Of a stretch of 64,000 nt of DNA, positions 1-64,000 are shown in pieces. Under the pieces are notes generated by a model. It saw only the letters and a program-made list of their open reading frames with translations. It made no database searches and was not told the DNA's origin. Position 1 is the first letter of the stretch. The number at the start of each line of letters is the position of its first letter. Location of the stretch: assembly GCF_029223285.1 (NCBI RefSeq), contig NZ_JARHUJ010000001.1, positions 1 to 64,000 on the forward strand, given 5' to 3'. The DNA is from Paraflavitalea sp. CAU 1676. Its GTDB lineage: Bacteria > Bacteroidota > Bacteroidia > Chitinophagales > Chitinophagaceae. Position numbers and translations under genes: made by a program.

Positions 1-30
1 GTCGAGTAGTACTAATTACCCGTACGCTTT
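1..30 (+). rRNA. 23S rRNA, 3' end (partial)
   Basis: The window opens with GTCGAGTAGTACTAATTACC, which resembles the conserved last stretch of bacterial 23S rRNA, and it lies about 115 bases before a clear 5S gene. The exact 3' end is estimated at the start of the T-rich stretch. Confidence 0.6.
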
Positions 31-144
31 AATTTTTTTAATCAATTTTGTAAGAACAACATTGTTAATATCTGTTGCTCTCATTTACAACTTCCCAATA
101 TGTAACTTATTGACTGGATATAATAGTCCGGTATTACCTTCTTA

Positions 145-253
145 TGGTGGTTATACCGAGGGTGTTCACCTCTTCCCATACCGAACAGAGTAGTTAAGCC
201 CCTCATGGCCGATGGTACTGCACAACAATGCGGGAGAGTAGGTAGCTGCCATA
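145..253 (+). rRNA. rrf: 5S ribosomal RNA
   Basis: About 109 bases with the usual 5S features: the loop B/C core around CACCTCTTCCCATACCGAAC, the AGTTAAGCCCC element, the GATGGTACTGC arm and the GGGAGAGTAGGTAGCTGCCA 3' strand, which pairs with the 5' end. It directly follows the 23S end, as in a 16S-23S-5S operon. Both ends are good to a few bases. Confidence 0.93.
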
Positions 254-260
254 TTTATTG

Positions 261-291
261 AGCCCTGTAGTAACCCTACAGGGCTTTTTTG
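261..291 (+). terminator. Intrinsic terminator of the rRNA operon
   Basis: The perfect inverted repeat AGCCCTGTAG / CTACAGGGCT with a 5-base loop is followed by a run of T. It starts eight bases after the 5S gene and ends rRNA transcription. Confidence 0.85.
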
Positions 292-307
292 TTGCTATAC
301 ATCAACG

Positions 308-328
308 AAAAAAGCGGCTCTCGCCGCT
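308..328 (-). terminator. Intrinsic terminator of the jet operon
   Basis: Read on the minus strand, AGCGGC-GAGA-GCCGCT is followed by six T. It lies about 90 bases downstream of the jetC stop and marks the end of the operon, so no fourth gene follows jetC before the oppositely oriented rRNA operon. Confidence 0.75.
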
Positions 329-416
329 GTTCCTACATAGTTTCATACTGCCGTGAAAGGAGTGCGGGCTACAATAAATCTGATTCCTTTTTAATTGTAC
401 CCACCCGCAATCTCTC

Positions 417-3400
417 CTACGCCTCTACCTTCTTCTTACTTAAAAACTTCGCCCGGTTCTCCTGAAACTGCATAATGCTCATGTCATACACCAGGCTATC
501 CCGGTGATTGCGGCGATATACAAAGTGAACCTTTGAAATATAGGGCTCCACGATCTTCACCTCATCGGCCTTGGCGGGTGATACCACCATCAATTGCAGG
601 TGTAATTGCCGGCACAGGTCCATCAGGTAACGCGCCTTCTCTTCATCCTGCCGGCTAAATGCCTCATCCACACAAATAAAGCGGAACGATCGCGTTTCAT
701 AACCCTCACTATGAATACCAAACTGGTGCGCAATGGCGGAGCCAAGGATCGTATAGGTTAACTGAGCCTGCTCTCCCCCACTCAACTTCTCCGTACCGGT
801 ATAACTCCGGTGCACGGATTGCATATCGTCTGCCTTGATCTCCTTCGCAGTAAACTTGAGCCAGTTCCTCACATCAAGCACTTCGCGTCGCCAGTTTTCC
901 TGCTTGGTCAGCTCATCGAGCAGGTTCTTGATCTTAACGAAACTATTCTCCAGAATGCTGTCATCCTGTGTGCGCTGGTATTCGGCCAGGTTGGGTTTCC
1001 AGTTGTTCAGTTGGTATTTGAAATCCTTGATCTGCTGGCTCAACTCTTCTTTCACATCGAGTTGTATAAATGTTTTCGGGTTCTGCCGATAGGTAATGGC
1101 CTTCAGTGCCTGGTTCAGCTTGGCAATATTATCCTTGATCTTGGCAGCCTCAGCATCTAACCCCTCCTTGAAACTACTCATGCGATTGATCATCTCCTCG
1201 TTGAGGTACTTCTTGAACCTTTGTTGCTGCTCCTTCAGTTCTTCCTGCTGTAGTTTGTTCAAGAGTACTACATACTCGGCAACAAATTCAGCACTATCGC
1301 TGAGGGTAAAAGTGCTGTTTTTCCAATCAGGGAACTGAGTATGCAAAGCAGCGTCATCAGGATTCTTGAACCGGCGCATCGCCTGCTCCAGTTTACGCGT
1401 GGTAACCTGTACATCCTCTACATACACTTTCGCTTTATTGCGGATAGAGTTGCGGATCTGGTTGCGTACCTTGTCCAGCACATCCAGATCGATCGTATAA
1501 TCTATTTCCTCTTTTATATAGGCTTCGATCAGCGGAAGAAAGTCTTCCACATCGGAGCTGGCATAATTCCGCTTGATATCTTCTGACCGCTGTAAAGACA
1601 GGTTTCTTTCTTCGACTTTACTTTTTAGTACAGCTATTTTAGCCGCAAGGCCTTCGTTTTCACTCTTCAGTTGCTTCAACTCCTCGCGTAAGACCAGCTG
1701 CTGCTTGCGAAGCGCATCCATCGCCTTATTCCCCTTCTGCAGTTCCTGTAATTGCTTCTTGACCTGTTCGATCGTGGCACTGGTGCTTTTCCAATCAATG
1801 GATTCAAACTCCTTTACGTCCATGATCTGCCTGAGCGTACCCTGCTTTTGCTCGACCTCCCGGATCTGCAACTCCAGCTTCTTACTCTGTCGCTTACTCT
1901 CTTCGATCGTCTTTTCCAGTTCGGCCAGGTCTTTTACCAGCGATTTGATCTTGGCATGATTGTCCCACCCCAGCACATATTGCTGACGGCGCTTTGCATC
2001 AGGACTATCATTCTTTTCGTGCCGGTGCTTGTTCTTGGTAAGCCCCTGCATAGTGATGGCCTTGTCGTATTGCTGTAGCTGCTTGATGTTTTGCACAGCC
2101 GCATAATCGTACGACTGCAGCAATTGCTCATACACCCAATTGGCGTAAGGAGAATCTTCTTTGATCTCCAGTTTGTGCAGGATGCTTTCGCGATCGGCCT
2201 TCATCATGCGGCCAAGGCCTTCATCCTTATGGTAGTGGTGATAAACGATCCTGCCTTTGAGGTCATTCTCGTTGATAAAGCTGGTAGCCTGCTGATAATA
2301 CCGGGTAGGTATGATCATGCGCAAAGCAAATCCGTGCAACAGGTTTTCCAGTGCAGGCTCCCATTTATTCTCTTCCGGTAATACCTGGATCAACTCCCCT
2401 ATAAAAGGAATCTCGTCGGCGGTAGCGCCACAGTGTTCCAGGATCTCTGCCCTTATCTGCGCTACCCTGCCCGTAATATTGTTTTTCTGTTGACGCAGGG
2501 AAGATATCTCCCGGTCGAGTTGATCTAATTCACGCTGCTGCACAGCAACGACATCTTCAGCACCGTACAGTTTCCTGCGCGCAATGGCAAGATCATTGTC
2601 GAGCGTTGATTGCTGCTGGCCCGCTTTTTCGCGATAGCGTTCCAACTCCAGCTTAGAGGGGTTGACGCCATAGCCCGCAGCCCGCAACCATTCATTCGAC
2701 GTATCGCTCCGTTCTGATTGTTGTGTCTTTTTGATCTCCAGCAGGCGGAGCTCCTTTTCCAGGTCCGCGATCTGCCTTCCGGTATCACTATTGCGGATAT
2801 CACTGTCGACCTTTCTTTCACGCTCGTCGGTACCGGCTATATGATACTCCAACTCCTGCTTGGTCTTTTTGATCGTTACCAGTTGTTGGTTCGATTCTTC
2901 TATAAGGCCCGACAGCAACCCGCTTTCCAGCACAGCAAAATAATAGGGTTGGATCTGTTGCAGGTTTTCGTAGTATTCCGATTGCTTTTTAAGTTCCTGC
3001 TCCTTCTGATGGAGTGTTTGAACGGGAAGCAGCAGTTCTATTTGTCTTACCGTTTTTTCGATGGCAGTATGGGTATCGCTCAACATCTGAAACTGGTCTT
3101 TCAGGTTCAGAAATTCCGTTTCCATATCCGCCTCCTCGAGCATCTGGTTGCGAATGAAATCATCCAGACTACCCAGTATCTTTAAACTGATGGTCTGATT
3201 GAAGAGCATTTGGGCTTTCTCGCTCCGCATCCCGAAATAGTGCCGCACCTTTTGGCTGTATTCTTTGGGACCATCAAAAAACTCGATGAGGTCTTTGCTG
3301 CCCCGTTTTGGATACCGCTGGCGTAACACCTTCTTCCAGTTTCCCTGCGCATCGAAATGTTTAAAGTCTTCTTCGATACTCAGCTCGGCATGGGCGATGA

Positions 3401-3845
3401 TAAAACTCTTCTTCAATTCTCCCGCACTATACCAGCGGCATTGGGCCAGGGTCACGAAGCGCTCCTCGCTCTTAAACGTTCCCACTAAGATCGAGTAGGT
3501 CTTTGTTTTATCATTCCGCAAGCGCTGGGCAGTTTGGATGCCTGTTTCACTGTCGGTGTCTTCGCCATATTCTCCCAGCACATAGCTCTCCTCACTCCGT
3601 TCATTCTTTGTTTTGCCCTCGGCGCTCTGGTTGAAGGAGCGCATCCTTCGCTCGGCGGCCAGCAAGGTGAGCATAGCATGCACGAATGTGGTCTTTCCAC
3701 TACCATTGGCCCCGGTGAGTAAGCTGTTTTCGCTTTCCGGACTGATGGTATAGATCGCCCCATCGAAAGTACCCCAGTTGTACAATTGCATCTTATGCAA
3801 CCGGAACCCCGCTTTGCCACTATCAGTACTAAACAGACTTAACAT
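417..3845 (-). CDS. jetC: SMC-like ATPase JetC (MksB-type condensin subunit)
   Basis: A 1142-residue motor subunit of the JetABC/MksBEF family of SMC-like complexes, which bind DNA and extrude loops. Visible features: Walker A GANGSGKT at 45-52, long Glu/Lys/Gln-rich coiled coils (about 250-420 and 650-1000) around a globular middle, ABC signature LSGGEQ at 1021-1026 and Walker B ending in D1060-E1061. Length and architecture fit JetC/MksB rather than housekeeping Smc, RecN or SbcC. The start overlaps the end of jetB by 17 bases, which suggests translational coupling. JetC normally acts with JetA, JetB and the Toprim nuclease JetD to cleave plasmid DNA. JetD is missing here, so the role could be nuclease-free chromosome organisation or defence with a nuclease encoded elsewhere. 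Confidence 0.88.
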   Translation of the reverse strand: MLSLFSTDSGKAGFRLHKMQLYNWGTFDGAIYTISPESENSLLTGANGSGKTTFVHAMLTLLAAERRMRSFNQSAEGKTKNERSEESYVLGEYGEDTDSETGIQTAQRLRNDKTKTYSILVGTFKSEERFVTLAQCRWYSAGELKKSFIIAHAELSIEEDFKHFDAQGNWKKVLRQRYPKRGSKDLIEFFDGPKEYSQKVRHYFGMRSEKAQMLFNQTISLKILGSLDDFIRNQMLEEADMETEFLNLKDQFQMLSDTHTAIEKTVRQIELLLPVQTLHQKEQELKKQSEYYENLQQIQPYYFAVLESGLLSGLIEESNQQLVTIKKTKQELEYHIAGTDERERKVDSDIRNSDTGRQIADLEKELRLLEIKKTQQSERSDTSNEWLRAAGYGVNPSKLELERYREKAGQQQSTLDNDLAIARRKLYGAEDVVAVQQRELDQLDREISSLRQQKNNITGRVAQIRAEILEHCGATADEIPFIGELIQVLPEENKWEPALENLLHGFALRMIIPTRYYQQATSFINENDLKGRIVYHHYHKDEGLGRMMKADRESILHKLEIKEDSPYANWVYEQLLQSYDYAAVQNIKQLQQYDKAITMQGLTKNKHRHEKNDSPDAKRRQQYVLGWDNHAKIKSLVKDLAELEKTIEESKRQSKKLELQIREVEQKQGTLRQIMDVKEFESIDWKSTSATIEQVKKQLQELQKGNKAMDALRKQQLVLREELKQLKSENEGLAAKIAVLKSKVEERNLSLQRSEDIKRNYASSDVEDFLPLIEAYIKEEIDYTIDLDVLDKVRNQIRNSIRNKAKVYVEDVQVTTRKLEQAMRRFKNPDDAALHTQFPDWKNSTFTLSDSAEFVAEYVVLLNKLQQEELKEQQQRFKKYLNEEMINRMSSFKEGLDAEAAKIKDNIAKLNQALKAITYRQNPKTFIQLDVKEELSQQIKDFKYQLNNWKPNLAEYQRTQDDSILENSFVKIKNLLDELTKQENWRREVLDVRNWLKFTAKEIKADDMQSVHRSYTGTEKLSGGEQAQLTYTILGSAIAHQFGIHSEGYETRSFRFICVDEAFSRQDEEKARYLMDLCRQLHLQLMVVSPAKADEVKIVEPYISKVHFVYRRNHRDSLVYDMSIMQFQENRAKFLSKKKVEA

Positions 3846-4410
3846 CTTCTTTCAATTGGTTTAAAAAATCGAGGCACACATCATTACTGAACCGTGCCTT
3901 GATAATACTGCGCACTTCAAACGTATCCTCATCCCTGTATTGCCCATCTGCTTCCGTCACTTTCACATAACCCAGTTCGAGTACCTGGTTGATATAACTG
4001 TCGAGGTCTTTCAACAGCTTGACCTTATTGCTCTTTTCTTTGAAGAAGGTTTCCAGCTCGGCGCGCAATTGTTTTCTCTTCAGGAAGAAACGTTTATTCT
4101 CTGTATTGCTGATCTCTGCATCATCGAACAGTTTACGCAACAGCACACAAAGCAGGCTCACTTCATAGGTTAGCGGACGCCGGCTGATGAGACCAATGGT
4201 GGTACCTCGGTCATCGAGCTCTAGCTGACGGATAAACGCGTAACCATCTTCTTTTTGTATCACGGTATCCAATCCCAACCCACCGAAATGTTGTGTGATC
4301 TCCACCTGGTATTTCAATACCTGGTTCCAGTATTCCTGGTCTTCACTGTACACCGGACCTCTCAACAATTGCACAATGGCTTTTGCATAAGGCAACAACG
4401 TCACACTCAT
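3829..4410 (-). CDS. jetB: JetB / MksE-type kite subunit (DUF4194)
   Basis: A 193-residue soluble protein with the size, composition and position of the DUF4194 family (JetB/MksE), the winged-helix kite subunit that bridges JetA and the JetC heads. Recognisable stretches are the hydrophobic LRKLF segment near residue 100 and the C-terminal DTFEVRSIIKARFS strand-helix. The start codon overlaps the jetA stop as ATGA, and the 3' end overlaps jetC by 17 bases. The three genes therefore form one coupled operon in the canonical order A-B-C. Family assignment leans on context as well as sequence. Confidence 0.83.
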   Translation of the reverse strand: MSVTLLPYAKAIVQLLRGPVYSEDQEYWNQVLKYQVEITQHFGGLGLDTVIQKEDGYAFIRQLELDDRGTTIGLISRRPLTYEVSLLCVLLRKLFDDAEISNTENKRFFLKRKQLRAELETFFKEKSNKVKLLKDLDSYINQVLELGYVKVTEADGQYRDEDTFEVRSIIKARFSNDVCLDFLNQLKEDVKSV

Positions 4411-5882
4411 TTATTGAAAATTATTTGTGGTAAGCGTAAATGTTTTTTCTGCAATACATCAAATAGAATGTCTTCTGTCATGTCCTCGTTCACTGCATGT
4501 TTATCGTATTGCTGTATCAGCGTGATATAAGCCAGCAATTCAGCCAGCCCTTTTTTCAATGGGTGGGCCTCTACCACCTGCTGCAGGCTCACCTGGCTCT
4601 TCTCTTTAAGCATAGACTGAATATTCTTTAGCAATAAGCCTTTGTCGATCATTTCATCGCCATAAAGTCCGTTCAATGCCTCAGCAGCATCGAGTTTGAA
4701 AGTGGCGGCCTTCGGTAAGGCGTCGAACTTGCTCTCCACCGGTTTTTCTCCCGGCTTCCTCTCCAGCGGCATCTTTATTTCGGGCTTGTCATCGACAGTT
4801 ATGTAATGAGCGCGTTCGTTACCCGGCTTTTCAATACGCTGAATAGCCATCTGGAATATCTGCTGAAGGGTTTCTTTGAGCGCGCGGCGATCGGACTGTT
4901 CTTTCTCAGCTACAATACGGCTGAGTTTATAGCCCAGCAACTCGTTGGTGTCAAGCACTTTTTTCGCCGCATAATGCAGACGTGTTTTCAGCTTACGGAG
5001 GCTTTGGTGTTCCGTACTCACCTGGTGGGCTTCGAGTACCCGGTAAACTGCATCGGTAAGTTGATTCAGTTCCTCCTGCTTTTCGTCGTTCATCAAAAAC
5101 ATCCAGAAAGCATAAAAGCTCTTGCCCTGGTCATTATTGCGTAGTTCATCGAGTGCGTCGAAAGTGAGTTTCAGCAATTGCCCCTTGGTGAGCTTTGCAT
5201 CGGCATGCTCGAGGCTGATCTGCCGGTAAATGTTCTTGAAATTATCTTCCACCTCTTTAAAATCGCCGGTAAGTTCATTATTCAATCGCACGATCTCCTC
5301 CCAACGGCTTTTCACCTGATAACCTTCGAAGGTTGCGGCGGTATTGCTGCGTTTGATCTCGTTGATCTGCCGTTGCAGTTCTCTTTTTTCCTTTTCCAGT
5401 TGAAGGATGCGCTCATCGGGGTTCTTGTTGCTATTGTTCACCAGCTCTTTCAACTTGTTGAAGAGATCCTCGAACTTGCTTTCGGTGCCTACGAAATCCC
5501 GCTCCTGCAGCAGGTCGTAGACCTGAAAAGCTTTAGAAGTATGCCGACTGAGCTGGTACATGACCTGCTTGGTGCTGTCGTCAATGAAATTGTGCAAATA
5601 GGCTTCGTCGGTCCAGCGGTTGATATGATTACGGGCCCTGTCTTCGTACGTGTAGCCGAGCTCACTAATGGCTGTTTCCTGGTCGGCATCGGTATATTCG
5701 ATATCCTGCAGGTAATGGGCCAGGTATTGAATAAGGTCGGCCGCTGGTATGTAAATCCTATCGGAATCCCGGAAAGCTGTTTGTAAGAAGTTGAGAATCA
5801 ATGAGGCGTTGCCCGTTCGCAACAATTTCAGCGTCACAGTATCCTTGATAAACTTCTGGTAGGTAAAAAACGGGTGCGTCAT
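4407..5882 (-). CDS. jetA: JetA / MksF-type kleisin subunit (DUF3375)
   Basis: A 491-residue protein matching DUF3375 (JetA/MksF), the kleisin that closes the SMC-like ring. It begins with the alpha-helical LLRTGNASLILNFLQTAF region typical of the family, has a central coiled coil (about 150-215, rich in Lys/Glu/Arg) and a helical C-terminal domain. It is the first gene of the minus-strand operon, and its stop overlaps the jetB start as ATGA. About 140 bases separate its start from the oppositely oriented SRPBCC gene, so the promoter should lie there; I see no clear consensus. Confidence 0.83.
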   Translation of the reverse strand: MTHPFFTYQKFIKDTVTLKLLRTGNASLILNFLQTAFRDSDRIYIPAADLIQYLAHYLQDIEYTDADQETAISELGYTYEDRARNHINRWTDEAYLHNFIDDSTKQVMYQLSRHTSKAFQVYDLLQERDFVGTESKFEDLFNKLKELVNNSNKNPDERILQLEKEKRELQRQINEIKRSNTAATFEGYQVKSRWEEIVRLNNELTGDFKEVEDNFKNIYRQISLEHADAKLTKGQLLKLTFDALDELRNNDQGKSFYAFWMFLMNDEKQEELNQLTDAVYRVLEAHQVSTEHQSLRKLKTRLHYAAKKVLDTNELLGYKLSRIVAEKEQSDRRALKETLQQIFQMAIQRIEKPGNERAHYITVDDKPEIKMPLERKPGEKPVESKFDALPKAATFKLDAAEALNGLYGDEMIDKGLLLKNIQSMLKEKSQVSLQQVVEAHPLKKGLAELLAYITLIQQYDKHAVNEDMTEDILFDVLQKKHLRLPQIIFNK

Positions 5883-6074
5883 TCAGGAATTGGTGTAAAG
5901 ACAAATCTAAGCATGTATTTGGCTCTGCAATCAGCCAGCAGCAAATGTGGATTTAATGCCTTGGGTGGTGGGGAAATAAACTTGTGAAATGGGATAACTG
6001 CTCAGCGGCAAAAACAACGGCTCTTGGGCCCCCTGGGCCTGATATTTATGCCGGAAATCCAAAAACTTATTCCC

Positions 6075-6554
6075 ATGGCGAATACCGAGCATTTATCGAG
6101 CCAGCCAGTGGCTAAAGCATCGATGCTGATCCGCAAACCTGCCGCCGACCTATTTGAAGCATTTGTTGACCCGGACATTACCAGTAAGTTCTGGTTCACC
6201 CGTGCTTCCGACCGGCTCGATGCGGGACGGAATGTGACCTGGTACTGGGACCACTACGAGGTGAGCGCCGAGGTCGTTCCGCAAGCGCTGGACAAATATC
6301 GACAGATATCCTGGAGCTGGCCGGCACAGGGAGGTATCAACACCAATGTGGTGATCATGCTTTCGCCCCGCGGAGAGCAGGCCACGTTTATGACCATCGA
6401 AGAGAAGGGATGGGATGCAGCTACCGAAAAGATCAACGAAATACTGGTAGGGCAAACCGAAGGCTGGTCGTTTGTGCTGGCGGGTCTCAAAGCCTGGCTG
6501 GAGCATGGCATACAACTCAACCTGGTGGCGGATCATAATCCCAAAGCGATGTAG
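6075..6554 (+). CDS. SRPBCC / AHSA1-like domain protein
   Basis: About 159 residues of the START/SRPBCC fold, AHSA1 (activator of Hsp90 ATPase-like) branch. Seen: the opening strand with a helix containing ADLFEAFVDPDITSKFWF, central beta strands (NVTWYWDHYEVSAEV), a TFMTIEEKGW turn and the long C-terminal helix SFVLAGLKAWLEHG, which closes the hydrophobic ligand cavity. Starts at 6048 and 6024 are open in the same frame; 6075 is chosen because the family begins just before the first strand. No partner gene identifies the ligand, and this superfamily has no single reaction. Confidence 0.75.
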   Translation: MANTEHLSSQPVAKASMLIRKPAADLFEAFVDPDITSKFWFTRASDRLDAGRNVTWYWDHYEVSAEVVPQALDKYRQISWSWPAQGGINTNVVIMLSPRGEQATFMTIEEKGWDAATEKINEILVGQTEGWSFVLAGLKAWLEHGIQLNLVADHNPKAM

Positions 6555-6660
6555 AACACTAAAGCCATTGTTAAGGCACCTTCTGCATGTCATTATTAGA
6601 TAAGCATGAAAAAGGTAACCTGTACAAACAGACTAATTGAGTGAATAAAGGCAAGTTTGG

Positions 6661-6691
6661 TTTGCATTTTACCGATAATGTGACTATTTTG
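6661..6691 (+). promoter_or_regulatory. Candidate Bacteroidota-type promoter
   Basis: TTTG at 6661-6664 and TATTTTG at 6685-6691, 20 bases apart, resemble the Bacteroidota -33 TTTG and -7 TAnnTTTG elements, with the -7 one base short. Transcription would begin about 35 bases before the ATG at 6735. Confidence 0.4.
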
Positions 6692-6734
6692 ACTGCCAGC
6701 CAGTACTTTTTTGACCAGCACCCTTTTCCCTTTT

Positions 6735-7931
6735 ATGTTGAAGAATTTTACCCTGCCGTCCCTGTTGTTAACAACCCTACTTTGTAATGCACAGACGCCC
6801 GATATCCTGCAGCAGCGATGCCTCGGTGGCTCAGGAGCAGAGGGCAATTCTAATTCGATCAGGGCACAAGTCACCAAGGACAGCGGTTATATCATCCTCA
6901 CCAGTACCCAGTCTATCGATGGGGATGTTTTTGGCTTACATCCAGCCAAAGACCCGGTATGGTCCCAAGATATATGGGTAGTAAAGCTCAATAAATACGG
7001 GGGTATTCAGTGGCAGAAATGCCTTGGGGGAAGTGGTCCTGACATTGCCTATGCTATTGATACCGCAGACGGCAATAACTATTTTGTTACCGGCTTTACC
7101 CAATCGACCGATGGCGATATTGGCGTTGCACGTGCGTGGACGGGTGATGCCTGGGTCGCCAAGTTGGGGAGTACCGGCAATATTATCTGGAAAAATTGTA
7201 TTGGCGGAAGTCGGGGGGATGAGCCCAGGGCCATAAGGTCTACTCCCGATGGAGGTTGTATTATGGCGGGGCGTACCTATTCTAATGATGGAGATGTGAG
7301 CGGTAACCATAATGATGATGCCAATATTTCCGATGCATGGGCTGTGAAGTTGAGCGCCAATGGTACGATCGAGTGGAGTAAATGTTATGGCAGCAAGGCA
7401 AACGATATTTTTAGAGATGTTCTCGTAACCAAAGATGGCAATTACCTGTTGGCAGGAAGTACTTATGGTAGAGATGGAGATGTATCAGGTAATCACTCCG
7501 ATGTCTTTACGATTGAAGTATCGGACGGTTGGGCGGTAAAGGTTGATCGATCAGGGAAGATCATCTGGGCTAATTGTTATGGTGGTAACTATATGGACGG
7601 GATTGCCAAAGTAAAGCACGCTGCGGATGGTGGTTATGTTTTTGCCGGCAATTCCCAGTCTACGAGCAGCGAACAGGTAATGGGCAGCCATGGTAACAAT
7701 TTCGGCTCCGATGCATGGTTGTTGAAGACCAATGCCGAAGGCGGTTTTCAGTGGGGACGGTGCTATGGTGGTATATGGGAAGAACGGGCCGTGTCTGTTG
7801 CCGTGGGGCCCGCTGGATATTGGTTTGTTGGCGATTGCCAAATGAGCCATGGCGATGTGCAGGGACCCAATAATGAGGGCTGGTTCAATATCTGGCTTGG
7901 CCAGGTATCGCTCGATGGCAAACTTGTATAG
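6735..7931 (+). CDS. Secreted repeat protein, N-terminal part ended by an in-frame TAG
   Basis: 398 residues. The ATG at 6735 gives a signal peptide (MLKNFTLPSLLLTTLLCNAQ). The mature part consists of repeats of about 60 residues with the pattern G-x-I-x-W-x-x-C-x-G-G, then D-G-G-Y, then a T-x-S-x-D-G-D turn, a beta-propeller-like array common in T9SS cargo. Six units are visible. The reading frame stops at TAG 7929-7931 exactly where the next repeat needs its conserved Trp, then continues open in the same frame into the downstream part. This looks like a recent G-to-A nonsense change in one gene of about 913 codons. The truncated product would lack the sorting signal. Confidence 0.75.
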   Translation: MLKNFTLPSLLLTTLLCNAQTPDILQQRCLGGSGAEGNSNSIRAQVTKDSGYIILTSTQSIDGDVFGLHPAKDPVWSQDIWVVKLNKYGGIQWQKCLGGSGPDIAYAIDTADGNNYFVTGFTQSTDGDIGVARAWTGDAWVAKLGSTGNIIWKNCIGGSRGDEPRAIRSTPDGGCIMAGRTYSNDGDVSGNHNDDANISDAWAVKLSANGTIEWSKCYGSKANDIFRDVLVTKDGNYLLAGSTYGRDGDVSGNHSDVFTIEVSDGWAVKVDRSGKIIWANCYGGNYMDGIAKVKHAADGGYVFAGNSQSTSSEQVMGSHGNNFGSDAWLLKTNAEGGFQWGRCYGGIWEERAVSVAVGPAGYWFVGDCQMSHGDVQGPNNEGWFNIWLGQVSLDGKLV

Positions 7932-7940
7932 CAGCGTAAG

Positions 7941-9476
7941 TTGGGAGGCGCTAAAGATGACAATGCCGGCGATGTACTTACTTCGTCTGACGGCTATCCG
8001 ATAGTTGTAGGGATCACCAATTCTGAAGATGGGGATATCAAGAAATTGCATAAAAGCATTTTCAATACCCATGATGTCTGGTGGGCCAAAATCTCCAGTA
8101 TCAACTCCATTCAACTGAACGGGTTTGGCGACATTAATAGCAATAATGTAAAAGACCCGGGCGAACCATTCTTTGTGCATTACAATGCCGAGGTATACCG
8201 CAATAATATATTAGTTGAGGCTTCGGCTGCTGAACGCGACACGCTTAAACTCATCGTTGACACGGGTAAGCTCAATATAGTGCCTTTGGTGCACAACAAT
8301 TATTACAAAGCCACACCAGCCAGCATCCCTGTACACTTTTCAAATTACTTCAATATCCTGAAGGCCGATGTTGCATTCAAACCTGCAGGTAGTTTCAACG
8401 ACCTAACTGTCAAAATAATACCGGTTACCGGAAGACGGAGGGGAGGTATGGCCAACCAATACCGGGTGCTATATGAAAATGTAGGTACCAACACGATCAA
8501 TGCACCGCAATTGAAACTGGTAAAAGACGCACGGATGAATTTTGTACTGGCCTCTGCAAACCCGTCTACAGTTATGCAGGATACCTTACTTTTCAACATC
8601 AACGCTGTGCCACCGCTCACACAAGGTTTTATCGATGTAACGCTCAGGAACTCCACAACACTATTGATCAACGATACCGTGTCGATCATCGCTTCCATAC
8701 TACCGGTTGCTACCGATGCAACGGCGGCCGACAATGTTTTCGAGTTGCGGGAAGTGATCGTCGGGTCATATGATCCAAATGATAAAATGGAAGCGCATGG
8801 GGGCCATGTAACGCGTAGCCAGGTCGCCAATGGAGAATACCTGAACTATACCATCCGTTTTCAGAATACCGGCAACGATACGGCCTACCTGGTGACGATC
8901 AGGGACACCCTTTCATCCAAATATGAGGTGGGTTCTCTAAAGATGATCGCAGCCAGCCATCGATATGAATTTGAATTGAAAAATAACATTTGTACCTGGA
9001 CCTTCAACGACATCAACCTTGTCGACAGCCTGCACAATGAGCCGGGTAGCCATGGGTTCTTATCTTTCCGGATTAAAGTGAAAGGTAGCACCCCGCAGAA
9101 AGACACGATTAAAAATACGGCCGCCATTTACTTCGACTACAATCCGCCAGTTATAACCAACACCCACCAAACTGTCGTAAGGGAGAATATGATTACGGGA
9201 ATTGAGCCGATCACGGCGGCCCAGGGCTTGAAAATATTTCCCAATCCTGTTACGGAAGACTGGTTTATGGTACAATCTTCGGCTCCTTTACAGGGAAATG
9301 TTTTTGTAGAGCTGTATAATAGTGCAGGGGCCTTGGTGCAAAAGCAGTTTGTAGGCAGAAGTCCCCGGGCGTTCGCAAAACAACTTAGTATAAAGGACCT
9401 GCCCTGTGGCCAGTACCTGGTGATCGTTCGCACGGATAACAGGAGTTATTTTCATAAACTCCTTAAAATCAAGTAG
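7941..9476 (+). CDS. C-terminal part of the interrupted protein, with T9SS type A sorting domain
   Basis: This 511-residue stretch is in the same frame as the preceding one. It opens inside a repeat (LGGAKDDNAGDVLTSSDGYP), so it is a continuation and not an independent gene; its only early start is a TTG. Next come Ig-like beta domains and a DUF11/DUF7619-like segment (YDPNDKMEAHGG to AAIYFDYNPPVITN). Last is a Por secretion tail, LKIFPNPVTEDWF to the end, which directs type IX secretion and cell-surface attachment. It has no signal peptide, so it could function only through TAG readthrough or reversion. It ends 20 bases from the convergent esterase gene. Confidence 0.75.
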   Translation: MGGAKDDNAGDVLTSSDGYPIVVGITNSEDGDIKKLHKSIFNTHDVWWAKISSINSIQLNGFGDINSNNVKDPGEPFFVHYNAEVYRNNILVEASAAERDTLKLIVDTGKLNIVPLVHNNYYKATPASIPVHFSNYFNILKADVAFKPAGSFNDLTVKIIPVTGRRRGGMANQYRVLYENVGTNTINAPQLKLVKDARMNFVLASANPSTVMQDTLLFNINAVPPLTQGFIDVTLRNSTTLLINDTVSIIASILPVATDATAADNVFELREVIVGSYDPNDKMEAHGGHVTRSQVANGEYLNYTIRFQNTGNDTAYLVTIRDTLSSKYEVGSLKMIAASHRYEFELKNNICTWTFNDINLVDSLHNEPGSHGFLSFRIKVKGSTPQKDTIKNTAAIYFDYNPPVITNTHQTVVRENMITGIEPITAAQGLKIFPNPVTEDWFMVQSSAPLQGNVFVELYNSAGALVQKQFVGRSPRAFAKQLSIKDLPCGQYLVIVRTDNRSYFHKLLKIK

Positions 9477-9496
9477 AACTGTAGCGTTTCGACTAC

Positions 9497-10189
9497 CTAC
9501 AAGAGCAGCTTCACGTATTCCCACACGTTGTTGGCAACGATCTGGTGGCCGCGGGGCGTTGGATGTATACCATCGGCCTGGTTGAGTTCGGGAACACCGC
9601 CAACACCTTCCAGCAGGAAGGGGATCAAAGGAACATTGTTCTTATCGGAGAGAGATTTGAAGATGGCGCGGAACTCGCCTGCATAACGGCTGCCCATGTT
9701 GGGGGGCACCTGCATACCAGCCAGCAGGATCTTTGCTGCGGGATATTTTGCCTTAACCCGGTCAATGATCTCCTGAAGATTCTTGCCCGTTTCAACAACA
9801 GGTATACCCCGTAATCCATCATTACCGCCCAGCTCCAACACAAATACATCCACCGGCTGCTGTAACAACCAGTCGATGCGGCCCTTGCCACCAGCCGTTG
9901 TTTCGCCGCTAAGCCCGGCATTCACGACTTTATAGGGAAGAGCGAGTGAATCGATCTTACCCTGTATTACTGCCGGAAATGCTTCCGACGGAGCCACACC
10001 ATAACCAGCCGTGAGACTATTGCCAAAAAACACAATATGTTTGGTCGAATCGGTCTTTGCCGGTGTATCGGATTGTGCGGTGGTGCTGTCGGCCGATTGC
10101 TGGCCGCTTTCCTTGTTGGCCGGCTTGTCTTTACAACCGGCAAAGGCCAGCATGGCTACGATACCGCTCATCAACCCTAATTTCAACAT
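9497..10189 (-). CDS. SGNH/GDSL arylesterase lipoprotein, TesA-like
   Basis: A 230-residue serine hydrolase of the TesA (arylesterase / acyl-CoA thioesterase I / lysophospholipase) type. From the ATG at 10189 there is a lipoprotein signal with lipobox FAGC (Cys19), a Ser/Thr/Lys linker, then block I with nucleophile Ser58 in FFGNSLTAGYG (GNSL in place of GDSL), block III GGNDG and block V D206-x-x-H209 in DGIHPTPRGH. The lipobox predicts membrane anchoring, unlike E. coli TesA, which is periplasmic. It is divergent from the ABC ATPase and permease genes, as in E. coli tesA/ybbA-ybbP. Confidence 0.88.
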   Translation of the reverse strand: MLKLGLMSGIVAMLAFAGCKDKPANKESGQQSADSTTAQSDTPAKTDSTKHIVFFGNSLTAGYGVAPSEAFPAVIQGKIDSLALPYKVVNAGLSGETTAGGKGRIDWLLQQPVDVFVLELGGNDGLRGIPVVETGKNLQEIIDRVKAKYPAAKILLAGMQVPPNMGSRYAGEFRAIFKSLSDKNNVPLIPFLLEGVGGVPELNQADGIHPTPRGHQIVANNVWEYVKLLL

Positions 10190-10337
10190 ATACACTTTTG
10201 GCGTTTGATTTATGATCCCGTTAAACATGTGGCGTCTTTTTATGTTCGTTTATTGATGTATTTTCAGTAACAATAAATGCTGTGCCCGATATACATCGTT
10301 TTTTCCATCTAACCGGCACGTCTACTTAAACAAACTT

Positions 10338-11021
10338 ATGGAGTCTATTCTGAATATCCGGAATTTAAGCAAAACTTACCAGGGAGGCGGACATACACTG
10401 CACGTTTTGAACGACATCAACTTTGCGGTGGAAGCAGGTGCTACCCTATCGATCGTGGGTCCCTCTGGCAGCGGCAAAACCACCTTGCTGGGCCTCTGCG
10501 CCGGTCTCGACCGTGCCAGCAATGGCGTGGTGGAACTGAACAATATCCGCCTCAATGACCTCAGTGAGGATGAACGTGCCCAGGTGCGCAACCGCTATGT
10601 GGGGTTCATATTTCAGAACTTCCAGTTGCTGCCTACCCTCACGGCATTGGAAAATGTGATGGTGCCATTGGAATTGAGGGGTGAAAAGAATATCCGCCCG
10701 CGGGCCATGGAGCTGCTCGACAAAGTGGGTCTGGCCGACCGGGTACACCACTACCCCATGCAGCTCTCCGGGGGTGAACAACAGCGTGTATCGCTGGCGC
10801 GCGCCTTCTCGAACAAACCCCGCATACTGTTTGCCGATGAGCCTACCGGTAACCTCGATGCGGAGACCAGCGACCGGGTAGTGAAATTGCTGTTCGACCT
10901 CAACAAAGAGGCTGGTACTACACTAATCATTGTTACGCACAACCTGGAGTTGGCTGCACTCACCAACCGGGTTATAAAGATCAAAGGCGGTCACCTCATT
11001 AGCGACGAGCGCAATAATTGA
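10338..11021 (+). CDS. ABC transporter ATP-binding protein, LolD/YbbA type
   Basis: 227 residues: Walker A GPSGSGKTT at 41-49, signature LSGGEQQRVS, Walker B ILFADEPTG and a switch His in IIVTHN. Sequence type and size fit the LolD/MacB/YbbA subgroup, whose members drive FtsX-like permeases that extract or remodel envelope substrates and do not move solutes through a channel. The permease gene follows after 78 bases in the same direction. Divergence from tesA, conserved in distant bacteria, suggests a shared lipid-related or esterase-related job. The substrate is not established. Confidence 0.9.
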   Translation: MESILNIRNLSKTYQGGGHTLHVLNDINFAVEAGATLSIVGPSGSGKTTLLGLCAGLDRASNGVVELNNIRLNDLSEDERAQVRNRYVGFIFQNFQLLPTLTALENVMVPLELRGEKNIRPRAMELLDKVGLADRVHHYPMQLSGGEQQRVSLARAFSNKPRILFADEPTGNLDAETSDRVVKLLFDLNKEAGTTLIIVTHNLELAALTNRVIKIKGGHLISDERNN

Positions 11022-11099
11022 GCGTGTTGAAGCGCGTGGCGGCTTAGTATTATTTGATCCCATCTCTCTTTACCATTACCTAATTACATTTCATTCTTC

Positions 11100-13661
11100 A
11101 TGGACCGGGAAAGGTTTGTATATAAAAAGAGGCTCAACATACCCTGGCTGTTTTTAATGGCCTGGCGCGACAGTCGCCGCAATCGCTCGCGGTTGTTCCT
11201 GTTCGTATCGTCGATCGTGTTGGGTATTGCGGCGCTGGTTGCCACGTTCTCATTGGGTGATAACGTGCGCAAGGACATCGACCAGCAGGCACAAACGCTG
11301 GTGGGCGCCGACCTCGTGATAGAAAGCAATAAGCCTGTAGGACAAAAGATAAGGCCCATGCTGGATTCGCTGGGAGATCAGCGGTCGGAGGAGCGCACAT
11401 TCGCGTCCATGATCTATTTCAGGAAAGGCGGCGGTACGAGGTTGATCCAGGTACGTGCGCTGCAAGGCGGCTTCCCATACTATGGTTCGTTGGAAACGAC
11501 GCCTGCCCCGGCAGGCCGGCAGTTCCGCCTGCATCAGGAGGCGCTGGTCGATAAAACCCTCATGCTGCAATTCAATGCGCAGGTAGGCGATTCTATCCAG
11601 ATCGGCGATGTAGCTTTTGCCATTGCCGGCGTACTGAATAAAGCGCCCGGCCGCACGGGCTTGTCAACGACCGTGGCTCCGCCGGTATACATTCCGCTTA
11701 AATATCTCGAAGAGACAGGTCTGGTGCAAAAGGGAAGCCGGGTGGCAGTGAACTTCTATTACAAGTTCAAACCGTCTACCGCAATTGATAAAGTGGTGGA
11801 GTCCATCGAGCCCCGGCTGCAAAAAGCAGGGTTGGATTATGACACGGTAGAAGAACGCAAAAGGAATACGGGTCGCTCGTTCGAAGATGTCAATGAGTTT
11901 TTAACGCTGATCAGTTTTATCGCCTTGTTGCTGGGTTGTATCGGTGTAGCCAGCGCCATCCATATTTACATCCGCGAAAAGATCAGCAGCATCGCCATCC
12001 TTCGCTGCCTGGGCGTTAATTCCGGACAGGCATTCCTGATCTACCTGATCCAGATCGTAGGCATCGGGATCGTTGGATCCATCCTCGGAGCCGTGTTGGG
12101 AACTATCATACAGCAGGTATTGCCGGCCGTCATCAAAGACTTCCTGCCCATCGAGATCAATGCCGGAATATCCTGGCCTTCGATCTTTAAAGGGATAGCA
12201 TTGGGAGCGGTGATCGCGGCACTCTTTGGATTGCTGCCTTTACTGTCTGTACGTAAAGTATCTCCCTTGTTTACCTTAAGGCTGTCGCTGGAGCCGGTAC
12301 GGTCCTTCGCCGATCCGTTCAAATGGCTGGTATATACTTTGATCCTAGGATTTATTGTGCTGTTTACCTGGTGGCAGGTGCACAGTTGGACGCAGGCTAT
12401 CGTGTTTACCGTCAGCATACTCACAGCCTTCCTGATATTGGCTGGCATTGCACGCCTGTTGATGTGGCTCGTGCGCCGCTTCTTCCCCGCCTCCTGGAGT
12501 TACTTATGGCGACAGGGATTTGCCAACCTCTACCGGCCCAACAACCAAACGATCATCCTCATCACTACCATTGGCCTCGGTGCGCTTTTCATCAGCACCC
12601 TGTACTTTATACAAAGCATGTTGATCAGCCGGGTGAGCCTTACGGGCAGCGGTAATCAGCCCAATATGGTGCTGTTCGATATTCAGAATACACAGAAGGA
12701 TTCTGTAGCAGCGCTTACCCGACAGTATCAATTGCCAATACTGCAGCAGGTGCCCATCGTAACGATGCGCATCGAATCGATCAACGGCAAAACGGCTGCT
12801 GATGTAAAGAATGATACTACCTCGCGCATTTCTGAAAGAGCTTTTGAGTGGGAGTTCAGGGTTACTTATCGCGATTCGCTCACCGATTCGGAAAAGCTGA
12901 CAGCTGGTAAATTATCAGGACCTGTAAAATACCCGGGTGCAATAGTGCCCATTTCGATGGAAGAAGAATATGCGCGGAGGATCAATGTGCGCATGGGCGA
13001 CAGCATCACCTTCAATGTACAAGGAGCACTGGTGTCTACGGTGGTTAACAGTATGCGAAAAGTTGATTGGCAGCGCGTGCAAACCAATTTTCGCGTGGTG
13101 TTTCCGCCGGGTGTGTTGGAGCTTGCCCCACAGTTCCATGTATTGATCACGCGTGTGCCATCGCCCGAAGTATCGGCGAAGTTTCAGCAGGCCGTGGTGC
13201 GCGAATATCCCAATATCTCGATCATCGACCTGCACCTGATCCTGAAAGTGCTGGACGATGTGCTGAGCCAGATTGGTTTTGTGATCCGGTTCATGGCAGG
13301 CTTCAGTATTGTGACCGGATTGATCGTGTTGATTGCATCAGTTCTCATCAGTAAGTATCAACGTATGCAGGAGAGTGTGCTCTTGCGCACGCTAGGCGCC
13401 AGCCGCCGGCAGATACTGGCCATCACTGCCCTGGAGTATTTCTTTCTTGGCGCACTGGCAGCAGCTACCGGCATCCTGTTGTCTTTAGCAGGTAGCTGGG
13501 CGCTCGCGAAGTATAGTTTTAAAACACCTTTTTCGCCCGACTGGTGGCCGATAGGGGTATTGTTTGTCGCTATATCAGGACTCACTATTTTGATCGGTAT
13601 TTTCAACAGCCGCAGCGTAGTGAACAGACCGCCGCTGGAAGTATTGAGAAGAGAAGTGTAA
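11100..13661 (+). CDS. FtsX-type ABC permease, YbbP-like
   Basis: 853 residues with the duplicated FtsX architecture. There is an N-terminal TM helix after the basic stretch RDSRRNRSRLFLF, a MacB-like periplasmic domain (about 60-250), a TM bundle (FLTLISFIALLLGCIGVASA onward) and two further central helices (about 400-460). A second periplasmic domain and a final FtsX bundle (IGFVIRFMAGFSIVTGLIVL to the C-terminus, including SVLLRTLGASRRQI) complete it. It pairs with the ATPase just upstream. Length and topology match the YbbP family (two FtsX domains, about 800 residues). Confidence 0.88.
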   Translation: MDRERFVYKKRLNIPWLFLMAWRDSRRNRSRLFLFVSSIVLGIAALVATFSLGDNVRKDIDQQAQTLVGADLVIESNKPVGQKIRPMLDSLGDQRSEERTFASMIYFRKGGGTRLIQVRALQGGFPYYGSLETTPAPAGRQFRLHQEALVDKTLMLQFNAQVGDSIQIGDVAFAIAGVLNKAPGRTGLSTTVAPPVYIPLKYLEETGLVQKGSRVAVNFYYKFKPSTAIDKVVESIEPRLQKAGLDYDTVEERKRNTGRSFEDVNEFLTLISFIALLLGCIGVASAIHIYIREKISSIAILRCLGVNSGQAFLIYLIQIVGIGIVGSILGAVLGTIIQQVLPAVIKDFLPIEINAGISWPSIFKGIALGAVIAALFGLLPLLSVRKVSPLFTLRLSLEPVRSFADPFKWLVYTLILGFIVLFTWWQVHSWTQAIVFTVSILTAFLILAGIARLLMWLVRRFFPASWSYLWRQGFANLYRPNNQTIILITTIGLGALFISTLYFIQSMLISRVSLTGSGNQPNMVLFDIQNTQKDSVAALTRQYQLPILQQVPIVTMRIESINGKTAADVKNDTTSRISERAFEWEFRVTYRDSLTDSEKLTAGKLSGPVKYPGAIVPISMEEEYARRINVRMGDSITFNVQGALVSTVVNSMRKVDWQRVQTNFRVVFPPGVLELAPQFHVLITRVPSPEVSAKFQQAVVREYPNISIIDLHLILKVLDDVLSQIGFVIRFMAGFSIVTGLIVLIASVLISKYQRMQESVLLRTLGASRRQILAITALEYFFLGALAAATGILLSLAGSWALAKYSFKTPFSPDWWPIGVLFVAISGLTILIGIFNSRSVVNRPPLEVLRREV

Positions 13662-14123
13662 GAACGTGGATGGCAATGGATTGGCTTATTCGATGGTATA
13701 TCTTCCGAACAATTAACAGCGTATCGCGTTATTAATTAATAAACCGCCAGTGATAGGTCCTTCCAATTTTACCAAATGGTTCAGGACTTTTGAAGGAATA
13801 GCTCCTTTGCAGTAGAGGAGTCAAGTGATCAGCGAAGGAGTGAACGCGTTTGTGGCGTATTGAAATTGTTTATCGTCGGCTAATTAGATAAAAAGAAACA
13901 AATGGAGCCCCCTGTGGCTCCATTTGTTGTTATGGGCAATACCTGTGTGCACGATTTATATAGAGAGTGAAGAGCCTGGTATTAAAGTGTTAAAGCAGGC
14001 ATGACCTGTTGGCGGACTGGTTGCATGCCTATATGGTTTACCATAGTATACCGCCCCTGATCGATCCTCCCGGACCTTGCTATTGTTATTACGTTGATCT
14101 TTGCATCATTCAATTCAAACAGT
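13662..14123. other. Intergenic region with a terminator
   Basis: No credible gene. At 13900-13925 AAATGGAGCC / GGCTCCATTT forms a strong hairpin that should end the ABC transcript. At 14032-14045 TATGG-TTTA-CCATA is a small inverted repeat about 80 bases before the LLM oxidoreductase gene and could be an operator; that reading is speculative. Confidence 0.55.
13900..13928 (+). terminator. Intrinsic terminator after the ABC permease gene
   Basis: A 10-base perfect inverted repeat with a 6-base loop ends in TTTGTTGTT on the plus strand. Confidence 0.65.
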
Positions 14124-15167
14124 ATGGAATTAGGTATTTGCACTTTCGTGGATAATATGCCCGATCCGGTGACGGGCAAAATGATCAGTGGTCACCAACG
14201 TATGCAGCACCTGTTGGATGAGATAGAGCTCACCGAACAGGTGGGGCTTGATGTTTTCGCGATCGGCGAACACCACCGGGTGGAATACCTTGTTTCATCG
14301 CCGGCGGTGGTGCTGGCTGCTGCGGCGGCCCGCACCAAACGCATCAAGCTCTCGAGCGGCGTAACGGTGCTGAGTTCCGATGATCCGGTTCGTGTGTTCC
14401 AGGACTTTGCTACGGTAGACCTGCTCTCGGGTGGCCGCGCAGAGATCATGGCTGGCCGCGGCTCGTTCATCGAGTCATTCCCACTGTTTGGGCACGACCT
14501 GCAGGACTATGACGAGCTTTTTAGTGAGAAGCTGGAGTTGCTGTTGAAGCTGAATGAACAGGAAAGAGTGACCTGGAAAGGAAAACACCGGGCATCTATC
14601 AACAACCTCGGCGTATACCCACGCCCGCATCAACAAAAACTACCCATCTGGATCGCTGTAGGCGGCACACCCGAATCAGTAGTGCGCGCCGGCAAGCTCG
14701 GTTTGCCGTTGACCCTCGCGATCATTGGGGGCGAACCGCACCGTTTTGCACCGCTCATTCAATTGTATAGAAATACCTATCTCCAATCGGGCCATGCTGC
14801 AGAGAACCTGCAGATAGGCATCAACTCCCATCTGTTCATAGCCGATGAGTCGCAAAAAGCCGCCGACCTCTTCTTTCCTCCTTATGCCGAGATCATGGGC
14901 CGCATTGGCCGCGAACGGGGCTGGGGGCCAATGAGCCGACAGCAGTTTGAAGCCATGCGTACGAAACGTGGTTCCTTGCTCGTAGGTAGTCCGCAGGAGA
15001 TCATCGACAAGATCCTTTATGAATATGAGCTCTTCCAAAATACCCGCTTCCTCGCGCAAATGAGCGTAGGCTCACTGCCGCACAAGGAAATGATGAGGTC
15101 TATCGAGCTATTTGGTACAGAGGTAGCACCCGTAGTGCGCAAGGCTGTTCAACAACAACCGGCTTAA
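14124..15167 (+). CDS. LLM-class flavin-dependent oxidoreductase
   Basis: A 347-residue bacterial-luciferase-like TIM barrel that uses reduced FMN/F420-type flavin. The ATG at 14124 starts the first strand directly ([10 protein letters not shown]). Seen: [10 protein letters not shown] on strand 2, the [26 protein letters not shown] region that carries the flavin phosphate site, [12 protein letters not shown], and the [12 protein letters not shown] strand late in the barrel. It fits the alkanal-monooxygenase-like single-chain group. The substrate cannot be read from sequence. No redox partner gene is adjacent. Confidence 0.88.
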
Positions 15168-15330
15168 AAGGATTGCCCGGGCGTTTGCAAGGCTATACAA
15201 CAGCTGTCGGCGATTGCCTTCGGCGCACCCGAAACTGTTTAACAACACCCGGCATAAAAGCATTGCTCCGGTCGTAGCCAAGGCTATTCAATGACAAGCG
15301 GGATAAAGCCTTCCACAAGCATCGGGCACA
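15141..15330. repeat. Degenerate tandem repeats, about 42-49-base units
   Basis: Four imperfect copies begin near 15141, 15189, 15231 and 15280. The first overlaps the last codons of the LLM gene. Copies 1 and 3 are most alike over about 55 bases (CTGTTCAACAACAACCGGCT against CTGTTTAACAACACCCGGCA). Copies 2 and 4 keep the AAGGCTATnCAA head. No gene is visible in the rest of the 15168-15489 gap. Confidence 0.6.
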
Positions 15331-15489
15331 AGTATGCAGGCGGTCATCTCCCTGTACCGGTACTTGCCCCCCCGGTGCCGCCTTCGACCACAGAAGCTGG
15401 CCAGTCAGCTATGTCGTCGGCTTTTTCGGCTATGGAAGTGATTTAGCTAAAAGACCCTTGTTGTAGTTTAATGGCTAAACTAATCAGCC

Positions 15490-16221
15490 ATGTTACAAGT
15501 TATTCAAACACTCGATCAGCGTAAGCAGCAGCTACGCCAATGTGCTCTCCTAAAAATGATCGGTAATCAATCACTTGCTCCTGAATCGCGCCTGAGCTTT
15601 ACCCCTGCTATGCTGTTCTTCGTAATGGGGTTCAAAGACATCCTTCATATTATGAAAGATGAGAAGAGCACCGATCCCATGCAATTGAGCGTCAACGTTC
15701 ATTGCGACGAAGACTCTTACCACTGGCAATGGTACCTGAAAGATCTCGAACGCATCAGTCAGGGCCAAAAGTTCCTTAGTCAGAAAGGGACCGATATGTT
15801 TAGTCAGGTATGGTCGGACGATGAGTTCGGCGCCCGGCAAGTGGTATACGATACCATTCACCTGGCCCGCACTTTCTCCCTTCCTTTCTACAAACTGATC
15901 ATTATAGAATCGCTGGAGGCAACCTTTGAATGTTTCAATGAACCGGTATTTGAGCTGGTACATACATTGGGCCGTCAGGACGAGCTGGAATATTTTGGTG
16001 TTCTTCATGCCCATGCAGAAGCCGACCATGCTATGGAGAAGACTGATGCAGCGCAGGAGAGTGAAGCCTACAATAAACATGAGCCTTCCAAACATGAAAC
16101 GGAAAACGCCGTATTCATCATCAATAAGATCTTCGACCTGTTTGAACAGACTTTTGAGCGATGGTACCTGGCCAGCGAGGCCGTTGGAGGGCGGGTGGCC
16201 AAAACAGCAATCGCCAGATAG
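15490..16221 (+). CDS. Unrecognised protein, possibly heme-oxygenase-like diiron fold
   Basis: 243 residues, soluble, no signal peptide, predicted mostly helical. I do not recognise a named family. It has acidic/His clusters at the spacing seen in heme-oxygenase-like (HDO/TenA-type) metalloproteins: H71-x2-E74 with H78-W79 (VHCDEDSYHWQWYLKDLE), E140/E143 in a second helix and H173-x-H175-x-E177-x-D179-H180 in a third (VLHAHAEADHA). The C-terminal helix is amphipathic (IFDLFEQTFERWYL). The fold call is inference from the pattern. The gene stands alone and has its own terminator. Confidence 0.55.
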   Translation: MLQVIQTLDQRKQQLRQCALLKMIGNQSLAPESRLSFTPAMLFFVMGFKDILHIMKDEKSTDPMQLSVNVHCDEDSYHWQWYLKDLERISQGQKFLSQKGTDMFSQVWSDDEFGARQVVYDTIHLARTFSLPFYKLIIIESLEATFECFNEPVFELVHTLGRQDELEYFGVLHAHAEADHAMEKTDAAQESEAYNKHEPSKHETENAVFIINKIFDLFEQTFERWYLASEAVGGRVAKTAIAR

Positions 16222-16369
16222 GATAAGACCGCTCGGACGGGCGACAATGGCGGGTACCGCTTGTCTGGGGCGACAACCGTTCGGACAGTGGGGCCGTTTG
16301 GACCAACAATATTGTATCGAAGAATTGCCAGGAACCGGGCATTATATCACCTGGTCTTCCTCCAAAAGA

Positions 16370-16410
16370 AGCGGGTGCATCCTATTTTGAGGCACCCGCT
16401 TTGTTGTTTT
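16370..16410 (+). terminator. Intrinsic terminator
   Basis: AGCGGGTGC / GCACCCGCT with a 13-base loop is followed by TTGTTGTTTT. It ends the transcript of the gene at 15490-16221. Confidence 0.75.
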
Positions 16411-16470
16411 ATTGGATAGATTTGCTGCGCTGGCTTGGTAACGCATTACAGCAAGCCGGATCAACATATC

Positions 16471-18111
16471 ATGAAACAATTGCTCATCTGTCTTTCGTTG
16501 CTGGCCACCCAGGTGCAGGTGGCTTTGGCTAATAATGATAGTCTATTGACCGAGCTGGACAATACCATCCGGCTTACGGCCAGCTTCGACGCGGCAAGGA
16601 TCAAAGAGATCGACCAGATGCGGCAATCGCTGGGTGCTGCCGGACAGGCACCCGCTGAGGTGTTCGCCCGCCACGAAAAGATCTATGAGGCCTATAAGAT
16701 ATTCAACTACGACTCTGCCTACAGCTATGCCATGAAGTTGGTTCGCATAGCCGCAGACATGAACGATGCCGGCTACCGGGTGGCCGCCACCATGAAGCTT
16801 AGCTTTATCCTGCTGTCGACCGGATTGTACAAGGAAACGCACGATTCGTTGGCTTCTCTCTCCCGCCAGGTTATTCCCGACAGCCTGAAGGGTGACTATT
16901 ATGCCTTGTGGGGACGCTATTACTATGATCTGGCCGGATATGCCAATGACAAATATCATTCAGTTGACTACGACGTTCACGGCAATCATTTCCTCGATTC
17001 GGCCCTGGCCTGGTATCAGCCGGGTTCGTTCGAGCATGACTATTATTATGGACTGAAGTATTTTAAGCAGAGTGATCGTGCCGAGGCTGCCCGCTTTCTG
17101 GGACAATTAATGGCACGCCCCGATCTTACCCAGCATCAACTGGCTTTGACGGCGTCTACCCTTAGCGCTGTTTACCAGCAAATTGGCGATATCGACCAGT
17201 CTATCGACCTGCTCGTGCGGGCTACCGTAGCCGATATCAAGTCTTCGACCAAGGAAACTGTGGCCATCTTTCACCTGGCGGAGTTGCTGTATAAAAAAGG
17301 AGATCTGCGGCACGCCGCCCTATGTATCGAAAGCGCTATTGCGAATGCCGCGTTTTATGGCGCCCGGCAACGAAAAGTGCAGGTTAGCTCTATCCTTCCG
17401 TTGATCGAAAGTGAAAGGATCAATGGAATGGAAAAGCAAAGGAGTCTCCTGATCAGGTATGCTACCGTAGTTACCCTGCTGGTGCTGGCGCTGGTCGTGC
17501 TCACCTGGATCATCCTGCGCCAGGTAAAAAAGCTGAAGCAGACCCAGGAAGCGCTTCGGGCGGCCAATGTTGCCCAGCAAGCCATCAACCAGCAGCTCCA
17601 GGAATCGAACCGGCAGCTGGCGGAGGTGAATGAAAAACTAGAAGAAGCCAATAAGATCAAAGAAGAATATATCGGCTACTTCTTTAATATGGACTCCGAG
17701 TTCTACAGTAAGATCGATAAGATCAAGACTACCATCGAGCAGAAGCTGCAGGATAAGCGATATGAAGACATCCGGTTTTTCCTTAATAAGATCGATGCCA
17801 GAAAGGAAAAGAACGAGTTGCTGTTGAGTTTCGATAAGATCTTCCTGAAACTATTTCCTCATTTTGTACAGGAGGTCAATACCCTGCTACGGCCCGAAGA
17901 AAAGATCGTACTGCGGGATGGCGAGCTGCTGAATACCGACCTCCGCATTTTTGCCCTGATGCGGATGGGCGTGGCCGACCCGGAAAAGATCGCCAGCATT
18001 CTCGAGTACTCCGTAAAGACCATATATAGTTATAAGTCGCGGGTTAAAAATAAGGCCCTGGTACCTGGAGATGAGTTCGAGGAGCGGATCATGCAGTTCA
18101 AGACCCTTTAA
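16471..18111 (+). CDS. DUF6377 membrane-bound PUL regulator
   Basis: 546 residues from the ATG at 16471, which gives a signal peptide (MKQLLICLSLLATQVQVALA). Then come a TPR-like helical sensor region (about 25-320), one TM helix (about 325-350, YATVVTLLVLALVVLTWIIL), a coiled coil (about 355-410) and a cytoplasmic C-terminal domain. That domain ends in a LuxR-like helix-turn-helix (DPEKIASILEYSVKTIYSYK, about 500-520). This layout is the Bacteroidota DUF6377 type, which commonly lies beside susCD loci. It lies immediately upstream of, and in the same direction as, the alpha-glucan PUL and is its likely regulator. Confidence 0.8.
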   Translation: MKQLLICLSLLATQVQVALANNDSLLTELDNTIRLTASFDAARIKEIDQMRQSLGAAGQAPAEVFARHEKIYEAYKIFNYDSAYSYAMKLVRIAADMNDAGYRVAATMKLSFILLSTGLYKETHDSLASLSRQVIPDSLKGDYYALWGRYYYDLAGYANDKYHSVDYDVHGNHFLDSALAWYQPGSFEHDYYYGLKYFKQSDRAEAARFLGQLMARPDLTQHQLALTASTLSAVYQQIGDIDQSIDLLVRATVADIKSSTKETVAIFHLAELLYKKGDLRHAALCIESAIANAAFYGARQRKVQVSSILPLIESERINGMEKQRSLLIRYATVVTLLVLALVVLTWIILRQVKKLKQTQEALRAANVAQQAINQQLQESNRQLAEVNEKLEEANKIKEEYIGYFFNMDSEFYSKIDKIKTTIEQKLQDKRYEDIRFFLNKIDARKEKNELLLSFDKIFLKLFPHFVQEVNTLLRPEEKIVLRDGELLNTDLRIFALMRMGVADPEKIASILEYSVKTIYSYKSRVKNKALVPGDEFEERIMQFKTL

Positions 18112-18500
18112 GTGAGTACTGCGATTGGCGGAAATCTTGCCTTTCGATAGCTGGGTTTTCCGGTCTTTTACGACCCCCCGGCTTCACGTGCCGTATAAAT
18201 ATTTTTGCCCCGCCCAGGCCCTCAAGATCTCCCTTTAGCACACCTCTCAATAAGGCCAATTTGCGTCGGAAGCCCCCTGAAAGTCTTCCATTTCTGCCCC
18301 GATTAAGGTCTGAAATCATTCTATGGTAAATTTATTTAATGCTTTGCAAGCGATTGCTTGTTAGGTATTTATATTTTCGCTACCCGACATTTTCCCTCCT
18401 TTTATTTCCATTAGGCTTCCAAAAATTGGCCTTGCTTTTCCCCCATCGTTCCTTTATCTCCTCATTTTTCACCAACCCCATCGATTGCGAAATGCCCGTT
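18112..18500. other. Regulatory gap before the alpha-glucan PUL
   Basis: 389 bases without a credible gene. CAAGC-GATT-GCTTG at 18347-18360 is an inverted repeat that fits a regulator site; a TTTG at 18343-18346 overlaps its left edge and an AT-rich TATTTATATTTT lies about 20 bases downstream, which is compatible with a promoter. The last 100 bases are T- and C-rich leader. Confidence 0.4.
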
Positions 18501-20936
18501 ATGAAAAAAGCGTTTCTATTCAGTGCTATCCTTGTAGCCTCGCTGGCCGTCCTGGGCCAGGACCAGGTGACCCCTGTAGGCGATGTCCGGAAAGTAACTT
18601 TCGCCGCCAACCAGCTCGACCTTACAACCGCCAATGCCTACGTGCGTATCCAGGCTTATGGTGCAGCCATTATCCGGGTGCGGATCAGCAATCGGCCCTT
18701 TCAACCAGACTTTTCCTACGCTGTGATCGCTGAGGCTGGTAAACCCGCATTGACCCGAAATGAAAAGGGGGAAACAGCTGGCGAGATCAACCTGCAAACC
18801 GACTCCATCAAAGTAAGGATCCGGAAGGCTCCATTCGCCATCAGTTTTTATACGCCCGATGGTCAGCTGATCAACCAGGATGAACCGGGGCTGGGAACCT
18901 CCTGGATCGGCACGGAGGTTACGACCTATAAACATATGCAGGACGGTGAGCGATTCATCGGCCTGGGAGAAAAGACCGGTAACCTGGACCGTAAAGGCAA
19001 TGCCTACACCAATTGGAACTCGGATGTGTTTGGTTACAGCGTATCACAGGACCCATTGTACTCCACGATTCCCTTCTATATCGGCATCCACCACGGATTG
19101 CAATATGGTATCTTCTTCGACAACAGCTTTCAATCCGATTTCAATTTCGGAGCAAGCAATAACCGTTTCTCTTCCTTTGGCGCCCGCGGTGGTGAAATGA
19201 ACTACTATTTCATGTACCAGCCTTCCGTGGCAGGTATTATCCGCAGCTATACCCAGCTTACCGGTCGCATGACGATGCCGCCCCTCTGGAGCCTGGGGTA
19301 TCAACAAAACCGGTACAGCTATTATCCGGACACAGAAGTGTATCGTATTGCCCAGACCTTACGGGAGAAGAAGATCCCGGCAGACGGCATTACGCTGGAC
19401 ATTCATTATATGGATGCCTACAAACTATTTACCTGGAACAAAGAACGCTTTCCCGATCCAAAAGGCATGATCGACAGCTTGCACCGGATGGGATTGAATA
19501 CCACGCTCATCGTTGATCCGGGTATTAAAGTAGAAAAGGATTATCCCGCTTATGAAAGCGGCCTGCGCGAAAACATCTTCCTTAAGTACACCGATGGCCT
19601 GCCCTATACAGGCGAAGTGTGGCCCGGCTGGTGCCATTTTCCCGATTTCACCAGCGAGAAAGGACGTAACTGGTGGAAGGGACAGGTGACCAATTATACC
19701 AATGTTGGTGTTAATGGCATTTGGAACGATATGAATGAGATCGCTACCTGGGGACAGAAGATGCCGGGCAATGTGCTTTTTGATTATGACGGTCACCCCA
19801 CTACCCACCTGAAAGGTCATAATGTATTTGGTTTGCAGATGGCGCGATCAAGCTATGAAGCGGCGCGACAGGCATTGCAGAAAAGACCGTTCATTTTAAC
19901 ACGCGCCGGTTATGCCGGTCTGCAGCGGTACACAGCGCTTTGGACGGGCGACAACCGTGCGGAAGATGATCATATGCTCACCGGCGTTCGTCTGTTGACC
20001 AGCCTGGGCCTGAGTGGTGTTCCATTTACCGGGATGGATGTGGGTGGCTTCACTGGCAATCCTACAGTAGGCCTTTACACCCGATGGATGCAGCTGGGCG
20101 CTTTTATTCCTTATTTCAGAAATCATACCCAACTCAATACCAAATCGGCCGAACCCTGGTCTTTCGGAGAAGACGTACTGGCCACATCGCGCAATTATAT
20201 CAACCTGCGATATCGTTTGCTGCCTTATCTGTATTCGGTGTTTCAGCAGGCCACGCAAGAGGGCATGCCGGTGGTGCGTTCGCTGGCGATCGACTATACG
20301 CACGATGCTCGTATCTATAACCCAGCTTATCAGAATCAGTTCCTGTTCGGTCCCGGCTTTCTCGTAATGCCGGAGGAAAGTGTGCAGCAGTTTGCCAAGG
20401 TGTACCTGCCCGCGGGCGAATGGTATGATCTCTACAACGATGTACAGGAGCAGGGTGCTCAGGAAAAGCTGATCGAGCTATCTGCTGTAACACTGCCTGT
20501 ATATGTAAGAGGTGGCAGTATCATACCAATGCAGTCGTTGATACAAAACACGACCGAGAAGCCCACGGATACATTGACATTGCAGGTGTATAAAGGGAGT
20601 AAGGACAGTCGCTTCGTGTATTATGAAGATGACGGAGCGAGCTATCAGTATGAGCAAGGGGATTATTACAAACGCAGTATGTCTTTTGATGCAGTTGTTA
20701 AGACCATTACCCTTGACGCACCCACCGGTAACCGGGCCTCGCAGTTCAAATACATCAGGATAGCATTACATGGTTTTGCGGAGAACAACCTGCAGGTGAA
20801 TGGGCGTGCTGTATCGACAACGGACCTGTTGTTCTCTTATCTCAACCCAAAACCGCTGGCAGGCGAACCCAACAGTTTTACCGTGAAAAGCCTTGTGCTG
20901 GAAAACAGCGCGGATAAGATCGTGATAAAGTATTAA
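18501..20936 (+). CDS. GH31 alpha-glucosidase
   Basis: 811 residues from the ATG at 18501 (an in-frame ATG at 18492 is also possible), beginning with a Sec signal peptide MKKAFLFSAILVASLAVLGQ. Domain order is N-terminal beta sandwich (about 25-240), GH31 TIM barrel (about 250-590), then two C-terminal beta domains. The catalytic nucleophile is D410 in GIWNDMNE and the acid/base D484 in WTGDNRAED; substrate-binding LDIHYMD is also present. The enzyme should release glucose from the non-reducing end of alpha-glucans in the periplasm or at the outer membrane. It heads the PUL that continues with SusC. Confidence 0.93.
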   Translation: MKKAFLFSAILVASLAVLGQDQVTPVGDVRKVTFAANQLDLTTANAYVRIQAYGAAIIRVRISNRPFQPDFSYAVIAEAGKPALTRNEKGETAGEINLQTDSIKVRIRKAPFAISFYTPDGQLINQDEPGLGTSWIGTEVTTYKHMQDGERFIGLGEKTGNLDRKGNAYTNWNSDVFGYSVSQDPLYSTIPFYIGIHHGLQYGIFFDNSFQSDFNFGASNNRFSSFGARGGEMNYYFMYQPSVAGIIRSYTQLTGRMTMPPLWSLGYQQNRYSYYPDTEVYRIAQTLREKKIPADGITLDIHYMDAYKLFTWNKERFPDPKGMIDSLHRMGLNTTLIVDPGIKVEKDYPAYESGLRENIFLKYTDGLPYTGEVWPGWCHFPDFTSEKGRNWWKGQVTNYTNVGVNGIWNDMNEIATWGQKMPGNVLFDYDGHPTTHLKGHNVFGLQMARSSYEAARQALQKRPFILTRAGYAGLQRYTALWTGDNRAEDDHMLTGVRLLTSLGLSGVPFTGMDVGGFTGNPTVGLYTRWMQLGAFIPYFRNHTQLNTKSAEPWSFGEDVLATSRNYINLRYRLLPYLYSVFQQATQEGMPVVRSLAIDYTHDARIYNPAYQNQFLFGPGFLVMPEESVQQFAKVYLPAGEWYDLYNDVQEQGAQEKLIELSAVTLPVYVRGGSIIPMQSLIQNTTEKPTDTLTLQVYKGSKDSRFVYYEDDGASYQYEQGDYYKRSMSFDAVVKTITLDAPTGNRASQFKYIRIALHGFAENNLQVNGRAVSTTDLLFSYLNPKPLAGEPNSFTVKSLVLENSADKIVIKY

Positions 20937-21059
20937 GCTCCGGCAAGTGGCTACGAGCCGCAAAGGCTTGTTGCCACTGATTGCTCAGCGATAAAGGAAC
21001 ATTCTTTCTAACATAAAACGTAAGGCTCTGGTCAACTTCGATCAATTCAACTTGTCATT

Positions 21060-24023
21060 ATGAAACAATTCCGCCATTTGAATTTGTGGTTGCTACTATG
21101 CACCTGCTGCCTCACCCTCCTGGAGGCAAAGGCCCAGCAACCGGCCATGCAGGTTTCCGGTTCGGTGAAAAATGAAAGGGGTGAACCCCTCTCTGCGGTT
21201 TCGGTAAAAGTATCGGGCGCAGACAGAGGCACCGTCACCGACGGCAAAGGAAACTTCTCGCTTTCTGTGCCTGCCAGTTCTCTGCTGGTATTCTCTTATG
21301 TGGGCTACGATACCTTACAGGTAACAGCCCGCGAGCGCATCGATGTAGCGCTTAAGCCATCGGCCAATGCGCTGAATGATGTGGTCGTGATTGGTTATGG
21401 TACACAGCGTCGCAAGGAAGTAACTGGTTCTGTAGCTACGGTTACTGCCAAAGACTTTCAACAAGGCAGCATTACCACCCCCGAGCAATTGATTGCGGGA
21501 AAGGTGGCCGGTGTGTCGGTTACCTCCAATGGAGGATCGCCGGGTGCGGGTAGTGTGATCCGTATTCGTGGCGGGGCTTCGCTCAATGCGAGTAATGATC
21601 CGCTCATTGTCGTTGACGGCGTTCCTTTAAGCGGCAACAATATTTATGGTGCGTCCAATTCGCTGAGCCTGATCAATCCGAATGATATTGCCTCCTTTAC
21701 CGTGTTGAAGGATGCGGCGGCAACGGCGATCTATGGTTCGCGTGCCTCGAATGGGGTGATCATTATCACGACGAAGAAGGGCACCGGTGGCCAACTTGCT
21801 TTTGCATTCAATACACAGGTTTCGGTATCAAAGGTTGCCAAAAAGATGGACGTACAATCGGCAGCGGAGTTTCGCAAGTATGTGGACTCGCTGGGCGGCG
21901 GTACCTTCGACAATATTCATTCTTACAAATCACTGATGGGTAGTGCCAGCACCGACTGGCAGGATGAAATATTCCAGACGGCCATCAGCACCGATAATAA
22001 CCTGAGTGTTTCGGGAGCAGTCAACAAGATACCTTATCGTATATCGCTGGGCTATCTCGATCAGCAAGGTCTCCTGCGTACGGATCATTTGCAAAGGATG
22101 TCGGGTGGCATTAGCCTGAGCCCGCGGTTCCTGAACGATCACCTGAAGGTGGATATCAACCTGAAGGGGGCTTACAACAAAACCCGCTTTGCCAATAATG
22201 CAGCGATCAGCTCGGCGGTGTACTTCGATCCTACCCAACCGGTGCATGCTACATCTCCTTATGGCAATTATTACGAATGGGCTTCTGTGGATCCGGTTTC
22301 GGGTGCTATAACGCTTAACAAACTGGCACCCCGTAACCCGGTTGCATTGCTCAACCTGTACAACAATACCAGCCATGTGTACCGCAGCTATGGCAATGTT
22401 CAGTTTGACTATAAATTTCATGGATTGCCCGAGCTGCATGCCAACCTGAACCTGGGGTATGATATTGCAAAAGGTGATGGTGAAACCAATGTGCCGGCGT
22501 ATGCAGCGCAGAACTTTCTCGATGGTGGACAGCGCAACAAATACTCCAACAGGATCAATAACAAGGTAGGCGAGTTTTACCTCAACTATACCAAAGACCT
22601 GAAGGAGATCAACAGCAATTTCAATGCAACAGCGGGGTATGGTTACTACAATAACCTATCTACCAATGACAACTACCCGGGTATCCGGGCCAATGGAGAT
22701 ACCATTCCCGGATCGAAGCCGATATTCCCGCTGGATAAACCGGAGAACACCCTGATCTCTTACTACGGCCGTTTGATCTATACGTTCGATGGTAAGTATA
22801 TCCTGGCTGCCTCTATCCGTACGGATGGTTCCTCCCGCTTTGCGCCAGACGTACGTTGGGGTACATTCCCTTCGGTAGCGTTTACCTGGCAGGCGAGCCG
22901 GGAAGCTTTCCTGCAAAATGTGCGGGCCCTATCCGACCTCAAGTTGCGACTGAGCTATGGCGTCACCGGTAACCAGGATGGTATTTATAATTATCCCTAC
23001 CAGGCGATCTATTCATTGAGTGGCAACGGTTCGGCGGTACAGTTTGGCAACAACTGGTATTATATGGGAACACCTGCTGCTTATGACGCCGGTATCAAAT
23101 GGGAGCAAACGGCTACCTACAATGCTGGTATCGATTATGGTTTCCTCAACAACCGTATCAATGGTAGCCTCGATTTCTATTTCAAGAAAACGAAGGACCT
23201 GCTCAATACCATCCCTATTCCTGCCGGTTCTAATTTCAGCAGTACCATTCTTACCAATGTCGGTAATGTCGAGAACAAAGGCGTGGAGCTGGCCATCAAT
23301 GCCGGCGTGATCAGGAACAGCCGCCTCAGCTGGGATGTGAGTTTCAATGCAGCCTACAACGAAAACAAGATCACCAACCTGACTGCTACGAAAGACTCTA
23401 CTTATCCCGGAACACTCACCGGCAATGGTCAGATACAGATCAATACGGTAGGATACCAGGCTAACTCGTTCTATGTGTATCATCAGCAATACCTCAACGG
23501 CAGGCCGGTAGAAGGGGTGTATGTAGACATTAATAAAGATGGCGTCATCAACCAAAAAGACCTGTATCGGTACAAGTCGCCTTTCCCCAAGGTTACCCTG
23601 GGCTTCTCTACCCAGCTTACGTATGGCAAATGGGCGCTCAATACGGTGCTGCGTGCGAACATTGGTAATTATATGTACCATGGTATTGCAACCGGTGCTA
23701 TCCGCGCAAATATCCTGAACCCACTTGGTTACCTGGCCAACAGTATGAGCGATGTGTACAATACAGGTTTTGTGAATGGGCAAAACCAGTCGGACTACTA
23801 TATTCAGAACGCTTCTTTCCTGAAGATGGATAACCTGGGGCTGGCTTACAATGTGGGCAGGCTTATGCACGACAAGGTGGGCTTGCGCCTCACCGCCAAT
23901 TGTCAGAACGTATTCACCATCACCAAATACAAGGGACTCGATCCGGAAATATATGGTGGCATTGATAATGCGATCTATCCCCGCCCGCGCATTTTGGTGG
24001 TGGGAGCCAGTCTTCAATTTTAG
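21060..24023 (+). CDS. SusC/RagA-type TonB-dependent outer-membrane transporter
   Basis: 987 residues with a signal peptide ending at about AKA-Q (residue 26). Then come a carboxypeptidase-D-like N-terminal domain (GSVKNERGEPLSAVSVKVSG), the plug (VVVIGYGTQRRKEVTGSVAT, IRIRGGASLNASNDPLIVVD) and a long beta barrel with the C-terminal strand ending ASLQF. It has no STN domain, unlike the second SusC in this window, so it should not signal through an anti-sigma factor; control is more likely through the DUF6377 protein upstream. SusD follows after 22 bases. Imports oligosaccharides, by context maltodextrins. Confidence 0.95.
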   Translation: MKQFRHLNLWLLLCTCCLTLLEAKAQQPAMQVSGSVKNERGEPLSAVSVKVSGADRGTVTDGKGNFSLSVPASSLLVFSYVGYDTLQVTARERIDVALKPSANALNDVVVIGYGTQRRKEVTGSVATVTAKDFQQGSITTPEQLIAGKVAGVSVTSNGGSPGAGSVIRIRGGASLNASNDPLIVVDGVPLSGNNIYGASNSLSLINPNDIASFTVLKDAAATAIYGSRASNGVIIITTKKGTGGQLAFAFNTQVSVSKVAKKMDVQSAAEFRKYVDSLGGGTFDNIHSYKSLMGSASTDWQDEIFQTAISTDNNLSVSGAVNKIPYRISLGYLDQQGLLRTDHLQRMSGGISLSPRFLNDHLKVDINLKGAYNKTRFANNAAISSAVYFDPTQPVHATSPYGNYYEWASVDPVSGAITLNKLAPRNPVALLNLYNNTSHVYRSYGNVQFDYKFHGLPELHANLNLGYDIAKGDGETNVPAYAAQNFLDGGQRNKYSNRINNKVGEFYLNYTKDLKEINSNFNATAGYGYYNNLSTNDNYPGIRANGDTIPGSKPIFPLDKPENTLISYYGRLIYTFDGKYILAASIRTDGSSRFAPDVRWGTFPSVAFTWQASREAFLQNVRALSDLKLRLSYGVTGNQDGIYNYPYQAIYSLSGNGSAVQFGNNWYYMGTPAAYDAGIKWEQTATYNAGIDYGFLNNRINGSLDFYFKKTKDLLNTIPIPAGSNFSSTILTNVGNVENKGVELAINAGVIRNSRLSWDVSFNAAYNENKITNLTATKDSTYPGTLTGNGQIQINTVGYQANSFYVYHQQYLNGRPVEGVYVDINKDGVINQKDLYRYKSPFPKVTLGFSTQLTYGKWALNTVLRANIGNYMYHGIATGAIRANILNPLGYLANSMSDVYNTGFVNGQNQSDYYIQNASFLKMDNLGLAYNVGRLMHDKVGLRLTANCQNVFTITKYKGLDPEIYGGIDNAIYPRPRILVVGASLQF

Positions 24024-24045
24024 TGATCTTAAAAGCATGCGTACA

Positions 24046-25641
24046 ATGAAAAAGTATTTCTCTCTACATACAACCGTTTTGCTGGCCGTGACGATATTGT
24101 TGTCGGCCTGTCATAAAGACCTCGATCTGCAACCGCTTAATGCGAACACGTCAGAAAAGCAATACAGCAACCTGGCTGGTTACAAGCAGGTGCTGGCTAA
24201 AGTGTATGGCTCCTACTCGCTGGTGAGCAGCAACGGCGTGGGTGTTTCTGATGTGAACATAGCCGGCATTACCGATGCTGGTACTACCGATTTCCTGCGC
24301 TCCTGGTGGAACCTGCAGGAGCTTACTACCGATGAGGCGATCTGTGCCTGGAACGATGCCATCCTGCTTAGCTTCCACAACCTCAACTGGACGAGCAGCA
24401 ACGTGTTTGTGAATGCGGCTTATGCGCGCAGTTTGTTTCAGATTACCGTGTGCAATGAGTTTATCCGGGAATCGGCCGACGAGAAGCTTACCGCGAGGGG
24501 CTTCAAGGAAAGTGATGCCAATACGATCCGGCAGTTCAGGGCAGAGGCACGTTTTCTGCGGGCTTTTCAATACTGGGTGTTGATCGATCTTTTTGGCAAT
24601 CCCCCTTTTGTAACAGAGGCAGACCCTATCGGTAAGTATATCCCCAAGCAGATCAAACGGGCAGACCTGTTTGCTTATATAGAGTCGGAGTTGAAGGCCA
24701 TTGAGAATGACCTGGCTGCTCCCAGGCAAAATGAATATGCAAGGGCCGACCGCGGTGCGGCCTGGGCTTTACTGGCCAGGCTTTACCTCAATGCAAAAGT
24801 GTATACCGGTAACGACCGGTCCACGGATGCCATCACCTACGCCAGTAAGGTGATCGAGAGCGGCTATGCGCTCAAGAGCAATTACAAAACGCTCTTCATG
24901 AGCGATAATGATAAGAACAATACTGAGGTGATTTTGCCGATTGCCTTTGATGCTACCAATAGTCAGAATTATGGAGGCACTACTTTCCTGATCTGTTCAG
25001 CGCATGGCACGAACCCTGCGGATAACCAGGCCTTTGGTATTCCGAGTGGTGGCTGGCTGGGTAACCGCAGCACCAAGAACCTGCCATTGGCATTTGGCGA
25101 TTACAGCGGCAATGCCGATAAAAGGGCTTTGTTTGGCCCTGGCAATCTCGAGGTAAATGATGTAGTGGTATTCAATGACGGATTGGGGGTGTACAAATTC
25201 AACAATATAACTTCTGCCGGAACGATCCCTCCATCTCCCAACGGCGTATTGTGCAGTGTAGATTTCCCCTTGTTCCGCCTGGCGGAAATGTATTTGGTAT
25301 ATGCCGAGTCGGTATTGCGTGGTGGCACGGGTGGCACCCAGGCTAAAGCCCTGGAATATTTCAACGCCTTGCGCACAAGAGGTTATGGTAATAACAGTGG
25401 TAATGTAAGTGCGATCACCCTGGCCGATGTGCTCAATGAACGCAGCCGCGAGTTGTACTGGGAGGGTTTCCGCAGAACGGACCTCATCCGTTATGGACAA
25501 TTTACCAGCAGCAGTTACCTGTGGCCCTGGAAGGGTGGCGTGAAGGGCGGCGCCGGTGTAGACGCCCATTTTGCTTTGTTCCCCATACCGGCCGCTGAAA
25601 CCATTGCCAATCCCAACCTGGTACAGAACCCGAATTATTGA
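24046..25641 (+). CDS. SusD/RagB-type surface glycan-binding lipoprotein
   Basis: 531 residues from the ATG at 24046 (24037 is an alternative two codons longer). Lipoprotein signal with lipobox LSAC, then SusD TPR-like helices: QFRAEARFLRAFQYWVLIDL and the RGAAWALLARLYLNAKVY motif. The C-terminal region has NERSRELYWEGFRRTDLIRY and NPNLVQNPNY. It caps the SusC barrel and delivers glycan. Spacing to SusC (22 bases) and to the next gene (17 bases) shows one operon. Confidence 0.94.
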   Translation: MKKYFSLHTTVLLAVTILLSACHKDLDLQPLNANTSEKQYSNLAGYKQVLAKVYGSYSLVSSNGVGVSDVNIAGITDAGTTDFLRSWWNLQELTTDEAICAWNDAILLSFHNLNWTSSNVFVNAAYARSLFQITVCNEFIRESADEKLTARGFKESDANTIRQFRAEARFLRAFQYWVLIDLFGNPPFVTEADPIGKYIPKQIKRADLFAYIESELKAIENDLAAPRQNEYARADRGAAWALLARLYLNAKVYTGNDRSTDAITYASKVIESGYALKSNYKTLFMSDNDKNNTEVILPIAFDATNSQNYGGTTFLICSAHGTNPADNQAFGIPSGGWLGNRSTKNLPLAFGDYSGNADKRALFGPGNLEVNDVVVFNDGLGVYKFNNITSAGTIPPSPNGVLCSVDFPLFRLAEMYLVYAESVLRGGTGGTQAKALEYFNALRTRGYGNNSGNVSAITLADVLNERSRELYWEGFRRTDLIRYGQFTSSSYLWPWKGGVKGGAGVDAHFALFPIPAAETIANPNLVQNPNY

Positions 25642-25658
25642 TCTTAAAACACGATTGT

Positions 25659-26753
25659 ATGCGATCTATAGTCAATTATCTTTTTATAACAGCTTTTACC
25701 TTGCTGCTGTTTGCCTGCCAAAAGGATGAAGAGGTGTACTCCCTCAAGGCTGGCAGTTTCGGCAATACAGCGCTCACTGCTTCTGCAAGTTCCGTTGTGC
25801 TGACTGCTGCTGCCGAGAATGATACCGCCATAAAGTATAAATGGTCACCCGCCGATTTTGGTGAGCAGCCGGTGGTGAGTTACGTGTTGCAGCTTGGGCG
25901 TATTGCTGATACGGCCAATAACTGGGCTGCGGCCAAATCATTTACCATAGATGTCAATACACTGCAATACAGTTTCATTACCAAAGACCTTAACAACCTG
26001 CTCAATGGTATGGGCCTTGCACCAGGGGTGGCTACACCCATTGCTGTGCGGGTTCGGGCGAATGTAAACCAGTACAATGGTGCTGCGTCTACGGTATCGC
26101 CGGTGTACACCAATACCGTTACGCAACAGGTTACCTCTTATGGGCTTGATTTGTACGTGCCGGGTGATTACCAGGGATGGAACCCCGGTGCTGCTTCTAA
26201 ACTGGCTCCGGTACCTGGCCGCGCTGGTTTGTATGAAGGATATGTGTACATGCCGGGTACAGGTGTGCAATATTTTAAATACACCAATGCACCCGACTGG
26301 AACCACACCAATTACGGCGATGGCGGTAATGGCACTTTCAATACCGATGGTGCGGCTGGCGGTCTTTCGGTGCCGGATGGGGGGTATTATTACCTCACTG
26401 CGAACCTCAATACCAATACCTGGACTGCCACCAAAACAAGTTGGGGCATATTGGGTGATGCATCTCCCGGTGGTTGGAATACCGATACCCAATTGAGCTT
26501 TGATGATGCCACCAAGGTGTGGAAGGTGACCGCCAATATGATCAAGAACGGTTCATTCAAGTTCAGGGCCAATAATGGCTGGGCGCTTGACTTTGGCATC
26601 GATGGTGCGGGCAAGCTGCAATATGCCGATAACCCCTTCCTGGGTTATACGGCGGGCCTCAATAACCTGTCTGTGCCCGAAGACGGCAGTTATACAATTA
26701 CCCTCGACCTGCATGTGGCTGGCAAATACACCTACATCCTGCAAAAAAATTAA
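25659..26753 (+). CDS. SusE/SusF-like starch-binding outer-membrane lipoprotein
   Basis: 364 residues from the ATG at 25659, lipobox LFAC. An N-terminal SusE-type Ig-like domain (ALTASASSVVLTAAAENDTA) is followed by two related carbohydrate-binding-like beta modules. Each has a Trp-rich pattern: YVPGDYQGWNPGAASKLAPV and then WGILGDASPGGWNTDTQLSF. Such modules bind alpha-glucans at the cell surface. Position directly after SusD and before a GH13 gene matches the susE/F slot of starch systems. Whether it counts as SusE or SusF cannot be settled. Confidence 0.85.
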   Translation: MRSIVNYLFITAFTLLLFACQKDEEVYSLKAGSFGNTALTASASSVVLTAAAENDTAIKYKWSPADFGEQPVVSYVLQLGRIADTANNWAAAKSFTIDVNTLQYSFITKDLNNLLNGMGLAPGVATPIAVRVRANVNQYNGAASTVSPVYTNTVTQQVTSYGLDLYVPGDYQGWNPGAASKLAPVPGRAGLYEGYVYMPGTGVQYFKYTNAPDWNHTNYGDGGNGTFNTDGAAGGLSVPDGGYYYLTANLNTNTWTATKTSWGILGDASPGGWNTDTQLSFDDATKVWKVTANMIKNGSFKFRANNGWALDFGIDGAGKLQYADNPFLGYTAGLNNLSVPEDGSYTITLDLHVAGKYTYILQKN

Positions 26754-26771
26754 TGCGTGAACAAACCCTTT

Positions 26772-28145
26772 ATGAAAATAACTATGTACACGATATTACT
26801 TAGCTGGCTGTTGATAGCCTGCAGCAAAAATAATGAGGCACCGGTGCCGCCGCCCGCGCCGCCAGATAATACGCCTGCTCAATATGGAACACCCTTTGCG
26901 AATGTGCCAGCTGCTGCCGACGCTGTGATCTATCAGGTGAATATGCGGGCTTTCAGCAGTCAGGGTAATTTTCAGGGTGTCACTGCCCGGCTGGGCAATA
27001 TCAAGGCCCTGGGCGCCAACGTCATTTATTTGATGCCTGTGTATCCTATTGGCGCGGTGAAGGCGGTTAATTCTCCCTATTGCATTAAGGATTACAATGC
27101 AGTGAACAGCGAGTTTGGTTCGCTCGACGACCTGCGTGCGTTGGTAGATGGTGCACACAACCGTAATATGAGCGTAATCCTCGACTGGGTGGCCAACCAT
27201 ACTGCATGGGATCATCCATGGGTTACAACCCATAAAGACTGGTATCTGCAGGATGCGGGAGGTAATGTGATCAGTCCGCCCAATATGGGGTGGAACGATG
27301 TGGCACAGCTCAATTTCGGCAGTGCTGCGATGCGCCTGGAGATGATCAACTCGATGAAGGGTTGGGTGTACAAGGCCAATGTGGATGGCTTTCGTTGTGA
27401 TTATTCCGACGGGCCTCCGCTCGACTTCTGGAAGCAGGCTATCGATACCCTGCGCAATATTAAAACGCATAAGCTGCTATTGATGGCGGAAGGATCACGC
27501 ACGAACAATTTTACCGTGGGCTTCGATTTCAATTTTGGCTTTGGATTCTTTGGGCAGTTGAAGAATGTTTACAATAATAACAAGTCGGCACTGTCTATCG
27601 ATAGTGTAAACACGGTGGAGTACACAAATGCCAACAGCAGTCAACAGGTTATTCGTTACGTCTCTAACCACGATGTGAATGGCGCAGAGGGTACGCCGAT
27701 TGAATTATTCGGTGGCGAGCAGGGAGCAATGGCTGCTTTTATTGTGGCGGCTTATATGAAGAGTGTTCCGATGATCTATAATGGTCAGGAAGTGGGGATG
27801 AGTGCGCGGATACCCTTTCCCTTTACCAGCGTAAAGATCGACTGGACTAAAAATGCTGCCACTACGGCCTTGTACAAACAGGTGATTGAGCTCCGTAATA
27901 ATAATGCGGCCTTGCGGCGGGGGCAGCTCACCAGCTATAGCAATGCAGATGTATGCGTATTTACGAAGGTGCTGAACAATGAGAAAGTGCTGGTGATCGC
28001 CAACCTGCGAAATAAAGCGGTATCATATGCTGTGCCGGGCGCAATAGCCGGCAACTGGAAGAATGCGTTGACAGGTGTGGTTGGAGATGTGAGCGGTACG
28101 GTAAGCCTGGCTGCTTATGAATACAGGATCCTGCAACAACCATAA
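26772..28145 (+). CDS. GH13 alpha-amylase family lipoprotein
   Basis: 457 residues from the ATG at 26772; lipobox LIAC predicts outer-membrane anchoring. All four GH13 regions are present: DWVANHTAWDHPW (region I), GFRCD with nucleophile D210 (II), LLMAEG with acid/base E240 (III) and VSNHD with D301 (IV). The barrel is followed by a short C-terminal beta domain (VLVIANLRNKAVSY). A proline-rich linker after the lipidated Cys fits surface exposure. It should cut internal alpha-1,4 bonds so that SusC can import the fragments for the GH31 enzyme. Last gene of the PUL. Confidence 0.93.
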   Translation: MKITMYTILLSWLLIACSKNNEAPVPPPAPPDNTPAQYGTPFANVPAAADAVIYQVNMRAFSSQGNFQGVTARLGNIKALGANVIYLMPVYPIGAVKAVNSPYCIKDYNAVNSEFGSLDDLRALVDGAHNRNMSVILDWVANHTAWDHPWVTTHKDWYLQDAGGNVISPPNMGWNDVAQLNFGSAAMRLEMINSMKGWVYKANVDGFRCDYSDGPPLDFWKQAIDTLRNIKTHKLLLMAEGSRTNNFTVGFDFNFGFGFFGQLKNVYNNNKSALSIDSVNTVEYTNANSSQQVIRYVSNHDVNGAEGTPIELFGGEQGAMAAFIVAAYMKSVPMIYNGQEVGMSARIPFPFTSVKIDWTKNAATTALYKQVIELRNNNAALRRGQLTSYSNADVCVFTKVLNNEKVLVIANLRNKAVSYAVPGAIAGNWKNALTGVVGDVSGTVSLAAYEYRILQQP

Positions 28146-28225
28146 GCTGAGTTGATAATGTTGGGCAATGCCCTGATGAATATTTTAGGGTAATAATGGG
28201 TATCTACAAATTTCCGATTACCCTG

Positions 28226-28251
28226 ATGGCTGCCGGTTTTCCGGCGGCCAT
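28226..28251. terminator. Bidirectional terminator between the PUL and the convergent regulator gene
   Basis: ATGGCTGCCGG-TTTT-CCGGCGGCCAT is an 11-base arm pair with one mismatch. It lies between two convergent genes and has only weak T-runs on either side. Confidence 0.55.
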
Positions 28252-28312
28252 CTTCCATTTACAGCGTGTGGGCGCAGCTGCTACCTGAGATTAGTAGGCT
28301 CTATAGGGGCTG

Positions 28313-29293
28313 CTACAATGCTGGTTCGCGCGTGTACTTAAGTCGATATTCACCGGGCGACATACCCACTACTTTCCTGAATACATCACGGAATGCTTTG
28401 ATATCGGTATAGCCGGTATCGTACATCACTTCATTGATGGTTTTGCGCCCGTGCTCCAGTTGCTTCTTGGCTGCTTCTACTTTTACGCGCTGCAGGTATT
28501 CGAATACGGAGTTGGAAGTGGCTGATTTAAAACGACGTTCAAAGTTGCGGCGTCCCAGTGATACATGGGTGGCAATCTCATCTACTGAGATCTTTTGCTG
28601 GTAGTTCTGCTCAATGTATTCCTGGGCCTTGAGCACACTTTCGTCGCTGTGTTGCTTGTATCCCTGGAAAATGATGAACTGCGACTGGCTGGTGCGGCCC
28701 ATATCGAGTGCGAAGATCTTGGCGATCAGGATGGCGATATCCCGGCTGGCATGTTTCTCGATATAATAAAGGATGAGATTGAGGTATGAATAAGCGGCGC
28801 CGCTGGTATAGATGCCGCCTTCATCGGTCATGATCTTATCATCGACCACGGTTACGTCGGGATACATTTCCCGGAATTCGTTGACGTGTATCCAATGGGT
28901 TGCGCAACTGCGGCCGCGCAGTAAGCCGGTAGAGCCCAGTAGAAAGGCACCTGTACACAGGCTCATCACCTCGGCGCCTTTGGTGTATTGGTCCACGATC
29001 CAGGGCACCAGCCCCTGGTTGATTTCAACACTTTTAAAAATATCTCCATGCAAGGCGGGAATAATAACCAGGTCAGACCTGAAGTCATCGGTGATCAGGT
29101 AATTGGGGTGAATGCTGAAGAAGTTCTGCTTCATGAACTGGCTGTGGTGTTTACCAACCAGTTGAAAATGGAAAAGGGGTGGCTTGCCGGCGCGCTGGCT
29201 GGCTTTATTCACCTCGGCGAATATATGGTGTATCCCTTCTACATTCGTGAGGCTTATATCTCCCTCAGGTATCAGGACAGATATATGTTTCAT
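28313..29293 (-). CDS. GlxA-family transcriptional regulator (DJ-1/PfpI plus AraC)
   Basis: 326 residues in two parts. The N-terminal DJ-1/PfpI-like domain (1-190) has the nucleophile-elbow-like MSLCTGAFLLGSTGLLRG with a Cys. The C-terminal AraC/XylS domain (about 215-320) has two helix-turn-helices (KISVDEIATHVSLGRRNFER and TINEVMYDTGYTDIKAFRDV), followed by the family-typical GMSPGEYR. GlxA-type proteins are usually activators sensing small metabolites, and no target is evident nearby. An inverted repeat 20 bases upstream may be an autoregulatory site. Confidence 0.92.
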   Translation of the reverse strand: MKHISVLIPEGDISLTNVEGIHHIFAEVNKASQRAGKPPLFHFQLVGKHHSQFMKQNFFSIHPNYLITDDFRSDLVIIPALHGDIFKSVEINQGLVPWIVDQYTKGAEVMSLCTGAFLLGSTGLLRGRSCATHWIHVNEFREMYPDVTVVDDKIMTDEGGIYTSGAAYSYLNLILYYIEKHASRDIAILIAKIFALDMGRTSQSQFIIFQGYKQHSDESVLKAQEYIEQNYQQKISVDEIATHVSLGRRNFERRFKSATSNSVFEYLQRVKVEAAKKQLEHGRKTINEVMYDTGYTDIKAFRDVFRKVVGMSPGEYRLKYTREPAL

Positions 29294-29313
29294 GTAGTAA
29301 AATTAAGCGTTCG

Positions 29314-29330
29314 CGTAGGTTATGCCTACG
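29314..29330. promoter_or_regulatory. Inverted repeat upstream of the GlxA-type regulator
   Basis: CGTAGG-TTATG-CCTACG is a perfect 6-base inverted repeat 20 bases before the start codon at 29293. Its position suits an operator. Confidence 0.3.
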
Positions 29331-29524
29331 ATGGAGTGATGAAAGTCGCTTTTGGCCTTTCCCATCTGGTATTCGCTCTATATCAAGATAAGGCAGGGAT
29401 CGTGCCAGTGATGAAGCATCACGAAAAAAGTGATGAAGTGTATTATTTCAGGCGGTTGGGGTAACTTGATTTTGAACTACTTTGATGATCCTGCTGTTTA
29501 GGGGCAGGTAATCAAACTAAGTCA

Positions 29525-29758
29525 ATGACAGGGCCTTTCGGGCGCCTCGCCTACACGCATTTGAGTTCTGTGTCGAGGCTGGCCGACAGGCCGGAAAACT
29601 ATTCGCAATTCCTGTTTATGATGAAGCCGGTCGATGGAGGAACGGAGCTACATCTAAGGATCACCCAATTCCCCACCGAGGTGATCTACCATCATTTAAG
29701 GTTTTACTGGCTGGTATCGATGGAGAAGATCAGGCAGTTTGCTGAGCAATCAGGGTAG
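29525..29758 (+). pseudogene. C-terminal remnant of an SRPBCC/AHSA1-like gene
   Basis: The 77-residue frame begins MTGPFGRLAYTHLSSVSR and ends with LHLRITQFPTEVIYHHLRFY and a closing helix. This looks like the last two or three strands plus the C-terminal helix of an AHSA1-like SRPBCC protein, which needs about 140-160 residues for the whole fold. The 230 bases upstream show no matching N-terminal half in any plus frame. A 5' deletion is therefore more likely than a frameshift. It is unrelated in detail to the intact SRPBCC gene at 6075. Confidence 0.5.
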
Positions 29759-29763
29759 CGGGG

Positions 29764-30657
29764 CTAGTCCCACGGCATTTTAACCCAGGGGCTGTTGGCA
29801 TCGGTGAGCAACAGGTTCATCCCCTCCATCATATCTACAAATTCTTCTTCGTCGATCCCATTCCACACACAGCGGGCAAACTGGTAAGATACAGAAAGTT
29901 GCTTCCAGGAATTGTACATACTGCGGATAGGTCCCACACAGCGGAGGATATAGCCCATTGCTTCGCCTTGGGTGAGGTAACCGGCATCGAAGCTGCCGCG
30001 GCTGAGGTTGATGATGCGGGCAAAATCCCAGATTAGCATTTCGGGTTGCGTGTCTTTGCTGATGAGCTTGCGCTCCTGGAAGAGCTCGAGCGCGTCGCGC
30101 ATATTGCGGAGCCGCTGTAAAGCGGTCTCTTCCTCCATTTCGTCTTTCACGACATGGTCGCGCAGGAAAGCCTTACTTTCCTTGATCGAAACGGTGTTCA
30201 TGGCCTGCCAGATGATATCGAACTGGATACGGTGGCCTTCGGTAAAAAGCCATTCGATGGTTTCCTGCGCTTCTTCCTTACTGTCGATATCCCACCATTG
30301 GGAAAGCATGTTGCGGCACTCCTGGCGGCTGAACCCGGTCGTGAGGTCGTTGAGGTATTGACCATTGAGCAGGGCAAGATCGGCTCCGCAGGCAAGGGCC
30401 CATAGTTCCTGGTTCGATAGCTGGCTATCGGGATTCAACAGGATGGCCGGCGTATCGTCGTCTGTGTCGCTCGCATCGTTGTTGAATAGGGTATTGAACT
30501 GCTGCATTTGCTGGCCAAACTGGTTGAGCTGACCGGCCCACTGGCTGGAGAACTGCATTGACTGTTCCAGTTGCTGTTTATACATAGCAATGGTATCGTC
30601 GGAAAGGCCCATCGCTTTGAGCGATTGCAAGTATTGATCAATGGCGTTTTTGTCCAT
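29764..30657 (-). CDS. DUF1266 domain protein
   Basis: 297 residues from the ATG at 30657; upstream in-frame starts exist, but the N-terminal helix MDKNAIDQYLQSLKAMGLSD makes this start most natural. The first 100 residues are Gln/Met-rich and helical. The C-terminal about 190 residues match the DUF1266 pattern: LSNQELWALACGADLALLNG, then LIWDFARIINLSRGSFDAGY, then the closing Trp-rich segment around SYQFARCVWNG. DUF1266 proteins have no established biochemical role, although some relatives appear in toxin or contact-dependent contexts. It lies five bases after the SRPBCC remnant, convergently. Confidence 0.7.
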   Translation of the reverse strand: MDKNAIDQYLQSLKAMGLSDDTIAMYKQQLEQSMQFSSQWAGQLNQFGQQMQQFNTLFNNDASDTDDDTPAILLNPDSQLSNQELWALACGADLALLNGQYLNDLTTGFSRQECRNMLSQWWDIDSKEEAQETIEWLFTEGHRIQFDIIWQAMNTVSIKESKAFLRDHVVKDEMEEETALQRLRNMRDALELFQERKLISKDTQPEMLIWDFARIINLSRGSFDAGYLTQGEAMGYILRCVGPIRSMYNSWKQLSVSYQFARCVWNGIDEEEFVDMMEGMNLLLTDANSPWVKMPWD

Positions 30658-30762
30658 AAGGAAGGGTTTGCGATTGAAGGCAAAATTCATACCACAGAGC
30701 CGGATTAAACCCTGTGATCTAACTACATCCATAGTAATACGTCTAATCTTCCAGTTAAGTAT

Positions 30763-30861
30763 ATGGCTACCGGTAAAAAAAGGGCAATTGCCCAAAAGCA
30801 GTCGTCAGGCGTTAAAAAGCGTGGGCGAAAGATGGTAAAGTCTATTGGGAGCACGCAATGA
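30763..30861 (+). CDS. Possible small basic protein (32 residues)
   Basis: ATG to TGA, 32 codons. Very basic (MATGKKRAIAQKQSSGVKKR and a further Arg/Lys stretch), like a nucleic-acid-binding tail. The stop overlaps the start of the next small frame. It sits in the gap between two minus-strand genes. No family is recognised and chance is possible. Confidence 0.25.
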   Translation: MATGKKRAIAQKQSSGVKKRGRKMVKSIGSTQ

Positions 30862-30983
30862 ATTACGGGCCGATCCCCAATGCCAGGATACTATTGGAGC
30901 ACAAAGGCTGCGGCAGCCCTGTGATCAGTGGCCGGGGTGTTGAAGGATTGATGCTGGAGTTTGGTTTTATTCCGCAGGTATAG
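30858..30983 (+). CDS. Possible small protein (41 residues)
   Basis: Its ATG overlaps the preceding TGA as ATGA, the arrangement of translationally coupled genes. The product begins MNYGPIPNARILLEHKGCGS and ends LMLEFGFIPQV. The last 17 bases overlap the 3' end of the opposite-strand terpene-synthase-like gene. No homologue is recognised. Confidence 0.25.
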   Translation: MNYGPIPNARILLEHKGCGSPVISGRGVEGLMLEFGFIPQV

Positions 30984-32121
30984 GGGAAGCGATGGTGGTG
31001 GTGCCTGACGTTTGCGATGCTGCGGAAAAGGCGGGGCGGTTAGGGTTGTGGGAGAACGGCGTTTGGGCATGGTGATAATTGGAGAAGCGGCGAACGAGCC
31101 TGGCCCATTTGATCAGTTGAGGTATCGTGTCCATATCGCATACCAATGTTTTACGGCTTAAGGTCTTCAGTTCGGCCATCGTGCTGATCTTGGTGGTAGC
31201 CTGCTTAAGCTGCTGAAGCGACAACCAGCCCATGGCATGCAAGGCGTGAATGGTAATGGCAAAGTTGGCTTTTGCTGTTGGATTATAGGATAGCTGCGAT
31301 AACTGCTGATTGATAAACGACATTTCATCGAGGAATAGCTGTTGCAGCTCATCGTATTTGCGATACAGGTTGGGCAGGGTGTAAATGCCGTTGTGGGTAT
31401 CTTTCCATACATCAAACGCGTCGTTCACCAATTGCATGAGTCCGGCCAGGGCATACAGCATGGGCTGCATGGGCGGCGGCGGATAATGGTCGAGCGTATC
31501 GTAGAACAATTGAAGGCTGTAATAACTTTTGTTGTAGGTGATGTCGTATAGGTCCCTCTCGCTGATGCCTTCGTCCAGCTGCTTCAGTGATTCTTTCTCC
31601 CAATGGGTTCCTTCCAGCAAATGTTGGATGAACAGATCACGCCGGGGCACACCACGAAGCAATTCGATATACAGTTCCCGGACCAGTTGATCGGTTTCGC
31701 CCGATGGTGTATGCTGTTCGGGATGGGTGACCAACTTTGTAATGGTTTCATAGGGCAAGAGCCGGTCGTCGAAGAGGTCATCAAACAATGGCATGAAAAG
31801 GCTCAGGAGCAGTATGTTCTTATGTTCTTTTTCTGATAGCTCCTGCCCCGTGAGCTGGTAGAAGTTTTCACAGATCACATTCAGGGCCAGTTGCCAGTAT
31901 TTGGTGAAGCGTTGAAGCTGTTTGGGCGATAAGTATGGCTGCTTGGCCAATACCGCCGCTGGCAATGCGGCTCGCAGTTTGTCGGCGAACTGACGTTCCT
32001 GGGTTTTGAGCTTGCGTTGCAAGCTCACGAGCCGGCGAAGCACGCGCCATAGGCTGACGGGTTCAGGTATGCTGAATTGCACGCCTGTATGGTCAACAAC
32101 GCCAGGCCGGTTTGCTGTCAT
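30967..32121 (-). CDS. Class I isoprenoid biosynthesis / terpene-synthase-like protein
   Basis: 384 residues, all-helical in appearance. It carries the two metal-binding signatures of class I prenyl-diphosphate enzymes at the right distance. The Asp-rich motif DDLFDD is at 114-119, ending a hydrophobic helix (LLLSLFMPLFDDLFDD). An NSE/DTE-like motif N233-D234-x2-D237-x3-D241 (LVNDAFDVWKD) lies about 115 residues later, with Asp in the Ser/Thr and Glu positions. The fold therefore suggests ionisation of a prenyl diphosphate or a phytoene/squalene-synthase-like condensation. The C-terminal 60 residues are low-complexity Ser/Thr/Pro/Ala. No isoprenoid genes are adjacent. Product and substrate are unknown. 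Confidence 0.62.
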   Translation of the reverse strand: MTANRPGVVDHTGVQFSIPEPVSLWRVLRRLVSLQRKLKTQERQFADKLRAALPAAVLAKQPYLSPKQLQRFTKYWQLALNVICENFYQLTGQELSEKEHKNILLLSLFMPLFDDLFDDRLLPYETITKLVTHPEQHTPSGETDQLVRELYIELLRGVPRRDLFIQHLLEGTHWEKESLKQLDEGISERDLYDITYNKSYYSLQLFYDTLDHYPPPPMQPMLYALAGLMQLVNDAFDVWKDTHNGIYTLPNLYRKYDELQQLFLDEMSFINQQLSQLSYNPTAKANFAITIHALHAMGWLSLQQLKQATTKISTMAELKTLSRKTLVCDMDTIPQLIKWARLVRRFSNYHHAQTPFSHNPNRPAFSAASQTSGTTTIASPIPAE

Positions 32122-32259
32122 TAGGTTTTGTGTTTGGGCAGACTAAAATAAGAAGTATTAAGGTTATAGAAATGTGTTTATGCGTGAAATGGTGGGGCGA
32201 AGGAGCAGAAGGCAGCCTTTTATGTCCTTCAAGCGCCTTGCAGCGGCGGTTAGCAGGTA

Positions 32260-33267
32260 TTAGAAAGTAATGACCACCTTTCCGAAAGCCTTGCCCGATT
32301 TAAACCGGTGAAAAGCTTCCTGCACTTGATCGAGCGGATAAACGCTATCAATGACCGGCTTAAAGTGATTCTTTTCGATGGCCTGTACGAAGTCGCTCAA
32401 CTCCTCGGCGTTGCCAACTGAATAGGCTTGCAGGCGCACATAGTTGGTGATCAGGGGTATCAGGTCAATCGATAGCCTGGTACCTGTCATCAGCCCAATC
32501 AGTCCTACAAATCCGTGTTGCTTTACCGACAGAATGCTTTGTTCTATGGTATCCGTGCCGGCTACATCCAGCGTTACATCGACGCCGATACCGCCGTTAA
32601 TACGCTTTACTTCTTTACTCCATTCGGGAAATTCTTTGTAGTTGATCACCTCATCGGCGCCAAGCTTCTTCAGCTTTTGTTCTTTTTCCTTGCTGCCGGT
32701 GGTGGCGATTACTTTAAGGCCGAAGAGTTTGGCGATCTGCAGGGCAAACAAAGAAACGCCGCCGCTGCCCTGGATCAATATGGTTTGCCCGGCACGGATC
32801 TGGGCCTGCTCCACGAGGATGGTCCACACGGTGAGGCCGCCAACCGGCAAGGGTGCAGCTTCCGCATCGGTTAGTGTGGCGGGAGTCCGCACGAGGGTAT
32901 TCTCGGGCTGTACCGTGAATTCGGACAATAGCCCTGGTCGCGAAAAAGCAGTTCTCCATTGGTCGTGGTAGGGCGTATTTCTACCGGCCTCCCAGCGGCC
33001 AATGAAGGGGATGAGCACCCGATCACCTTTCTTCCACCGCGTTACCTGTGCGCCCACTTCTTCCACAATGCCTACACCTTCCGAAACGGGTACATGGGGA
33101 AGCTGAATGCCAAAGGGTATCCTGTTTTCCACTACCAGCAGATCATGAAACTCGAGGGCAACGGCCGTGGTTCGCACCAGCACTTCATTGCCGGCGGGAA
33201 TGGGAGCAGGAATATCCCTAAGGTGCAAATGCTCAATGCCAAACTGTTCGAGTTGAATTGCTTTCAT
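32260..33267 (-). CDS. Zinc-independent MDR-family NAD(P)-dependent oxidoreductase
   Basis: 335 residues of the medium-chain dehydrogenase/reductase fold, quinone-oxidoreductase-like. The GroES-like N-terminal domain lacks the Cys/His ligands of zinc alcohol dehydrogenases (VALEFHDLLVVENR where a Cys-His pair would be). The Rossmann domain has ILIQGSGGVSLFALQIAKLF and a following ATTGSKEKEQKLKKLGADEV strand-helix. The C-terminal KSGKAFGKVVI is typical. It likely reduces enones, quinones or aldehydes with NADPH. It is a single gene with 138 bases between its stop and the terpene-synthase-like gene. Confidence 0.88.
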   Translation of the reverse strand: MKAIQLEQFGIEHLHLRDIPAPIPAGNEVLVRTTAVALEFHDLLVVENRIPFGIQLPHVPVSEGVGIVEEVGAQVTRWKKGDRVLIPFIGRWEAGRNTPYHDQWRTAFSRPGLLSEFTVQPENTLVRTPATLTDAEAAPLPVGGLTVWTILVEQAQIRAGQTILIQGSGGVSLFALQIAKLFGLKVIATTGSKEKEQKLKKLGADEVINYKEFPEWSKEVKRINGGIGVDVTLDVAGTDTIEQSILSVKQHGFVGLIGLMTGTRLSIDLIPLITNYVRLQAYSVGNAEELSDFVQAIEKNHFKPVIDSVYPLDQVQEAFHRFKSGKAFGKVVITF

Positions 33268-33537
33268 GGAGTGAATGTTTTATATGGCAAAGCTAGGGTC
33301 TGAAAGGGCCTGTCCGGAGGGGGTAGATGGACTTTAGTGCGGGCGAATCTGGACTATCCTGGCCGCGTGTCAGGGCCGGGTTGTGATACGGGTATCCCGA
33401 TATATAGTAACGCGCTTCGTTAAATGATGAAATACAGTAAAAGGGCCTCGGGTGCTTTGGCGGCAATTAGCTGGAAGTTAAGCGGTTAGTGTTTGGCGCG
33501 TGAGTTGATTTACAAGAGGCATCAGAAAACGACGCAC

Positions 33538-33876
33538 ATGCAAACAGGAAACGCCACTACCAGAGAATTGTTATTTATGGAAACGTTGAATGAGCTGAAG
33601 CGTGCAGGATATGAGCTGGAGTTCAGAAGGGAAACTACTTGTCTGTATTGTATGGAATTGCAATGGTGGGTAATGCCAGACAAATTCAAGGTTGACGAGT
33701 CATTCTATTTCGAAAGCGTGTTGAACCCCGATGCCGGCCGGATGCTTTATGCCATTTCGTTATCGCATGGGCTGAAAGGGTTTCTGATAGATACCTGTGA
33801 TGTTTACGCGGATAATATCAGCCCGGAATTGCTACACAAGTTACAACTGATCAAGCCTGCTATGAAGGCATTATAG
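33538..33876 (+). CDS. Small conserved Bacteroidota protein, copy 1
   Basis: About 112 residues from the ATG at 33538 (the ATG at 33577 gives 99). It shares an aligned core with the next gene: CLYC, then a P-x-x-F-x-V-D-E strand, FE-x4-NPD, LYAIS, then KG-x-L-x-D and a closing helix with KL. Relatives are often labelled phosphoribosylpyrophosphate synthetase, which I do not accept: PRPP synthetases are about 300 residues and their loops are absent. The CxxC pair could bind metal or be redox-active. The two copies lie 47 bases apart. Confidence 0.6.
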   Translation: MQTGNATTRELLFMETLNELKRAGYELEFRRETTCLYCMELQWWVMPDKFKVDESFYFESVLNPDAGRMLYAISLSHGLKGFLIDTCDVYADNISPELLHKLQLIKPAMKAL

Positions 33877-33923
33877 ATGAAGAAGTACAAAGGAAATTAT
33901 TCACCTGGTAAAATTTTAGGCAT

Positions 33924-34235
33924 ATGGAAAATTATGAAACACTCGTGGATGCATTAGACAAACTAAAGGAAAGGGGCTACGATGCCGACTTCGCAACGCA
34001 GTCGGTATGCCTCTATTGCGGAGATCTGGACATCAGGCTCGATCCGGAAGACTTTCATGTTGATGAAATATACCGGTTTGAAGGCGATTCGAACCCGGAC
34101 GACAATACGGTGCTGTACGCCATATCCTCCGCTACAGGGGTAAAGGGCACGTTGGTGGATTCGTATGGTGCCTATGCGGGAACATTGAGTTTCGACATGG
34201 CGCAAAAGTTAAGGCCCGCTGCACCCAGTGTTTAG
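33924..34235 (+). CDS. Small conserved Bacteroidota protein, copy 2
   Basis: 103 residues, a paralogue of the preceding gene with the same ordered blocks (CLYCGDLDIRLDPEDFHVDE, FEGDSNPDDNTVLYAISSAT, VKGTLVDSYGAYAG). It keeps the acidic, cytosolic character of the group and starts MENYETLVDALDKLKERGYD, the commonest N-terminus of the family. A recent tandem duplication is likely, and copy 1 is the more diverged at its N-terminus. Function unknown. It lies 66 bases before the peroxiredoxin gene. Confidence 0.65.
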   Translation: MENYETLVDALDKLKERGYDADFATQSVCLYCGDLDIRLDPEDFHVDEIYRFEGDSNPDDNTVLYAISSATGVKGTLVDSYGAYAGTLSFDMAQKLRPAAPSV

Positions 34236-34301
34236 TAGCAGGGGCACAACAATTGCTGCCCCGTAAAGGATCGATTTGTATCAAGTATAAAATTATAATA
34301 C

Positions 34302-34799
34302 ATGTTAACAATTGGAAGCGTTGCGCCGGATTTCGAACTGTATGCTAAGCCCGATCAAAAGGTTCGCCTCAGTGGGTTAAGAGGCAAGAACGTGATCCTG
34401 GCATTTTATCCCGCCGATTGGAGCCCTGTGTGCGGCAACCAGATGAGCCTGTACAATGAGATGGAGTCGTTTTTTATTCGGCAGAATGCCCAGCTGGTGG
34501 GCATATCGGTAGACAGCCGGTGGTGCCATACGGCATTTGCCGAGCAAAACAAGTTTGGGTTTCCCTTACTCGCCGATTTTGAGCCCAAGGGCGCTGTTTC
34601 AAAAGTATATGAAGCTTATGACGAGGGAACGGGTGAATGCCGGCGGGCACTGTATGTAATTGATCAAAATGGGGTGATTCGGTGGAACTATCTTTCACCC
34701 ATCGATGTGAATCCTGGTGCCGACGGAATTCTGAATGCATTAGAACAGATCAATAAATCAACTACAAATGACAACACAATTAATACCGCTGGTAAATAG
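34302..34799 (+). CDS. Peroxiredoxin (AhpC/TSA family)
   Basis: 165 residues with the thioredoxin-like peroxiredoxin fold: GSVAPDFEL start, VILAFYPADWSPVCGNQM with peroxidatic Cys44, GISVDSRWCHTAF, FPLLAD and YVIDQNGVIRW. The active-site motif is P-x-x-x-S-x-x-C; the usual Thr is Ser41, a conservative change that can still hold the peroxide. It reduces hydroperoxides in the cytoplasm. It overlaps the DsbA-like gene by 32 bases, so a disulfide-handling partner is produced with it. Confidence 0.92.
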   Translation: MLTIGSVAPDFELYAKPDQKVRLSGLRGKNVILAFYPADWSPVCGNQMSLYNEMESFFIRQNAQLVGISVDSRWCHTAFAEQNKFGFPLLADFEPKGAVSKVYEAYDEGTGECRRALYVIDQNGVIRWNYLSPIDVNPGADGILNALEQINKSTTNDNTINTAGK

Positions 34800-35313
34800 C
34801 AACGATCATGTAAGCGGTGAGGGCAGCGCAGTGATCGAAGTAGTGGAATATGGCGATTACCAATGTCCCTATTGCGGCCGGGCCTATCCGATCATTAAAA
34901 GCATCCAGGAGCGGCTGGGACCTCAGCTGAGGTTTGTATTCAGGAATTTTCCGTTGTCTAAGATACATCCTCATGCTTTTCTTGCGGCTGTTGCTACCGA
35001 AGCGGCCGGTTTGCAGGATAAATTCTGGGAGATGCACGATATCGTTTTTGAGAACCAGCATTCATTGGAGTTAAGCAGCTTGTACCAGATGGCGGATATT
35101 ATCGGGCTTGACCGGGAGCGATTCAGTAATGACATACAACAACAGGAGTTGATTGAAAAGGTGGAAAAGGATTTTGAAAGCGGTATAAGAAGCGGGGTAA
35201 ATGGAACACCCACCTTTTTCATCAACGGAAGGAAATACGATGGCAGTTGGGAAGAAGCCGAGCTATATCAGTATTTGAAAAACCTGCACGCTAAACCATC
35301 CATGGAGGAGTAG
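34768..35313 (+). CDS. DsbA-family thioredoxin-fold protein, cytoplasmic
   Basis: 181 residues: CPYC at 33-36 in YGDYQCPYCGRAYP, a helical insertion, and the cis-Pro loop GVNGTPTFFINGR. There is no signal peptide, so unlike classical DsbA it should act in the cytoplasm, perhaps reducing the peroxiredoxin or as a 2-hydroxychromene-isomerase/FrnE-like oxidoreductase. It starts 32 bases inside the peroxiredoxin gene, and the bestrophin gene begins three bases after its stop. These spacings define one operon. Confidence 0.88.
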   Translation: MTTQLIPLVNSNDHVSGEGSAVIEVVEYGDYQCPYCGRAYPIIKSIQERLGPQLRFVFRNFPLSKIHPHAFLAAVATEAAGLQDKFWEMHDIVFENQHSLELSSLYQMADIIGLDRERFSNDIQQQELIEKVEKDFESGIRSGVNGTPTFFINGRKYDGSWEEAELYQYLKNLHAKPSMEE

Positions 35314-35316
35314 TCG

Positions 35317-36324
35317 ATGCATACTGGAAAATCATACACACTCTTTGAGTTCCTTGTTTGGACACGCAGAAACATATTTTGGCTGTTGGTGGTGGGCAGT
35401 ATTCCTACCCTATTGTATGAAGTATTTGGCATGAGGTGGTTATCCATACCCTGGCCGGTGGTGGCCATGTTGGGAACTGCTACGGCCTTCATTGTGGGGT
35501 TTAAGAACGCACAGTCATATAGCAGGACATGGGAGGCCCGGCAGGTGTGGGGAGCCGCTATTGGCGCCACACGGGCCTGGGCCATGATGTGCCGGGATTA
35601 TGTGGACGATCCCGAAAAAGCAAAGGAGGTAATATACCGTCAATTGGCCTGGCTCACGGCCTTGCGCCACCAATTGCGGGCGCACAAAGATTGGGAAACA
35701 TCGACCAGATCGTACAACAAGGAGTATACCCGTTATTATACCATTCCGGAAAGGGAAACGTCCTTGGAGAAGGATTTGTCGAAGTACCTTACTGAGGAAG
35801 AAGTGGCGGGCCTGATGCCGACGAATAACAAGGCTGTCCAGCTGTTGGGTTTGCAAAGTGCAGCCTTGAAAGGGCTGCACACCGATGGTGTGCTGGAGCA
35901 TTTCAGGTTCCTCGACATGCATACTGCATTAAGGGAGTTTTCAAGTCACCAGGGCAAGTGCGAACGGATCAAGAACTTTCCCTACCCCAGGCAGTATGCT
36001 ACTATCAACACCCTTTTCATCAGGATATTCTGCGTGTTGCTTCCGTTTGCGCTGCTGGGCGAGTTCAACGAGCTCAATGAGCAGGTGACCGGAGTATTGA
36101 GGGGCAGCATGGTGTGGTTTGTAATACCATTTAGTATGCTGGTATCCTGGGTGTATACGTCGTTGGAGCAGGTGGGAGAAAGTACGGAGAATCCGTTTGA
36201 GGCAAATCCCAATGCGGTGCCGATATCACAAATGAGTCGGGCAGTAGAGATCGATATCCGGGAAATGTTGGGCGAAACGGATCTGCCTCCGGCGCTGCAG
36301 GCCAGGAACAACATTGTATTGTAA
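35317..36324 (+). CDS. Bestrophin-family anion channel
   Basis: 335 residues of the bestrophin/UPF0187 family, a pentameric inner-membrane ion channel. Early helices FWLLVVGSIPTLLYEVFGMR and PVVAMLGTATAFIVGFKNAQSYSRTWEARQ carry the family-typical RxWEAR(xxW) element. Later helices are TLFIRIFCVLLPFALLG and MVWFVIPFSMLVSWVYTSLE. The C-terminal ENPFEANPNAVPISQMSRAV is the conserved cytosolic gasket region. Third gene of the peroxiredoxin operon, so anion flux may be tied to oxidative stress; that link is inference. Confidence 0.9.
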   Translation: MHTGKSYTLFEFLVWTRRNIFWLLVVGSIPTLLYEVFGMRWLSIPWPVVAMLGTATAFIVGFKNAQSYSRTWEARQVWGAAIGATRAWAMMCRDYVDDPEKAKEVIYRQLAWLTALRHQLRAHKDWETSTRSYNKEYTRYYTIPERETSLEKDLSKYLTEEEVAGLMPTNNKAVQLLGLQSAALKGLHTDGVLEHFRFLDMHTALREFSSHQGKCERIKNFPYPRQYATINTLFIRIFCVLLPFALLGEFNELNEQVTGVLRGSMVWFVIPFSMLVSWVYTSLEQVGESTENPFEANPNAVPISQMSRAVEIDIREMLGETDLPPALQARNNIVL

Positions 36325-36361
36325 GTCATCAGGCAGGCTATATTAATAGCATAAAGCGACA

Positions 36362-36412
36362 AGGGTGTCTGTTCTTTTTGGTATTATACCAGGAAGGAGA
36401 CACCCTGATTTT
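36362..36412 (+). terminator. Intrinsic terminator of the peroxiredoxin-bestrophin operon
   Basis: AGGGTGTCT / AGACACCCT arms enclose an interrupted inner stem (TTTTTGGTATTATACCAGGA), followed by GATTTTATT. It begins 37 bases after the bestrophin stop. Confidence 0.7.
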
Positions 36413-36502
36413 ATTGGGTAAGATGGTGAAGCAGGTGCTTAAGCATCATTAACTTTATGAGAGAAACTAGGCTGATCCTTAACTTAGTAAAACTCATAGT
36501 GT

Positions 36503-36940
36503 ATGTCCCAATCAGAAGGTTTGAGTATCGAAGAAGCCCAACTGCCCAAGGCAGCGATCACGGGAATCGCCCCATTTTTTATTGTCAGGAATGTACCGGT
36601 TGCATTGGCGTTTTATCGCGACCGCCTCGGGTTCGATATCACATTTCAGGGACCCAGTGAGGATGATATCTTCTTTGGGATCGTGCAGCGCGGTGCGGCA
36701 ATGATCATGATGAAGGATATTGGCGTAGAGCCGGTGCCGAATTATACGCGCGACATCAAGCAAGGAATTGCCCGCTGGGATGCCTATATGCATGTCCCCG
36801 ATCCGGATGCACTGGCAATGGAGTTCTCCTTACGCGGGGTTGAGTTCTTTCAGCCGATTTCGAATAATGATGACGGCCTGCGGGGATTTGAAGTAAAAGA
36901 TGCTGATGGTTATTTACTGTATTTTGGACGGCCGTTGTAG
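36503..36940 (+). CDS. VOC-family (glyoxalase / bleomycin-resistance fold) protein
   Basis: 145 residues with two beta-alpha-beta3 modules: APFFIVRNVPVALAFYRDRL GFDI begins the first and YMHVPDPDALAMEFSLRGVE the second. The C-terminal FEVKDADGYLLYFGRPL carries the usual Glu/Asp-rich metal-side strand (DxDGYxLxF). Such proteins are small metalloenzymes or antibiotic-sequestering dimers; no substrate can be assigned. It converges on the DUF1835-like gene seven bases downstream and marks the edge of the AT-richer segment. Confidence 0.85.
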   Translation: MSQSEGLSIEEAQLPKAAITGIAPFFIVRNVPVALAFYRDRLGFDITFQGPSEDDIFFGIVQRGAAMIMMKDIGVEPVPNYTRDIKQGIARWDAYMHVPDPDALAMEFSLRGVEFFQPISNNDDGLRGFEVKDADGYLLYFGRPL

Positions 36941-36947
36941 CCCCATG

Positions 36948-37700
36948 TTATCGGGCGCGCATCACTTTGTCATACAGGGTTTTCAGTTGAGTGTCACCAA
37001 AGCCGTAAATGCTTTCGCGTTTCCAGAATTCTTTAAACACTTCATGGAAGTCAGTAGAGATATTCTTTGTGATGTCTTCAATAACTTGTTCAGGTCTGCC
37101 CTTTGAGCCATCTTTAGGAAAGCGGTCAACATGTGCCTTTACTACTTCTTGCAGGTACGAGAAAGGTACAGATGGATGCTTTGAGAGATTTGTCAACTCA
37201 TCAAGGTTGTCGTTTTTGTAAGCATTCCACAATGCTTGCCCGAAAAATAGGTCGCCCTCACTTAAAGGAATTCTATTCGCATAACAAACGTTAAGTTCCT
37301 CTGAATTGGCAGGTCCAAAGCCATTCCAGAAGTGTTTATTGGTTTTGTCTAAGTGGGAAGTATAAACAGCAAAAACTGTTTTCTTTATTGGCAAGCTATT
37401 GACGACTGAAATAACAAACCACATATTTACCTGACAAAACAGATCATACTCAAACCAGAGATTGAACTCAGAATTAACAGGGGCATCTAATATTTTTTCA
37501 AATTCTTTTACAACAGCATTATAGTATTCGGCTTCTGTGATATTGAGGTATTGAGTTCTTGATTGCCAAAAGTCATGGAGGTTGTCACCTGACAAGTCTC
37601 CGTCAATAAGCGCTTCTCTGATGACAACAATACTTCCTTCAATTTTTGCTTCCGGAAAACTATAAGCAAGGGAGTCGCCGTTTAAAACATGGTATACCAT
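36948..37700 (-). CDS. DUF1835-like protein
   Basis: 250 residues. The N-terminus MVYHVLNGDSLAYSF and then a strand plus REALIDGDL match the opening of DUF1835, a domain of unknown function in stand-alone proteins of this size. The middle has an acidic FEKILDAP helix and a Trp-rich WFEYDLFCQVNMWFVISVV segment. The C-terminal half is helical. It is transcribed away from the VOC gene and follows the JAB/115-aa/sigma2-like module in the same direction after 64 bases, so it may be the fourth gene of that transcript. Base composition is AT-richer than the genes to the left. Confidence 0.6.
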   Translation of the reverse strand: MVYHVLNGDSLAYSFPEAKIEGSIVVIREALIDGDLSGDNLHDFWQSRTQYLNITEAEYYNAVVKEFEKILDAPVNSEFNLWFEYDLFCQVNMWFVISVVNSLPIKKTVFAVYTSHLDKTNKHFWNGFGPANSEELNVCYANRIPLSEGDLFFGQALWNAYKNDNLDELTNLSKHPSVPFSYLQEVVKAHVDRFPKDGSKGRPEQVIEDITKNISTDFHEVFKEFWKRESIYGFGDTQLKTLYDKVMRAR

Positions 37701-37764
37701 GACTGTAAGGTTTTTTGCATTGTCGCTACCTTATAAATATACGTTACTATGCAACAAGGATCCT

Positions 37765-38340
37765 TCAATACTTTATACCCAGGAAATCAGATTGCATAAG
37801 CCCATTGTCGGCGAAGGAGAAACAGGCCTCTTTCGAGAAAATCAGGTGATCAACTACTTCAATACCCATCAGCCTGCCGGAAAGGGCTAAAGACCTGGTT
37901 GCAATAATGTCTGCATGGGAGGGCTTCAAGTCGCCGCTTGTATTGTTATTACCTAAAATGATCTTTCCTGCACCGGATAGTAGGGCCGCCGAAAAAATAA
38001 ACTTCGGGTCGAAGAGCGCTTTGTCCATGCACCCGGTAGCAACCTCCGAAATCCCTAAGACCTTGTTGGCGTTGGTTAATAAGAGGATCTTGAGCTGTTT
38101 CACGAGCTCGATTTTATTCCAGTCCCAATGAATCAGGAAAACTTCGAAGGCATCCATACAGTCGCCGATAATAGGCCGCTTTGAGCGGTCGGCATCCGCC
38201 TTGTAGATCAGCTCTACCAGGGGCACTTGAAAGTCCTGCACCTTTTCGAGTTTCACTTTCTTGACCTTTGCAGGCAGCGGGAAGGCCGGCAAAATAGTTG
38301 CCGCCGCCTTATTGAGTTGATTTTTCCCTTTTACTGGCAT
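37765..38340 (-). CDS. RadC/JAB-domain protein with both zinc-binding His replaced
   Basis: 191 residues from the ATG at 38340. After a Lys-rich N-terminus (about 1-35), the RadC/MPN core runs AFEVFLIHWDWNKIELVKQL, then ISEVATGCMDKALFDPKFIF, then the JAMM loop and VVDHLIFSKE. A catalytic JAMM loop reads HNHPSG and here it is NNNTSG (131-136), so both zinc-ligand His are Asn, while Ser135 and D144 of the SxxD element remain. Metalloprotease activity is therefore unlikely and a binding role more plausible. It overlaps the 115-residue gene by 32 bases. Confidence 0.75.
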   Translation of the reverse strand: MPVKGKNQLNKAAATILPAFPLPAKVKKVKLEKVQDFQVPLVELIYKADADRSKRPIIGDCMDAFEVFLIHWDWNKIELVKQLKILLLTNANKVLGISEVATGCMDKALFDPKFIFSAALLSGAGKIILGNNNTSGDLKPSHADIIATRSLALSGRLMGIEVVDHLIFSKEACFSFADNGLMQSDFLGIKY

Positions 38341-38656
38341 GGCTGTTCTTTTTAGTGGTTTTAGATTTTCGCTTAGTTTGACCCTTCTGCTCCGCCTTTC
38401 TGTGGAGTAGATAGGCGGCTTCGGCCAGCTTTTCGAGGTTTTCGTATAGGAATAGCAGATTACTGCGATCCAAGCCTTCCTGGAACCAACTTCCGTCATG
38501 GCATAGGCCAGCGCACAGCCATTCCCACAATACATCTCGCAGATCATGTAGGTGATAGTTCGTGAAAAACTCAGCTAGCACGCTTTTGGGGTCACTTTGT
38601 TCCTCATGGGAAAGTCGCCGAAGCTGGTTTGGTATTTCAAGAGTTTCCGGTTTCAT
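38309..38656 (-). CDS. Unknown 115-residue protein in the sigma2-like/JAB module
   Basis: I recognise no named family. Residues 25-90 are helical and aromatic-rich (VLAEFFTNYHLHDLRDVLWE, then an RSNLLFLYENLEKLAEAAYL helix), followed by a very basic, low-complexity tail of about 30 residues rich in Lys, Ser and Thr, which suggests nucleic-acid contact. Its start overlaps the sigma2-like gene by 20 bases and its end overlaps the JAB gene by 32 bases. These nested overlaps indicate coordinated translation and a shared function. Confidence 0.65.
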   Translation of the reverse strand: MKPETLEIPNQLRRLSHEEQSDPKSVLAEFFTNYHLHDLRDVLWEWLCAGLCHDGSWFQEGLDRSNLLFLYENLEKLAEAAYLLHRKAEQKGQTKRKSKTTKKNSHASKREKSTQ

Positions 38657-39035
38657 AGCAATTGTTTATGCGTTTTTCAATAGTGTGGAAAATGTGCTCC
38701 TGGCCAATTACTTCTAATATTTTCTGCACACGATGGTCATGAGCGCGTTCTTTTAGATAGCGGAAAGTTACCTGCATAGTTGTTCGGTACAAACAGCCGC
38801 CATTGTATTGAAGAAAATCATCCCGGTTACCCCAGAGTTGGAGGAATACCGATTCCGTAAGGAGGCAAAGAATGCCTGGGGCTTGAATTCCAGAGTAGCG
38901 GGCTATTATTGAAAAGGTAGAGTCGTAGAAGAACTCGCAAAATTTTGCGAAAACCTGTCCGTTGCCGGAGGCAATAGCACGGGGTTGAGAATCGGTGTAA
39001 GCTTTATGCCGAAGTCGGCTGTTCATACGCCGCAA
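38637..39035 (-). CDS. Stand-alone sigma-70 region 2-like protein
   Basis: 132 residues; MNSRL at 39026 is an alternative start. Residues 27-97 align by pattern with sigma region 2 of ECF factors, and with the true ECF factor at 51694 here. Both show a VFxKF-x-x-FY opening, a SVFLQLWGNRDDF segment where ECF factors have DVFxxxWxxR, and a LYRTTMQVTFRYLKERA helix that equals the -10-binding helix. Only about 35 residues follow, with no region 4 helix-turn-helix, so -35 recognition is missing. It could be an unusual sigma, an anti-sigma decoy or a DNA-binding subunit. It is the first gene of the overlapping three-gene module. Confidence 0.6.
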   Translation of the reverse strand: MRRMNSRLRHKAYTDSQPRAIASGNGQVFAKFCEFFYDSTFSIIARYSGIQAPGILCLLTESVFLQLWGNRDDFLQYNGGCLYRTTMQVTFRYLKERAHDHRVQKILEVIGQEHIFHTIEKRINNCYETGNS

Positions 39036-39323
39036 TTTGGGTGGAGAATAAATTGCAGGTAAGGGCCAACAATAAGATAGGCATGGGTTGGTCCTTACTG
39101 CACTGGAGGGCTACCACGCCCGACGGCGAATAAGAACGCCCACGCCTAGCCTTTAAAGATAAAGGAAACGTGAGCGATTTACCTTATTTCCCGCCGTCAT
39201 TGAAAGTGGTAGTTTCCAGTGCGAGATTCAAAGCAAATACGCTTTTCGAAACGGTACTATTGATTATTTAGTCAAGATGTGTTCTTTTTCATAATTGCGT
39301 CGCGATGGTTTGTCAATCAATTG

Positions 39324-39338
39324 TTATAGAATATCCTA
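39324..39338. promoter_or_regulatory. Operator-like site, distal copy
   Basis: TTATAGAATATCCTA. The core TAGAATATCCTA is near-palindromic (10 of 12 positions match its reverse complement). A second copy lies 95 bases downstream. Likely bound by the small XRE regulator. Confidence 0.45.
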
Positions 39339-39418
39339 CACAAGGTATGGTATTTCCCACATGTATGCAAAGAAGTTGTGAGTATTTCCATAGTTTTTTA
39401 CTTTCATTCCTTCAATTA

Positions 39419-39433
39419 TTATAGAAAATCCTA
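39419..39433. promoter_or_regulatory. Operator-like site, proximal copy
   Basis: TTATAGAAAATCCTA differs from the distal copy at one base and ends eight bases before the XRE start codon, a position suited to autorepression. Confidence 0.45.
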
Positions 39434-39440
39434 ACAATCA

Positions 39441-39656
39441 ATGACTAAGCTGGGAGTATATCTGGCTCAGAAATCGGTGAATAAGTCTGAAGTGGCTCGC
39501 AAAACTGGTTTATCAAGGGCAAGAATGAATGAACTTACATTACATGATCGCAGCCATTTGAGGGCTGAAGAATTGTATCTAATAGCCTTGGCCATTGATG
39601 TGAAGCCCTGTGAGCTACTTGAGGCTCTATTTGGAAAGCTGAAGTTGGAGGAATAA
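39441..39656 (+). CDS. Small XRE-family HTH regulator (controller-like)
   Basis: 71 residues, essentially one XRE/Cro helix-turn-helix: NKSEVARKTGLSRARMNELT (about 14-33), then the helix-4/5 region RAEELYLIALAIDVKPCELL. Size and position match the C-protein type of regulator that sets the timing of restriction-modification gene expression. The large RM gene follows in the same direction. Two near-palindromic elements lie upstream, one just before its start. Confidence 0.82.
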   Translation: MTKLGVYLAQKSVNKSEVARKTGLSRARMNELTLHDRSHLRAEELYLIALAIDVKPCELLEALFGKLKLEE

Positions 39657-39775
39657 GTCTTAAGTAAGATAATGTCCCATTTAGGATCACCCGTTATAAT
39701 TTCTGGTATTGGAGCTCATAATTTTGAAGACTTCCGGTTTGCACGCCCATTAGACATGTCTAGACCTTTAAATCA

Positions 39776-39916
39776 ATGGGTAACATCATAGCAGATAGGA
39801 GTATAAAAGTATTCAACTTCACAAAAACGAATCTTAACATAGCAAATGAGTTCTCTGTGCTGAAGCTTTTAGAGCCCCGTTTGAAAACCTTAACCAACTT
39901 TTATAAAGAATATTGA
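39776..39916 (+). CDS. Possible 46-residue leader-type protein before the RM gene
   Basis: ATG to TGA, stopping six bases before the start of the RM gene. The product begins MGNIIADRSIKVFNFTKTNL and ends TNFYKEY. Spacing suggests translational coupling to the RM enzyme. No family is recognised. The rest of the 266-base gap is AT-rich with no other frame of interest. Confidence 0.3.
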   Translation: MGNIIADRSIKVFNFTKTNLNIANEFSVLKLLEPRLKTLTNFYKEY

Positions 39917-39922
39917 TTATAG

Positions 39923-42900
39923 ATGGAGTTAAAAGAATTGAAGCCGAGAAAGGCGCTTAACAAGGCCTACTTAAAAGTGAAACCAAACAGGGCAGAGGTA
40001 GAAAGGTTCAAGACCAATTTAGTCGCTTTACTAGATGGGACAAACGATACAGAAAGCGAAGAGTTTCATAAGAATCTTGTTATTGACTTTCTAAAAAAAA
40101 CCTACTACGACCCCAACCATTTTGTAAATACCAAGGGTCGAAACGATCTTGTTATTCATAATGGCAACATCGCTAAAAGCTCTGTCGGCGTAATCATAGA
40201 AGCTAAAAAGCCGACCAACAAAGCGGAGATGGTGACTGCCAGAAAGATTAACACTAAAGCGTTTCAGGAGTTGGTGCTATATTATTTGCGGGAAAGAATT
40301 ACGCAAAAAAATTTTGAAGTTAAGCACTTGGTGGTGACCAATATTAATGAATGGTTCATTTTTGATGCAACCCTTTTTGATAGACTGTTTGCTCAAAATA
40401 AGAACTTAATAAGGCACTTCAATGATTTTGAAGGGGGGCGGTTGGCTGATACCAAAACCGACTTTTTCTATAAGCAAATTGCCGAGCCGTTTATTGATAG
40501 CATTGCTACTGACATTGAATTCACTTATTTCAATCTTCAGGACTTTCAAAAGCCATTACGCAATAGCAACAAAGCAGACGATAATTCACTGATTGCTTTA
40601 TTCAAGCTTTTATCACCTGAACATCTTTTAAAGCTTCCATTCAACAATGATAGTAACAGTCTCGATAAGCGCTTTTATAGTGAATTATTGCACATTATCG
40701 GACTGACCGAAACCAAAGAAGGTAGCAAAAAGCTAATTGAGCGAAACAAGGTAGGAGAACGCCACACTGGAACAATGCTTGAAGATGCCATTATTCAGCT
40801 TGACAGTTTGGACAAACTGGGCCGACTTGAAAAGCCAGCGCAGTTCGGAAGTGCCAAAAATGAAAGACTATTCAATGTTGCCCTCGAACTTTCCATCACC
40901 TGGATAAACCGCATTTTGTTTTTGAAGCTGTTGGAAGCCCAACTGATTACCTATCACAAAGGGGACAAATCCTATTCGTTTCTAAATCTTGACAAAATCA
41001 AAAACTATGATGACCTGAATAGCTTGTTTTTTCAAGTGTTGGCTCGTAAGTATGAAGAAAGAAACGACGATGTAAAAAAGGCATTTGAGAAAACGCCATA
41101 TCTCAACTCTTCACTTTTTGAACCTACTGACATTGAGCAGGTTACTTTGTTCATAAGTAACCTGAAGGATGATAAAGCCATTCCAATTTTTTCCCAAACC
41201 GTACTGAAAGACCAGCTTGGCAAAAAGAGAACGGGAAATTTGTCTACACTTGAGTATCTTTTTTCGTTTTTGGACGCATACGATTTCGGTAGCGAAGGTT
41301 CAGAGGAAATTCAGGAAGATAACAAAGCGCTAATCAATGCCTCGGTCCTTGGATTGATTTTCGAGAAGATAAACGGCTACAAGGATGGCTCATTCTTCAC
41401 GCCAGGATTTATCACTATGTATATGTGCCGAGAGACCATCCGCAAATCGGTAATTCAAAAGTTCAATGAGGTCAAGAAATGGAATTGCAACAGCATCGAA
41501 GATTTGTACGACAAAATTGAAGATCGCAAGGAAGCCAACAGAATCGTTAATAGTATAAGAATTTGCGATCCTGCTGTTGGTTCAGGGCATTTTTTGGTTT
41601 CTGCTCTTAATGAATTGATTGCTGTTAAAAACGATCTGAAAATATTGTTGGATCGGGACGGCAAGCGAATGAAAGAGTATCAAGTAGAAGTGGTTAATGA
41701 CGAATTGATTGTAACAGACGAGGAAGGAGAGCTTTTTGATTATGTTCCAAACAACAAAGAAAGCCAGCGTGTACAGGAAGCACTCTTTCACGAGAAGCAA
41801 ACTATTATAGAGAATTGTCTTTTTGGTGTTGATATTAATTCAAATTCTGTAAAAATATGTCGTTTGCGTTTATGGATTGAGCTTTTGAAGAATGCTTATT
41901 ACAAAAGTGCAAGCGAACTTGAAACGCTTCCGAACATTGACATTAACATCAAGTGTGGAAACTCTTTAGTAAGTCGCTTTGCAATTGATGCGGACTTGAA
42001 GCAGGCGCTTAGAAAAAGCAAGTGGACTATCGACGGATACCGAATAGCGGTTGATACTTATCGTAATGCTCAGAGCAAGGAACAGAAGAGGGAGATGGAG
42101 AGGTTAATTGCAGATATTAAATCTGACTTTAGAAGTGAAATATCTTTAAATGATCCCAAGGTTAAAAGCCTGCAAAAAGTTAGGGGAGAACTATTGAAGG
42201 TGTCCACAATGCAAAGTCTTTTTGATGTAAGCAAAAAGGAAAAGGTAGGGTGGAACAAAAAAGTGCAACAGCTGACGGATGCGACAAAAAAGCTTGAAGC
42301 AGAGATTGAAGAAATAAAGGCCAATAAGATATTTGAGAATGCCTTCGAATGGCGTTTTGAATTCCCTGAAGTGCTTGATGATGATGGCAATTTTCTGGGA
42401 TTTGATGTTGTAATCGGGAATCCGCCTTATATCAGGCAAGAAGAAATCAAAGATTATAAGCCATATTTTAAGTCTCAATTCAAACTTTATACGGGAACGG
42501 CAGATGTCTATGTGTTCTTCGTTGAAAAAGGCTTTGATATTTTGAAGGATAGTGGTGTTTTTACATTTATTATGCCCAACAAATTTATGCAGGCGGGATA
42601 TGGACAACCTGCTCGCAGATTCCTGTTACACCAGAATCTGATTGAAATAATTGACTTTGGCGATTTTCAGATTTTCGAGGAAGCCACTACGTATCCATGT
42701 ATTTTGACTGCAAGTAAGGAAAAAGCTAAGGGAATATTTAGGACTGTGAAAGTGGACACTCTTGAGTTTATTGGAGATTTTCCCAAGTATATTTCGAATA
42801 TAACTAACGAAATTAGCCACAGCTCCCTGAATGAAGAAACGTGGGTTGTCACTAATTCACAAGATCAAAGTTTATTGCAGAAAGTTGCTGCAAAAGGGAG

Positions 42901-43675
42901 AAAGTTGGGAGACTACGTCAGTGAAATGGGGAAGTATGGCATTAAAACTGGGCTAACGGAAGCTTTTGTGGTTGAAAAGGAGAAGGCTGAGGTTTTTATT
43001 AATTCCAATTCGGAAAATAGAAATCATTTGCGGCCATTTTTGCTTGGTCGTGAGGTGAAGTCCTACGTTGCTGGAAGTCCAGCTAATTATCTGATAAAAT
43101 TCGAAAAAGGGTTCACAAGGAAATTTGGGGGGGGTAAGCCGGAAGGGTGGTTTGAGGAAAAATTTCCTGAGTTATTCAGTCATTTGAAAACTTTTGAGGA
43201 AAAAGCAAAGAATAGGACAGACAAAGGAGATTTTTATTGGGAATTGAGAGCTTGTGATTACTACGACAAGTTTGAGAAACCCAAAATTATGTATCAAGTA
43301 TTTCAGGTAAAGCCGTGTTTCATTTATGACGAGGATGGTGTTTACTGCAATAATTCAATGTGGTTTATCGTATCTGATGATAAGGTTCTTTTAGGCATAT
43401 TGAATTCCAAGATGGGGTGGTGGCTTATCTCCAAATATTGTACAGCCATTCAGAATGGTTACCAATTGATTTGGAAGTATTTTAGCCAATTGCCAATTGC
43501 CATAGGAAATGTTGAGGTGCGAGATAGAATTAGGGAATTGGTCGATGAAATTCTGTTGATTAAAAAGCATAATCCAGCAACCGAAACTTCAAATTTGGAA
43601 AGTAAAATTGATCAGTTGGTTTATATGCTTTACGAATTAACAGAAGAGGACATAAAGATTGTTGAATCTACATAA
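39923..43675 (+). CDS. Single-chain type IIG-like restriction-modification enzyme
   Basis: 1250 residues combining cleavage, methylation and target recognition. The N-terminal PD-(D/E)xK nuclease has D75 (NDLVIHNG) and E93-A-K95 (IIEAKKP). A helical connector (about 200-530) leads to the adenine-methyltransferase: motif I DPAVGSGHFL at 549-558, motif IV NPPY at 833-836 and a following helical segment. A TaqI-like target-recognition C-terminal domain (about 1000-1250) contains GIKTGLTEAFV and LRPFLLGREVKSY. One chain should methylate one strand of an asymmetric site and cut unmethylated invading DNA. The specificity cannot be read. Codon use is AT-rich compared with the flanks, suggesting horizontal transfer. 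Confidence 0.9.
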   Translation: MELKELKPRKALNKAYLKVKPNRAEVERFKTNLVALLDGTNDTESEEFHKNLVIDFLKKTYYDPNHFVNTKGRNDLVIHNGNIAKSSVGVIIEAKKPTNKAEMVTARKINTKAFQELVLYYLRERITQKNFEVKHLVVTNINEWFIFDATLFDRLFAQNKNLIRHFNDFEGGRLADTKTDFFYKQIAEPFIDSIATDIEFTYFNLQDFQKPLRNSNKADDNSLIALFKLLSPEHLLKLPFNNDSNSLDKRFYSELLHIIGLTETKEGSKKLIERNKVGERHTGTMLEDAIIQLDSLDKLGRLEKPAQFGSAKNERLFNVALELSITWINRILFLKLLEAQLITYHKGDKSYSFLNLDKIKNYDDLNSLFFQVLARKYEERNDDVKKAFEKTPYLNSSLFEPTDIEQVTLFISNLKDDKAIPIFSQTVLKDQLGKKRTGNLSTLEYLFSFLDAYDFGSEGSEEIQEDNKALINASVLGLIFEKINGYKDGSFFTPGFITMYMCRETIRKSVIQKFNEVKKWNCNSIEDLYDKIEDRKEANRIVNSIRICDPAVGSGHFLVSALNELIAVKNDLKILLDRDGKRMKEYQVEVVNDELIVTDEEGELFDYVPNNKESQRVQEALFHEKQTIIENCLFGVDINSNSVKICRLRLWIELLKNAYYKSASELETLPNIDINIKCGNSLVSRFAIDADLKQALRKSKWTIDGYRIAVDTYRNAQSKEQKREMERLIADIKSDFRSEISLNDPKVKSLQKVRGELLKVSTMQSLFDVSKKEKVGWNKKVQQLTDATKKLEAEIEEIKANKIFENAFEWRFEFPEVLDDDGNFLGFDVVIGNPPYIRQEEIKDYKPYFKSQFKLYTGTADVYVFFVEKGFDILKDSGVFTFIMPNKFMQAGYGQPARRFLLHQNLIEIIDFGDFQIFEEATTYPCILTASKEKAKGIFRTVKVDTLEFIGDFPKYISNITNEISHSSLNEETWVVTNSQDQSLLQKVAAKGRKLGDYVSEMGKYGIKTGLTEAFVVEKEKAEVFINSNSENRNHLRPFLLGREVKSYVAGSPANYLIKFEKGFTRKFGGGKPEGWFEEKFPELFSHLKTFEEKAKNRTDKGDFYWELRACDYYDKFEKPKIMYQVFQVKPCFIYDEDGVYCNNSMWFIVSDDKVLLGILNSKMGWWLISKYCTAIQNGYQLIWKYFSQLPIAIGNVEVRDRIRELVDEILLIKKHNPATETSNLESKIDQLVYMLYELTEEDIKIVEST

Positions 43676-43921
43676 TTGGGGACTGTGTCTGATTGCCAAA
43701 TATCTTAATCAACTAGCTGTTAGAATTGGAATGGGTTCGACTGCTATGTCGGGCATTATCTACATGAAGAGTTTCCGCCCATATTCTCCACAAGGCAATT
43801 TTTCAGACCCTTATATTTTTCAAGAAAAATTAACTATTTTTCTTGATGTGTAGGGTGTCTGCTAAAGGCGAGTTTGTTCAAAACTGGAATACGTTTGGTT
43901 TTGCTCAAGAAAAGGAATCTT

Positions 43922-44530
43922 ATGATAGAAGACATAATGTATACTTTCGACAAGAATTTTCTCAGGCTTAATAATTTAATTAGCCTGTATAAGACAATAG
44001 CAGTTGGCCAGGGACGCAAACCAGCGAACTCTCTTGATATATTAAGAGCTACAACTGTTTTAACTCACGCCACATTGGAGGACTATCTCAGGAATTTGTT
44101 GGAATGGAAGCTTCCTACTCAAGGGCGAGAAAAAATTGAGACCATTCCTCTTGTCGGAACTTCTGCTATTGGTCGGCCTACAAAATTCACATTGGGTGAT
44201 CTGGTAGCTCATCGAAACCAAAGCGTTGATATAATAATAAAGCAGTCGGTAAAAGAGTATTTAGGGACAATGAGCTTTAATGATACCTCTGATATCGCAA
44301 AAGCTTTAGTCAGCATTGCTCTCGTGGTGACACCTGATATTCAGGGCTTATTTCCAGCAGTGAATGAAATGATTAAAAGGAGGCATAATATTGTTCACCG
44401 AGCAGATAGAGTAGAAGTTGCTGGGAGTGGGAACCACAGTATAACATCAATAAGTGTACAAAAAGTAGAGAAATGGAAGAACACGGTGGATAAGCTTGTA
44501 TTTGAGATTAATAAGAATTTTATTGTTTAA
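43922..44530 (+). CDS. HEPN-motif protein, candidate RNase
   Basis: 202 residues from the ATG at 43922, all-helical. It has the HEPN signature R-x4-H at R154-H159 (KRRHNIVHRADR) near the C-terminal helix, and an earlier THATLEDYLRNLLEWKL helix of the sort that opens HEPN domains. HEPN proteins of defence systems and toxin-antitoxin pairs are often metal-independent RNases that act on infection. It is 246 bases after the RM gene and nine bases before the YegP gene, in the same direction. Whether it is the toxin of a pair or part of the RM system is open. Confidence 0.65.
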   Translation: MIEDIMYTFDKNFLRLNNLISLYKTIAVGQGRKPANSLDILRATTVLTHATLEDYLRNLLEWKLPTQGREKIETIPLVGTSAIGRPTKFTLGDLVAHRNQSVDIIIKQSVKEYLGTMSFNDTSDIAKALVSIALVVTPDIQGLFPAVNEMIKRRHNIVHRADRVEVAGSGNHSITSISVQKVEKWKNTVDKLVFEINKNFIV

Positions 44531-44538
44531 TTTTACTT

Positions 44539-44865
44539 ATGGGAAAGTTTATCGTTTCAAAGCGCTCCAATGGCGAATATCAGTTCAAATTAATAGCGAC
44601 AAACGGACAGATAATATTGTCAAGTGAGGGGTATGCTACAAAGTCTTCCTGCGAAAATGGAATAGCGTCTGTTAAGACAAATTCGCAAGACGATTCAAAA
44701 TTTATTAGAAAGACTGCGTCTAATGGGCTGTTCTATTTTAATTTAAAGGCTAATAATGGTGAGGTTATTGGGACGAGCGAAATGTACGCTAGCGAGTCAG
44801 GAAGAGAAAGCGGCATCTACTCTGTTAAGGTTAATGCAGGAGTTGGTAAAGTTGAATATTCGTGA
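44539..44865 (+). CDS. YegP/DUF1508 protein with two tandem repeats
   Basis: 108 residues built of two DUF1508 units. The first has FIVSKRSNGEYQFKLIATNG, ILSSEGYATKSSCENGIASV and KTNS. The second has FIRKTASNGLFYFNLKANNG, IGTSEMYASESGRESGIYSV and KVNA. This matches the YegP family, usually two repeats in about 110 residues. Its role is poorly known; it is common next to mobile or stress genes. It lies nine bases downstream of the HEPN gene, so the two may be co-expressed, and it is the last gene before the tRNA-Asn. Confidence 0.85.
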   Translation: MGKFIVSKRSNGEYQFKLIATNGQIILSSEGYATKSSCENGIASVKTNSQDDSKFIRKTASNGLFYFNLKANNGEVIGTSEMYASESGRESGIYSVKVNAGVGKVEYS

Positions 44866-45205
44866 TTTCCAATAGTGCCCGTGCCTTTAGAGGAGGGACA
44901 ATATTTGTATAGACTATTGTTTTGCCTTTCCGAAAGACTACTTTCAGCTATTTCTGCTACAAGTTTGGTTTACTGTGATCTACTTACTTCATTATTAGCA
45001 ACACCGTTTTGTTTCTCCATGACTGATTTAAGATTTTCCCAATATTAAAGTTATAAGAGCTAAATTATAGTAATCTAGCTAGATAACCACTCACGGCCGC
45101 TGAGTGTGTACGATATAAAGCTTACTACACGAATTGGATTCTGAATTGGAAAAAGATATAAATATTCAAGCTCTTTCCACTCCCCTTGGCAAATTGCTGG
45201 CAAAA
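44866..45205. other. AT-rich gap between the island and tRNA-Asn
   Basis: 340 bases with no credible frame over 40 codons and no obvious copy of the tRNA 3' end. This is where an attachment site would be expected if the island integrated at the tRNA. Confidence 0.5.
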
Positions 45206-45233
45206 AACAAAAAAGGTCACCGAAGTGACCTTT
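45206..45233 (-). terminator. Intrinsic terminator of tRNA-Asn
   Basis: On the minus strand AAAGGTCAC-TTCG-GTGACCTTT is a perfect 9-base stem with a UUCG tetraloop, followed by T-rich sequence. It lies 19 bases after the tRNA 3' end. Confidence 0.85.
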
Positions 45234-45251
45234 AAGTTGTTAATTCTTAAG

Positions 45252-45325
45252 CTCCCCCTGCTGGACTTGAACCAGCGACCCTCTGATTAACAGTCAGATG
45301 CTCTAACCAACTGAGCTAAGGAGGA
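45252..45325 (-). tRNA. tRNA-Asn (anticodon GUU)
   Basis: 74 bases. Acceptor TCCTCCT / AGGGGGA with one G-U pair, discriminator G, anticodon stem TCTGA / TCAGA with loop CTGTTAA (anticodon GTT), and T arm GCTGG-TTCAAGT-CCAGC. No CCA is encoded. The 3' end faces the AT-rich island. Confidence 0.95.
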
Positions 45326-45563
45326 ATATTGCTTGCCAATTTGGCCTTTTCGGGCTATCGGCGAGCCCCTTTTCGGAATGAATGTCAGGACTTTAGTTGT
45401 CTTTTCACCGCTTGTTCTGAAAGGGGTTGCAAAAATAGGGATTTTTATATTTCTGCCATGCCTTTGGGCAAATTTTTCTAGGAAATTATTTTCAACTTAT
45501 CACATCTCACATTCCCGCCTTTTCGTAGCTGATCAACAACAAATTATAGTAACTTACTATTCG

Positions 45564-48500
45564 ATGACTTCATCCAATGTGCTTACCAAGCCTGCGATAT
45601 CCATGAAGACATACAGGCCTATATTATTCGTCAGCGCCATCGTACTCGCAGGTGTTACCTTCTTCTTATGGTCTGCCTGGAAAGACCGGCGCCGTGCCGA
45701 AATTTCCCAGCAACTCCTCTTCCACAATAACCGGATCATTAACGCCCTCGATACCGTACAGATCCTTCTCACTTCCAAAGAGTCCGCCGTTCGCGGCTAC
45801 ACCATCTCCGGCGACTACGTTTTTATCGCCCACCTGCCCCACTATAATAAGATCATTAAATCGAGCCTGGCCACCGCCGGTCAGCTCCTGTCCAATAATC
45901 CCGAACAGATCGGCCACCTTGAGGAAGTAACAAAGCTCGTCAACGAAAAAGACAGCTTTCAACAGCTCATCATTCAGGCACGCAAATCATCCATCGATAG
46001 CGCCATCAAACTCTCCGCCGGCCTTAAAGGCAAGAACTTCATGGACCAGATCTCGGCCCACTTCGCCGAAATGAAGACTGCGCAAAACGTATTGCTCCAG
46101 CAAACCATCGCACTCAATAAAGAATCTAGCCGCAAATCACTTCAAACCTCCATCATTGGAGCATTGGCCGTACTGGCCTTCATCGGCATCTTGCTATCGC
46201 GCCTCAATCGCGACTTCCTGCTGCGCCGCAGAGCAGAAGACGAGGTCGCCAAAAGTGAATCCAAATACCGCGAGTTTGTCGAAAACGCCGGCGTGATCAC
46301 CTATACCGCCGATATCGACGGCTACTTCACCTTCATCAGCAAACAGGTGGAAACCCTCACCGGATACACGCCCGATGAAATGATCGGCAAGCATTTCTCA
46401 GTACTCATTCCGCCCGAACATATTCCCGACGTTGCCGAGAAATACTACAACCAATTCAGGAACCGGATCCGCGAAACCACCCTCACCTTTCCCATCCAGT
46501 TCAAGGGAAATGGTATCCGATGGGTAGAGCAAGACGCCATCCTGCTCGAAAAAGATGGCCGGGTACAAGGCTTTCAATGCGTGGTGAAAGACGTTACAGA
46601 ACAGGAGCTCGTTCGCCAAAAGCTCGAGAAAATAGAGGCCGAGCAGAAAGAATATCAATACCGAATTCAGGCCATCCTCGACAACGCCCCCCTCATGATC
46701 TATGTAAAAGATCTCGAAGGGCGCTACCTGCTGGCCAATCGCCAATGCCGCGAAGTGTTTGGATTAAGCGACGACGACATCCTCGGGAAAACAGTTTTTG
46801 AAGTACAGGGCAACAAGCAGTCGGCCGATCGCTACAACATTGCCGACCAGGAAGTCATCAAAACCCGCAAGCCGGTCGAGCTGGAAGATGTGCTGCGGCT
46901 GGCCGATGGCGACCACCACCTGTTGACCATTAAGTTTCCGCTATACGATAAAGACAATAACCTGCTCGGCGTGAGCGGCTTCATGAAAGACATTACCGAA
47001 ATGGTGAAGTCACGCCAGGAGATGATCCTGGCCAGGCAAAAAGCAGAATCAGCAGAAACCCTGCAGGAACAGTTTCTTGCCAATATGAGCCATGAGATAC
47101 GTACCCCGATGAACGGCATTCTCGGTATGACCAACCTCCTCATGCAAACCCAGCTCGAAAAGCAACAGCGTGAATATGTGCAGATGATCAAACAGTCGAG
47201 CGACAACCTGCTCGTATTGATCAACGATATTCTCGACCTGTCGAAGATCAAAGCCGGTAAGATCAGCATTGAAAAAATACCCTTCGACCTCAGTGAACTG
47301 CTCAAAACCGTCAACGCTACCTTCCGCATGAAGGCTGCCGAAAAGCAACTCAGTTTCTCTACCCTGCTCCACCCTTCGGTGCCTACCTATATTGTCGGTG
47401 ATCCGCATCGGCTCAGCCAAATTTTAAACAACCTGCTTAGCAACGCCATCAAGTTTACGGAGAAAGGTTTTGTGACGCTAGAGATCAACCTGCAAGAGAT
47501 CAAGGACCAACAAGCCACGCTCTGCATCCAGGTGAGCGACTCCGGCATCGGTATCGATACCAAACAGCTCGGTCTGATCTTCGAAAGTTTCTCACAAGCT
47601 TCTTCCGATACTACCCGTCGCTTTGGCGGTACGGGTCTAGGCCTGGCCATCACCAAGCGGCTGGCCGAAATGCAGAAAGGCAGTATACAGGTGAGCAGCA
47701 AGGCCGGCGCCGGAACTACCTTCACCGTAGTGCTTCCCTTCGGCATTTCCAGTGCGCAGGAAGTGGCACGTACCAGCGTTCAGATCGCACCTCCGGTGAA
47801 CGAGCTCGACGGATACGCCGGACACCATGTATTGATCGTCGAAGACAACGACGTAAACCAGCGCGTGCTCAAGTATAACCTGGAGCAGTACCAAATAGAA
47901 GTATCGGTAGTGGAAAATGGTAAAGATGCTGTGCGCTGGCTCGAGAAGAATAAGACCGACCTGGTGCTGATGGACCTGCACATGCCGTTGATGGATGGCT
48001 TCCAGGCCACCGATTATATACGTCGCCAGCTGAAGCTGGATGTTCCAATCGTGGTGCTAACCGCCAGTGTGTTGCGCAATGAAAAGTCGCGCTGCCTGCA
48101 AATAGGCGCTAATGACTATGTGGCCAAGCCTTTTGCTCCGGAAGAATTACGCCGTTGCCTGGATCGGTACCTGCTGCAACGTGGTCATGAGAATGGCGAC
48201 GGCCGGACTGAAGGAAGTTCCGATAATATTACGCCTGTATTTGACATATCACTGCTGATGCAATTGAACAACGACAAAGCCATCCGGGAGATATACACAG
48301 TATTTGAAAGCATGGTACCGGCGGGGCTTGAAGAAATGAAAGAGCTAGCCATTCAGGAAAACTGGAAAGCGGTATACGATCTCGCCCATAAACTAAAAAG
48401 CAGCCTCGGCATCATCCAGGTAAAAGACCTGTTGGGAAAAATGGCCACCATCGAGACCAACGCACGCAGTCAGCAACACCTCAAGGAAATACTCCCCATG

Positions 48501-48575
48501 ATCAACGAATCGATCGCAGCGTACTACCATGTAGCGCCGATGATAAAAATGGAGATCGAGAAAACCCTTGCTTAG
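45564..48575 (+). CDS. Hybrid sensor histidine kinase with CHASE3, PAS, receiver and Hpt domains
   Basis: 1003 residues from the ATG at 45564. Order: TM helix (about 19-36), CHASE3-like periplasmic domain (about 45-190), second TM (SIIGALAVLAFIGILLSRL), PAS 1 (about 225-340), PAS 2 (about 370-480), HisKA with H510 in NMSHEIRTPMNG, HATPase (GTGLGLAITKRL), receiver with D804 in VLMDLHMPLMDG, and a C-terminal Hpt with H942 in LAHKLKSSLG. This is a complete intramolecular His-Asp-His relay that needs an outside final receiver. No response regulator gene is adjacent, so the output is not known. The start choice fits the TM position; 45603 is an alternative. Confidence 0.92.
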   Translation: MTSSNVLTKPAISMKTYRPILFVSAIVLAGVTFFLWSAWKDRRRAEISQQLLFHNNRIINALDTVQILLTSKESAVRGYTISGDYVFIAHLPHYNKIIKSSLATAGQLLSNNPEQIGHLEEVTKLVNEKDSFQQLIIQARKSSIDSAIKLSAGLKGKNFMDQISAHFAEMKTAQNVLLQQTIALNKESSRKSLQTSIIGALAVLAFIGILLSRLNRDFLLRRRAEDEVAKSESKYREFVENAGVITYTADIDGYFTFISKQVETLTGYTPDEMIGKHFSVLIPPEHIPDVAEKYYNQFRNRIRETTLTFPIQFKGNGIRWVEQDAILLEKDGRVQGFQCVVKDVTEQELVRQKLEKIEAEQKEYQYRIQAILDNAPLMIYVKDLEGRYLLANRQCREVFGLSDDDILGKTVFEVQGNKQSADRYNIADQEVIKTRKPVELEDVLRLADGDHHLLTIKFPLYDKDNNLLGVSGFMKDITEMVKSRQEMILARQKAESAETLQEQFLANMSHEIRTPMNGILGMTNLLMQTQLEKQQREYVQMIKQSSDNLLVLINDILDLSKIKAGKISIEKIPFDLSELLKTVNATFRMKAAEKQLSFSTLLHPSVPTYIVGDPHRLSQILNNLLSNAIKFTEKGFVTLEINLQEIKDQQATLCIQVSDSGIGIDTKQLGLIFESFSQASSDTTRRFGGTGLGLAITKRLAEMQKGSIQVSSKAGAGTTFTVVLPFGISSAQEVARTSVQIAPPVNELDGYAGHHVLIVEDNDVNQRVLKYNLEQYQIEVSVVENGKDAVRWLEKNKTDLVLMDLHMPLMDGFQATDYIRRQLKLDVPIVVLTASVLRNEKSRCLQIGANDYVAKPFAPEELRRCLDRYLLQRGHENGDGRTEGSSDNITPVFDISLLMQLNNDKAIREIYTVFESMVPAGLEEMKELAIQENWKAVYDLAHKLKSSLGIIQVKDLLGKMATIETNARSQQHLKEILPMINESIAAYYHVAPMIKMEIEKTLA

Positions 48576-48666
48576 GAGACCGCAGCCTCGGAAAACTTTT
48601 GTTTGAAGACGGGCGGGTTGTAATGCGAGTCTGATTTAATTCCGCTAATAAACGCCGAAGCTGTTA

Positions 48667-48684
48667 ACTAGACCCCGGTCTAGT
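48667..48684. repeat. Palindrome after the Rieske gene
   Basis: ACTAGACC-CC-GGTCTAGT, eight-base perfect arms with a two-base centre, directly after the stop of the Rieske gene. No T-run follows, so it is not a typical terminator. Confidence 0.5.
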
Positions 48685-49041
48685 CTACCAGCTCCCAAAC
48701 AATCCCGCATCAGGCAACCCCACAAACATTCCGTCTTCGCGAAGCTGTACGGGGTACGTTTTGAGGAAATATCCTTCGCCGCTGGTATTGCGTCCGTTCT
48801 TGACGCTGAATTTATAGCGATGCAGGGGGCACACGATATTGCCCAGCGCATCGATATAGCCGTCTTGCATGATGCCACTGGCATGCGGGCATTTATAGGC
48901 AAACCCAAACCACTCTTCCTGGTACTTACCCAGACAGATCTTTTTGCCTTTCACTTCCACCACGGCGATCTTGGTTTCGCTCAGTATGAGCTCTGCCTCG
49001 CCTTCTGCTACCTTATGCCAGTTGAGTTGTTGTGCAGCCAT
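48685..49041 (-). CDS. Rieske [2Fe-2S] ferredoxin-like protein
   Basis: 118 residues forming one Rieske fold. The cluster ligands are C51-x-H53 (YKCPHASG) and C71-x2-H74 (NIVCPLHRY), the usual C-x-H...C-x2-H pattern. No TM helix or signal peptide is present, so it is a soluble electron carrier or a dioxygenase/nitrite-reductase-type ferredoxin subunit. No oxygenase gene is nearby. It follows hflX in the same direction, but hflX's terminator hairpin ends four bases before this start codon, so expression needs readthrough or an internal promoter. Confidence 0.9.
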   Translation of the reverse strand: MAAQQLNWHKVAEGEAELILSETKIAVVEVKGKKICLGKYQEEWFGFAYKCPHASGIMQDGYIDALGNIVCPLHRYKFSVKNGRNTSGEGYFLKTYPVQLREDGMFVGLPDAGLFGSW

Positions 49042-49045
49042 AATG

Positions 49046-49071
49046 AAAAAGCCGGCGACGAAGTCGCCGGC
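49046..49071 (-). terminator. Intrinsic terminator between hflX and the Rieske gene
   Basis: On the minus strand GCCGGCGAC-TTC-GTCGCCGGC is followed by five T, the run ending four bases before the Rieske start codon. A 9-base perfect GC-rich stem. Confidence 0.85.
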
Positions 49072-49085
49072 CTCAAAACTATCTT

Positions 49086-50273
49086 TTAGAAATAAGTTGT
49101 CTTATAAGGATAACGTATCTGGTAAAGCTCCTTCACCTTGTTGAGGATGGTGTTACGCAGCTCTTCCATATTCCGTCGCTCGAGGGCAGATATGAATACA
49201 CAATTGCCCTGCAGGGTATTTTCCCAACGCTCCTTCAGCTCCTTTACAATCTCCGTCTTCACTTCTTCCTCGAGCCAGGGATCGAAGGTATTCTTTTCAT
49301 AAAGATCCATCTTATTGAAGATGGTGATCACCGGCTTGTCATAAGCGCCCAGCTCCTGCAGTGTACTATTCACCACATTGATCTGATCTTCGTATTGGGC
49401 ATGAGAAATGTCAACCACATGCAACAGGATATCGGCCTCGCGCACCTCATCGAGTGTACTCTTGAAGCTCTCTACCAGGTGGTGCGGCAATTTGCGGATA
49501 AATCCTACCGTATCGCTCAATAAGAATGGCGTCGTCTCAAAAACCACTTTCCGGGTGGTAGTCTCCAGCGTAGCGAAGAGCTTATTCTCGGCAAACACAT
49601 CACTTTTGCTCAGCAGGTTCATGATGGTCGACTTGCCCACGTTGGTATACCCAACCAGTGACACACGGATAAACTCTCCCCGGTCTTTTCGCTGGATAAA
49701 CGACTGCTTATCGATCTCGCCCAGACGCTTGCGCAACAAAGCGATCTTTTCCTTTACGATCCGACGGTCGGTTTCGATCTCCGTTTCACCGGGACCTCTC
49801 GTGCCGATACCACCACCCAAACGTTCAAGGTGCTTCCACATCCCTTTCAGGCGGGGCATCAGGTACTGGTATTGGGCCAGCTCTACCTGCGTTTTCGCCT
49901 GGGCCGTCTTGGCGCGGCGGGCGAATATGTCCAGAATAAGGTCACTGCGGTCGATCACCTTTATCTCTAATACCTTTTCAATATTGGAGATCTGTGAGCC
50001 CGTGAGCTCATCATCGAATATAATAAGGTTGATATCCCTTCCGGTAATAAAGGCCTTGATCTCTTCCAGCTTTCCCTTTCCGAGAAAGGTTTTGCTATCG
50101 GGGTGCGGGAGTTTCTGAATATAGCGCTTTACGGCGGTGGCTCCGGCAGTTTCGGCCAGGAATGCCAGCTCATCGAGGTACTCTTTAACCTGCGCTTCTG
50201 TTTGGGTCTTGTACACCAATCCGGCTAGTACGGCTTTCTCCTCTTTTTGAATAATGTTCTTGTTCTCTAACAA
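49086..50273 (-). CDS. hflX: GTPase HflX
   Basis: 395 residues of the HflX family, a ribosome-associated GTPase that splits or rescues stalled 70S ribosomes under stress. The N-terminal HflX domain has LPHPDSKTFLGKGKLEEI; a coiled stretch precedes GGGIGTRGPGETEIETDRR. The G domain has G1 GYTNVGKST at 208-216, G3 DTVGFI at 254-259 and G4 NKMD at 320-323, followed by a short C-terminal domain. Length and motif order match the family fully. It is the first gene of its minus-strand unit and ends at a strong terminator. Confidence 0.96.
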   Translation of the reverse strand: MLENKNIIQKEEKAVLAGLVYKTQTEAQVKEYLDELAFLAETAGATAVKRYIQKLPHPDSKTFLGKGKLEEIKAFITGRDINLIIFDDELTGSQISNIEKVLEIKVIDRSDLILDIFARRAKTAQAKTQVELAQYQYLMPRLKGMWKHLERLGGGIGTRGPGETEIETDRRIVKEKIALLRKRLGEIDKQSFIQRKDRGEFIRVSLVGYTNVGKSTIMNLLSKSDVFAENKLFATLETTTRKVVFETTPFLLSDTVGFIRKLPHHLVESFKSTLDEVREADILLHVVDISHAQYEDQINVVNSTLQELGAYDKPVITIFNKMDLYEKNTFDPWLEEEVKTEIVKELKERWENTLQGNCVFISALERRNMEELRNTILNKVKELYQIRYPYKTTYF

Positions 50274-50431
50274 CGACTAAATATTTTGGGTGCAAAAATA
50301 ACCATTCTATCGGCAATGCCTGTTTTTGTGTAAAGGCCATCGTTTCCAGAGCGTATTCCCGCCAAAACGGAACGCATAATTCTTAAACTATGCATAGTTG
50401 ATCAGCCCAGCGCGCCATACCAATTTTAAAG

Positions 50432-50464
50432 AAAAAAGGCGCCCCAAGTGGAGCGCCTTTTTAA
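50432..50464. terminator. Bidirectional intrinsic terminator
   Basis: AAAAAGGCGC / GCGCCTTTTT around a 10-base loop, with A- and T-runs on both sides. It lies 43 bases downstream of the barrel-protein stop codon. Confidence 0.8.
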
Positions 50465-50506
50465 GTTCTTATGTAAACCAGACCGTCTCAAACGGGCCGG
50501 AGTATT

Positions 50507-51253
50507 TTATAATCCACTCAGTACCAAGCCGATCTGGAAGGGACGAACATCTGGTCCAAAGCCTTCCTTGATGAAAGCATTTACCTGGTAGCTGGCGAAG
50601 ACGCCCAGCGCTCCGTAACCGGCACGGGCAGTAACCGCCAAACGGGTGCCGTTGAAATAACGCTTGGATTTCTCCTTCATCGTGTAGGCGTTGATGGTGG
50701 CGCCCGACTTGCTTTCAAGGGTTTTACCCTTTACTTGCGCGCTCAACAGGGTTCCTATCTTACCGCCAACCGCGATCTTCCAGCTTCTGTTGGTGTTTTC
50801 GGGATTGGTCACGAAGCGCAGTTCAATAGGAGCTTCGAGGTAAGTAGTATTCAGTTTGTACTTTTTGAAGTGGTTGGTGTCGGCCAGGTTGCGGAAACTG
50901 AGCGTATTGCCGCGGCGTCCGGTAATGTCGATGTCCATCTTATCGAAGTACATATTATCAGATCCTACACCTGCACCGATGCCTACGCTGAAGCGCGGAT
51001 CGCTTTTGAAGGGCAGGTCAAACATGAAGTAGGCGTTGAAAGTACGGGGAAGGCCCTTGGTGTTGATCGTATCTGGTATTTGAGACCAGCTATTGTATCC
51101 CAACTGCAGCATGAAGTGGTCGTTGGCACGGTTGGTGAGTTTAACCTTACTCCAATCTTTTTTCTTACTGGGCAGGGATGTTTTGGTAGAGTCCTGGGCC
51201 ACTACAGCAGTCATAGAAGCCAGGGCAAAGAAAAGCGTCAGGATTTGTTTCAT
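50507..51253 (-). CDS. Outer-membrane beta-barrel protein, PorT-like
   Basis: 248 residues from the ATG at 51253, signal peptide MKQILTLFFALASMTAVVAQ. The rest consists of alternating amphipathic strands with aromatic girdles (FMLQLGYNSWSQIPD, FNAYFMFDLPFKSDPRFSVG, TYLEAPIELRFVTNPEN, YGALGVFASYQVNAF) and a short charged N-terminal linker. This resembles the outer_membrane_beta_barrel_2/PorT-like families of Bacteroidota. Exact function is not assignable. Single gene with its own terminator. Confidence 0.78.
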   Translation of the reverse strand: MKQILTLFFALASMTAVVAQDSTKTSLPSKKKDWSKVKLTNRANDHFMLQLGYNSWSQIPDTINTKGLPRTFNAYFMFDLPFKSDPRFSVGIGAGVGSDNMYFDKMDIDITGRRGNTLSFRNLADTNHFKKYKLNTTYLEAPIELRFVTNPENTNRSWKIAVGGKIGTLLSAQVKGKTLESKSGATINAYTMKEKSKRYFNGTRLAVTARAGYGALGVFASYQVNAFIKEGFGPDVRPFQIGLVLSGL

Positions 51254-51310
51254 ACCAGATAAATAATTGATCAAATGTATCCTACGAAGGGTTAATGAAA
51301 GGTTAAGGTT

Positions 51311-51341
51311 AAAAAAATGCCCATAGCATAGGCCATGGGCA
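51311..51341 (-). terminator. Intrinsic terminator of the CAU tRNA
   Basis: On the minus strand TGCCCAT-10 bases-ATGGGCA is followed by TTTTTTT. It lies 10 bases after the tRNA. Confidence 0.75.
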
Positions 51342-51351
51342 AGTAAAAAAG

Positions 51352-51425
51352 TGGGCCCTGTTGGTATCGAACCAACGACCCCCTGATTATGAGTCAGGTG
51401 CTCTAACCGACTGAGCTAAGGGCCC
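51352..51425 (-). tRNA. tRNA with anticodon CAU (Ile2 or elongator Met)
   Basis: 74 bases. Acceptor GGGCCCT / AGGGCCC, discriminator A, anticodon stem CCTGA / TCAGG with loop CTCATAA (anticodon CAT), T arm GTTGG-TTCGATA-CCAAC. The D-arm region TTAGCTCAGTCGGTTAGAGC is elongator-type, so it is not initiator tRNA. The acceptor looks more like tRNA-Ile2 (lysidine-modified) than elongator Met, but this is not decisive. Confidence 0.9.
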
Positions 51426-51693
51426 TCTCCGTAAGGAGGAAATATGTAAATAAAAGAACTGATCAAACCATTCGCCTCTTAAAACTGTTGATCGATCCGA
51501 TCTACAGTCTGAGGCACTCTCTGCAACGTTTAACCGGTTCACGCCGGACTAAAAGAGCTATACCCGATTTTCGGGAGAGTGGCAAAATTAGAGAAATTCG
51601 ATTACTATGGGGAAGAAATCTGCTTTATTTTTTGATTTAACTTGTGCAGGCAGCTATGGTACTGGAATGATGGTCTTTATTTAGCCGGTTGCT

Positions 51694-52266
51694 ATGTCGA
51701 AGCTTGCTCACATCAAAGAAATACAACGTCGTATAGCTTTATATGACGATGAATCTGCTTATAAGGAGCTGTTCTGTGTATTTTATAAGCCCCTGATGCG
51801 GTTCGCTCACACTTTTTGCCACTCATATGAAATGTCGGAAGAGATCGTTTCGGATGTATTCATCAGCATCTGGCAACGCCGCACCACACTGGAAGAGATC
51901 CATAACCTCAAGGTCTATTTATACATCAGCACAAAAAATACCGCCCTTAAATACCTGCTGAAGCAGCAAAAACAGGTTTCCATCACCATCGATGATCTCC
52001 ACGTAGAGCTCGAAAGCCACTACAACAATCCCGAACAGTTGATGATGACGGCCGAAATGCTGGCCCGGGTAGAACAGGCCATTACGCACCTGCCACCCCG
52101 TTGCAAGCTGGTCTTCAAGTTGATCAAAGAAGATGGGTTGCGGTACAAAGAGGTGGCCGAAATTCTGGGCATTTCAGTAAAAACCATTGACAACCAACTC
52201 GCCATCGCCCTCGCCAAAATCGGCAAAGCCCTCAATGTGAACCTCAAGAAGATTGTGAAGTTTTAA
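51694..52266 (+). CDS. ECF-type RNA polymerase sigma factor (FecI-like)
   Basis: 190 residues with region 2 (FCVFYKPLMRFAHTFCHSYE, DVFISIWQRRTTLEEI, YLYISTKNTALKYLLKQ) and region 4 (LPPRCKLVFKLIKEDGLRYK, EVAEILGISVKTIDNQLAIA). It is the Bacteroidota SusC-associated type. It should be held by the FecR-like protein encoded 678 bases downstream and released when the STN domain of the following SusC senses substrate, switching on the PUL. The unusually long gap suggests that the anti-sigma gene has its own promoter. Confidence 0.93.
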   Translation: MSKLAHIKEIQRRIALYDDESAYKELFCVFYKPLMRFAHTFCHSYEMSEEIVSDVFISIWQRRTTLEEIHNLKVYLYISTKNTALKYLLKQQKQVSITIDDLHVELESHYNNPEQLMMTAEMLARVEQAITHLPPRCKLVFKLIKEDGLRYKEVAEILGISVKTIDNQLAIALAKIGKALNVNLKKIVKF

Positions 52267-52391
52267 GCCGGCTATTATTTTACCATCGTTGTAAGAAAAG
52301 CACACACAAAAAGCGCCCTGTAGACACCCCTAGATCACTCTCCGATCAGTCCCATAGTACACTTTGAGTAGGCCCCCATTAGGCCCAAAGG

Positions 52392-52427
52392 AAGTTCGGG
52401 GGAACTCCGAGGTAAGTCCGGGGGAAC
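52392..52427. repeat. 22-base tandem direct repeat
   Basis: AAGTTCGGGGGAAC at 52392 and AAGTCCGGGGGAAC at 52414, 22 bases apart, with partial similarity continuing after each. The core GTTC-GGGG-GAAC of the first copy is an inverted repeat. Confidence 0.6.
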
Positions 52428-52735
52428 GGCGAGCCAACAGGCCTCAAAGTCAGGCTGGACGCGGATTTTTGCCGAAGTAGATTGGCGGATGCAGTCCCAT
52501 GGCGGGTTTGCTCGAAATGGCAAATTTAAAATTACTGTACGCATAACCTGGGTAAACTCGTTACCTGTAATTTACAACAGCAACCGCCCCTTCTCCAAAT
52601 ATAATCTGAGCCCGCGCCAAAACAGCGCCGGGGTGCCGGGGAGTTCAACCTCCAGTGGCTTTCCCTGAACGTAAACGCTGCCACATTTCCTGCACTTCGG
52701 GGTCCGCTACAACCACTCCAGCCACTTTCTGGATA

Positions 52736-52823
52736 TTGCCTGCACATTGCCTGCACATTGCCTGAAACGCCACTGCTCCCATTGACAATACGTAGGCTCT
52801 ATGCAGGCCATGTGCAGGCCATG
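52736..52823. repeat. Opposed 11-base repeats
   Basis: TTGCCTGCACA occurs twice head to tail at 52736-52757, with a partial third copy to 52764. At 52801-52823 ATGCAGGCCATGTGCAGGCC carries two units of the same word in reverse orientation. The arms could pair into a long hairpin or act as clustered protein sites. Confidence 0.6.
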
Positions 52824-52944
52824 CGGCAACGAAGCACCCGCCATTTCCCTCGCCCTAAAAAATATATTTCAAAACCCTTTGGGGGATTTTGCTGCAAACA
52901 GGCTCCTTACATAATAGCAACCAACCAAACCGACCTACCACTCT

Positions 52945-54063
52945 ATGTCTACTGAACGCATTTGGGAACTGATGGCCAGAAAACTGGCGGGGGAAGCCTC
53001 GGCCGATGAACTGGAGGAACTGGAACAGCTGTTACGCAATCATCCAGACCTCCACGTACCGGTACAGGCCATCGCCGACCTGTGGCAACACACGTCACCC
53101 CCGCCCGATAATATTTCTGTCACCACCAGCTACCAGCATCACATAGCGCGGATGCAGGCCAAGGGTATATCTATCGGTCAGGCGCCCGATGACAATGTGC
53201 TGCTCCTGGAAGGCACCCGTAAGCCGTCCGGGCGCCGCTATTGGATGTATACCGGCATTGCCGCCAGCCTCATTGGGGCGGCATGGTTTTTATATTGGTT
53301 ACTGCTCCCGCCAACAGTCAACCTGTCGTCTGTGACAGAAAAAAGTCCGCCCAATGAGATCGTAACCAGAAATGGTTCGAAGACGCGCGTGCAATTACCC
53401 GATGGCACCCATGTATGGCTCAATGCCGGCAGCAAGCTTACATATGAAAAGGACTTTGGAGCTACCATTCGAGAAGTGACCCTTACGGGCGAAGGCTATT
53501 TCGACGTAGTAAGAAATGAAAAGAAACCTTTCATCATTCATACTGTCAAGATGGATGTGAAGGTATTGGGTACGCAATTCAACGTAAAATCTTACCCCAA
53601 TGAAAAGACAACCGAAGCAGCCCTGATCCATGGCAGCATCGAAGTGTCGCTCAAAGACCGGCCCTCGGAAAAATTTATCCTGAAACCCAATGAAAAGATC
53701 ATCGTCGCCAATAAAGATTCGGCACACAAGGCGAGCCACGCAGCGTCACGCGATCATGATAATCCGGGCTTATCCCTGGTGGAGATCAGGCACCTGACCT
53801 ATCAAAAAAAGGACAGCGCCGTCGTGGAAACCTCCTGGCTCGAGAACAGGCTCGCTTTCCAGAACGAATCGTTCCGGGAGCTGGCGTTGAAGATGGAGCG
53901 CTGGTATGGCGTATCGATACAATTTAAAGATGAGAAAACAGCCGGACTGCGATTCACCGGCACATTTGAAGACGAGCCGGTAGAAGATGTGATGCGGGCG
54001 CTTACGATCAGCTGGCCGTTCAACTATAAGTTCCAGGGCAAAACGATCATTGTATCCCAATAA
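52945..54063 (+). CDS. FecR-family anti-sigma factor
   Basis: 372 residues. The cytoplasmic sigma-binding region (1-90) begins IWELMARKLAGEASADELEE. One TM helix follows at about 95-115 (YWMYTGIAASLIGAAWFLYW), then the periplasmic FecR domain (NEIVTRNGSKTRVQLPDGTH, VWLNAGSKLTYEKDF, EVTLTGEGYFDV). A C-terminal DUF4974 secretin-like domain (LAFQNESFRELALKMERWYG) contacts the STN domain of SusC. It precedes the STN-bearing SusC by 175 bases and completes the FecI-FecR-SusC signalling chain. Confidence 0.94.
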   Translation: MSTERIWELMARKLAGEASADELEELEQLLRNHPDLHVPVQAIADLWQHTSPPPDNISVTTSYQHHIARMQAKGISIGQAPDDNVLLLEGTRKPSGRRYWMYTGIAASLIGAAWFLYWLLLPPTVNLSSVTEKSPPNEIVTRNGSKTRVQLPDGTHVWLNAGSKLTYEKDFGATIREVTLTGEGYFDVVRNEKKPFIIHTVKMDVKVLGTQFNVKSYPNEKTTEAALIHGSIEVSLKDRPSEKFILKPNEKIIVANKDSAHKASHAASRDHDNPGLSLVEIRHLTYQKKDSAVVETSWLENRLAFQNESFRELALKMERWYGVSIQFKDEKTAGLRFTGTFEDEPVEDVMRALTISWPFNYKFQGKTIIVSQ

Positions 54064-54238
54064 CGATTACTAATTAAACCATTACTACCCATGGCGCACA
54101 ACAATTCTACCTAAGTACATAAAAGCAAAACAGGATTCCGTTGGCGCGGAACCCCGTTTGAAGTTGAAAAAAGTCTCGGTACTACAACCCTCGGAAAGTT
54201 GATGTTACCTATTGTAAACCCTTTTCAATGCTTAAAGT

Positions 54239-57200
54239 ATGAAAAAATTGAGGACTTTTCCCGATTTCCCCGGGAGGCCTAATCTATTAAAGCTTGCATT
54301 TATCATGAATTTAACGGTTGCCATACTACTCGTGAGTTGCCTTCATGTGTCAGCCGGCGTTTTCTCCCAATCCCGGGTCACCCTGAACATGCAATCGGCC
54401 GACATCAAAAAGGTATTATCGGCCATTGAAAAAAAGACCGACTATCGCTTCTTATACAATGAAAACCTGCTGGCCGCCAACCAGAAAGTAACCATCAATG
54501 CAGTGAATGAGGAGGTATTGTCTGTGGTGAACAGGATACTCGAACACACTTCACTGTCGTATGAAGTGCTCAACCAGAAATTGGTGGTGTTAAAGAAGGC
54601 CAACACGATCATCCTGCCCGCACAGGTTACCGGAAAGGTCGTCGACTCTACAGGCGCTCCGATGGTGGGCGTTTCTGTCAGGGTAAAAGGCTCCAATGTG
54701 GGAACATCTACCAATGCTGAAGGTAATTTCTCGCTTACCGTGCCCGACAATGCCGTATTGATCTTTTCGTCAGTTGGCTTCGAACCACAGGAAGTAGAAG
54801 TAGGCACCCAAACAACCATCAATGTTACGCTGCAAGCCAGCCGAGCGGCGCTCGATCAGGTGGTGGTGGTAGGTTATGGCACCACCCGCAAAAGAGACCT
54901 CACCGGCTCCGTTGCTTCCGTAAAAGGTTCCGACCTGGCCAAGCAGCCGGTACAAACCCCCACGCAGGCGATGCAGGGCCGGGTAGCCGGTGTGCAGGTC
55001 ATCAGCTCTGGACAACCCAATAGTCAGCCAGTCGTGCGGATCCGTGGTACAGGTACCATGCTCGGCGGCGCCAACCCGCTCTACGTGGTAGATGGAGTGA
55101 TCACCGATGATATCCGCAACATCAACTCGGCCGATATCCTGACCATGGATGTGCTGAAAGACGCTTCTGCCGCCGCTATATATGGTACGCGCGCCGCGAA
55201 TGGTGTGTTGATCATCACTACCAAAAAAGGCCGCACCGGTAAGTTGGTAGTGTCTTATGATGGATCGGTAGGCCTGCGGGAAGCAACCAGCCTGGTAGAT
55301 ATGGCAGGCCCCAATCAATATGCCAATTACCTCAACGAAGCCAGTGTTTATTATGGAAGCGGCGACAGCCTGGTGCCTGCATCCAAACTGACCGGTACGC
55401 AAACAGATTGGTTCGATGCTATTTTGCGCAAAGGCTTTCAACAGAACCACAATATTTCGCTGTCGGGCGGTACCGATAAGTTTACTTATTTCCTGAGTGC
55501 CGGCTACCTCACCGAAGAAGGTATCCTGGAGCACAACGACTTTAACCGCTTTACCATTCGAAACAACAACGAATACAAGATCACCAGCAAGCTGAAATTA
55601 TCCACGCTTATTTCTTACAGCCGGTACGATATAGACAATGTAGATGCCAACAACCTCAACAATGCCTATCGCGCAGCACCGTATGTGCCCGCGAAGATCG
55701 GCAACCGGTATGGCAATACGTCGGCTGCCAATAACGTAGCCAATCCATTGCTGTCGATCGAAAAAAGGAACGAGAACGGAATAGGTAACCGCTTCCAGAG
55801 CACTTTTGCGCTCGAATACAAGCCGGTAAACTGGATCACCTTACGGTCCAGCATGGGTGTCGATCTTGATTTCTACAAGATCAGGGCTTACCAATACAAA
55901 TACAACAGCGATACCGTCACCTTCCTGGAAGGAGGTGGCAACCAGCAGCAGCCAACCAGTTCGCTCACCGTAACGGATGCTGATGCAACCAGATGGATTT
56001 GGGACAATACGGCCACTTTGACCAAGAAGTTCGATAAACACAATTTTACCCTGTTGCTGGGCGTAACGGCAGAACAATACAAATTCTCTTTATTGAGCGG
56101 TTTTCGCCGTGATGTACCCGAAAGCCCCAACCAGTGGTACCTGAACACTGGTACGCCGGACGGTAGTTCTAACACCAACTCGGGTGATAAGTGGACTCGT
56201 CATTCTTACATCTCCCGTCTGAACTATTCTTATGATGGTCGTTATCTGCTCACGGCAACATTCCGGGCCGATGGGTCATCCCGGTTCGGTTCCAATAACC
56301 GGTGGGCCTATGTACCGTCGGTAGGTGTTGGCTGGAATATCACCAGCGAAGATTTCATGGCCAACCAGGATGTTTTCAGTAACCTGAAATTGCGTGGTAG
56401 CTACGGCAGTGTTGGTAATGATGCCATTCCTACCTCCTTGTACTATTCGCTGGCCACCCTCAATGTGCCTTATTATTATGGTACCACTTCCGCGCTGGGT
56501 GTAGCTTTCGAACAAGCGAGCGATCCCAATATCAAATGGGAAGTAATGCAGGAGTTTGATTTTGGTGTCGAGTTCACTACGTTCAACAAAAGACTATCGG
56601 GAGAGATCGATTATTACAACAAGAAGACCACAGATGCCCTGGTAGAAGTAAATCTGCCCAGAATTGTGGGTGATGATAAATACATTACCAATGCGGCCAA
56701 TTTCCGCAACTCGGGTGTGGAACTGACTTTGAACTGGAGCGATAATATCAATAAAGACTGGGACTATACCATTGGCGGTAATGTCGCATACAATAAGAAT
56801 GAGATCATTGGCCTCAATGGCGGGCAGGCATTGTTCGATGGTAGTGTGGCAGGGGTCTTCACGACAAAATCAGACAACGGTCAGCCTATAGGAAGTTTCT
56901 TTTTGTTGCAGGATGATGGCATCTTCCAAACGCAGGCCGAGATCGATGCATCTGCTCAGAAGGATGCACGCCCCGGTGATCTGCGCTACCGCGATGTTAG
57001 CGGTCCCGACGGAAAGCCCGATGGTGTGATCTCCGATCTCGACCGCGTGTATCATGGCGCCTATATCCCCAAAGTAACCTATGGATTTAATATCGGTGTA
57101 AACTATCGGGAGTTCGATTTTAGCCTGAATGCTTACGGTACAGCCGGTGGCAAGATCTACAATGGTAAAAAAGCTACCCGTGGGGCAGATGCCAGGGATA

Positions 57201-57559
57201 ACCTCGAGGCGTATGAAGCCAAGAACCGTTGGACGCCCAACAATACCAATACACCCATACCCAGGGCACATACCAACCAATTACCAGCCTCTACCTGGTT
57301 CCTGGAAAAAGGTGATTTCCTGCGTTTGAACAACCTGACGATCGGATACACCATTCCTAAAAAAACGTTGGAGAAATACCACATCAGTAACCTGCGGGTG
57401 TACCTCACCGGACAAAACCTGATCACGATCACTTCCTACAGCGGATTTACGCCCGAACTGTTGCCTGGTGGCGACAGACCAACCCTGGGAGCAGGCATCG
57501 AGTTGGGCTCTTACCCCACGATCCGCACGTTTGCCTTTGGCGTAAATCTCAGCTTCTAA
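54239..57559 (+). CDS. SusC/RagA-type TonB-dependent transporter with STN signalling domain
   Basis: 1106 residues. After a long signal region with hydrophobic core NLTVAILLVSCLHVSAG comes an STN domain (about 45-110: SADIKKVLSAIEKKTDYRFL), then a carboxypeptidase-D-like domain (VTGKVVDSTGAPMVGVSVRV), plug (VVVVGYGTTRKRDLTGSVAS, VRIRGTGTMLGGANPLYVVD) and barrel ending FGVNLSF. The STN domain, absent from the first SusC of this window, couples uptake to the upstream anti-sigma/sigma pair. SusD follows after 27 bases. By context it imports products of the GH144-type enzymes. Confidence 0.96.
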   Translation: MKKLRTFPDFPGRPNLLKLAFIMNLTVAILLVSCLHVSAGVFSQSRVTLNMQSADIKKVLSAIEKKTDYRFLYNENLLAANQKVTINAVNEEVLSVVNRILEHTSLSYEVLNQKLVVLKKANTIILPAQVTGKVVDSTGAPMVGVSVRVKGSNVGTSTNAEGNFSLTVPDNAVLIFSSVGFEPQEVEVGTQTTINVTLQASRAALDQVVVVGYGTTRKRDLTGSVASVKGSDLAKQPVQTPTQAMQGRVAGVQVISSGQPNSQPVVRIRGTGTMLGGANPLYVVDGVITDDIRNINSADILTMDVLKDASAAAIYGTRAANGVLIITTKKGRTGKLVVSYDGSVGLREATSLVDMAGPNQYANYLNEASVYYGSGDSLVPASKLTGTQTDWFDAILRKGFQQNHNISLSGGTDKFTYFLSAGYLTEEGILEHNDFNRFTIRNNNEYKITSKLKLSTLISYSRYDIDNVDANNLNNAYRAAPYVPAKIGNRYGNTSAANNVANPLLSIEKRNENGIGNRFQSTFALEYKPVNWITLRSSMGVDLDFYKIRAYQYKYNSDTVTFLEGGGNQQQPTSSLTVTDADATRWIWDNTATLTKKFDKHNFTLLLGVTAEQYKFSLLSGFRRDVPESPNQWYLNTGTPDGSSNTNSGDKWTRHSYISRLNYSYDGRYLLTATFRADGSSRFGSNNRWAYVPSVGVGWNITSEDFMANQDVFSNLKLRGSYGSVGNDAIPTSLYYSLATLNVPYYYGTTSALGVAFEQASDPNIKWEVMQEFDFGVEFTTFNKRLSGEIDYYNKKTTDALVEVNLPRIVGDDKYITNAANFRNSGVELTLNWSDNINKDWDYTIGGNVAYNKNEIIGLNGGQALFDGSVAGVFTTKSDNGQPIGSFFLLQDDGIFQTQAEIDASAQKDARPGDLRYRDVSGPDGKPDGVISDLDRVYHGAYIPKVTYGFNIGVNYREFDFSLNAYGTAGGKIYNGKKATRGADARDNLEAYEAKNRWTPNNTNTPIPRAHTNQLPASTWFLEKGDFLRLNNLTIGYTIPKKTLEKYHISNLRVYLTGQNLITITSYSGFTPELLPGGDRPTLGAGIELGSYPTIRTFAFGVNLSF

Positions 57560-57586
57560 TTCATTACACTGATAAACTGATTCGAT

Positions 57587-59149
57587 ATGACAACGTTCAA
57601 ACAACTTATAAAATGGATCCCACTGGTGGTAGTGCCCGTGCTGGTAATATGGGGGTGCAGTAAAAGCTTCCTCGAAGTACCGCCCGAGGGGCAGATCACT
57701 GAAGAAGAGGCACTGGTAGATCCCGGTATTGCCGATAAGATGGTAACCGGAACTTACAATACGCTGTATTTTGGTGGCTTTGGAAGAACCACGGTAGGCT
57801 TTTTGATGGCCTTTGCCGGAGATGTTACCTCCGATAATTCAGATAAAGGAAGTTCTCCAGGCGATTTTCCAAACGGCGGTCAATTGGACAATTTTACCTT
57901 TACACCCGCCAATGACATCTTCAACAACCTGTGGGGCGGTCACTACGATGCTATCGCACGGATCAACAAGGCGATCGCGATTCTGGATGCCAGCACATTC
58001 GATGAAGCAACCAGAAAGCGCTTGTTGGGCGAAGTGAGGTTCCTGAGAGGATTTTATTATTTTAACCTGGTGCGTATGTTTGGCGGCGTGCCTAAGATCA
58101 TTCGCGTAGTAACGCCCACCGAAGCCAATAATGATGAGTTTCAAACAAGGGCTTCAGTGCAGGAGATTTACCAGGTCATTGTAGAGGATCTTCAATATGG
58201 AGTAGATAACCTGCCGGTAAAAGGCGATGCAGGCGCTACCACCGGCCGGGCTACCAAGGGAGCGGCACAGTCGCTACTGGCTAAGGTATACCTCTATCAA
58301 AAGGATTATCAAAAGGCGTTGGATCTTTCGCTGGCCGTTATCACTTCGGGCCGATATTCGCTCGCGTCCGATTATGCCGGCATGTTCCGTGAAATTGGGG
58401 TAAACAATTCCGAGTCGATCTTCGAAGTACAAACAGGGCCACACCGCGGTTCAACCCAATGTGATGCGGTAAGCGAGATCTATAGCAACAGTCAAGGACC
58501 AAGAGCTAAAGGAGCATGGAGAAATAATGTAGATGGCAAGCAATACGATGGCGACCTTGGATTTGGACTGAACTCTCCTTCGGCCGACCTGGCAGCCGCC
58601 TACGAGCTTGGCGATGTACGTAAAGATGCCACGATCATCTTCATCAATCCAACTGGCGGCACCAATGCAGGTACCCTGTTATGGGATGGCTTCAGGATAC
58701 CCACGCAGGATTCGGTAGAGAACCCGCGCTACAGTTATAAAGCCTATCATAGTCCCTTCAAGGAAACACCCAGCTGCAATGGTTATACCGATAAAGACTG
58801 GAAGCCGAAGAACATCCGCCTCATCCGCTATGCCGAAGTGTTGCTGATCTATGCAGAAGCAGCTGCCCGCCTGGGTAATGGCGATGGAGAGGTAAAGTTG
58901 AATGAGCTACGCGCAAAGCGCGGCCTTACAGCTACCGCCGGCACTGTTGACAATGTTTGGAAAGAGCGTCGTGTTGAGTTGGCGATGGAGCATGACCGCT
59001 TCTTCGACCTGGTGCGCCAGGGACGTGCCGGCCAGGTAATGCGTGCCCATGGCAAAGCATTCGTAGATGGTAAGCACGAACTGTTTCCCATTCCACAGGC
59101 ACAACGTGACCTCAGTGGCAACCGCCTTTCTCAAAACCCGAATTACTAA
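57587..59149 (+). CDS. SusD/RagB-type glycan-binding lipoprotein
   Basis: 520 residues, lipobox IWGC after a long hydrophobic signal. SusD hallmarks: RKRLLGEVRFLRGFYYFNLV, KGAAQSLLAKVYLYQKDYQK, the NIRLIRYAEVLLIYAEAAAR helix, RRVELAMEHDRFFDLVRQGR and the C-terminal LSQNPNY. It forms the lid on the preceding SusC. It is more like the generic RagB than the starch SusD and only about as long as the first SusD here; binding specificity is not readable. Confidence 0.95.
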   Translation: MTTFKQLIKWIPLVVVPVLVIWGCSKSFLEVPPEGQITEEEALVDPGIADKMVTGTYNTLYFGGFGRTTVGFLMAFAGDVTSDNSDKGSSPGDFPNGGQLDNFTFTPANDIFNNLWGGHYDAIARINKAIAILDASTFDEATRKRLLGEVRFLRGFYYFNLVRMFGGVPKIIRVVTPTEANNDEFQTRASVQEIYQVIVEDLQYGVDNLPVKGDAGATTGRATKGAAQSLLAKVYLYQKDYQKALDLSLAVITSGRYSLASDYAGMFREIGVNNSESIFEVQTGPHRGSTQCDAVSEIYSNSQGPRAKGAWRNNVDGKQYDGDLGFGLNSPSADLAAAYELGDVRKDATIIFINPTGGTNAGTLLWDGFRIPTQDSVENPRYSYKAYHSPFKETPSCNGYTDKDWKPKNIRLIRYAEVLLIYAEAAARLGNGDGEVKLNELRAKRGLTATAGTVDNVWKERRVELAMEHDRFFDLVRQGRAGQVMRAHGKAFVDGKHELFPIPQAQRDLSGNRLSQNPNY

Positions 59150-59176
59150 ACTTTCTACACGCTAAAAACGATTGTT

Positions 59177-60091
59177 ATGAAATCTCAACATAAAAGCTTC
59201 AGCCGTTTTGCAGTGGTGATGATGGGGGCGATGCTGGTAGCTTCGTCCTGTACCAAGCCGGAGCTCGAAGACGATTTTCCGAAAGGCGATCCTCCTCCTA
59301 TCGGAAACTATGTCAACTCCAGTGAAATAGCCCCCGCCGACCTGGTGGCTTTCTTCCCCTTCGATGGCACGTATGCCGACAGTAAAGGAGCCGTACCAGG
59401 TGGTACTTTAACAGGCCGGGGTGGCGGCTTTACCCAGGGCAAAAAGGGACAGGCTTACCAGGCGGGGGATAGTTCGTTCATCGCTTACACAACTGCCGGA
59501 CCACTGGCGGGCCTTACCAGCTTTACCGTTTCCATGTGGATCAATACACTGAAACATGCAAGTGGTGCACAAGGGGTATTTGCTGTAGCGAGGCAGGATG
59601 GATCATTCTGGGGTAATTTCTTTATGTTGATCGAGTCTACTGGGCCTTCGGAAAACAGGATGCTGGCGAAAGTACATTTTGAAAAGAATGTAACGCCACC
59701 TGTACTAAATGCCGAACACTGGATGGAAACCTCCGGAGATAAGAAGCTCATTAACGATATGTACGGCGGCTGGCGCCATATTGCCTATGCATACGATGAG
59801 ACAACTTCTACTTTTGCCATGTACGCCAATGGCAACAAAGTAGCCTTTACCGATGAAGAATCCAAACGATTGGCCTCCCCAGGCGTACCATTGGGGGCGC
59901 TGGCCTTCAAAGATGCCACCCGGTTTATTGTAGGCGGTTATCAGAACCACCTGGGCAAGCCACCCTTCAACGGACTGGAAGATTGGATGAAAACCTATAC
60001 AGGCAGGCTCGATGAGTTGCGCATCTATAAGAAAGCGCTCTCCGGATCGGAGATCATCGCATTGTTCCAACTGGAAAAACAAGGAAGATAA
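59177..60091 (+). CDS. LamG/concanavalin-A-like surface lipoprotein
   Basis: 304 residues, lipobox SSC. Residues about 50-300 form a concanavalin-A-like (LamG/laminin-G_3) beta sandwich: LVAFFPFDGTYADSKGAVPG, SFTVSMWINTLKHASG, WRHIAYAYDETTSTFAMYAN and the closing YTGRLDELRIYKKALSGSEI. In PULs this slot usually holds a surface glycan-binding protein. It follows SusD after 27 bases and ends at a hairpin terminator, so the glucanase genes beyond may be expressed at a lower level. No catalytic residues are claimed. Confidence 0.85.
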   Translation: MKSQHKSFSRFAVVMMGAMLVASSCTKPELEDDFPKGDPPPIGNYVNSSEIAPADLVAFFPFDGTYADSKGAVPGGTLTGRGGGFTQGKKGQAYQAGDSSFIAYTTAGPLAGLTSFTVSMWINTLKHASGAQGVFAVARQDGSFWGNFFMLIESTGPSENRMLAKVHFEKNVTPPVLNAEHWMETSGDKKLINDMYGGWRHIAYAYDETTSTFAMYANGNKVAFTDEESKRLASPGVPLGALAFKDATRFIVGGYQNHLGKPPFNGLEDWMKTYTGRLDELRIYKKALSGSEIIALFQLEKQGR

Positions 60092-60106
60092 TTTCATCAT
60101 ATTACG

Positions 60107-60137
60107 GGCTGCCGGCTATAGCCGGCGGCCTCTTTAT
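60107..60137 (+). terminator. Hairpin terminator inside the PUL
   Basis: GGCTGCCGGC-TATA-GCCGGCGGCC (one mismatch) is followed by TCTTTATT. It separates the SusC-SusD-LamG part from the glucanase genes. Its stem resembles the one at 28226-28251. Confidence 0.65.
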
Positions 60138-60154
60138 TAGCATTGGCTTTAGGA

Positions 60155-61819
60155 ATGACTATAAAAAAAATCATGTTCGCAGCGGCGATGCCGTTGGTGA
60201 TGGCTGGCTGTGGTAAAAGCAATGGCGGCGATCCTGCGCCGCCTGCCGCTTTCAATTACTCCTCCGCTTCGGTGAATGGGGTGAGCAATGGCAGTTTTGA
60301 ATACAACCGGCTGAATATGCTGCCGGTGATCCGTCTCAGCTTTTCGGCACCGGTAAACCGCAGTACGGTTGCTGCAGGAGTCAGTTTCAGCGATCGCGCA
60401 GGGGGCACACTTCCGTATCGGACCAGCTATGCATCGGGCGATAGCGTGCTGATCGTGCAGCCGCAAGCTGCCCTGCAAGGATTTAAGCAGTATGCGCTCG
60501 CACTATCCACCGCACTGAAATCGACGGCAAACGTAGCCTTGAAAAGCACGCTCACTTTTTCCCTCAATACAGGCATAGACTCGTCCGACAAATTCCCCCG
60601 CATCTCCGATGCCGACCTGCTGACCAAAGTGCAGCAGCAAACGTTCAAATACTTCTGGGATTTTGGGCATCCTGTTTCGGGGCTCGCCCGCGAAAGAAAT
60701 ACTTCAGGCGATATCGTTACCTCGGGAGGATCGGGCTTCGGCATCATGGCCCTTATTACCGGTATACACCGCAACTTCATTACCAGGGCCGATGGGTTGG
60801 CCCGCCTGCAAAAGATCGTCGGCTTTCTGAAAACGAAAGCGGTTACGTTTCATGGAGCCTATCCCCATTGGCTGAATGGTGCTTCCGGGGCCGTAGTGCC
60901 CTTTAGTGCAAAAGACGATGGAGCCGATCTTGTGGAAACATCTTATCTCATTCAAGGCCTCCTTTGTGCCCGCCAGTATTTTAGCCTGGGCGACGCCGCG
61001 GAGCTTGCCCTGCGCAATGATATCAACGCCATCTGCAATAAGGTGGAATGGAACTGGTTTCGCAAGAACAATGAAAATGTGCTGTACTGGCATTGGAGCC
61101 CCAATAACAATTGGGACATGAACCTGCCCATTCGCGGATGGGACGAGTGCCTGATCACCTATGTACTGGCTGCTTCTTCTGCTACGTTTGGGATACCCAA
61201 AGTGGTGTATGACGAAGGCTGGACACGCAACGGAGCATTCCGGAACGGCAACCTGTTCTATGGTGTACAGCTGCCGCTGGGACCTCCAGCCGGAGGTCCG
61301 CTGTTCTTTGCACATTACTCCTTTCTCGGCATCAACCCCAATGGACTGTCGGATGTGTATACCAACTACAGCGATCAAAACAAAAACCATTCGCTGATCA
61401 ATTACAATTATTGCGCGGCAAATCCATTAAGCCAATACGGCTATAGCAACCAGTGCTGGGGACTCACCGCCAGTGATATTCCTGGTGGGTATACAGCGAG
61501 CTCGCCCACCAACGATGTAGGCGTTATTGCACCTACAGCCGCTTTGTCATCATTCCCGTACACACCTGCCGAGTCGATGCAGGCCCTGAATTTCTTCTAT
61601 TATGTATTGGGCGATAAACTGTGGAAGGAGTATGGTTTTGTAGATGCCTTTTCCCTGAAAGATCCCTGGTTTGCCGATTCGTTCCTGGCCATCGACCAGG
61701 GCCCCATCATCGTGATGATAGAAAATTACCGTAGCAAATTGTTGTGGGACCTGTTTACCGGCTGTCCCGAAATCAAAACAGGCATGAAGACCCTTGGGTT
61801 CTCTGCACCTTATCTCTAA
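60155..61819 (+). CDS. GH144-type glucanase lipoprotein with Ig-like N-domain, copy 1
   Basis: 554 residues from the ATG at 60155, lipobox MAGC. An Ig-like domain (about 35-140) is followed by the (alpha/alpha)6 glucoamylase-like (PF10091) domain: LTKVQQQTFKYFWDFGHPVS, GGSGFGIMALITGIHRNFIT, NVLYWHWSPNNNWDMNLPIR, GWDECLITYVLAASSATFG and FLAIDQGPIIVMIENYRS. The family includes GH144 endo-beta-1,2-glucanases, first characterised in Chitinophaga, so beta-1,2-glucan is the best substrate guess but not proven. The lipid anchor fits the outer membrane. The next gene is a paralogue lacking the Ig-like domain. Confidence 0.85.
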   Translation: MTIKKIMFAAAMPLVMAGCGKSNGGDPAPPAAFNYSSASVNGVSNGSFEYNRLNMLPVIRLSFSAPVNRSTVAAGVSFSDRAGGTLPYRTSYASGDSVLIVQPQAALQGFKQYALALSTALKSTANVALKSTLTFSLNTGIDSSDKFPRISDADLLTKVQQQTFKYFWDFGHPVSGLARERNTSGDIVTSGGSGFGIMALITGIHRNFITRADGLARLQKIVGFLKTKAVTFHGAYPHWLNGASGAVVPFSAKDDGADLVETSYLIQGLLCARQYFSLGDAAELALRNDINAICNKVEWNWFRKNNENVLYWHWSPNNNWDMNLPIRGWDECLITYVLAASSATFGIPKVVYDEGWTRNGAFRNGNLFYGVQLPLGPPAGGPLFFAHYSFLGINPNGLSDVYTNYSDQNKNHSLINYNYCAANPLSQYGYSNQCWGLTASDIPGGYTASSPTNDVGVIAPTAALSSFPYTPAESMQALNFFYYVLGDKLWKEYGFVDAFSLKDPWFADSFLAIDQGPIIVMIENYRSKLLWDLFTGCPEIKTGMKTLGFSAPYL

Positions 61820-61832
61820 AAATATTATTTGT

Positions 61833-63236
61833 ATGAAGTATTTATTGTTCGCCGCGCTCTTTCCCGCTACCCTCACCATAGGCTGCGGCTCATCTGAAAA
61901 CAATGCCGGCAAGGATTCAGGAGACTCTGCCACGGTTGCCAAAGTCGATACCGCTTTGTCCGACACCGCCCTCTTTCGCCTGGTGCAGCAACAAACCTTT
62001 CAATATTTCTGGGATGGCGCCGAGCCCACCAGCGGCATGGGACGCGAGCGTTTCCATGCAGATAATATTTATCCCGAAAACGATAAGCAGATCGTAACCA
62101 GCGGGGGCAGCGGCTTTGGCGTAATGGCCATACTGGCAGGTATCGAAAGGGGATTTGTGAGCAGGGAAGAAGGGCGTGTTCGACTGGAGAAGATCGTAGG
62201 TTTCCTGGAAAAGGCCGACCGCTTCCACGGCGCCTGGTCGCACTGGATAGATGGAGAAACCGGCAAGGTGAAACCTTTTGGCAAGAAAGACAATGGCGGC
62301 GACTTGGTAGAATCCTCCTTCATGCTCACCGGACTGATATGCGTGCGCCAGTATTTTGCCAATGGCAATGCCGAAGAAAAGCAACTTGCTGCCCGTGCAG
62401 ATAAGTTATGGAAAGACGTTGATTTCAACTGGTACCGAAATGGTAAGAATGTGTTGTACTGGCACTGGAGCCCCAGCTATGGCTGGGAGATGAACTTCCC
62501 CGTTCGCGGCTACAACGAGTGCCTCATCATGTATATACTGGCGGCATCATCTCCCACACACGGTGTACCCGCCGAAGTGTACCACGAAGGCTGGGCCGAA
62601 GGAGGGAAGATTGTTGCCAATCCTCCCATCAATACGGGCGTTGGCGATTCGGCGTTCGGTTATCCACTTCATTTGCGCTACCAGGGCAATCCGCGCAACG
62701 GTGGCCCGCTGTTCTGGGCGCAATACTCCTACCTCGGCCTTGACCCAAGAGGGTTGAAAGACAAGTATGCCGATTATTGGGAAGAAACGAAGAACCAGGC
62801 CATGGCCAACTATGCCTGGTGTGTCGCTAACCCCAAACACTTTAAAGGATATGGGCCCAATAACTGGGGACTTACCGCCAGTTATTCGGTAAACGGCTAT
62901 GCCGCCCATGCCCCCGACTCAACAAATGACCTCGGGGTGATCACACCAACGGCGGCACTCTCTTCCTTTCCTTACACCCCCCAACAGTCGATGGCCGCCA
63001 TGAAACATTGGTATTTTGATAGGAAGGACAAACTGTGGGGACCTTATGGTTTTTATGATGCCTTCAGTGAAACCGACAACTGGTACCTGCCCCGTTACCT
63101 GGCGATCGACCAGGGCCCCATCGTGGTGATGATGGAGAACTATCGCAGTGGTTTATTGTGGAACCTGTTTATGAGCAGTCCGGAAGTAAAAGCAGGGTTG
63201 AAGAAGCTGGGCTTTGAGAGTCCGCACCTGCAATAG
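61833..63236 (+). CDS. GH144-type glucanase lipoprotein, copy 2
   Basis: 467 residues from the ATG at 61833, lipobox TIGC. The catalytic domain parallels copy 1 block by block (LFRLVQQQTFQYFWDGAEPT, GGSGFGVMAILAGIERGFVS, NVLYWHWSPSYGWEMNFPVR, GYNECLIMYILAASSPTHG, YLAIDQGPIVVMMENYRSG) without the Ig-like domain. Two paralogues 13 bases apart suggest division of labour, for example endo- against exo-action or surface against periplasm. Related bacteria often carry two or three such genes per PUL. Confidence 0.86.
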   Translation: MKYLLFAALFPATLTIGCGSSENNAGKDSGDSATVAKVDTALSDTALFRLVQQQTFQYFWDGAEPTSGMGRERFHADNIYPENDKQIVTSGGSGFGVMAILAGIERGFVSREEGRVRLEKIVGFLEKADRFHGAWSHWIDGETGKVKPFGKKDNGGDLVESSFMLTGLICVRQYFANGNAEEKQLAARADKLWKDVDFNWYRNGKNVLYWHWSPSYGWEMNFPVRGYNECLIMYILAASSPTHGVPAEVYHEGWAEGGKIVANPPINTGVGDSAFGYPLHLRYQGNPRNGGPLFWAQYSYLGLDPRGLKDKYADYWEETKNQAMANYAWCVANPKHFKGYGPNNWGLTASYSVNGYAAHAPDSTNDLGVITPTAALSSFPYTPQQSMAAMKHWYFDRKDKLWGPYGFYDAFSETDNWYLPRYLAIDQGPIVVMMENYRSGLLWNLFMSSPEVKAGLKKLGFESPHLQ

Positions 63237-63397
63237 GATGGCTTGCCGGTTTCGGGGAGGATCAATGGAAAGTGTGCCGACGACCAACTCAATCGCCGCT
63301 GGACATACACCCGGAAATCTGTAAACAAACATAGAATGCTTTTAGTCACATGAGAAAAATGGTCCTTGTTAGCAATGCTTAATGTCATTGTATGCGT

Positions 63398-64000
63398 ATG
63401 AAAAGGTTATTGGTGTTAGTGATGGTGTGTAGTCTGTTGTGCCCGGAAACCCGGGCGCAGCAGGCTCCATCAACCTATTGTAATCCCATCAATATTGACT
63501 ACGGGTATACGCCGATCCCCAACTTCAGCGAATGGGGGCGCCATCGTGCAACCGCCGATCCGGTGATCGTCAACTACAAAGGCGATTTTTATTTGTTCTC
63601 TACCAACCAGTGGGGCTATTGGTGGAGCAGCGATATGAACGACTGGCATTTTGTGTCCCGCAAATTCCTGAAGCCCTGGCACAAGGTGTATGATGAATTG
63701 TGTGCCCCGGCCGTTTGTGTAATGGGCGATACGATGCTGGTGTTTGGATCAACCTATTCGAAAAACTTTCCCATCTGGATGAGCACCGACCCCAAGGGTA
63801 ACCAATGGAAAGAAGCCGTTGATTCGTTTGAGATAGGGGGCTGGGATCCGGACATTTTCCTCGACGATGACGGCAGGCTGTACATGTACAACGGCAGCAG
63901 CAACCGCTATCCGCTCTATGGCGTGGAGCTCGACCGGAAAACCCTGCAGCCGATGGGTACCCGTAAGGAGATGTACCTGCTGGAAGATTGGCGTTATGGA
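63398..64000 (+). CDS. GH43-like glycosidase, cut by the window end
   Basis: At least 201 residues from the ATG at 63398 (63392 is two codons longer); the frame is open to the last base. A signal peptide (MKRLLVLVMVCSLLCPETRA) is followed by a five-bladed beta-propeller start of the GH43 type: CNPINIDYGYTPIPNF, then RATADPVIVNYKGDFYLFST, where the Asp of ADP is the conserved general-base position, then APAVCVMGDTMLVFGST and GGWDPDIFLDDDGRLYMYNG. It is the next gene of the PUL in the same direction. Specificity is unknown, and GH43 activity on beta-1,2-glucan is not established. Confidence 0.8.
   Translation, partial: MKRLLVLVMVCSLLCPETRAQQAPSTYCNPINIDYGYTPIPNFSEWGRHRATADPVIVNYKGDFYLFSTNQWGYWWSSDMNDWHFVSRKFLKPWHKVYDELCAPAVCVMGDTMLVFGSTYSKNFPIWMSTDPKGNQWKEAVDSFEIGGWDPDIFLDDDGRLYMYNGSSNRYPLYGVELDRKTLQPMGTRKEMYLLEDWRYG

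Follow-up and report, generated by a model that had tools for sequence, protein, structure and literature searches.

Three small genes that overlap on the minus strand of Paraflavitalea sp. CAU 1676, encoding a sigma factor fragment (ORF1), a small protein of no recognised family (ORF2) and a RadC-like protein, raise the question of whether they form a functional unit or are remnants that happen to lie side by side and, if they do form a unit, how its expression could be controlled. We examined them within a window of 64,000 nucleotides (the whole stretch of DNA analysed) and by comparison with other genomes. The overlaps, 20 bases between ORF1 and ORF2 and 32 bases between ORF2 and the RadC gene, are as an earlier note on this DNA had described them, and the end that it gave for ORF1 (39035) is a TTG start located three codons upstream of the ATG at 39026 (table 1).

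Table 1. Features of the three-gene unit and its upstream region, in window coordinates
Feature	Position	Strand	Basis
ORF1, sigma-70 (ECF) region-2-only protein, 129 aa from ATG	39026..38637	minus	profile comparison, alignment
ORF2, 115 aa, predicted helical, basic tail, family without a Pfam model	38656..38309	minus	profiles, AlphaFold
RadC/JAB-domain protein, 191 aa, NNNTSG replacing HxHPSG	38340..37765	minus	PF04002
Putative structured leader RNA, rod of stacked helices plus 3' segment	39058..39244	minus	covariance model matches, compensatory changes, folding
Terminator-like helix (proposed), 5' arm, also part of the rod apical helices	39130..39145	minus	duplex permutation test
Terminator-like helix (proposed), 3' arm, separated from the 5' arm by 32 nt	39081..39097	minus	duplex permutation test

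The whole unit (~1.5 kb) is present three times in its own genome, in the window and as copies C18 and C21, with 79-85% nucleotide identity and with flanks that are unrelated when the copies are aligned. Ratios of dN/dS among the three copies, short overlaps included, are 0.19-0.28 for ORF1, 0.15-0.28 for ORF2 and 0.11-0.15 for RadC. Chance adjacency, with a truncated sigma factor and an inactive RadC undergoing decay, would account for the missing sigma region 4 and the loss of both histidine ligands, but it is contradicted by these ratios, by the RadC motif NNNTSG, which is kept despite synonymous codon variation among the copies, and by region-2-only genes that adjoin ORF2 in other genera too; we regard it as highly improbable. 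Because three copies stand in unrelated flanks and every gene has a dN/dS of 0.11-0.28, the unit is not decaying and the adjacency of its genes is not due to chance. The earlier note had named a gene order unique to this strain, or a sigma match failing a profile search, as grounds for dismissing the module; the unit was found to recur three times and the sigma match passes profile comparison. Recurrence of the gene order extends to the three copies in one genome and no further, the complete triad being confined to that genome among the loci examined, which comprised part of the RadC and ORF2 matches in relatives. No PADLOC model matches the module (the neighbouring type IIG enzyme alone does so), and its likeness to no known system held up in all the libraries searched. 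The AT-rich island in which the note placed it is apparent in seven of eight 1-kb bins between 37 and 45 kb (GC 0.36-0.40, about 0.50 outside the island), but the bin with most of the module has a GC of 0.475, so that the AT content of the module is below that of the island around it.

ORF1 was predicted from the sequence to have a sigma region 2 without a region 4, and profile comparison agrees. It aligns with a small ECF-type alignment over region 2 only (hhalign, 95.8% probability, E = 8e-9) and with an ECF sigma factor of its own genome (phmmer, E = 3e-7, among the ORFs searched), while a Pfam scan gave no direct hit. The alignment indicates that the protein ends after region 2 and has no region 4 helix-turn-helix. 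ORF1 therefore resembles ECF sigma factors (PF04542/PF08281) over region 2 and departs from them in its length of 129 aa, in the absence of region 4 and in the likely polymerase-contact acids, the acidic residues of region 2.2 of ordinary ECF factors being mostly substituted when the alignment is inspected by eye. Of the 98 ORF2-family ORFs surveyed, 12 have a sigma-like gene immediately upstream, and the alignment has ten of these genes stopping after region 2 and two retaining region 4; Pfam was run on part of the 12 and confirmed region 4 in L072, while for PF04542 (cut-off 24 bits) L098 passes with 28.2 bits and L089 falls just short with 21.7.

ORF2 has no family in Pfam, PADLOC or PHROG and a single sub-cut-off hit in NCBIfam (E = 0.08), in keeping with the earlier description of the 115-aa protein as unrecognised; there is no accepted match in any of the four libraries. 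It is nevertheless, by its profile matches, a member of a large family that lacks a Pfam model. A profile made from the three copies matches all five genomes of the genus, and a 19-member profile matches 73 of 294 host-family genomes. These 73 genomes belong to 34 of the 101 genera, and as many as 13 domain matches fall in one genome, a lower bound as the best 16 candidates per genome were scored. We hand-picked 60 ORF2 loci from the match list of the 19-member profile; in all, 85 loci gave 98 distinct ORF2-family ORFs, 22 of them with two or more matches to the domain. Searched with the window ORF2, plasmid and phage records gave no match at E <= 0.01, and viral contigs none. An AlphaFold model from eight aligned sequences (pLDDT 79.9), which replaced a single-sequence model (pLDDT 64), is helical and has no fold match in the PDB at E <= 0.001. 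L078 (1178-3009) has a tandem of three overlapping genes with two ORF2-domain matches apiece. At L140 (3044-5066) and L161 (2868-4974), both behind a leader RNA of the type described below, an ORF2-domain gene of 384-413 aa overlaps a second gene of ~290 aa with ORF2-type domains; the second gene at L140 also has a helix-turn-helix, and the first one there is HEPN-fused by Pfam.

The pairing of ORF1 with ORF2 recalls the RsoA/SigO split sigma factor of Bacillus, in which a region-2-only protein is encoded beside its partner. ORF1 and ORF2 could likewise be a two-part sigma factor, with ORF1 providing the region 2 contact with polymerase and the -10 site and ORF2 serving as the second part, as the directly upstream position of the sigma-like genes and the truncation of 10 of the 12 might suggest. 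However, ORF2 differs from the Bacillus partner in having no recognisable region 4, it is predicted to be plainly helical with no Pfam helix-turn-helix, and the region 2.2 acids of ORF1 are largely replaced. Furthermore, ORF2 is not a simple replacement for region 4, because two of the pairs carry a complete sigma factor. We think a two-part sigma factor quite unlikely.

The third protein matches PF04002 (E = 4e-25) and has the motif NNNTSG..PSxxD, so that the reported change of both zinc-binding histidines to asparagine, with SxxD kept, is correct. It shares its fold and the PSxxD motif with RadC/JAB proteins and differs from them in that NNN replaces HxH in all three module copies, whereas the 32 other RadCs inspected all have HxHPSG. 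The ten best RadCs outside its own genome, in a search of relatives, are 38-45% identical to it. Viral contigs contain at least two loci matching the RadC query, both with HxH. As it has a RadC fold without zinc ligands, the protein probably serves for binding or as a scaffold, rather than as a protease.

The ~200 nt upstream of ORF1 are also conserved in all three copies, and the ~170-nt leader located there shares 82% identity with that of a sister species (G004, L086), in which the sigma region 2 protein is only 17% identical. Folding of 39040-39236 gave z-scores of -6.5 for the minus strand and -5.8 for the other strand. When four sequences were compared, pairing was preserved in 99% of 196 cells and double changes occurred in 10 of 53 pairs, a result reached in none of 500 shuffles, with slid controls at 37-46%; the structure used for this count was derived from the fold of the window's own copy, one of the four. 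Across 55 copies, in an alignment fitted to the covariance model, 94% of cells are paired, against 37-43% in slid controls, and covariation is seen at 47 of 53 pairs. One covariance model (R1) was not used further, as the 3' hairpin was missing from its automatically derived structure. Its counterpart R2, built from four leaders that each precede a sigma region 2-ORF2 operon, takes its structure from the single-sequence fold of the window copy, with the 3' hairpin completed by hand. A plus-strand match at L140 (E = 0.005) was discarded as spurious, which left the 55 copies.

Covariance model matches were found in 93 of 294 host-family genomes (E <= 0.01), and a model of the 55 copies matches 49 of 395 genomes of the phylum (E <= 0.001) and all five genomes of the genus. 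Copy numbers in the family and phylum searches are lower bounds, since the best eight (family) or seven (phylum) candidates per genome were scored. Eight places in the own genome carry a leader copy. Plasmid records gave no match to the window copy, and two copies (in Rhizosphaericola mali and Chryseobacterium shandongense) when the copy of a relative was the query; viral contigs contain none by one exact leader pattern. All 4227 models of Rfam 15 were compared with the window island at E <= 5 and matched only at the tRNA. At gathering level 20 other loci gave only tRNAs, and at E <= 2 17 loci gave four sub-threshold matches, none overlying the leader element. That the leader represents a structured RNA family without a match in Rfam 15 is thus a well-supported reading of these comparisons.

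The inverted repeat might instead act as DNA, either as a recombination or insertion site in folded single-stranded form or as an interspersed repeat, with the operon travelling behind it and no RNA switch involved. Several copies per genome (eight in this one), their unrelated flanks and the nearly equal folding of the two strands (-76.2 kcal/mol for the operon strand, -75.6 for the other) are all compatible with such an element. Three pairs, however, are conserved as U-G (in 50, 48 and 40 of the 55 copies), which would be A-C on the opposite strand and favours an RNA in the operon sense. The leader also faces genes: among 40 fetched copies, mostly the best-scoring matches outside the loci already collected, the next ORF downstream with 80 aa or more is on the same strand in 35 and on the opposite strand in five, and the upstream neighbour is on the same strand in 14. 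A second helix, described next, covaries as well and is followed by T-runs, and we consider a DNA element improbable.

In this second helix the rod apical strand GCGUGGGC-GUUCUUA can pair with a strand of the UAAGGAC-UAA-CCCACGC type that follows the rod. For the 42 of 55 copies in which the arms could be parsed (the changed parse rule leaves 13 out of the counts), matched arms give -19.0 kcal/mol and permuted arms -15.75 (sd 0.42), and none of 2000 permutations reaches the matched value; the test ignores the relatedness of copies, and independent changes number fewer than 42 because only a few types of sequence are represented among the copies. An earlier parse rule (38 of 55 copies, 17 unparsed and left out) gave -19.96 and -16.70, respectively. 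A run of at least four T follows the helix in 36 of the 42 parsed copies, compared with 7.9% of random 12-mers. No run of four U occurs at this position in the window copy, nor, by a looser rule, in L238 and L249; the terminator of the window copy may therefore have been weakened or lost. Also against attenuation, the loop of the proposed terminator helix would span 32-33 nt (window, L039), and the segment behind the 3' arm offers that arm another pairing partner in the window and in some relatives. The rod and the second helix are both supported and share one strand, making them mutually exclusive; together with the U-run in 36 of 42 copies, this suggests a transcription attenuator.

Based on sequence comparison, which shows a conserved structure, covariation, a same-strand position before genes, an alternative helix and selection on the three proteins, we judge it rather probable that the island-borne operon is transcribed through the ~170-nt leader and that the leader is a cis-acting attenuator belonging to a wider family. 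Transcription would pass through the leader before reaching ORF1. In one state the long rod would form; in the other, GCGUGGGC-GUUCUUA would leave the rod and pair with the UAAGGAC-UAA-CCCACGC-type strand, producing a helix like that of an intrinsic terminator, ahead of a U-run in most parsed copies. Read-through would yield the sigma region 2 derivative, the small helical protein with its basic tail and the zinc-less RadC fold. We infer that termination does occur and is regulated, and ORF2-family proteins presumably have the leader as their target or the sigma fragment as their partner. Rod-like shape is a feature of 6S-flavo RNA (RF01685). The leader is comparable to this RNA and to attenuator and riboswitch leaders in that it is long, structured and located 5', and that a terminator is proposed as its alternative fold, but unlike them it matches no Rfam 15 family. 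Titles listed in searches of the open-access literature include none on the leader or the triad. A study of Flavobacterium psychrophilum (PMC9723704) gives 64 structured 5' regions, with which an overlap of the leader is possible, and the motif table in PMC2864571 includes Bacteroidetes motifs, many with Rfam numbers.

The genes that follow the leader are diverse. In 12 of the 40 copies an ORF2-domain ORF on the leader strand begins no more than 1.5 kb beyond the leader; none of the 40 has such an ORF upstream, nor on the opposite strand downstream. Two of these loci were chosen knowingly, L261 (lower scoring and known to lie beside an ORF2 gene) and L262 (same genus), and without both the association is 10 of 38; leaders beside ORF2 genes at L140, L141 and L180 are outside the 40. 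The 40 loci gave 79 downstream ORFs (three loci had none by the rule used), of which 77 were scanned with Pfam and two longer than 1000 aa were left out. The scan identified HEPN domains in nine, SymE in four, sigma region 2 in three, histidine kinases in three and response regulators in two. Among 19 loci from the phylum search (L263-L281), eight (L264, L265, L268, L269, L274, L276, L278 and L279, from genomes of the same class) have a SusC/TonB-type receptor, identified by sequence, 206-363 nt after the leader. Conversely, the leader was undetected at five of the 12 sigma-ORF2 pairs (L089, L098, L135, L143 and L146) and at six loci where, by eye, an HEPN-like gene follows ORF2. The proteins and the leader are therefore not tied one to one, given these leaderless pairs and the many leaders that precede receptors, response regulators and kinases.

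The HEPN genes raise another possibility, namely that the unit is a toxin-antitoxin or anti-phage cassette whose proteins regulate or neutralise an HEPN toxin, the window copy having lost the HEPN gene. An HEPN-domain gene lies downstream of the C21 copy (L039) and directly behind ORF2 in L086, and the C18 copy (L038) is followed by an ORF of 61 aa located in sequence that matches part of the L039 HEPN gene at 73% identity. ORF2 is fused to HEPN in L140, L141 and L185, and to a helix-turn-helix in L140. HEPN and SymE account for 9 and 4 of the 77 leader-linked ORFs, and a type IIG restriction enzyme adjoins the window unit. The catalytic motif of HEPN proteins is R-x3-H; by eye it is present in L039 and L086, and its arginine is absent in L140, L141 and L185. 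The unit has ORF2-type genes, and sometimes the leader, in common with HEPN cassettes (PF05168), and we infer that it belongs with them. As a reading of its function, however, a toxin cassette is faced with a window unit that has no HEPN gene, a module without a PADLOC match and a majority of leader-linked ORFs that are neither HEPN nor SymE, and we hold it to be possible but doubtful.

Returning to attenuation by the leader, a broader version of this reading would make the ORF2 family, with or without a sigma region 2 partner, dedicated RNA-binding partners of the rod leader. The two would constitute a portable RNA-protein switch for antitermination or attenuation by which islands and chromosomes of Bacteroidota prevent toxins (HEPN, SymE), sigma factors and surface receptors from being expressed before a common signal arrives; we offer this tentatively and think it rather unlikely. 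As the leader family, which has no Rfam 15 match, recurs in many Bacteroidota genomes, the idea that one regulatory signal acts on very different genes can be tested. The leader would provide a plausible route for islands to keep toxic or costly genes off, and the ORF2 family, sigma fragments and zinc-less RadC can now be linked to HEPN-type cassettes.

A DUF1835-like gene (37700..36948) begins 64 bases beyond the RadC gene, the spacing given in the earlier note. Its suggested place as a fourth member of the unit was rejected because it is absent from the C18 and C21 copies, which carry different sequence there; with 21.7 bits against a Pfam cut-off of 21.1, it is a neighbour only. On the other side of the unit, an HTH_26 gene and most of the leader are common to the window (39068-39658) and the sister species (L086, 3244-3846) at 79% identity, and the operons differ beyond this stretch, an apparent case of downstream cassette swapping. 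The remainder of the island (39441-44865) encodes the HTH_26 regulator, the type IIG restriction-modification enzyme (PADLOC, E = 1.6e-288), a RiboL-PSP-type HEPN protein and a DUF1508 protein, and is followed by a tRNA-Asn at 45251-45325 on the minus strand.
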